A stretch of 25,300 nt of DNA from a virus. A program made the position numbers and the translations under genes. Positions 1 through 25,300 of the stretch are shown piece after piece; within the stretch, counting starts at the first letter, position 1, and each line of letters begins with the position of its first letter. The stretch spans positions 1-25,300 of the IMG/VR virus record IMGVR_UViG_3300021976_000068; one strand, given 5' to 3'. Below the pieces are notes generated by a model. That model saw only the letters and a program-made list of their open reading frames with translations. It was not told where the DNA came from and did no database searches.

Positions 1-207
1 CGCGATGACGGCAACGGCGACAGTGTTAACTGCCAGCTATGCACGCAGTGCTACGCGCTGGGGGGAATCGAGAACGCGATTTCCGACGAAGGCGAAGCCG
101 CCCTCAACTCGTACCGCGCCGAAGCCCGCGAACATTTGGCGGTGCTAAAGGACAAGGGCGCGAGCCTTGAGAACTGGGCTGACCTCATGGCCAAGGTGGG
201 CGCATGA
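1..207 (+). CDS. Partial hypothetical protein with a Cys cluster (C-terminal 68 residues)
   Basis: The frame is open from the first base of the window to a TGA at 205-207, so the 5' end lies outside. The visible part starts RDDGNGDSVNCQLCTQCYAL, with cysteines at visible residues 11, 14 and 17 (C-x2-C-x2-C). That arrangement could bind a metal, but no full zinc-finger pattern can be confirmed. The rest is a charged, probably helical tail ending in ENWADLMAKVGA. The stop overlaps the ATG of the next gene (ATGA at 204-207), which is good evidence that both frames are translated and coupled. I do not recognise the family, and function is unknown. Confidence 0.6.
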   Translation, partial: RDDGNGDSVNCQLCTQCYALGGIENAISDEGEAALNSYRAEAREHLAVLKDKGASLENWADLMAKVGA

Positions 208-521
208 ACGTCAGTAGAGAAAACATCGTGGCTCTCGCGATCCTCGCGCAGCTGGGAGGCCATCGCCTTACGGCAATGACTGGCGCCAAAGACTTTGCAT
301 ACACCGCGCGTTCCCTGACCTTCCGCCTGCCATCGAATTTTGCAGCGAAGGGAATCAACTGCGTCCGGATTACCCTGAACGGGCTTGACCTGTACGACGT
401 GGATTTTATGAAGATTCGCGGCACGCTACCGATTCGGATCGTAGCGACACAGGAAAACATCTATGGTGACGCCCTGCGCGCGCTGGTAAGCGACACCACC
501 GGCCTGTCGCTGTCACTCTGA
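204..521 (+). CDS. Conserved phage protein of unknown function
   Basis: This 105-residue protein contains GGHRLTAMTGAKDF, then SLTFRLPSNFAAKGINCVRITLN, then LYDVDFMKIRG (spread over residues 18-75). I recognise this pattern from many small phage proteins in early regions that have no assigned function. No signal peptide, membrane segment or catalytic motif is visible. The start ATG overlaps the upstream stop by four bases, consistent with translational coupling. The C-terminal part (residues 80-105) predicts a helix ending in TGLSLSL, as in the relatives I recall. The CDS is near certain; the role is open. Confidence 0.85.
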   Translation: MNVSRENIVALAILAQLGGHRLTAMTGAKDFAYTARSLTFRLPSNFAAKGINCVRITLNGLDLYDVDFMKIRGTLPIRIVATQENIYGDALRALVSDTTGLSLSL

Positions 522-587
522 GGTAATGCACGAATGTCCGTCAACTCGAACCGTACGCGCCCCACATTGCTGGAGCAGGGAACTACT

Positions 588-860
588 ATGAGCAGCCAGC
601 CCAAGCCACGCCGCCGCAACACCAAGGAGACGCCCGGCCGCAATCCATCCGCCAAAGAAATCCTGGCCAAGCGTGAGGAATACAGCTTGACGCAGACGAA
701 GGCGGGAGCGCTGGTCTACACGCCGCTGCGCACGTGGCAGGATTGGGAGTATGGCCACCGCCGCATGCCTGCCGCGCTGTGGGAATACTTCTGCCTCGTG
801 CTGGACTACCCGACGGTAGCGAAAGCGCGCGCCGACTGGCTGGAACACCGAGCGGCGTAG
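588..860 (+). CDS. Small HTH-like DNA-binding protein (putative)
   Basis: The protein is about 90 residues, with a very basic N-terminus (PKPRRRNTK) followed by a segment resembling an XRE/Cro-like helix-turn-helix: AKEILAKREEYSLTQTKAGAL, then VYTPLRTWQDWEYGHRRMP. The 'SLTQTKAGALV...RTWQDWEYGHRRMP' order matches the turn plus recognition helix and the 'W-x-x-G-x-R-x-x-P' end seen in XRE-type domains. I prefer the ATG at 588, preceded by AGGGA at 577-581. An in-frame ATG at 534, preceded by GAGGT at 520-524, would add 18 residues of low complexity. The gene lies just upstream of a long inverted repeat (901-937), so it may be a regulator with a nearby operator. That link is inference. Confidence 0.75.
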   Translation: MSSQPKPRRRNTKETPGRNPSAKEILAKREEYSLTQTKAGALVYTPLRTWQDWEYGHRRMPAALWEYFCLVLDYPTVAKARADWLEHRAA

Positions 861-900
861 CGCTGGCATGGTTTCATGCGTCAATCCTGTGACGGTGTAG

Positions 901-937
901 AGAGCAACGAATGCACGCAATGCGTACATTACGCTCT
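901..937. promoter_or_regulatory. Long imperfect inverted repeat, candidate operator or RNA hairpin
   Basis: Positions 910-930 form a 21-bp near-perfect palindrome: arm AATGCACGCA, central A, arm TGCGTACATT, with one mismatched pair. Outside it, AGAGC (901-905) and GCTCT (933-937) are also inverted copies. It sits in the longest non-coding gap of the window (861-961), about 25 bases before the next start codon. No run of T follows, so an intrinsic terminator is unlikely. An operator for a dimeric repressor or a 5'-UTR hairpin fits better. The function is not shown by the sequence. Confidence 0.5.
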
Positions 938-961
938 GACAACTCAACAGGATGACGACAG

Positions 962-1288
962 ATGAAAACCCGCATGAATTTCGCTCCGATTGCTTACGCC
1001 ATTTTCAGCGTCGCTGCAGCCGCCTCAAGCGGCTGCGGCGCCATTGCTCCAATCCTCCCCGACGCGATCCGCAGCGAAGTTGAGCACATCAGTCACCCGC
1101 TCGCCGGCTGGCCCGTCAGTGCCAAGGATACGGAAGACAGCTTGAGCACGTTGAACGTGGTGGGCCGCTGGACGCGCGGGAACTTCTACGTCGAGAACGG
1201 CGTCGGCTACAAACTGACAGACGGCGGGTTCTACGGTCCGAAGGTAACTTTTGTCAGCCGCGTCGGTTACGAATGGAAATTGCGTTAA
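962..1288 (+). CDS. Small exported protein, probable lipoprotein
   Basis: This 108-residue protein begins with a signal-peptide-like segment: basic MKTR, a hydrophobic stretch from about residue 6 to 22, then SSGC with Cys25 as possible lipidation site. The lipobox is weak because Ser rather than Leu is at -3. The mature part runs from HPLAGWPVS through TLNVVGRWTRGNFYVENGVGYKL to VSRVGYEWKLR, a short beta-rich body that I cannot assign to a family. AGGA at 950-953 precedes the ATG. Phage-encoded lipoproteins can protect the host surface from superinfection, or can be lysogenic conversion proteins, but nothing here decides this. Confidence 0.78.
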   Translation: MKTRMNFAPIAYAIFSVAAAASSGCGAIAPILPDAIRSEVEHISHPLAGWPVSAKDTEDSLSTLNVVGRWTRGNFYVENGVGYKLTDGGFYGPKVTFVSRVGYEWKLR

Positions 1289-1300
1289 TGAGGGCACGCG

Positions 1301-1744
1301 ATGGGGATGATGGGCTATTACATTCTGGACGAAGACGGCGAGCCAAAACGCTGCAATGATTTGATCGAGTGGGCGCGCTGGTGTGAAACCGCCAACCGTC
1401 ACGTGGCCGAAACCTATTTCGGCCGCGTTCGCGTGTCCACCGTATTCCTCGCGCTCGATCACGGTTTCGTTTTCAACGGCCGCCCCGTGCTCTTTGAAAC
1501 CATGATTTTTGGCGGCTGGCACAACTACTACACGGCCCGATACACGTCGCGGCAATACGCCCTCATTGGGCGTGAACAGGCTTGCCAGTTAGTTAGCGAC
1601 TGGCGCCTCGTCCCCTATCCGATTCAATGGCTCGCTCGTCGCATCGTGGACGATGCGCAGTCATTGCAATGGCAACTAGGGCTGGCATCCGCCAAACGGA
1701 GAGCGGAGCAGCTGCTTGCTAAGTTGAGGCGTGGAGGTTTTTAA
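1301..1744 (+). CDS. Conserved phage protein of unknown function
   Basis: This 147-residue protein starts MGMMGYYILDEDGE. It carries WARWCETANRHVAET, RVRVSTVFLALDHGF and PVLFETMIFGG (residues 25-70). I recognise this set from a widespread small phage family found in accessory regions of many phage genomes, always without known function. The family usually ends soon after the segment RYTSRQYALIG. Here about 55 more residues follow, rich in Arg and Ala and probably helical, so this copy is longer than usual. GAGGG at 1290-1294 precedes the start; ATG codons at 1307 and 1310 are alternatives. The CDS is certain, the role unknown. Confidence 0.85.
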   Translation: MGMMGYYILDEDGEPKRCNDLIEWARWCETANRHVAETYFGRVRVSTVFLALDHGFVFNGRPVLFETMIFGGWHNYYTARYTSRQYALIGREQACQLVSDWRLVPYPIQWLARRIVDDAQSLQWQLGLASAKRRAEQLLAKLRRGGF

Positions 1745-1762
1745 CAGCGAGGAGTTAGAGCG

Positions 1763-1981
1763 ATGGCAAAGCAATGCGTAATCGACAAATGCGAGAACCT
1801 TATAAGCGAACGTTCACAGATGGATATGTGCCCCACCTGCCGGGGCGGCTTGCACTACTGGCACAAGAAACGGCCCGCCGAAATTTTGGAGCGGCGGCGC
1901 AAACTGACCATGTACCACTCAAGGCTAGACACAATGGTCGATGACGATGAGCACGTGATCCCGCGACGGCGGCGAGCGTAA
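1763..1981 (+). CDS. Small Cys/His-rich phage protein, likely zinc-binding
   Basis: The protein is 72 residues with Cys5, Cys10, Cys23 and Cys26 (C-x4-C-x12-C-x2-C), then His31 and His34, followed by a very basic half (KKRPAEILERRRKL and a terminal PRRRRA). The metal ligands and the charge suggest a small zinc-binding, perhaps nucleic-acid-binding protein. GAGGAG at 1749-1754 with an 8-base spacer supports the start. It sits between a conserved phage gene and the triple-HTH gene in the same transcriptional direction. I recall similar short proteins in proteobacterial phages but no function. Confidence 0.8.
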   Translation: MAKQCVIDKCENLISERSQMDMCPTCRGGLHYWHKKRPAEILERRRKLTMYHSRLDTMVDDDEHVIPRRRRA

Positions 1982-2002
1982 CTTTACTGAGGAGGATTCA
2001 AC

Positions 2003-2752
2003 GTGAAGACATACACCGAGGAATTCAAGCGCGAAGCAATCGCGGCGCTTAATAGCGGAATGTCGAAGGCAGAGCTTTACAAGAAATTTAAAGTCGGCAA
2101 CAGCAGTATTTATCAATGGAGAAAGAAATTGGCACCCGCAGTATCTCGAAGAACTAAGTTTGATGAAAATGGTTTCGGCCCTTCAACAAAATTCCCCGTG
2201 GAGGTGAAGCTAGCTGCCGTCAAGCGAATGCAGGGAGGCGACTCGGCGCAGACGATTGGCGATGAACTCAAGACCAGTCCTGGCTCCATCAGAACTTGGC
2301 GCAAGCAATACGAAAAGGCGCAGAAGAAAGCCGCAAAGAAAACGAACGGGCACAGCAACGGCGCCGCCACCAAGAGCGGTTACGACGCTGACGCAAAGGC
2401 GGCTGCAGTCGCGCGACTGAACGCGGGCGAGTCTGCAAAGGCTCTTGCGGAAGAGTTGGGCGTCTCTGATGCGTCCATTTATCTTTGGCGCAAGGCGATT
2501 CAGAACGGCGGGGTCAGTCCTTACAGCAGGAAAGCCAAAGCGAACGGGCACGGCAACGGCGCTGCGGCGACGATGGAAGCCCCGGCACGTAAAGCGCACT
2601 ACGGCAACAATTCGCACCTGCGTGACGCGGTGACATACCTCAAGCACGCGGAAGCGAAGCTAATGAGCATGGTGCGGGACGGGTCGATTAAGCGCCCGGA
2701 CTCCGTGCACTTGCTGATGCTGCTAGCGCTGGAGGAGATACAGAAAGCATGA
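2003..2752 (+). CDS. Protein with three transposase-type (HTH_Tnp_1-like) helix-turn-helix units, no transposase domain
   Basis: This 249-residue protein starts with GTG, six bases after a strong GGAGGA at 1991-1996. Three related units are visible: residues 4-42 (EEFKREAIAAL...SSIYQWRKKL), 64-104 (VEVKLAAVKRM...GSIRTWRKQY) and 127-165 (ADAKAAAVARL...ASIYLWRKAI). Each has the 'K-x-x-A-x-x-x-L/M ... I-x-x-W-R-K' pattern of the OrfA/IS3-type HTH. The units are joined by flexible linkers, two of which share NGHxNGAA. Residues 200-249 form a separate helical C-terminus. There is no DDE catalytic core, so this is a DNA-binding protein of unknown role and not a transposase. The ATGA overlap with the next gene suggests coupling. 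Confidence 0.85.
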   Translation: MKTYTEEFKREAIAALNSGMSKAELYKKFKVGNSSIYQWRKKLAPAVSRRTKFDENGFGPSTKFPVEVKLAAVKRMQGGDSAQTIGDELKTSPGSIRTWRKQYEKAQKKAAKKTNGHSNGAATKSGYDADAKAAAVARLNAGESAKALAEELGVSDASIYLWRKAIQNGGVSPYSRKAKANGHGNGAAATMEAPARKAHYGNNSHLRDAVTYLKHAEAKLMSMVRDGSIKRPDSVHLLMLLALEEIQKA

Positions 2753-3021
2753 GCGCGCAGGCTACGTGCGGGCACTGTGAAGAGTTGATCGGGAATGAAG
2801 AGCCCGCAATGACCGGGGGCATTGACGGCCCCGCGCCCTTCCATGTCGATTGCCTTAAACGTTTGTTGATCGGATCAGTGGCGCACGTAGAGCGGCGGTG
2901 TTCATGTTTCGTGGCAGGATCAGATGAGAATGACCCGCCGGGAATGACCCGGCGGGAAGCCGCGCGCGAGGCGGTAGCAGCATGGGAGGCGCGCAACAAT
3001 GCCCGACGCAATGACGCTTGA
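2749..3021 (+). CDS. Small conserved phage protein with a putative zinc site
   Basis: The protein is 90 residues. Cys7-x2-Cys10 and His32-x2-Cys35 form a plausible zinc site, with a further Cys51-x-Cys53. The segments HVDCLKRLLIGSVAHVERRC and DENDPPGMTRREAAREAVAAWE are familiar from small proteins in phage early regions. The start overlaps the stop of the triple-HTH gene (ATGA at 2749-2752) and the end overlaps the next gene, so it is embedded in one transcription unit. Function is unknown. Confidence 0.83.
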   Translation: MSAQATCGHCEELIGNEEPAMTGGIDGPAPFHVDCLKRLLIGSVAHVERRCSCFVAGSDENDPPGMTRREAAREAVAAWEARNNARRNDA

Positions 3022-3247
3022 CGAGGCGGCGAAAATATTCCCGCCCATCTGGACTATCTACGACCGCCCCGAGGATCACCCGGAGCACGTGATAGTCCGC
3101 ATGTGGTTCGGTCTCGTGCCGCATCCGGAAGCCGGCCGCGTGGCGACGATTGAAGAGGCGCGGCGATTGATACGTATGGCAGGCGGGTCGGTTTGTTTGC
3201 CGCGAGGCGATGACGATGCGCCGTGCATTGTTGAGAGTTGGTTGTAA
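2999..3247 (+). CDS. Hypothetical phage protein
   Basis: This 82-residue protein (MPDAMTLDEAAKIFPPIWTI) has a mixed alpha/beta pattern. It includes HPEHVIVRMWFG and a helical segment, TIEEARRLIRMAG. GGGAGG at 2984-2989, inside the preceding gene, supports the ATG at 2999. The preceding frame overlaps it by 23 bases. No membrane segment, signal or recognised domain is present. The phrase VIVRMWFG...P...ATIEEARR recalls other small phage proteins of unknown role, but I cannot name a family. Confidence 0.78.
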   Translation: MPDAMTLDEAAKIFPPIWTIYDRPEDHPEHVIVRMWFGLVPHPEAGRVATIEEARRLIRMAGGSVCLPRGDDDAPCIVESWL

Positions 3248-3267
3248 ATAACAGGAGGGGTGTCCCG

Positions 3268-3585
3268 ATGGTTGCGGCGAAATTGAAAGTTGAAAAGAGT
3301 CTGCCCCGGCTGCGCGTTGAAAAGCGTATACCGATACCGAAACGGCGAGGCGAGGTGGACGAGCGATTTCCGTGGCTGGATATGGAGCCGACCGATTCGT
3401 TTTTCGTACCGGTGAACTTTGAACGCCCGGATGACGATTGGGATGCGCTGCATAAGCGGATGGTGGCGCGCTGCACCGCTGCGGGCCGCAGACACGATTG
3501 CATGTTTAAGTGTTGGAAGGCCGAAGAAAAGGACAACGGCAAAGGCGTGCGCGTCTGGAGAATAGCGACCCCGACCCCGGAGTAG
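3268..3585 (+). CDS. Conserved phage protein of unknown function
   Basis: This 105-residue protein begins with basic, repetitive segments (KVEKSLPRLRVEKRIPIPKRRG) spread over residues 6-27. Residues 33-50 then read FPWLDMEPTDSFFVPVNF, and it ends GVRVWRIATPTPE. The combination 'P-x-x-x-M-x-x-x-D-S-F-F-V-P ... R-V-W-R-I' recurs in many small phage proteins without known function. I chose the ATG at 3268 because AGGAGGGG at 3253-3260 lies seven bases upstream. A TTG ten codons earlier is open but would place the ribosome site inside the gene. Confidence 0.82.
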   Translation: MVAAKLKVEKSLPRLRVEKRIPIPKRRGEVDERFPWLDMEPTDSFFVPVNFERPDDDWDALHKRMVARCTAAGRRHDCMFKCWKAEEKDNGKGVRVWRIATPTPE

Positions 3586-3636
3586 CGGACATGGTGGTAT
3601 GGCTACTGCAACAATTGGAAAGCACAAGGGGGCTAT

Positions 3637-3885
3637 ATGAACGCGTGGAGCGAGACAAGCGCGGACGGCGGGTATTGGGTGCTGCGGGAGGGTGGTGCAG
3701 AAATCATCCTGACCAAGCGCCCGCACTACTGCGACCGGGGGCATTGGTCAGCGATTGTTTTTGGTATCAATGATCTCGACTGGCAGGACATGTTCCCGCG
3801 CTATTACATGAACCTTGACCGCGCGAAACTGGAGCTGGCGGACTGGCTAGCGTGGCGGCTGTATCAGGGGCGCGCGCCGTCGTGA
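3637..3885 (+). CDS. Hypothetical phage protein
   Basis: This 82-residue protein is rich in aromatic residues. It runs from MNAWSETSADGGYWVLREGG through CDRGHWSAIVFG to LDWQDMFPRYYMNLDRAKLE. The ATG at 3637 is preceded by AAGGGGG at 3626-3632. The stop overlaps the GTG of the next gene (GTGA, 3882-3885), supporting both reading frames. The alternating hydrophobic pattern in the first 45 residues suggests a small beta-sheet followed by a helix with 'AKLELADWLAWRLYQ'. No family is recognised. Confidence 0.75.
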   Translation: MNAWSETSADGGYWVLREGGAEIILTKRPHYCDRGHWSAIVFGINDLDWQDMFPRYYMNLDRAKLELADWLAWRLYQGRAPS

Positions 3886-4121
3886 CTGATGACGTTCACG
3901 TTGGCCGCTTGAGTAAGGAGACGCGCGCGGCCATCGCCGATTACCTGTGCGCGATTGGCCGTGACGATTTAGCCGACCGGCGGTGGTGGGAATTCAATGA
4001 ATTTTGCGGACTGTGGTTCCGCCTATCCATCGCGGATGACACTCCGCAACTATTCCCGAAGGGGAAATCGGCAACGCTGCAGTGCATGCGGGACATGATT
4101 GAAGAGGCGGCGCGGACGTGA
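3882..4121 (+). CDS. Hypothetical phage protein
   Basis: This is a 79-residue protein if the GTG at 3882 is used. That codon overlaps the upstream stop as GTGA, the same coupling style as at the gene's own end (4118-4121). A GTG at 3852 would add ten residues and a larger overlap, and is less likely. The protein has a helical start (LSKETRAAIADYLCAIGRDDLADRRWWEF is its longest visible segment) followed by FRLSIADDTPQLFPKG and a C-terminal helix. I recognise no domain. Confidence 0.72.
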   Translation: MTDDVHVGRLSKETRAAIADYLCAIGRDDLADRRWWEFNEFCGLWFRLSIADDTPQLFPKGKSATLQCMRDMIEEAART

Positions 4122-4474
4122 AAATACTTGTGTGCGGCGGGCGCGATTTCGCGGATAAGGATTTTCTCTTTGATTGGCTGGACGATTACCGCAGCCGTTG
4201 CCTCGACCCCATCACGCACCTCATTCACGGGGCGGCACGCGGCGCCGATACGCTGGCCGGCGAATGGGCTGCATTGCGGGGCATTCAACCGGTGGCCTGC
4301 CCTGCGCTCTGGCGCGCGCACGGCAGTAAAGCAGCCGGGCCGATGCGCAACGCGGCCATGTTGCAGCTATGGCCTGATATCGTGATCGCCTTCCCCGGCG
4401 GCACAGGCACCGCCAACATGGTCCGCCAGTCGAGACAGGCGGGCATATTGGTGGTGCCTGCGGTACCGCGTTAG
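4118..4474 (+). CDS. DUF2493/SLOG-type nucleotide-binding protein
   Basis: This 118-residue Rossmann-like protein has the family motifs in order: KILVCGGRDF at residues 2-11, HGAARGAD at 37-44, GPMRN at 74-78 and AFPGGTGTANMV at 91-102. The length fits the single-domain DUF2493 (YspA-like, SLOG superfamily) proteins common in phages. SLOG domains are proposed to bind or sense nucleotides or nucleotide-derived signals, but the ligand and role of phage members are not settled. Translation probably starts at GTG 4118, overlapping the upstream stop. This is the last + strand gene: its TAG overlaps the stop codon of the convergent gene on the other strand. Confidence 0.88.
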   Translation: MKILVCGGRDFADKDFLFDWLDDYRSRCLDPITHLIHGAARGADTLAGEWAALRGIQPVACPALWRAHGSKAAGPMRNAAMLQLWPDIVIAFPGGTGTANMVRQSRQAGILVVPAVPR

Positions 4475-4809
4475 GCTTTCGGTTCCCCCTCCTCTGGAAA
4501 GTTCTCCTCTGGAACGCCGCCTGCGCCCTTCAGGGCCTGTAGCCCGGCGTGCGCTGCGTCGCTACGGTCCCGCCAACTGCGCATCTCCGCTGCCGTTGGC
4601 TTGCGGTTGGCGGCAATCATTCCGTTTACTTCGACCGTCAGCGCCTCAAGTTCGCTCAGCGCTTCAGTGCCGCGCAGGATCAGGCGGGAAATCAGGTCCA
4701 GTAACCCGCCGATTTGTCCGGCATCGAATCCGATGGCGGGGTTGCGCGTCGCCGTGGCGATGGCTTGTAGCAGCCCGGATACAACGCTCAGTATCATTGT
4801 GACGTTCAT
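4471..4809 (-). CDS. Hypothetical protein at the end of the late operon
   Basis: This 112-residue protein (MNVTMILSVVSGLLQAIATA) is mostly helical. A moderately hydrophobic N-terminus is followed by LLDLISRLILRGTEALSEL, by ANRKPTAAEMRSWRDRSDAAH, and by an acidic tail. The 'R-x-P-T-x-x-E-x-x-x-W-x-x-R-x-D-A-A-H' segment recurs in small phage proteins located near lysis genes, with no known function. It is the last gene of the - strand unit, coupled by ATGA (4806-4809) to the exported protein before it. The first helix is not hydrophobic enough for a confident membrane call. Confidence 0.75.
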   Translation of the reverse strand: MNVTMILSVVSGLLQAIATATRNPAIGFDAGQIGGLLDLISRLILRGTEALSELEALTVEVNGMIAANRKPTAAEMRSWRDRSDAAHAGLQALKGAGGVPEENFPEEGEPKA

Positions 4810-5255
4810 TTGCTACCCCTTGCCGACGTGACGGCGGTGACGAGATTACGAATCAGCGGCGCCGCCTCTGTAACCCACTGGTTCAGATTGGCCGTCGCAA
4901 TGACGAGCTTGTCCTGCGTGGTGACGCCTGCCGCGACTTCCGCACTGATCGATTCATATTGCAGCAGCGCGTCGTAAAGCGAATCGGCGACCGGCTTAGC
5001 GACTTCATCGGCAGCAATGATTGCGTCGCGAGCGGACTGCGGCAGCGCCGGGTCAGCTGCAATCTTCAATCCCTGTTCCTCAAAGATCGTGAACGACCCG
5101 TAAGTCGCATAGCCGCACACCGCCAACGTCTCGGCAACGTTCTTACAGGCGGGAGTGATGGGGTTAACGTCTTTCAGTTTGTCGCACGCCGCTCCCATGG
5201 TTGAAATGCACGCAACGAGCGTGACCGTAAGCGTAAGCAATACCTTTCTGTTCAT
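4806..5255 (-). CDS. Exported or lipid-anchored hypothetical protein
   Basis: This protein is 149 residues from the ATG at 5255, which has AGGAGA seven bases upstream. A GTG directly before it is also open. A signal-like N-terminus (NRKVLLTLTVTLVACISTMG) ends near Cys24 in MGAACDK, so a lipoprotein is possible, though the lipobox is not canonical. Four cysteines (16, 24, 37, 47) lie in the first third, so a disulfide in the periplasm is plausible. The rest is helical with many Ala. The position behind the tail genes, next to two membrane proteins, would suit a lysis or spanin-like role. It does not look like a typical spanin, and I leave the function open. Confidence 0.75.
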   Translation of the reverse strand: MNRKVLLTLTVTLVACISTMGAACDKLKDVNPITPACKNVAETLAVCGYATYGSFTIFEEQGLKIAADPALPQSARDAIIAADEVAKPVADSLYDALLQYESISAEVAAGVTTQDKLVIATANLNQWVTEAAPLIRNLVTAVTSARGSK

Positions 5256-5276
5256 CACGGAATCTCCTATGTGCCG

Positions 5277-5603
5277 CTAGGCGGTGGGGGTCGTCTGCGC
5301 TTGCATCGGTGGTGCAGGTATCGCTGCAGCATTCAATGCGTCAGCGGCTTTCTGCGTGAGAGCGAGCGGCGGCGTTGGCTGGCGTGTGCGCGCGTACAGC
5401 GCCCACAGCATTGCAATGCCCTGCACCGCGTTAAATGCCGTGTCTACGAGCTGCGCCGCGCTGCCCGCCGCTTCGTCCGCGCCACCCATATTCAATGCCC
5501 ATGCCACCAGGGCAACCGCGAGCGCGCGCACCGTGTTGGATTTATAGACAGCCGCCCATGTCCAGCCGCTGGTGATGTTTGTCGGGCTTGAGTTTGCGTT
5601 CAT
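5277..5603 (-). CDS. Small membrane protein, holin candidate
   Basis: This 108-residue protein starts MNANSSPTNITSGWTWAAVY. Two hydrophobic segments are visible: about residues 25-42 (NTVRALAVALVAWALNMG) and about 55-72 (ending FNAVQGIAMLWALYAR), followed by a Pro/Ala-rich tail (PPLALTQKAADALNAAAIP). Small size, two membrane segments and position after the tail genes fit a holin or antiholin, but no family signature is certain. I chose the ATG at 5603 because GAGGA lies directly upstream. The open frame extends to 5900, but that extension is Arg/His-rich and overlaps another real gene. Confidence 0.72.
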   Translation of the reverse strand: MNANSSPTNITSGWTWAAVYKSNTVRALAVALVAWALNMGGADEAAGSAAQLVDTAFNAVQGIAMLWALYARTRQPTPPLALTQKAADALNAAAIPAPPMQAQTTPTA

Positions 5604-5617
5604 ACATTCCTCATGGA

Positions 5618-5893
5618 TCATTCCCCGCGCTTCATCTGTTCGCGAATCACATACGGGGTGATATCGCTTGCCAGCTTGTGAACCTGCCCGCGCAGGCCGC
5701 TGCCGTGGTCGCCAATGTCTAACTGCACCCGCCGCAGCGATTCGGTGATCGTGGCGAGCGTCGTGCTGATGTGCAGATTCTCTATCGCGCGCGTTAAGTC
5801 GCGGCGATTGCAGTCGATGATGTGTTTGATGTAGAAGCCGAGTAGCCCCGCCTGCGCGGCAACGACCACCGCCAGCACCCATTCGATAGACAT
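5618..5893 (-). CDS. Small single-span membrane protein with helical tail
   Basis: This 91-residue protein (MSIEWVLAVVVAAQAGLLGF) has one N-terminal membrane segment (about residues 4-22). A charged, coiled-coil-like region with regularly spaced Leu/Ile follows (NRRDLTRAIENLHISTTLAT onward). This architecture resembles haemolysin XhlA-like or holin-accessory proteins of phages, and also i-spanins, which are usually longer. Its neighbours are the two-span membrane protein downstream and a fibre-associated gene upstream, so a role in lysis is reasonable but unproven. Confidence 0.7.
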   Translation of the reverse strand: MSIEWVLAVVVAAQAGLLGFYIKHIIDCNRRDLTRAIENLHISTTLATITESLRRVQLDIGDHGSGLRGQVHKLASDITPYVIREQMKRGE

Positions 5894-5896
5894 AGG

Positions 5897-6322
5897 TCAA
5901 ACCCTCAGCGGCTGACGTAGATTGGCAATCTGCGAATTGATGGCGGCAACACGCGCCCGCGCCTCGCTGTCATCGGGGTTCAACACAAGCTCACGCAGCG
6001 CGCGCGCCTGCGATGCTTCAAGCGTGATGATTTGCGCGAGTGCATCGGCACGCTGTGCATTGCTGGCCTGCGCTTCGGGCTTCAGTTGCCAGCGTTTGCG
6101 TGCTTCATTCCACTCATGCTCCGCATCGGGCGCGGGGGGGCGATAGCTGATTCTCTCGCCGGTAGTCAGGTCGATGCATTCGCGCTTCCAATCTGCAGCG
6201 CCTTCGTACGCGCCGCATCCTTCGGGAATGGTGGGCGCAAAGTCATCGTCCGAAGAGCTGACGTGATCGCCGGTGAACGTTCCATCGTCCAACTTGTAGA
6301 AGGACCAGCGCCGCGCGGTCAT
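5897..6322 (-). CDS. Possible tail-fibre-associated protein (unknown function)
   Basis: This 141-residue protein is directly downstream of, and coupled (ATGA, 6319-6322) to, the large tip/fibre gene. The N-terminal half is beta-like with aromatic residues (RRWSFYKLDDGTFTGDHVS, then GAYEGAADWKRECIDLTTGE). A Trp-rich link PDAEHEWNEARKRWQLKPE leads into a long helix (about residues 95-135). This order, with 'Y-x-L-x-x-G-x-F-x-G' and 'W-x-x-x-x-x-R-W', is what small fibre-assembly or fibre-tip proteins often show. I cannot match a named family. The placement is the main argument for a tail role. Confidence 0.75.
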   Translation of the reverse strand: MTARRWSFYKLDDGTFTGDHVSSSDDDFAPTIPEGCGAYEGAADWKRECIDLTTGERISYRPPAPDAEHEWNEARKRWQLKPEAQASNAQRADALAQIITLEASQARALRELVLNPDDSEARARVAAINSQIANLRQPLRV

Positions 6323-9300
6323 CGCTTGATCACCTCCAGCACCATGTAAGCGTCATAGAACGCGGTCGCCCCGGTGCCGAATCCAGCGAGGTCCAGCTTG
6401 AATACGTACGTATACCCGCGAGTCACGGTATGCAGGCCGCGCAGCGTGTAGCGCCCGGATGCAGCGAGCATCAGAATGTTTTGCATCACCCCCACCGTGT
6501 CGTCCTGCAACACGGTGATATCCGCTTCCGTCTCCTGCGTTCCGCTCGTGACGCCCTTAGAGAACACCACCGTGAGCGACGCCACGCCAGTCACTTTTGG
6601 AGTAAACGAGATTGAGCATTTGCCGGCGATCAGCCCGCTATTAGTGACGGTCTGTGACCCCAAGCTGACCGCTTCAAACGTATCGGTTGCCGCGCCCGGC
6701 GAAAGGTCGCCGGTGGAAGTCAGCGGCAATACCGCACCCGGTCCGAACTTCACGCCATTGATTGCCGCGCCCGGCGAATGGAACGCGGAATCCATAAACA
6801 TGATTCCGGTTGTCGGCGTGCTTCGCAGCAACACCGCATCCTTGTAATACCTCGTCGTTACTCCGTCGTAGGTCATGCCGAGCACGGTGTCGATGGTGTA
6901 CGTTGCGTCGGCGACGCCAAAGGAATTGCCGTTCTCGTACACTTGCAGGCTGCCGTCTGCCGCCGGATACCACGCGCGATCTAAGGTGACGTAGGTTTGA
7001 TCGGTCGCGGGGTCGGCATTCAGGCCGACCATTACATACTTGTCCGTTTGGCTAGGCTTGAATTGGAGATGACATGTCGCATAGCCCTGCTGGCTGTACA
7101 CGTCGGACACCCACTCCATGGCGCCGCCAACTTTTTGAAACGCGGACACGTCCGCGACGCAATTACCGCGCGCAATCCACAGCGCACCGTCGCGCGTGAA
7201 CAGGGTCGGCGTGGACCACGCACCAATGAGCGCATTCGCAGCGCTCTTCTCGGCGGTGGAAACCCACAGGGGATTGCCATCGCTGCTTGGCGGCGAATCA
7301 AACCACCCGGCCGGCGTGCTGCCGGTCGGTGTCGCGGGCACGGTCGCGGCTCGCTTAAAAACAAAATCGAGATAATTGCCCGTGCCGCCTGTCGCGCCTG
7401 CGGCGCCCGTTGCGCCCGCCGCCCCGGCCGCGCCCGCTTCACCCACGATGCGGATCGCAGCGGAGAATGCGCCGGTGCCAACACGCTGGCGCATGAACTT
7501 ATCGCCGGTAACAAATGGCTCTTCGTGCCACCCCGTCAGGCCGTCGGCACTGTATTGAACGTCTAGGGATTCAGCCGCAGCGGCAGCAAGCGACGTGCCC
7601 ACAACGCCAGCGGTTGCGCCAAGCGGATACCACGCGGAGGTGCGACTGCTCAGCCGCGTGCGTGCCCACAGGTAGCGCGTCGTCAGCGCCGGCAATGGCT
7701 GCTGATAGTGATCGGCGCGGCCACGGAACACGCGCGCCGCATTCGCGCGATTGTTATCTATGGATGCGTAAATCTCTGCCGTATCGAAAAGCTCGAATGC
7801 AGGCAACGTCAGTGCGATGTCAATCGCGAGAGATGCGCCGGTTGCAACAAGCCCGGTCGGTGGTGGCGGCTCGCTGTCCACGTCATCCACCGGGACTTCG
7901 GGCGCGGGTATGTGCTGCACTACCAGCGCGGAGCCCGATAGGTTCTGCGCGTTGTTCGTTACGAAATCCGGGTCCAGATATCCGGCAATCGGCTCAATCA
8001 CACCGGGCGTCGCCGTGCCGCTGGTCCCAGACACGATGTATGTATTGTTACGGCGCAACGGCAACGGATTGCCAGAGACGGGCACGGTGCCGTTGCGAGC
8101 GCGGAACTTGTTCCCGCCAAGGTCCGGCAGTGACAAGGCGCCGCCGTCTAGCAGAATGTACGCGGTGCCTGCGCCGCCTGCGCCGCCTGCGCCTGGGTAG
8201 CGATCCACTAAGGCGGTCGTCAGCATTGCGGTCGCCGCACTACTGTTGCCCGATAGATCAATCAGCCCATTTGCACCGAGCGCCAAGCCGCGCGACACAA
8301 TCACGAGGCCCGCGCCGCCGTTCGCGCCCGTGCCGCCTCGACTATCAGCCGGATATGCGGCGGCTTCGCTTGCGCCGAGACGCCCGCCCGGTGCGCCACC
8401 GGTGCCGCGCAAATCGGGGGGAAGACCATTCAGCACGTTGCCGGTCACTGCTAACAGCACGCGCGGCGCGACAGGGTAAAGGCTCGCGGTCAGGGCTGGC
8501 GGGCGCGTGCTCATGATGCGCATCCCGAGAATGCCATCGAGCGTCAACCCATCCATGCCACGGGATGAGCCGACAAAGCCGGGGTTGCCGGGAATGGATT
8601 CTGCAGCGACCCCGCCATTCGCGGCGCTGTACGTCAGCGCGCGCCCGTCATCTGCAACACCCGCGCGCCCGCGCCCGACCCCGTTAATGGTGCCGTTGAC
8701 GGTGAAGAATCCACGCACCCTCAGCTGGATATTCGCCGCAATGTTGAGAGTCACACCGGGCGCAAGCGTCAAATCCGCATCGTGATAGTAGATTGCCGCT
8801 GCGTTGTTGACGTTCTCGTGACCCGACAGCACGGCCGACGCGGCGGTGATCGTGTTGCCCGCAATCGTAATGCCTGGCGCACTGGCCAACGCGGTGCCCT
8901 GCGACGTGTAGAACGCGTTAGGCAGCGATACGGCCGCGCCTGTCGGGGCGCTAACATCCGGGTCTGCGGTGGACCCGAAGAGTTCGAGCGCCACCTTGCC
9001 GGATAAGTTATCAACGCTGATATTTTGAATTTCAAAGGCGCGGTCCAGCGAGGCGCCCGGTGCACTGAAGTCTCGTACGTGCGCGTAGCGGACACGCACC
9101 ACGTCGCCCACTTCAAGGCCGTTCATTCGGTGAAGCAGCTCGACAGTCAGGCGAAGCGGCGGACCCGCGTAGCGGTCCCGCAGCATGTCGAGCGTTTGCA
9201 GAATCACGCCATCGGTGTGACGCGCCCCATGCAGGCCCTTAAACTTCAGCGTGAAGAGCGGCGCTTCTCCATGCACGGCCAGCGATTGCGCGTCTGCGTA

Positions 9301-10506
9301 GCCTGTGGCGCGTCGGAACTCCGTGCCGTTCCAACTCCAGTTGACAACAAACGCGTTATGGAGTGATTGCAGGTCGTGGGTGAGTTCCCCCACTTGCACG
9401 GAATTGTTTTCCCACAGCGTGGCGACGGTCGCCGCGTCCGCGCGCAGGCGCACCATGCGCCGCAGCCCTATCCGACCGTCTGAGTAGATCGGCGAGAACA
9501 CGCCCGCAACGAGGTAGATTTCTTTCTCAAGAAACCGCTTTCCGTCTTGCTTCACCAGCCCTTCAAAGCGAAGGACCAGCCCGGCCGTTGTGTCGTTCGC
9601 GTTCCAGATATCCGCGCCGATATCGGCAAAGTTATCTAGCCGCACCAGCGCCGGGTCGATGCCCAGATGCCAGCCGTCAGGAAGCGGCACGAATCCGGAT
9701 GCAGTTCGCAGCTGGCCGGTGAGAATTCCATATGCGAGCCTGATCGCCGGCTCTTCTAAGTAAACGTATTCAGTCACCTTCTCGCGGCGATCCGCCGCGA
9801 CGGCCGGGTCTACCGTGTACGCGCTTGCCGTGCTTCCGAATATCCCGCGCACGCATCCCGTCAGCTGATTCCCAAAGATCGCGCTATAGCGAATGATCTC
9901 GTCTTTAATTTTTATGTAGCCGACCGTTACATTCGGCGCGTCGCTGTAACTGTCGCTATGCGCCAGCATCTGCAGGCCAGCGGTAGAAGTCAGGTTTATA
10001 ACCGCGTCCGTCTCACTGATGGAAACGGCAAGCGTGGTCTGTGCGAGATTAAAAATGTCGCTGCGCAACGTGCGCTGAATATCGAGGCAGGACACTCGAT
10101 AGCGTCCGTCGAGGTAGTTGATGCCGGAAATATCCTGCGTTCCGACAAGTTCAAACTGAGGGAAATCGAGGCCCGCATAACCGAGATAGAAGCGCGCGCG
10201 CCGTCCGAGTAATCCGGCACCGTCCAACAGACGCTCGCGGATTTCGGCGGTGAACGCGGACCCGATATCGATCAGGCTGAAAGAAGCGGAGCCGATCTCT
10301 GCCGTCGCCTCGTCCGGCTTCAGTCGCTGGCTGACAATGTTCGGCTCTGACAGCGCGCCGGGAATCTGCGAACCGGGTACGTTAGTAATGTCGTCATGAC
10401 TGGTGACGTATATCGAATCGGTTTCGTACTCGATGGATACGGCAAAGCGTGGTTCTTTTTCGGTGGACTCATTCAACAGCGCAAAAGCCGGTGCACTTTG
10501 CCTCAT
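6319..10506 (-). CDS. Large tail tip / central fibre protein (probable receptor-binding)
   Basis: This 1395-residue protein has at least five regions. Residues 1-545 look like a hub or attachment part (RFAVSIEYETDSIYVTSHDD, KDEIIRYSAI, GLEVGDVVRVRY). About 560-835 is a Gly-rich, repetitive beta region. About 878-965 resembles a fibronectin type III domain. About 1020-1042 is a short collagen-like stretch (GAAGAAGATGAAGATGG). About 1105-1245 resembles a concanavalin/SPRY-like fold (VMVGLNADPATDQTYVTLDR, LGMTYDGVTTRYYKDAVLL), followed by a beta-rich tip. In siphoviruses the gene after the tape measure and minor tail genes encodes the tip that contacts the host, like lambda J. Similarity to J itself is weak, so this is assigned by position and architecture. 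Confidence 0.85.
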   Translation of the reverse strand: MRQSAPAFALLNESTEKEPRFAVSIEYETDSIYVTSHDDITNVPGSQIPGALSEPNIVSQRLKPDEATAEIGSASFSLIDIGSAFTAEIRERLLDGAGLLGRRARFYLGYAGLDFPQFELVGTQDISGINYLDGRYRVSCLDIQRTLRSDIFNLAQTTLAVSISETDAVINLTSTAGLQMLAHSDSYSDAPNVTVGYIKIKDEIIRYSAIFGNQLTGCVRGIFGSTASAYTVDPAVAADRREKVTEYVYLEEPAIRLAYGILTGQLRTASGFVPLPDGWHLGIDPALVRLDNFADIGADIWNANDTTAGLVLRFEGLVKQDGKRFLEKEIYLVAGVFSPIYSDGRIGLRRMVRLRADAATVATLWENNSVQVGELTHDLQSLHNAFVVNWSWNGTEFRRATGYADAQSLAVHGEAPLFTLKFKGLHGARHTDGVILQTLDMLRDRYAGPPLRLTVELLHRMNGLEVGDVVRVRYAHVRDFSAPGASLDRAFEIQNISVDNLSGKVALELFGSTADPDVSAPTGAAVSLPNAFYTSQGTALASAPGITIAGNTITAASAVLSGHENVNNAAAIYYHDADLTLAPGVTLNIAANIQLRVRGFFTVNGTINGVGRGRAGVADDGRALTYSAANGGVAAESIPGNPGFVGSSRGMDGLTLDGILGMRIMSTRPPALTASLYPVAPRVLLAVTGNVLNGLPPDLRGTGGAPGGRLGASEAAAYPADSRGGTGANGGAGLVIVSRGLALGANGLIDLSGNSSAATAMLTTALVDRYPGAGGAGGAGTAYILLDGGALSLPDLGGNKFRARNGTVPVSGNPLPLRRNNTYIVSGTSGTATPGVIEPIAGYLDPDFVTNNAQNLSGSALVVQHIPAPEVPVDDVDSEPPPPTGLVATGASLAIDIALTLPAFELFDTAEIYASIDNNRANAARVFRGRADHYQQPLPALTTRYLWARTRLSSRTSAWYPLGATAGVVGTSLAAAAAESLDVQYSADGLTGWHEEPFVTGDKFMRQRVGTGAFSAAIRIVGEAGAAGAAGATGAAGATGGTGNYLDFVFKRAATVPATPTGSTPAGWFDSPPSSDGNPLWVSTAEKSAANALIGAWSTPTLFTRDGALWIARGNCVADVSAFQKVGGAMEWVSDVYSQQGYATCHLQFKPSQTDKYVMVGLNADPATDQTYVTLDRAWYPAADGSLQVYENGNSFGVADATYTIDTVLGMTYDGVTTRYYKDAVLLRSTPTTGIMFMDSAFHSPGAAINGVKFGPGAVLPLTSTGDLSPGAATDTFEAVSLGSQTVTNSGLIAGKCSISFTPKVTGVASLTVVFSKGVTSGTQETEADITVLQDDTVGVMQNILMLAASGRYTLRGLHTVTRGYTYVFKLDLAGFGTGATAFYDAYMVLEVIKR

Positions 10507-10901
10507 GCTGCCCGCACCGCAATCACCATCTGAACCCAGTCCAGTTCAAACGCGCCCACAGGCATAAAGGAACCTTCGGTATAGCCTGCGTCAGTGCGCC
10601 GCACTTGCGTGATCGACTCGGCCCCCGTGAGGTCCGCCGTGAACCACTCGCCGCTCTCCGTGGAATCCAGAAACTCCAGCAACGCCAAGCGGCGCGCGCC
10701 ACGCACTGGCTCAAACGTAATCGACCATTCATCATCCGCGCCGAAGTAGAACGTCTCTGTGCTGCCCGACAGTGAGCGCTGCGCGGTCTTGCGGGCCTGA
10801 CGAGATTTCAAAACGTCGGTGGTCCCGATCTCAATCACGTACAGGTTCCCCGCAACGTGCCCATCAATGAGCGAGCGGCGCGCGGTGTACTCGATCAGCA
10901 T
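10503..10901 (-). CDS. Minor tail protein
   Basis: This 132-residue beta-rich protein (MLIEYTARRSLIDGHVAGNL) contains TETFYFGADDEWSITFEPV, ALLEFLDSTESGEWFTADLT and FELDWVQMVIAVRAA. It lies between the tape measure gene (end to start, with no gap) and the tip protein gene (ATGA overlap at 10503-10506). Siphoviruses keep small distal-tail or tail-tip connecting proteins at this place. The 'body plus FxxDW' pattern is shared with phage tail proteins that bridge tube and tip. The exact equivalence to lambda M/L or to a Dit protein cannot be decided by eye. Confidence 0.78.
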   Translation of the reverse strand: MLIEYTARRSLIDGHVAGNLYVIEIGTTDVLKSRQARKTAQRSLSGSTETFYFGADDEWSITFEPVRGARRLALLEFLDSTESGEWFTADLTGAESITQVRRTDAGYTEGSFMPVGAFELDWVQMVIAVRAA

Positions 10902-12710
10902 TCAGTCCGCCCCCAGTTCTTGCGCCTGCCGGCTATCCGATGAGAACAGCACCACATCGCGCTCATTTATCTGGTCGCGGAACTGCGTCATGAGATAGTC
11001 AACCGTCTCGCGGTTGCCAAAAAAGTTGCCGTGGATATGCACTTGCAAGGCCGAGTCCTGCACTGCGGCGTTGTCATTCGCGGCCGTGTTGGTGCTTTGC
11101 GTGTTGATAGGATTGGAAGGCGAGCCGATGGGAGCGCCACCGGCGGAATTGATAGATGAGATTTCGCCGTACGTTGAGGCGGCGATAGCGGCGAGATTCG
11201 CGATGGTGAACGCTTTTGCCCATGCGATAGGCGCGAGGTTGTACGGCGGGGGCAGCGAGGCAGCGGCTTGCGCGATGGCAACCTGACCCAGTACAAACGC
11301 CTCGCTCATTGCGCGCGCCTTCTGGATCAGTACAAGCGCAATGGCGACCTTCTTTGATCCGCCCGCGAAAGATTGCAGCGCGCGGATGCCGGCATCCGCA
11401 GCGGCGTTGCGCGTTGCGGTGATCGCCTCCGCTGCGCTTGCCTCATCCGTCACCGCCTTCTCGCGCACGTATGTGGCGTAAGCGGCTCGTGCATCCAATT
11501 CCGCCGCGACACTGGCCGAGATAATCTTCTCATTCTCGACGGCCACGGCGGCGGCGCCCTGCCCGATGTCGAGCATGTCTCTCGCCCTGTTCTCGGCGAT
11601 GCTGATTGTGAGCTGCGCGTATGCCTCCGCCAGTTCATCAACTACCCGCTTCATCGCCCGGATTGGCTCTAGGTCAATCTCCTGAATAAGCAAATCCGTT
11701 TCAGCCCCTGCGCGCGCCATTTCTGCCTGCGCCAGCACCTTGGCTACATCGCGCTGCCCAATCGCCTGCAGCTTCTGACTGACCACATCAATGCGCGCCG
11801 GCAGTCCGTCCAGCTCCCAGTTAAGGCGCCTGATGGTCGTGGCCCGCACGTCATCGAAGAGCCCCGTGCTTGCCGTCGCCTCCAGGTCACGCACGATTTT
11901 GAGTTTCTTCGCGCGCTCGTCCAGCAAGCGGTTCAACTCCGCTTGCAGTATCTGCACCTCTCCGGTCGGCCCCTTGATGGCAGCCACCACGTATTGAAAG
12001 CCGAGAATGGCCTCGCCGAAAAAGTTCGCGGTGAACGCGCCCGCCGTTGCGTACAGCTGCTTGAGCGCCTTGTCTGCTTCACCGATGCCCTTCGCGGTCT
12101 CCACCGACATGGTGATACCGAGACGGTCCGCTGCCGCCGTCAGGGCTACGATTCCCTCGCGCCCTTGAATGAGTAGCGGCACCAGTTGCGGCCCGGCTGA
12201 CTTTCCGAACAGCTCGACAGCAAGGCGCGTGCGATCCGCTGGGCTGGTGATTTGCGTGAATGCTTCGGCCACCTCGCCCAGTTGCTGGCTGAGGGTAAGG
12301 CCCTGCAAATCCTTTGCATGCAGTCCGAACTTTGCGAGCAGCACGCCCGCCTCTTTGCTTTGATCGCCCGCCTTTGACATGGCGATTTGAAAGCGCTGAA
12401 TGCCGGTCGTGAACGCGCCTAGCTCTACGTCACTCTGTTGGGCCGCATACTTCAGCTTTGAGAATTCATCCACCGCGACGCCCGCACGGTCGGCCGCATC
12501 GCTGAGAGCATCGGCGGCAGCGAACGACGATTTCGCAAACGCCACCAGCGAGCCCACGCCGAACACAGCGAGGAAGCCATTCGCAATGTTCTTTGCAGAG
12601 TTAAAGCCGCCCTCTAAATTCTTGAGCGATGAATTAACCTTCTTCAGTTCCGCCGTGAATTTCGCCGTTTCGGCTGCGAAATCTACGGTCACTGTTCCTG
12701 CGTTTGCCAT
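10902..12710 (-). CDS. Tail tape measure protein
   Basis: This 602-residue protein has the typical start AETAKFTAELKKVNSSLKNL and a tape-measure core with FAKSSFAAADALSDAADRAG, TAGAFTANFFGE, LAVELFGKSAGPQLVPLL and long Ala-rich helices. Hydrophobic stretches follow near residues 440-515. Tape measures set tail length and are ejected with the DNA. At the usual ~0.15 nm per residue, 602 residues predict a tail tube of about 90 nm. The start lies inside the frameshifted chaperone frame (overlap 12634-12710), the normal order G, G-T, tape measure. Smaller than lambda H, but within the family range. Confidence 0.93.
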   Translation of the reverse strand: MANAGTVTVDFAAETAKFTAELKKVNSSLKNLEGGFNSAKNIANGFLAVFGVGSLVAFAKSSFAAADALSDAADRAGVAVDEFSKLKYAAQQSDVELGAFTTGIQRFQIAMSKAGDQSKEAGVLLAKFGLHAKDLQGLTLSQQLGEVAEAFTQITSPADRTRLAVELFGKSAGPQLVPLLIQGREGIVALTAAADRLGITMSVETAKGIGEADKALKQLYATAGAFTANFFGEAILGFQYVVAAIKGPTGEVQILQAELNRLLDERAKKLKIVRDLEATASTGLFDDVRATTIRRLNWELDGLPARIDVVSQKLQAIGQRDVAKVLAQAEMARAGAETDLLIQEIDLEPIRAMKRVVDELAEAYAQLTISIAENRARDMLDIGQGAAAVAVENEKIISASVAAELDARAAYATYVREKAVTDEASAAEAITATRNAAADAGIRALQSFAGGSKKVAIALVLIQKARAMSEAFVLGQVAIAQAAASLPPPYNLAPIAWAKAFTIANLAAIAASTYGEISSINSAGGAPIGSPSNPINTQSTNTAANDNAAVQDSALQVHIHGNFFGNRETVDYLMTQFRDQINERDVVLFSSDSRQAQELGAD

Positions 12711-13038
12711 GCTTTGCTCGCAAGTATTCGGACTGACTGCGGGATAATTTCGGTTGATCGCTGGTGCGGATCACCGGATAGAAATCGCTGGGCTTGTGCG
12801 GCTTCGGCCGCTTCGCGCCTTTTGGTAGCGCGATGGTTCGGTGAATGGCGTTGATGACTTCGGCGGCGATCATTCCCGCGCGCCAGTTGTCCATCTCGTA
12901 GCCGAACGGCTCAATGCGCGTGTACGCGCACCATTCTGTAAATTCCTGAGAACTCATTCGGCGCTGCAACTCGTCAACCGTGCAGCCGAACGCAAGCGCC
13001 AGCCGGTGCCATGTCAGGCGGTCGGGCTGGCGTCGGAT
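12634..13038 (-). CDS. Tail assembly chaperone, T-like extension reached by -1 frameshift (G-T fusion)
   Basis: This frame has no ATG or credible ribosome site before its coding signal, but it is entered by a -1 shift from the G-like gene at 13038. It contributes 134 residues starting IRRQPDRLTWHRLALAFG, then MSSQEFTEWCAYTRIEPFG and WRAGMIAAEVINAIH, which match the DUF4035/minor tail T family ('S-x-x-E-F-x-E-W-x-A-Y-x-R-x-E-P-F-G'). The full fusion would be 245 residues (111 from G). In lambda, gpG and gpG-T bind the tape measure and recruit tail tube subunits, in a fixed ratio set by frameshift efficiency. The end overlaps the tape measure start. Confidence 0.85.
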   Translation of the reverse strand: MRRQPDRLTWHRLALAFGCTVDELQRRMSSQEFTEWCAYTRIEPFGYEMDNWRAGMIAAEVINAIHRTIALPKGAKRPKPHKPSDFYPVIRTSDQPKLSRSQSEYLRAKHGKRRNSDRRFRSRNGEIHGGTEEG

Positions 13039-13044
13039 TTTTTT
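12997..13044 (-). promoter_or_regulatory. -1 programmed ribosomal frameshift element (slippery heptamer plus stem-loop)
   Basis: Read on the - strand, the zero frame is GCA GAA AAA AAA TCC, which gives the canonical heptamer A_AAA_AAA at 13044-13038 (part of a run of eight A). After a 5-base spacer (TCCGA), CGCCAGCC (13032-13025) pairs perfectly with GGCTGGCG (13004-12997), leaving a 20-base loop that contains the zero-frame TGA. Spacer length and a GC-rich 8-bp stem match known -1 stimulators. Slippage changes the frame exactly into the T-like frame. A pseudoknot with bases in the loop is possible but was not tested. Confidence 0.9.
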
Positions 13045-13370
13045 TCTGCGTCGTCTCCCGCCTTTGCGGTAAGCCCCGAGACTTCCTGCAACCGTCGGCA
13101 AATGATGTCGAGCGTTGGCGTGTTCATCGCCGCCACCTCTCGCACATCGTCCTCGTTATCCGGGTCATACCCGGCCGTACCGTCCGCCTCGCAAAGCCCG
13201 AGCGCGGCGATGCGGCCGAAGGGGTATTTCCCGTCGGCCTCCTGCACGATATCTACATACTTCTGCCGCGTCGTTCCGTCGAACGCTCGCACGTAAAACA
13301 CGCCATCATCGGTGGGCACCGGATGAATCTTTGCCCGCGCGTTGCGAACCTGATCGCGAAGGCTGCTCAT
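13014..13370 (-). CDS. Tail assembly chaperone, G-like
   Basis: This 118-residue protein (MSSLRDQVRNARAKIHPVPT) has the phrase GVFYVRAFDGTTRQKYVDI, then KYPFGRIAALGLCEADGTAG and a DI-x-x-R-x-L-x-E-x-S-G-L-T helix. This is the usual form of phage tail assembly chaperones, which start with a short beta-sheet part and end in a charged tail. The product stops seven codons after the slippery site. It is coupled (ATGA, 13367-13370) to the major tail protein gene, which precedes it as in many siphoviruses. The unshifted form is expected to be the abundant one. Confidence 0.88.
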   Translation of the reverse strand: MSSLRDQVRNARAKIHPVPTDDGVFYVRAFDGTTRQKYVDIVQEADGKYPFGRIAALGLCEADGTAGYDPDNEDDVREVAAMNTPTLDIICRRLQEVSGLTAKAGDDAEKKSDASPTA

Positions 13371-13822
13371 ACGGAAGGCGTGGCCACAACGCCGCCATCA
13401 ATGGTGATGGTCCAGTTGGCGCGGTGTTCCTTGGCGTCTTCGCCTGCGTCAAAAGCCTCTTCCGCCCAGTTGGAAACAAAGCCGCGAAAATCCAGCCGCC
13501 GCCCGGTCGGGTAAGTGATGTACCAATTGCGATATTGTCCGCCCGGCACCGAGCTGTCGGCGAACATCGCAAGGTGCGCCTCCTCGTCCCAATCGAGCAC
13601 CAAATTACCCTCGATGGATTGATCCCCGAGCTTGCCGCCGATGCTGCGACGTATCGCGTCGTTGGTGACATTGAAGAATGCGGTTGTAAGAACGTTCGCC
13701 GGCAGCGATATCGAGCCGGTCAACGGCACCTCTTCAAAAGTGTCGGCGGCTGGGAGCGGCAGCGTCTCCAACACGCTTTGGCCCATGAATAGCAATGCAT
13801 CAACATTTGCGCCGTAGTACAC
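13367..13822 (-). CDS. Major tail (tube) protein
   Basis: This 151-residue beta-rich protein is encoded just before the tail chaperones and after the tail terminator-like gene, the standard place for the tube subunit. Visible parts are ANVDALLFMGQSVLETLPLP, GSISLPANVLTTAFFNVTND, and GNLVLDWDEEAHLAMFAD with YRNWYITYPTGRRLDFRGF, which fit a lambda gpV-N-like tube fold. It starts with GTG at 13822, seven bases after GGAGGG (13835-13830), so the rare start codon comes with a strong ribosome site. The final residues run straight into the chaperone start (ATGA overlap). Family assignment rests on order, size and beta pattern. Confidence 0.85.
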   Translation of the reverse strand: MYYGANVDALLFMGQSVLETLPLPAADTFEEVPLTGSISLPANVLTTAFFNVTNDAIRRSIGGKLGDQSIEGNLVLDWDEEAHLAMFADSSVPGGQYRNWYITYPTGRRLDFRGFVSNWAEEAFDAGEDAKEHRANWTITIDGGVVATPSV

Positions 13823-13825
13823 GTG

Positions 13826-14215
13826 TTAGCCCTCCGAATGCATGAACTGAAATTGCGTCGTGACGAAGCGCGTCACGTGATCGCCATCGACTTCGCTTGA
13901 GTGATCGGGGAACAGCACGCAGCGCGCGTCATGAATGCGCGTCGCCCCCAGCAGGCCGCGATAGCCATGCAGGGCGGTGACGATTTGCGTTGCGATGGGG
14001 TAGGCCGTGGCGTGCTCGCCGGCCAAAATGTTTATTTCAAATTGCGAGCGCGGGAAAAGCGCGCGCCCGCCCAGCGAGCGCGGGTGTGATCCGCCCGCGC
14101 GACGAATGACGATCAGGGGGCGCGGGATCGAGTCATCAACAGTTTCAAGAAATACCTTCCCCCCTGCTGGCGTGTTCAATGCCTGCAGGAAGCTGAGCAA
14201 GTCTTGGTCGATCAT
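13826..14215 (-). CDS. Tail terminator-like protein (DUF3168/gpU-like position)
   Basis: This 129-residue protein starts MIDQDLLSFLQALNTPAGGK and continues DDSIPRPLIVIRRAGGSHPR, FEINILAGEHATAYPIATQI and VTRFVTTQFQFMHSEG. A helix followed by a beta-sheet whose end reads 'Q-F-x-F' fits the small tail terminator or completion proteins (lambda gpU, DUF3168) that cap the tube before it joins the head. It is coupled to the HK97 gp10-like gene upstream (ATGA, 14212-14215) and leaves three bases before the major tail gene. The function is inferred from position and general shape. Confidence 0.8.
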   Translation of the reverse strand: MIDQDLLSFLQALNTPAGGKVFLETVDDSIPRPLIVIRRAGGSHPRSLGGRALFPRSQFEINILAGEHATAYPIATQIVTALHGYRGLLGATRIHDARCVLFPDHSSEVDGDHVTRFVTTQFQFMHSEG

Positions 14216-14736
14216 TTTTTAACTGGCTTCGGTCGAAGCGCACGCGCAATGCCTTGGCGCATTCGGTCAGCAAAGATCGTGACCGCTTCGGATGAGCGGC
14301 TACGCAGCGCCGGCTCCAGAAACGGTTTAGCGGCTACCGTGCTGCCGGATTTCGAGAGATGTTTGAACTCGATGAATCCGCCGTGATAGATGCCTTTGCG
14401 CTTGCGCTTACGTTTGTAAAAAATGTTGTAAAGCGCGACCGCAGTCGGGTGCTTACTCTTCGGCCCGACCGACACGTTGAACGTTGCGCCCATCGCGGGC
14501 ACCAACGCGCCGAGCCACGCGCCAACGTCCAATCGATTTTTGACGCTGAATCCACCGACGGCGATGGAGAGCGACAGCGCGCCCGACCCTTTTGCAATTG
14601 CCGCAGCATTCGCGCGCGCCTGCGCTGCGATGGGCTTCGCGGCTGCGAGCATTGATGCGCGGAGAATCTTGGTCCCGCGCGCATCGCTTAGTTTCAACAG
14701 TTCTTTTTCAATTTCCGCAAAGCCGCTGACCTTCAC
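14212..14736 (-). CDS. HK97 gp10-like neck / tail-completion protein
   Basis: This 174-residue protein (VSGFAEIEKELLKLSDARGT, from a GTG start) contains SMLAAAKPIAAQARANAAA, then VGPKSKHPTAVALYNIFY, and ends AAKPFLEPALRSRSSEAVTI. The pattern 'helix, A-x-P-I-x-x-x-A-x-x-N-A, basic segment, P-F-L-x-P-A-L' is what HK97 gp10-family proteins show. These sit between connector and tail. The region KRKRKRKGIYHGGFIEFKH is strongly basic and longer than in some relatives. A 29-base gap separates it from the adaptor gene. The GTG has no strong ribosome site, so the exact start is less certain than the gene. Confidence 0.85.
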   Translation of the reverse strand: MKVSGFAEIEKELLKLSDARGTKILRASMLAAAKPIAAQARANAAAIAKGSGALSLSIAVGGFSVKNRLDVGAWLGALVPAMGATFNVSVGPKSKHPTAVALYNIFYKRKRKRKGIYHGGFIEFKHLSKSGSTVAAKPFLEPALRSRSSEAVTIFADRMRQGIARALRPKPVKK

Positions 14737-14765
14737 GGGCCCAGCTGCGAACAGAGTTGCATGCG

Positions 14766-15116
14766 TTACACCACCGAATGTTCGGCAACGGCAAAGATCA
14801 GTTGGAGATTGCGCATCTCGGGATTAATGACCGCCTGAATGTCATACGTGCGGCCATTGCAGATGATGCGGTCGGCTGTCGTCACGTCCGCGAGCGCGGC
14901 GGCATAGCGGCACGTGACCGTTGCGGAAATCTTCGTCTGCGTTTGCAACGAGGCGAAGTATTCCTGTTTGTCGGTGATCGGTTCTATCAGCCCGCGCAGC
15001 GTGGCAATCTGAAACCACGCGCCTATCTCTTCCTTGTACGCATTGCGCAGCGTTTCGCGCCGTTCAAAGCGCAGCGTGTGCTGCAGCTGCCCAGCGGCGA
15101 GGCGTCGAACGGTCAT
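14766..15116 (-). CDS. Head-tail adaptor (SPP1 gp16 / phage head-tail joining family)
   Basis: This 116-residue protein (MTVRRLAAGQLQHTLRFERR) has WFQIATLRGLIEPITDKQEY, followed by YFASLQTQTKISATVTCRYA, TADRIICNGRTYDIQAVINP and a terminal strand. The order 'L-x-x-R-x-x-x-x-R ... W-x-x-x-x-x-x-x-x-x-P-x-x-x-x-E ... T-x-x-x-x-R-Y ... R-I-x-x-x-G-x-x-Y-x-I-x-x-V-x-N' is typical of head-tail joining proteins that stop the connector. I chose the ATG at 15116, which overlaps the upstream stop (ATGA), over an in-frame codon eight residues earlier. Its partner connector (17826-18128) is separated from it by the three-gene fibre cassette. Confidence 0.85.
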   Translation of the reverse strand: MTVRRLAAGQLQHTLRFERRETLRNAYKEEIGAWFQIATLRGLIEPITDKQEYFASLQTQTKISATVTCRYAAALADVTTADRIICNGRTYDIQAVINPEMRNLQLIFAVAEHSVV

Positions 15117-16090
15117 CCGGAGACCGCCAAACCCAGCCACGCGTTATCGGCGGCGCTTGTGCGTATTGTCCACGTGATGCCATCGGGCGAAGTCATCACG
15201 CGATTCCCGACGCCGCTACTTGCGGCGGCAATGAATAGGCCCAAGGACGAGGACCACACGACCCCGACCCACTTGTTATCCGCTGCGCTCGTGCGGCTGG
15301 TCCACGTGATGCCATCGGGCGAAGTCATCACGCGATTCCCGACGCCCGTGTCGGAGACGGCTACGAGCAGATTCAGGGAAGGGGACCACGCGACCCCGAC
15401 CCATGCATTGGTATTCGGTGCCGCTGCGCGGGCGGTCCACGTAGCGCCATCGGGCGAAGTCATCGCGCGATTGCTCGCCCCGGCACTGGCGACGGCAACG
15501 AACAGGGACAAGGACGGGCACCATATGACGCTTCGCCACGCGGCGACAACTGGGCTGGTGCGATTCGTCCACGCAAAACCATCCGGAGACGTTGTAAGCC
15601 CGATGCCATTGTCAGCGACCGCAACGAACAGGCCCAACGCAGCGGACCATGTAACGGCGCGCCAAGGATTTCCCGATGCGAAATTTCCCACCGTCCACGT
15701 GACGGCATCGGGCGAAGTCATCACGCGCTGAAATGCCAAAATATCCGAACTCGACGCGACCGCGACCACTCGACTTAAAGACGCGGACCACGCCAGTGCC
15801 TGCCAAGTCGCCGAGGCGACGCTCGTGCGGCTGGTCCACGTGATGCCATCGGGCGAAGTCATCACGCGTCCGCCGCTGCCGGTGCTGGTCGCCACTGCAA
15901 CGAAAAGCCCGAGTTCCTCAATCCACTCGACGCCTCTCCACAAGAGGTCAGGCGCACTGCGCACTGTCCACGCGATGCCGTCGGGTGAAGTCATAACGCG
16001 ATCGCCGGTGCCGGTGTTGCCCACCACGACAATCATGGGGGGCTTGGCCGCGTTCTTAATTGCAGCCGCTACATTCACTGCGCCGGTCAT
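15113..16090 (-). CDS. Seven-repeat beta-propeller protein
   Basis: This 325-residue protein is built from seven repeats of 42-47 residues. Each carries an MTSPDGxxWTxR motif, then W-x-x-V-x-W and L-x-L-F-V-A-V-A. The motif is close to the sialidase-type Asp-box (S-x-D-x-G-x-x-W), but one residue shorter between D and G. The N-terminus supplies IVVVGNTGTGDR, and the last repeat ends at LGLAVSG, lacking the strand that the N-terminus provides. This is the typical ring closure of a seven-bladed propeller. The start at 16090 overlaps the collagen gene stop by ATGA. Propellers often bind glycans or proteins, but no catalytic residues are evident. A surface adhesin is inferred. Confidence 0.85.
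   Translation of the reverse strand: MTGAVNVAAAIKNAAKPPMIVVVGNTGTGDRVMTSPDGIAWTVRSAPDLLWRGVEWIEELGLFVAVATSTGSGGRVMTSPDGITWTSRTSVASATWQALAWSASLSRVVAVASSSDILAFQRVMTSPDAVTWTVGNFASGNPWRAVTWSAALGLFVAVADNGIGLTTSPDGFAWTNRTSPVVAAWRSVIWCPSLSLFVAVASAGASNRAMTSPDGATWTARAAAPNTNAWVGVAWSPSLNLLVAVSDTGVGNRVMTSPDGITWTSRTSAADNKWVGVVWSSSLGLFIAAASSGVGNRVMTSPDGITWTIRTSAADNAWLGLAVSG
15168..16000 (-). repeat. Seven tandem coding repeats (126-141 bases each) of the propeller gene
   Basis: Copies of a block beginning GTCCACGTGATGCC on the + strand occur at 15168, 15300, 15435, 15567, 15693, 15834 and 15966. The spacings are 132, 135, 132, 126, 141 and 132 bases, all multiples of three. The copies at 15168, 15300 and 15834 are nearly identical over more than 30 bases, while the copy at 15567 is the most diverged. 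Recent duplication or gene conversion between blades is likely. The array could change blade number by recombination. Confidence 0.85.
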
Positions 16091-17478
16091 GTGATGCCCG
16101 CGCCGTTGATGACCCACGTGGTTGAGGCCACCTTCAGCAGACTGGCCAACCCGTTCGGCGCGAGCGTTCGGGCGCCGGTGTTCGCCGTGCCCGCCTGCCG
16201 CAACGTGTCAGTGGTAATCGCAATCGCCAAATTTGCGGAGGCGCCGTCGTTCCACAAAAGAATTACCGAGCCGATGGGGAATGCGATGCTTGCATCGGCT
16301 GGAATCGTGTACGTGTGCGCGAACGCTGAGCCATGAAAAACCAGCTTGCCGCGATCCGTAAGCGCGAACGTGTAATCGTTATTCTGCGCATTCCGTTCTG
16401 CGTCAGGGTTGCCGAACTCCGCACTGCTCCTGCCGTCCAGTAAATCCGCGTCGAGCCCAGACGCAGCGCCGTCCACCGTCAACAGTTTTGCAAGTACCTG
16501 GGCCGCAGTGTCCGGCGACCCATCCGCACCGGCTGCGCCCGTTGCGCCCGTTGCACCGGGCGCCCCGTCATTGCCATCGGCGCCGGGCACGCCTTGAATA
16601 CCTTGCGGGCCCGCTTCGCCCTGCGGCCCTTCCGCACCGGTATCGCCGGTTGCGCCATCAGCACCCGCGATTCCGGGAATGCCCTGCGGGCCTTCGGCGC
16701 CGGTGTCCCCGTCCGCACCATCCGCCCCGGCAATTCCCGGAATCCCCTGCGCGCCCGTCGCGCCAGTTGCCCCCGTTGCGCCGTCAACGCCGTCAGTACC
16801 ATCGGCGCCGGGAATGCCCTGTATGCCTTGTGCCCCGTCCGCGCCGTCAGCGCCGGCCGCGCCCGTAAGCCCGATTGGCCCTTGTGCGCCTGCCTCCCCA
16901 TCAGCACCGGGGGCGCCATCGGCACCAGCGATGCCTTGCGGCCCCGCGTCGCCCGTCTCCCCCACCGCTCCTGCAACGCCTTGCGCGCCGTCTGCGCCCG
17001 GTTCGCCGGGCACGCCTTGAATGCCTTGCGGCCCCACTTCGCCGGCTTCGCCTTGTGCGCCTGCAGCGCCCTGAATCCCTTGCGCGCCGGCTGCGCCTGT
17101 TGCGCCGTCAACGCCGTCAAGTCCTGCCACGCCTTGCGGGCCTTGCGGGCCTTCGGCGCCGGGGGCGCCAGTCAACCCAATGACACCTTGCGGCCCGGCT
17201 TCGCCTTGCACGCCTTGTGCCCCGGTTTCACCCGGTGCCCCTGCGACGCCTTGCGGCCCTTCGGCGCCGGGCGCTCCGTCCGCTCCGTCCGCTCCTGCGG
17301 CGCCCGTTGCGCCATCAATTCCGGGTAAGCCATCCGCACCGGGAATTCCTTGCACACCTGCCTCGCCGGCTGGGCCTTGCGGACCAATCGGGCCCGGCAT
17401 TCCCTGCGGCGCGCTGACAACGGTGCGGCCGTCCACAATGGTGACGTGTGTCGCGTCCTCTACAACACGAACGCTCAT
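16087..17478 (-). CDS. Collagen-like fibre protein
   Basis: This 463-residue protein has a short N-terminus (1-25, SVRVVEDATHVTIVDGRTVV), then 98 uninterrupted Gly-X-Y triplets (residues 26-319). A 144-residue C-terminus contains LDADLLDGRSSAEF and a beta-rich tip (YTFALTDRGKLVFHG, IGSVILLWNDGASANLAIA). The 'D-A-D-x-L-D-G-x-S-x-x-x-F' phrase is common in phage fibre tips. Such repeats form trimeric triple helices. With ~0.29 nm per residue this would be about 84 nm long. It lies between genes for head connectors, not in the tail-fibre region, so it may form head or neck fibres, a role inferred from context. Both ends are coupled by ATGA overlaps. Confidence 0.9.
   Translation of the reverse strand: MSVRVVEDATHVTIVDGRTVVSAPQGMPGPIGPQGPAGEAGVQGIPGADGLPGIDGATGAAGADGADGAPGAEGPQGVAGAPGETGAQGVQGEAGPQGVIGLTGAPGAEGPQGPQGVAGLDGVDGATGAAGAQGIQGAAGAQGEAGEVGPQGIQGVPGEPGADGAQGVAGAVGETGDAGPQGIAGADGAPGADGEAGAQGPIGLTGAAGADGADGAQGIQGIPGADGTDGVDGATGATGATGAQGIPGIAGADGADGDTGAEGPQGIPGIAGADGATGDTGAEGPQGEAGPQGIQGVPGADGNDGAPGATGATGAAGADGSPDTAAQVLAKLLTVDGAASGLDADLLDGRSSAEFGNPDAERNAQNNDYTFALTDRGKLVFHGSAFAHTYTIPADASIAFPIGSVILLWNDGASANLAIAITTDTLRQAGTANTGARTLAPNGLASLLKVASTTWVINGAGIT
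16522..17403 (-). repeat. Gly-X-Y (collagen) coding repeat, 98 triplets
   Basis: Every third codon is Gly over 294 residues with no break. The commonest triplets are GAD, GPQ, GAT, GAQ and GAA, and longer blocks recur, such as GDTGAEGPQG and GAQGIPGIAGADGA. The nucleotide repeats are imperfect, which suggests age or selection rather than a fresh expansion. The region also creates long open frames on the other strand that are not genes. Confidence 0.9.
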
Positions 17479-17822
17479 ACCGTCACTTCCTGAGACAGCA
17501 ACACGTCCCCTTCAATCAGCCGCGTTACCTCGTCTTCCTTGACCATCTCCAAGTCGTAGACCGCATCCGTGCCAGTCATGGCCATCGTCTCTGCAGCCGT
17601 GATAATGAGATCGATACGCCCCTCGACCGCGACCAGCTGAATGCGCCCGTTCTCCGTCGTCAGCGCCAGCACCAAGCTGTTCTCCAGCTTGGTGCGTATC
17701 TGCATGCGCGCGGTGTAGCCGGTCAGATCAATCGGCGCTGCCGGTGCTTCGGTCTCCCAATAGAGGGTTCGTCGAAACGTCGCGCCCTTCTCGATGATCA
17801 AATCGAGTTTTCCGGCGGACAT
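17475..17822 (-). CDS. Small beta-sandwich structural protein (BppU-N-like, tentative)
   Basis: This 115-residue protein (MSAGKLDLIIEKGATFRRTL) continues YWETEAPAAPIDLTGYTARM, GRIQLVAVEGRIDLIITAAE and TGTDAVYDLEMVKEDEVTRL. The pattern 'G-x-x-F-x-x-x-L-x-W...D-L-T-G-Y-x-A-R-M-Q-I-R...G-x-I-x-L...A-V-Y-D-L-E...V-x-R-L-x-E-G-x-V-x-x-S-x-E-V-T' is frequent in phages next to capsid or fibre genes. It resembles the N-terminal attachment domain of BppU-type baseplate proteins. An anchor for the adjacent collagen fibre is a reasonable hypothesis. It is coupled to the collagen gene by ATGA at 17475-17478. Confidence 0.8.
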   Translation of the reverse strand: MSAGKLDLIIEKGATFRRTLYWETEAPAAPIDLTGYTARMQIRTKLENSLVLALTTENGRIQLVAVEGRIDLIITAAETMAMTGTDAVYDLEMVKEDEVTRLIEGDVLLSQEVTV

Positions 17823-17825
17823 ACT

Positions 17826-18128
17826 TCAGACTCCCATGCCGATGCGGTACGGCTGCAGCAACTGAAACGGCACCTGCAGTTCGCTGCTGATGGTTCCCAC
17901 CACGATGCTTTCTTTATTCGCGACCATATCGGCGACCCAGAAAAGAACAGCGGCGCGGATGGGCGCGGGAATGCCTTCGCCGCCTTCGGGCACCAGCGTG
18001 GCAAGCGCGAGGTTTAAGTAATCGGCGGCGCGCTGTTCAGCGGTGTCGATATAGAACTGCAACAGTGAATCGGAAATTTCCGTGGAAACGTTGCAGTGAG
18101 CTTTCGCGAGCGCGAGCGTCACATACAT
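17826..18128 (-). CDS. Head-tail connector, HK97 gp6-like
   Basis: This 100-residue helical protein (MYVTLALAKAHCNVSTEISD) continues SLLQFYIDTAEQRAADYLNL and APIRAAVLFWVADMVANKES. Starting with 'L-x-x-A-K-x-H-x-x-V', then 'D-x-x-x-x-x-Y-I-x-x-A', and ending with 'P-x-x-x-A-x-L-x-x-V-x-x-x-x-x-x-R/K-E', it fits the gp6-like connector family (PF05135). Members form a ring under the portal. I chose the ATG at 18128 although the frame is open further upstream, because the family begins with MYVTL and the upstream extension is just Arg/Ala-rich. Confidence 0.87.
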   Translation of the reverse strand: MYVTLALAKAHCNVSTEISDSLLQFYIDTAEQRAADYLNLALATLVPEGGEGIPAPIRAAVLFWVADMVANKESIVVGTISSELQVPFQLLQPYRIGMGV

Positions 18129-18135
18129 GGCGGCG

Positions 18136-18348
18136 CTACTTGTTGCGCGGTCGCGCGGCGCCGTCCTGGCTGCCGCCTGAGTCCGGTGCCATTTTGTTCT
18201 GCGGCTTCGGCGCCGCCGCACTCTCGACAATCTTTACAAGCTTCGCATTCGCCAGTTCCCGCGCGCCTGCGTCGCTAATCTCAAACACCTCGCCATTGCG
18301 GCGCGAGCCGTGATGATCGAATGAGGTCAATGCTTTTACTGTCGCCAT
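18136..18348 (-). CDS. Small head-region protein of unknown function
   Basis: This 70-residue protein (MATVKALTSFDHHGSRRNGE) continues VFEISDAGARELANAKLVKI and ends in a Pro/Lys-rich tail. 'V-K-A-L-x-S-F-D-H-x-G-x-R-x-x-G-E-x-F-E-x-S-D-x-x-A-x-x-L' is a common small protein between capsid and connector genes in HK97-type phages; the role is not established. I start at 18348, which has AAGG upstream. The open frame to 18387 would run back into the terminator hairpin (18367-18404), which argues against the longer form. Confidence 0.82.
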   Translation of the reverse strand: MATVKALTSFDHHGSRRNGEVFEISDAGARELANAKLVKIVESAAAPKPQNKMAPDSGGSQDGAARPRNK

Positions 18349-18366
18349 GGGTGCACCTTCTCGCGG

Positions 18367-18404
18367 GCAAAAGAAAGGGCGGCGCACCTTTCGGCACGCC
18401 GCCC
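18367..18404 (-). terminator. Intrinsic terminator after the major capsid gene
   Basis: On the - strand, GGGCGGCG (18404-18397) pairs with CGCCGCCC (18384-18377). Inside, TGCC and GGTG extend the stem through two wobble and two G-C pairs, closing on a GAAA tetraloop. The stem is 12 bp and very GC-rich, and it is followed by TTTCTTTT (18376-18369). It starts about 25 bases after the capsid stop codon. This is the textbook arrangement of a rho-independent terminator. It would raise capsid over downstream transcripts, unless antitermination reads through. Confidence 0.9.
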
Positions 18405-18428
18405 CAAAGTCGGAGACTACCTCGACAG

Positions 18429-19670
18429 TTACACCGATGCGGCGAGCGCGCCTTTTATGAAGGCTTCGGGCCGATAGACCGCCAGACCCAAGCGTTCCTC
18501 CGCAAGGATCGTGACCATGTTGCGAATGAAATTATCCCGATCTTCGGTCGAGATCAGGATGGTGGCGTCTTCACGGTCGAAGATTTGCGCCCCCAGTTTG
18601 AACGCGCCGACCAGATACTCATTCACATCGAGCGCCTTGGTGGACACTACCGGCAGACCCCACAGGGTGGGACCGGCAAGGCTCTGCGGATTGGCGAACA
18701 GGTACCGCAGCTCGCCGTCCTTCGCGAGTTCAATCTGTGCCCAGTTGATGGGGTTTAACACGATGCCCGTTGCGGGGTACTCAGCGAGTTCCGCTTGCAA
18801 CATCGCCATGCGCAGGGTGTCGATGTTGGTCGCCGCCGCCAGCACGAACGGTGCCGCGTACGCGGTTGCCTGCGTATAGATTCCATTCAGGTTGCCCGCA
18901 AGGCCCGATCCTTTCAGCAGCTGGGCTTCCTCACGGAAGCGCAGACCGTACAGAAGCCGACCATCAACGTAGCTTTGCAGCTGCGGTGCGTCCGCGAGAA
19001 TCTGTTTCGACGCCTGCACCCAGTGAGCAATCGTAGCCACCGCGCTCATCAGCATTTCAAACGTAATGTTTGATTCCGGCTTGAGGGTCGTTTCCGCCAC
19101 CACGCCGGCCGCGTTGGTGAAGCCCGTCTCGCGCACGTACTCGACCGAACTGGACGACGTACGGCCCGGCATCAGCAGATCACGCACCGTAAGCCTGCGA
19201 TCAGGCACCGAGACAATGCCCTCCAGCCGATCCGGCCGCACGAACACACCGCCAGCTGCGGGGGTCACGGCCGTAATCGCCTTGACGTTCACCCGTGCCC
19301 GACCGTCCCGCGACTTCATCAACGCCTGTACGCTTTCATCCGCGAGCACAATTTGCCCAATGGAGCGGGTTTCGCGTTCGTCTTCCTCGCTGCCGCTGCG
19401 GGCAAGCTTCTGCTCCGCTTCGGCCAGACGCGCCGAGATGGCAGTCTGATCGAGCAACAGCTTATCAATTGACGCTTTCGTTTCTTTCGACAGGTCGCCG
19501 TGACTCTTGCGGGCTTCCTCGGCGAAGTTTTTGATACCGTCCTGTATGCGGTCCAGCTCCGCTTTCAGTTCGCGGGCCTCTTTGTCCGGATCAGCACCGG
19601 CCTCCTTCTTTTCATACGGGCGCGACAGATGCTCCGGATAGTTCCCGGCAGATTTGCGATGCAGATTCAT
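18429..19670 (-). CDS. Major capsid protein, HK97 fold
   Basis: This 413-residue protein has an N-terminal coiled-coil scaffold-like region (about residues 25-110: EARELKAELDRIQDGI, KASIDKLLLDQTAISARLAE). The shell domain follows, with AAGGVFVRPDRLEGIVS, LTVRDLLMPGRTSSSSVEYV, AHWVQASKQILADAPQLQSY and LRFREEAQLLKGSGLAGNLN. Near the C-terminus are NPINWAQIELAKDGELRYLF and LILISTEDRD-like text. Size, delta-domain and motifs match HK97 gp5-type capsids. The upstream protease is expected to remove the N-terminal part; I cannot place the cut exactly. It is followed by a strong terminator. Confidence 0.96.
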   Translation of the reverse strand: MNLHRKSAGNYPEHLSRPYEKKEAGADPDKEARELKAELDRIQDGIKNFAEEARKSHGDLSKETKASIDKLLLDQTAISARLAEAEQKLARSGSEEDERETRSIGQIVLADESVQALMKSRDGRARVNVKAITAVTPAAGGVFVRPDRLEGIVSVPDRRLTVRDLLMPGRTSSSSVEYVRETGFTNAAGVVAETTLKPESNITFEMLMSAVATIAHWVQASKQILADAPQLQSYVDGRLLYGLRFREEAQLLKGSGLAGNLNGIYTQATAYAAPFVLAAATNIDTLRMAMLQAELAEYPATGIVLNPINWAQIELAKDGELRYLFANPQSLAGPTLWGLPVVSTKALDVNEYLVGAFKLGAQIFDREDATILISTEDRDNFIRNMVTILAEERLGLAVYRPEAFIKGALAASV

Positions 19671-19675
19671 GAGAT

Positions 19676-20365
19676 TTACTCCGTGAAGCGACTAGGAAGC
19701 GCGATGCGTGAAAGCATCGTTTTCGCTTGCGTGGTTGCGCCGGTCATATCCCATGACCCGAGCAAATCCTTGAGGCCGCGATTAGCGATGATGTCGGCCT
19801 GAGATCGCGTGAACCCATGCTCCCGCAGGAGTGCCGCGAACTCGCGCAGTGACGGCAAGCCGCCGTGCGCCAATTTCGATTTAATGGTGTCAATGCGTGC
19901 GTCCGGATTCGCCGGGAACGTCACGATTGAAATTTCAACGAGGTCCAATTTCTTGAGCGTGCGAATCCGTTCCTTCTCGTTAAAGCTGTCGTCCTCGACG
20001 TAGTAGCCGATTGACAGACCGGAAACGATTTTGCGTTTCATCAGCGCGTAAGCTTCGCGCGCGCGGTTAACATCGTCTTTCAGCAGGAAGCCGCTGACGT
20101 GCAAGCCCGCCTCGTCCTCTGTCAGCACGTCGTAGCCGCCGACCGGCTCGCCTGCCTGGTGCTGCCACAACGCAGGCAACGGCCGCTCCGTGCCGGCGAT
20201 CTTGGTCAGGCTTTCCGTGAACGCGCCGGGCGCGACGATCTCGCGGTAACTATCCATCACGCCGAATACGGACGCGTAGCCAGTGAACTGCCCATCGTCG
20301 GTGACTTCCTTCACCTTGAAGCTGAAATCGCGGAACTTGATTTCGCCGCTGTCTTTACGCTTCAT
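19676..20365 (-). CDS. Prohead protease, HK97 gp4-like (S78 family)
   Basis: This 229-residue protein has KFRDFSFKVKEVTDDGQFTG, followed by VAPGAFTESL, WQHQ with His69, GLSIGY with Ser118 and LVEISIVTFPAN with Glu144. These residues line up with the His, Ser and Glu of the HK97 protease (65, 114 and 138 there) with similar spacing. The enzyme removes the scaffold domain of the capsid protein during head maturation. It overlaps the portal gene by four bases (20362-20365) and ends five bases before the capsid start, the standard portal-protease-capsid order. Confidence 0.95.
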   Translation of the reverse strand: MKRKDSGEIKFRDFSFKVKEVTDDGQFTGYASVFGVMDSYREIVAPGAFTESLTKIAGTERPLPALWQHQAGEPVGGYDVLTEDEAGLHVSGFLLKDDVNRAREAYALMKRKIVSGLSIGYYVEDDSFNEKERIRTLKKLDLVEISIVTFPANPDARIDTIKSKLAHGGLPSLREFAALLREHGFTRSQADIIANRGLKDLLGSWDMTGATTQAKTMLSRIALPSRFTE

Positions 20366-21666
20366 GCCTTGTCCTCTGGTAGCAACCAGCTGCGAAGCGC
20401 TGCGCGCACCGCCGCGTCGCCGCCCATGTCGCCGAGCTTCAAAATGTCGATGAGGTTGGATTGCACGGTGATCACGTCGCCGCCCTCGACGCGCGGCTGG
20501 TTCTCCAGCCGTCGCACTTCGTTACGGGTCATCACGCCGTTTTGCACCATCGTGGAATAGAAGGCGGACCGCGCCGCGCTGTCGGCCCGCAGCAATCCCT
20601 CCACCGCGAACTCTGCAAAGTATTTCGTGCGTTCTGCCGGGGCGATCAGCGAGCGGCGAATCGATTGCTCAAGCCGCGCCAGCAAGGGGCGCAGGGAGAA
20701 CGTCAGAAAGCCGATAACGATTTGCTCGATACCGGTGCCCCATGCCGTCACCTTCTCGCTGTGGCCGACCATGATTGGCGGCACGCCATACCACCGGCAG
20801 ATTTCTTCAACGCTGAAAGATCGCGTCTGCAGGAGCTGCGCGTCTTCCGGTGGCAACGTGAGTTGCTGGTAAGCCATTCCAGCCTCCAGCAGCATCGTCT
20901 GCCCAGTGTTGCGTACACCCGAGAACTTCTGCACCACATTGACGCGCATGTCATCGCGCTGCTTTGGGTTCAGGATTTTGTCGGTCTTCAATACTCCCGA
21001 GGGCCGCATGCCGTTGGCGAACAGGGCGCCGCTGGATTCATCCGCCGCCAGTGCGGCGCCGAATACCTGGGCCCCGTACTTGATCGGCGACAGACCGCAA
21101 CGCCCGTCGAGCGAGAACGCGGGGGTGTGCCACATTCGATTCTCGGGAATGACCCGCGTGTCCCCGCTCAGCTCCGTATACGTCCATTGAATTGCGCCGC
21201 TAGACAACGGGCGCCGCATCACGCGCGCAGGGATCAGGAAGTGAATCGCGATCAGGCGACCGGCCCCAAAGATCAGCTCTGCGTACGCGTTCCCGTGAGT
21301 CAGCAATGAAGTGACGTACGCCTGCCAGAACGCGACGGCAGACATGTCTGCATTGGGCTGGTTGTGAAGCAGCTCATACAGCACGTGCGTCGTAGCCGTC
21401 TCGCGGTCGCCGTCCACGCCGCGCTGATAGAAGTTGCAAGGCAGCGTCGCGATGGTCTCTGACAGCAAGCGGATGCAGGCCCACGCGGCGGACAGCTGCA
21501 GCGTGAAATCCACCGTGACCGTTACGCCTGTCGATGCGTCGCCAATACCTGGCTGATTCACTTCGGCCGGATCGGTTAGCTTTGCGCGTCCGAAAAAGTA
21601 GTGAAAGAAAGACGGGAAAACATCCTTCACCGAACGGTCGCGGCGGACCTTCATGATCGCGCTCAC
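20362..21666 (-). CDS. Portal protein, HK97 family
   Basis: This protein is about 434 residues. It shows the portal hallmarks LSAAWACIRLLSETIATLPC, VLYELLHNQPNADMSAVAFW, LLTHGNAYAEL, MWHTPAFSLDG and LSPIKYGAQVFGAALAADES. GVPPIMVGHSEKVTAWGTGI is near the C-terminal third. This is the PF04860 signature order. The dodecameric portal is the DNA channel and docking site for terminase. I start at GTG 21666, which overlaps the terminase stop as GTGA; ATG at 21654 is an equally simple alternative. The open frame up to 21840 is Arg-rich and overlaps the terminase gene, so it is not coding. Confidence 0.94.
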   Translation of the reverse strand: MSAIMKVRRDRSVKDVFPSFFHYFFGRAKLTDPAEVNQPGIGDASTGVTVTVDFTLQLSAAWACIRLLSETIATLPCNFYQRGVDGDRETATTHVLYELLHNQPNADMSAVAFWQAYVTSLLTHGNAYAELIFGAGRLIAIHFLIPARVMRRPLSSGAIQWTYTELSGDTRVIPENRMWHTPAFSLDGRCGLSPIKYGAQVFGAALAADESSGALFANGMRPSGVLKTDKILNPKQRDDMRVNVVQKFSGVRNTGQTMLLEAGMAYQQLTLPPEDAQLLQTRSFSVEEICRWYGVPPIMVGHSEKVTAWGTGIEQIVIGFLTFSLRPLLARLEQSIRRSLIAPAERTKYFAEFAVEGLLRADSAARSAFYSTMVQNGVMTRNEVRRLENQPRVEGGDVITVQSNLIDILKLGDMGGDAAVRAALRSWLLPEDKA

Positions 21667-23402
21667 GCGATGACCGGCGAAGAAATGAAGCCGTTGATGT
21701 CTTCCCCGGCGTCCGCTTCGGCCGCGCCGAAGCACATCAGCAACGCCGCCGCGCCGTCGATTTTGTCGGCGCTGCGTTTGCGGTCCGGGGCGATATTCAT
21801 ATTGGCATCCCGTCGGGGAACAAGGTTGGCGAAATTCCACGTAAGCACCGGGTCATCCCCGTGCCTCACATTGCCGGCCGTGTATGCGCGCTCAAACGCC
21901 TGCATCGCGGGGTTGTACGAGCGCGGCCCCTGTATGAATCGCTGGAGCGGCAAGCCTTCGGCGATCAATTGATTGGCCATCTGCGTTGCGTTCCATGCAT
22001 CGAAGGCGATGACGGATGGAGCGAAGCGCGCGCAGTCGGCAACAATGTCGCGTGTGATTACGTCGTAATCGGCTACGTCACCGTCGGTTTGCGTGATGAA
22101 TCCGCCGCGCACCCAGCCGGCATAGCCCACGCTGTTGCGTTCTGTGCGCTGGTACACCGCATCCGACGGCACCCAGTAGCGGCCCCACGTGTAATAGATG
22201 CCGTCACGCAGCCACAGCAGCCGCCATGCCGTCATGTCTTTGGTGCTGGCCAAGTCGAACGCAGCCCAGCACGGCACGCCTTCCAGCTCTTCAAGCGGCG
22301 GCAACGCGCCGCTGCAGCGCCGCCACTTGTTCAGGTTCATCCAGCCGGCCGCTGATTCCGCGCGCCGGTTCAATCGCTTGATACGAAATTCCGCGAACGC
22401 GCCGGGCTTCTGCTTCGCCTCCAATGCGTCTTTACGGATCGCATCGGACAGCAACGGGTTGACGGTCATCAGCGGGTTGGCTTTCAGCCACGTCGCCTCG
22501 TCAAAGTCTTCGTCCTCGTCATCGACGCAGAACAGCAGCGCTAGGTAATGGTCTGCCTTGACGATTCCCTGCAACACCTGTCGGGCAAAGTTGCGCTCCT
22601 CTGGCCACGGCCCCGGCGTCTCGTAGCCTTCGGTCGTCGTGTACAGAAACAGCGGATTCCCCCGCGCGCCGGCCGCACTGCTGAGCACGTTCTTTAGATC
22701 GTGCGTCTTGTGCGCGTGCAACTCGTCAAGGCACAGCGCCGAGGGGTTCAATCCGTCCTGCGTTGATGCCTTGCTGTTGATCGGCTGGAACGTGCCGCCG
22801 TTCTGGTAGCGCGCAATCGCATTGGCGAACGCCTCCACCTCGAACGCGGCGCGCAGATCGGGCGTTCTATCCACCATCGCCTTCGCGATTTTCCAGACGA
22901 TGCGCGCCTGTTTGTTCGTCATCGCCGCACAGAAAATCTGCGGCCCCTGCTCGCGTTCACAGCAGAAGACGTAAAGCAGAATCGCCGCAGCAAGTGTGCT
23001 CTTCGCATTCTTGCGGGCGATGGCGAACAGCGCGACCGTGAAGCGGCGGAACCCGCTCGCGTTACGGAAGCCGAACAACTGCACCACAAAAAAGATTTGG
23101 AACGCTTCAAGGGTCAGCGTTTCCGTGCCCCAGGTACCCTCGACGTGCGGCAATCGCTCGATGAATTTGCAGGCGTGGTTCGCCCGGTCCGCACTGAAGA
23201 GAAACGGCGGGCGCTTGCGCTGCGCTCGTTTCAGATCAGAAAGAAAACGTTTCGCCGCGAGGCGCACCCACTTGCCGACGGTGCGCCGCTTCGTGTCGGC
23301 AACTGCCGCCTCCGCATAAGCGATGGCGACAAGTACGTAATCAATCGTCGGTGAATTCTTTGAGGTCGCTGAACGCGTTGGCGGCGTTGCGTGACTTTTC
23401 AA
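21663..23402 (-). CDS. Terminase large subunit
   Basis: This 579-residue protein (from a TTG start) has an ATPase with Walker A ARKNAKST at residues 129-136 and Walker B ALCLDE at 222-227, then YTTTEG at 254-259 as probable coupling motif. The nuclease half has candidate metal-binding Asp383 (FDLASTKD), Asp468 (FDAWN) and Asp549 (DKIDG). The type is the Terminase_1 family that goes with P27-like small subunits. TTG 23402 is the only conventional start that keeps the conserved first helix (DYVLVAIAYAEAAVADTKRR). ATT at 23345 overlaps the small subunit stop (ATTGA) and is an unusual alternative. It packages DNA into the prohead. Confidence 0.95.
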   Translation of the reverse strand: MKSHATPPTRSATSKNSPTIDYVLVAIAYAEAAVADTKRRTVGKWVRLAAKRFLSDLKRAQRKRPPFLFSADRANHACKFIERLPHVEGTWGTETLTLEAFQIFFVVQLFGFRNASGFRRFTVALFAIARKNAKSTLAAAILLYVFCCEREQGPQIFCAAMTNKQARIVWKIAKAMVDRTPDLRAAFEVEAFANAIARYQNGGTFQPINSKASTQDGLNPSALCLDELHAHKTHDLKNVLSSAAGARGNPLFLYTTTEGYETPGPWPEERNFARQVLQGIVKADHYLALLFCVDDEDEDFDEATWLKANPLMTVNPLLSDAIRKDALEAKQKPGAFAEFRIKRLNRRAESAAGWMNLNKWRRCSGALPPLEELEGVPCWAAFDLASTKDMTAWRLLWLRDGIYYTWGRYWVPSDAVYQRTERNSVGYAGWVRGGFITQTDGDVADYDVITRDIVADCARFAPSVIAFDAWNATQMANQLIAEGLPLQRFIQGPRSYNPAMQAFERAYTAGNVRHGDDPVLTWNFANLVPRRDANMNIAPDRKRSADKIDGAAALLMCFGAAEADAGEDINGFISSPVIA

Positions 23403-23808
23403 CTCGCACCCGTGTACGTGACGACGGTGTGAATCCCATTTCGGCAGCGGCTTTCATCATGAGAATCGCTTGCTTGTTCAGGATCGGCATATACGGATTC
23501 TGTTGCCACGCGCCATTCGCGCCGACGCGAACGAGCGCGCCGTGCCGCGCGACCTTCTCCGATGCCTGCCGGTGCAAGTCCTCGGCGATCACCCAAACGC
23601 TCAGGATGGATTGGTCCAGCTGCCGCAACAGGCCACCGGGCGCCTTCGCGATGGCGTAGCGCCAGCCGTCTTGCTGGCTCGCGGTCATCCACGCGGGTGG
23701 CTCAATCAGGTCGCCGGCCGGCTGCGGCTCTTCCTTGTTGAGCGGGCGGTGCCCGGCGTTGCCGTCAAGCACGCGTAGGTAGGTTGGTTTCGGTTTCGGT
23801 CCGCGCAT
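23341..23808 (-). CDS. Terminase small subunit, P27 family
   Basis: This 155-residue protein starts MRGPKPKPTYLRVLDGNAGH and continues RPLNKEEPQP. The 'M-R-G-x-K-P-K-P-x-x-L-x-x-x-x-G-N-x-G-x-R-P-L-N' start is characteristic of P27-type small subunits (PF05119). So is the later WQQNPYMPILNKQAILMMKA, where phage relatives have 'x-N-P-x-x-x-I-x-x-x-A'. It recognises the packaging site and recruits the large subunit. I take the ATG at 23808 because this is where the family begins; the frame is open to 23865 inside the Mom-like gene. The end overlaps the upstream part of the large subunit frame. Confidence 0.92.
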   Translation of the reverse strand: MRGPKPKPTYLRVLDGNAGHRPLNKEEPQPAGDLIEPPAWMTASQQDGWRYAIAKAPGGLLRQLDQSILSVWVIAEDLHRQASEKVARHGALVRVGANGAWQQNPYMPILNKQAILMMKAAAEMGFTPSSRTRVRVEKSRNAANAFSDLKEFTDD

Positions 23809-24601
23809 AGTTTGGAGCGTCTGGGTCGGCGCTACCCCGCCGCTGTACCGCTGGTGGGCGGTCATCGCTTGCTTCAGACGCCTTCTTTCCTCGATACATT
23901 GCCGCGCCCGCTTCGCGAATGCTGCTGAATGGCAGCACGGGAACAGTCAGCCGCGAACGTGCGGCGGGGTTCAGAAAATAGACGTAGCGCATTTGGAAGC
24001 CGGGCAACAATGTGCCGCCCATCTCACGCAGCACCGCAAGCCCAGCGCCGCCGCCTTTCGAGATACGGGCGCCCGTCTTGATGGTCATATCAGCGACGAT
24101 GCGGTCGCCGCCTTTCAGAATGTGCCGGTCCTTCGTCATGGTCATTTTCGACACGATGCCAGCGGGCACCCGGTACAGCGTGCGGTTGGGATTGACTTGC
24201 GTTAGGACGAAGCCGGACGCGCGATAGATCGTGCCATCCCCGCACTGCGTGGCATCGGCGAAGCTGACCACCCATTCAATGTGCGGGTAATGCTTCCGCA
24301 TCAGCATGAAGGCGATGGATAGCGCGCGGCTCTCGCTGTTGCGCGGTAGCTTTTCCGAGAACGCCATACGATTCAGTTCAATGAATCCGTTCCAAAGCGT
24401 GCCGCTGACCAGCCCCTGCAGCTTGCGCTTATCCATCGAGGGACCGAACTGCATCGCGCCTTCAAGCTTGCCGGCGATGAACACGCCGAAATGCAGCTGA
24501 GAATTTCGCGTTACCTTGCCGCTGTAGTGGACCCGGCGAATCAGCGCGCCCGCATCCTGCGCCGCGATGGGCGCAACGAGAATGTCTTTAGCCGTCGCCA
24601 T
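23765..24601 (-). CDS. Mom-like DNA modification protein (GNAT-fold, putative adenine modifier)
   Basis: This 278-residue protein has, in order, RRVHYSGKVTRNSQLHFGVF (residues 22-41), LEGAMQFGPSMDKRK, GFIELNRMAF (72-81), PRNSESRALSIAF (86-98) and SFADATQCGDGTIYRASGF (113-131). I recognise this set from phage proteins annotated as Mom family, named after Mu Mom, which changes adenine in phage DNA to N6-(1-acetamido) or methylcarbamoyl-type adenine and blocks restriction. About 50 Lys/Arg-rich, low-complexity residues at the end look non-conserved. It overlaps the ParB-like gene by 14 bases and the small terminase by 44, so it belongs to the packaging operon. Substrate and activity are not shown here. 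Confidence 0.78.
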   Translation of the reverse strand: MATAKDILVAPIAAQDAGALIRRVHYSGKVTRNSQLHFGVFIAGKLEGAMQFGPSMDKRKLQGLVSGTLWNGFIELNRMAFSEKLPRNSESRALSIAFMLMRKHYPHIEWVVSFADATQCGDGTIYRASGFVLTQVNPNRTLYRVPAGIVSKMTMTKDRHILKGGDRIVADMTIKTGARISKGGGAGLAVLREMGGTLLPGFQMRYVYFLNPAARSRLTVPVLPFSSIREAGAAMYRGKKASEASDDRPPAVQRRGSADPDAPNYARTETETNLPTRA

Positions 24602-25256
24602 TCTGGGTCAGAAAGATTTCGCAGACTCTGGCCAGCGCGTTGCCGTTGCCGTTGTCGTTCGGGCTGTCATCGAAATGGCCGAGTGCCTTCGCTGCGGCCA
24701 GCGCGCGCTCTAAAGTCGCGTGCTGCTCGTCGTGCAACGTGAAGGTGACTTGACGAAACGGGGCGCGGTCCCCGTCCGACATCGCCGGCATACCGTCCAG
24801 CGGCGGCACATTCGGCGTTCCGATCAGCTCGTTTAGCTCCGCTGTCTCGAATCCGATCAGGGGCAAAGGGAAGCCGAGGTCGCGTAACTCGTCCAGTTCG
24901 ACCGCCAAGACTTCCGAATCCCACTCCGCATTCATCGCAAGCTTGTTATCCGCGATGACGTACGCGCGCTTTTGCGCCTCGGTCCAGCCGCGCGCGATCA
25001 TGACCGGGGCTTCCGTAAAGCCCAATTGTCGCGCTGCCATCACGCGGCCATGCCCCGCAATGATGGTGCCGTCCTCGTCAACAAGTATGGGATTCGTCCA
25101 GCCCCATTCCTTCATCGATGCGGCGAGCTGCGCAACTTGCGATTCCGAATGTGTACGCGCGTTGCTCGCGTACGGCATGAGGCGATCAAGGGACCATCGC
25201 TCGACGTGATCGGCGGGCCACGTTGCCGAAACAACAGGCTCCCCGGCCGGAATCAT
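24588..25256 (-). CDS. ParB-like (ParB/sulfiredoxin superfamily) protein
   Basis: This 222-residue protein has an N-terminal ParB-like domain: LMPYASNARTHSESQVAQLA, SMKEWGWTNPILVDEDG, IIAGHGRVMAARQLG (about 65-79), PVMIARGWTEAQKRAYVIAD and NKLAMNAEWD. The GHGR motif and 'A-D-N-K-L-A' are typical of phage ParB-like proteins, which often stand next to or are fused with DNA methyltransferases. Here no methyltransferase domain follows. The C-terminal third (VTFTLHDEQHATLERALAAA) is a separate small domain often seen after ParBL in phages. The GGGGGGA at 25269-25263 supports the ATG at 25256. A plasmid-partition role is unlikely. Association with the Mom-like neighbour suggests a part in DNA modification. 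Confidence 0.87.
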   Translation of the reverse strand: MIPAGEPVVSATWPADHVERWSLDRLMPYASNARTHSESQVAQLAASMKEWGWTNPILVDEDGTIIAGHGRVMAARQLGFTEAPVMIARGWTEAQKRAYVIADNKLAMNAEWDSEVLAVELDELRDLGFPLPLIGFETAELNELIGTPNVPPLDGMPAMSDGDRAPFRQVTFTLHDEQHATLERALAAAKALGHFDDSPNDNGNGNALARVCEIFLTQNGDG

Positions 25257-25300
25257 CGCGTATCCCCCCGGTTTTCAACTCGCGTGCGCAAAATAAGCTT
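25253..25300 (-). CDS. Possible end of an upstream gene (15 residues visible)
   Basis: On the - strand the last 48 bases form an open frame that reads KLILRTRVENRGDTR and then TGA (25255-25253). This stop overlaps the ParB-like start as ATGA. Since many genes in this operon are coupled this way, a real upstream gene is plausible, but 15 residues are too few to judge. The product is unknown. Confidence 0.4.
   Translation of the reverse strand, partial: KLILRTRVENRGDTR

Follow-up and report, generated by a model that had tools for sequence, protein, structure and literature searches.

The 25,300-bp window analysed here, which is a complete IMG/VR virus record, carries in its right part an HK97-type structural module on the minus strand. 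Inside this module lie three coupled genes, which encode a 115-aa protein, a 463-aa collagen protein and a 325-aa seven-repeat protein, and they raise the question of what these proteins build together and where on the virion it is held. Our analysis favours, with some reserve, the reading that the trio encodes one LtfC-anchored ancillary adsorption fibre with a separate propeller tip, the ring being most likely at the neck.

Position of the cassette in the structural module

The module begins with terminase, portal, protease, major capsid protein (MCP), a small protein and a gp6-like connector. The cassette trio comes next, followed by a head-completion protein, a gp10-like protein and the tail terminator, and then by chaperones, tape measure and tail tip. 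A sequence-only reading of this DNA had proposed the trio, the four-base overlaps that couple it and the identity of its two neighbours, and all of these were recovered (Table 1). The three open reading frames (ORFs) lie on the minus strand where that reading had placed them, and the flanking genes match the expected connector and Phage_HCP families. The LtfC-like gene shares an ATGA with the collagen gene at 17475-17478, and the collagen gene shares another with the propeller gene at 16087-16090, where the propeller starts from an internal ATG (16090). A further ATGA overlap joins the propeller and head-completion genes (15113-15116), provided that the head-completion gene starts at ATG 15116. 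The listed connector ORF reaches 18230 from a TTG; its likely start is the ATG at 18128. Recent arrival of the cassette as a foreign insert was considered and rejected, as its GC, GC3 and codon usage are not distinct from those of neighbouring genes, collagen composition apart.

Table 1. Features of the cassette and its two neighbouring genes in the window
Feature	Position	Strand	Evidence
gp6-like head-tail connector, proposed platform of the LtfC ring	17826..18128	-	PF05135 E 3e-9; phrog_40 Ad1 E 8e-15
LtfC/p132-like protein of 115 aa with Ig-type beta-sandwich, proposed to form the anchor ring of the fibre	17475..17822	-	PHROG, AF2, Foldseek
Collagen-like fibre shaft protein, 463 aa	16087..17478	-	Pfam Collagen E 2.5e-49; ATGA overlap with LtfC-like gene
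Shaft N-terminal tether, aa 1-25, proposed strand insertion into LtfC ring	17404..17478	-	Same N-terminus type in post-LtfC fibres; DT57C LtfA
99 uninterrupted G-X-Y triplets	16513..17403	-	Sequence count
Shaft C-terminal domain, proposed docking platform for the tip	16090..16392	-	Last domain in 15/15 carriers; ORF next in 14/15
Protein of 325 aa with seven SPDGxxW repeats, proposed tip adhesin of beta-propeller fold	15113..16090	-	Repeat count; fused similar repeats in L246
N-terminal segment of propeller protein, MTGAVNVAAAIKNAAKPP, possible docking peptide	16037..16090	-	Resembles MSGILNVLLA and MSGIAMMLMA starts elsewhere
Head-completion protein (Phage_HCP), downstream border of the cassette	14766..15116	-	PF05521 E 6e-18; ATGA overlap with propeller gene

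A total of 80 relatives were obtained from a scan with the window MCP, and the connector and head-completion genes were both recognised in 69 of them. The two genes are -219 to +311 nt apart in these 69 relatives, which bears out the earlier statement that they usually adjoin; about 2.7 kb lies between them in the window. Other inserts occur one step off, between the capsid protein and the connector, in some of the MCP relatives. A fibre-like gene and then a small protein lie directly upstream of the connector in L035 (11950-13478) and L044 (12624-15643). The larger insert protein of L044 has a SASA esterase domain, and its small protein weakly resembles Gp77, the fiber-tail adaptor of GP4 (E 0.0024, below the cut-off); the insert pair is a possible second, unrelated neck fibre mount. 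A lipase-like protein occupies the space between capsid protein and connector in L043. Judging from these three loci, relatives too seem to acquire fibre-type genes in the connector region. Sugar- or methyl-transferase-like inserts were also seen between MCP and connector in L020, L023, L026 and L029, and the profile search gave no identity for them. Single-protein scans with the head-completion protein and with the propeller found no relatives, and the scan with the connector found one locus only.

Putative anchor, shaft and tip

The 115-aa protein matched PHROG 1084 (E 3e-28) and, more weakly, PHROG 3304, 'L-shaped tail fiber protein assembly' (E 7e-8). Its match to the Pfam LtfC family (PF23926, E 1e-4) scored 23.2 bits, below the gathering cut-off of 27, and therefore no formal membership of PF23926 is claimed. 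A profile search against solved chains matched DT57C LtfC and T5 p132 (E 3e-5 and 0.0045). The same LtfC profile gave a stronger match, the best by sequence, to PDB 26dk_M, which is listed merely as 'Structural protein'; MD8 tail proteins gave no identity for PDB 26dk. The AF2 model (70 sequences; pLDDT 95, pTM 0.85) has the single Ig-type beta-sandwich fold of solved LtfC and p132, and the top PDB matches in Foldseek were again DT57C LtfC and T5 p132 (TM 0.76-0.77, query-normalised; E 5e-8 to 7e-8). On its predicted structure the 115-aa protein is LtfC-like, with an Ig-type anchor fold. T5 p132 (PMC10038345) and DT57C LtfC (PMC10713586) surround p140/TTMP at the tail tip as a dodecameric ring, which holds the lateral fibres. 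Two N-terminal strands of DT57C LtfA augment the LtfC sheets (PMC10713586), and p132 has been linked to the BppU-type fold (PMC10038345).

The collagen run of the second protein comprises 99 perfect G-X-Y triplets, one more than the 98 counted in the sequence-only reading, and the best of 2000 residue shuffles reached 8. Its Pfam Collagen match and PHROG tail fibre matches place the protein among collagen-like phage fibres. The window shaft has MSVRVVEDATHVTIVDGRTVVSAPQG at its start and passes from there directly into collagen, which is the layout of other fibres encoded after LtfC, and this type of N-terminus recurs in fibre genes after LtfC in other phages. The C-terminal ~100 residues of the shaft were found in 15 non-redundant ORFs with enough downstream sequence (loci L269-L276 among them), and they form the last domain in all 15. 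The next ORF follows at -4 to +2 nt in 14 of the 15, with a 1- or 4-base overlap in 12. The genes after this domain are very diverse and come from unrelated phages; glycine-rich proteins, a protein annotated as lectin-like and the seven-repeat protein of the window are found among them. Several of them have a short hydrophobic start in common (MSGILNVLLA, MSGIAMMLMA; MTGAVNVAAA in the window). Because the domain is always last and is nearly always followed by diverse genes, several with a similar start, it is suggested to be a docking platform for separate tips.

Seven repeats had been claimed for the third protein, and the motif SPD[G/A]xxW indeed occurs seven times in its 325 amino acids at a spacing of 42-47 aa, against at most one copy in shuffles. 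Compared with the classical Asp box, SPDGxxW lacks one residue. We propose from this pattern and from weak, sub-threshold matches to Pfam propeller families that the repeats form a beta-propeller; the AF2 model (three sequences) reached pLDDT 44, which leaves the fold claimed earlier unconfirmed, and phmmer of the protein against the PDB gave no match. An LtfC-like gene in L246 is followed by a 1078-aa fibre with similar SxDGxTW repeats in its C-terminal third, 33% identical to the window protein over 237 columns. This fusion connects the repeat protein with LtfC-anchored fibres without recourse to gene position. L246 itself could not be assigned to a module, since its contig begins too near LtfC. 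The LtfC-type fold, the tether with its collagen, the tip-like genes after the C-terminal domain and the L246 fusion together give good support to the earlier view of anchor, shaft and tip as separate polypeptides. A search for the same trio in other phages, named in that reading as a check, found each joint again, and no other locus was found to have the complete trio as separate genes.

LtfC-like genes and their placement in other phages

Two viral scans, one genome scan and phage records yielded a non-redundant set of 145 LtfC-like ORFs, each with a neighbouring ORF downstream. The next ORF has collagen-like triplets within its first 110 residues for 114 of the 145 LtfC-like genes listed, compared with 228 of 1841 (12%) other ORFs of the same loci, and 86 of the 145 listed overlap the next ORF by four bases (-4). 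These counts are descriptive, because the scans were seeded with the window LtfC and its relatives, kept best matches only and gave loci that are not mutually independent. Our survey finds LtfC-like genes to be widespread, with a fibre partner in many phages beyond the T5-like ones and often at a neck position. This extends the range of a gene that, together with p140, has been called a landmark of T5-like phages only (PMC10038345).

Placement was assessed for LtfC-like genes that had 500 nt or more of sequence on their upstream side, a non-redundant set of 130, and at least 25 of them lie in a head or neck module. A gp6-like connector is directly upstream in seven (window, L130, L201, L203, L212, L215 and L248) and an SU10-type adaptor-like gene in 11, totals that are approximate because we made both profiles ourselves, using Pfam-assigned members together with look-alikes. 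A window-type capsid gene occurs within 2.5 kb upstream in seven further LtfC-like genes. PHROG counts on genes upstream of LtfC were taken as totals only, with some terminase and portal neighbours among them. The whole gene order from terminase to tape measure is visible in L130 and L212, and the Streptomyces phages Wakanda and Patelgo have LtfC and a fibre between MCP and the head-to-tail adaptor. Many other pairs have a tail-tip or baseplate placement, as found in MD8 (in the tail-fibre region), S-SRM01, MED4-213 and L172/L173 (after tail hub genes). The sharing of genes with known tail-fibre loci, which the sequence-only reading had named as a ground for refutation, thus applies in part (MD8, cyanomyophages and L172/L173), and those loci leave the assembly site of the window's copy undecided. 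Head placement takes about five changes on the LtfC tree by parsimony, or two when well supported branches only are counted; the tree is used loosely because few of its forks are resolved. In L190, L221, L224, L229, L233, L244, L247 and L257 the LtfC and fibre genes come after the capsid protein and no connector was recognised in the interval; the fibre genes of L190 continue straight into tail-tip-like genes.

Proposed fibre, known systems and alternatives

We envisage that the LtfC-like protein would form a ring of Ig-type beta-sandwiches, most likely on or beside the gp6-like connector at the neck; twelve subunits on a connector of twelvefold symmetry would make an attractive match. The shaft protein would trimerise, its first ~25 residues adding strands to the ring and its triplets winding into a collagen triple helix. 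As collagen usually rises 0.29 nm per residue, the 99 triplets would span roughly 85 nm if fully extended. The C-terminal domain would bear the separately encoded seven-bladed propeller, and this tip may bind the host surface reversibly, probably through a glycan, while the separate tail-tip protein would serve the committed step. That tail-tip protein, of 1395 aa, has its own short collagen piece, and since the phage also possesses it, the cassette fibre probably has an ancillary role comparable to that of the lactococcal neck passage structure.

The earlier statement that no system of this make-up has been described was too strong, as close counterparts exist in T5/DT57C lateral fibres and lactococcal neck passage structures. 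The T5 p132 and DT57C LtfC collars (fibres pb1 and LtfA) share with the cassette the anchor fold, separate anchor and fibre genes, and, as proposed for the window, a fibre N-terminus with short beta strands before the shaft. Their rings, however, encircle a TTP-like ring at the tail tip, whereas the window genes are in the neck module, and the LtfA shaft begins as a coiled coil rather than collagen. Lactococcal neck passage structures (TP901-1, Tuc2009, 936 group) are likewise extra fibres beside a separate tail-tip receptor binder; they sit at the collar and combine an anchor domain of the BppU-type beta-sandwich fold with an end that binds carbohydrate, much as gene content and position suggest for the window fibre. 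The lactococcal fibre is one polypeptide with a coiled-coil shaft and a CBM tip, while three separate ORFs were found here in place of a single protein with BppU-like N-domain, shaft and CBM; the cassette would work like a neck passage structure and is not a member of that class. Unlike in the window, the neck fibre gene of P335 phages lies after the RBP gene; as this is also its place in TP901-1, gene position is an unreliable guide to virion position.

The three proteins gp82/gp81/gp80 of Anabaena phage A-1(L) also make up an anchor, a shaft and a terminal piece, and they form a neck fibre, although that anchor has a different fold and sits on a pentadecameric neck ring, and the shaft is a bead chain for which no collagen is reported. 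A tip adhesin encoded by a separate downstream gene, as proposed here, is found in T4-type gp37/gp38, where gp38 is glycine-rich, unlike the SPDGxxW repeat protein. SU10-type fibres are held at the adaptor below the portal, as proposed for the window. SU10 is short-tailed, though, and its dodecameric adaptor bears the long fibres directly, with no LtfC described there (PMC9509320).

Location is the main uncertainty: recurrent gene position, from which the neck mounting of the sequence-only reading is inferred, favours the neck, whereas the solved ring structures of LtfC point to the tail tip. The main rival accordingly keeps the LtfC-anchored fibre and follows T5 and DT57C in assembling it at the tail tip, its genes merely residing in the head-neck operon. 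Every solved LtfC ring described is at the tail tip, and the pairs of L172/L173 and MD8 accord with such assembly; the recurrence, in different phages, of LtfC genes immediately after a gp6-like connector or an SU10-type adaptor, and the roughly five changes on the weakly resolved tree, speak against it, and we regard it as unlikely while still a serious contender. The ring might instead carry a capsid-surface head fibre, for which we see a slim chance: L190, L224 and relatives, where LtfC follows MCP and a small beta-rich protein, would suit this arrangement, but the window cassette is flanked by neck genes on both sides, with coupling to one of them, and LtfC is a single ring in known cases.

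It is also conceivable, at a similarly slim chance, that the seven-repeat protein is no fibre part but an enzyme or structural ring component that adjoins by chance. Propeller nozzles are known from short-tailed phages, the SU10 nozzle having a seven-bladed propeller (PMC9509320), and the repeat protein has no solved sequence homologue; against this stand the L246 fibre, which is LtfC-linked and has similar repeats fused to it, and the recurring layout of a C-terminal domain followed by a separate gene. For the neck fibre that we prefer, each part has known relatives, and fixation at the neck by an LtfC-type anchor would be the new element; no description of such an anchor at a phage neck was found in the open-licence literature. 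LtfC-type rings may well be a general plug-in fibre mount, set at the connector or adaptor in many sipho- and podophages with exchangeable shafts and separate tips, and the window its collagen and propeller case, although we stop just short of favouring this wider view. If right, it would allow ancillary neck fibres and their exchangeable tips to be predicted from genomes by a sequence signature, and would offer a route to host-binding proteins that annotations currently call hypothetical.

Two other parts of the window may be mentioned. A Mom-type DNA modification protein (PF25680, E 1e-47) adjoins a ParB-like protein (23765-24601 and 24588-25256, minus strand), and the pair lies upstream of the terminase genes. 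The tail assembly chaperone ORF overlaps a Phage_tail_T-like ORF (12634-13370, minus strand), and a run of eight A in the overlap suggests a gpG/gpGT-type frameshift.
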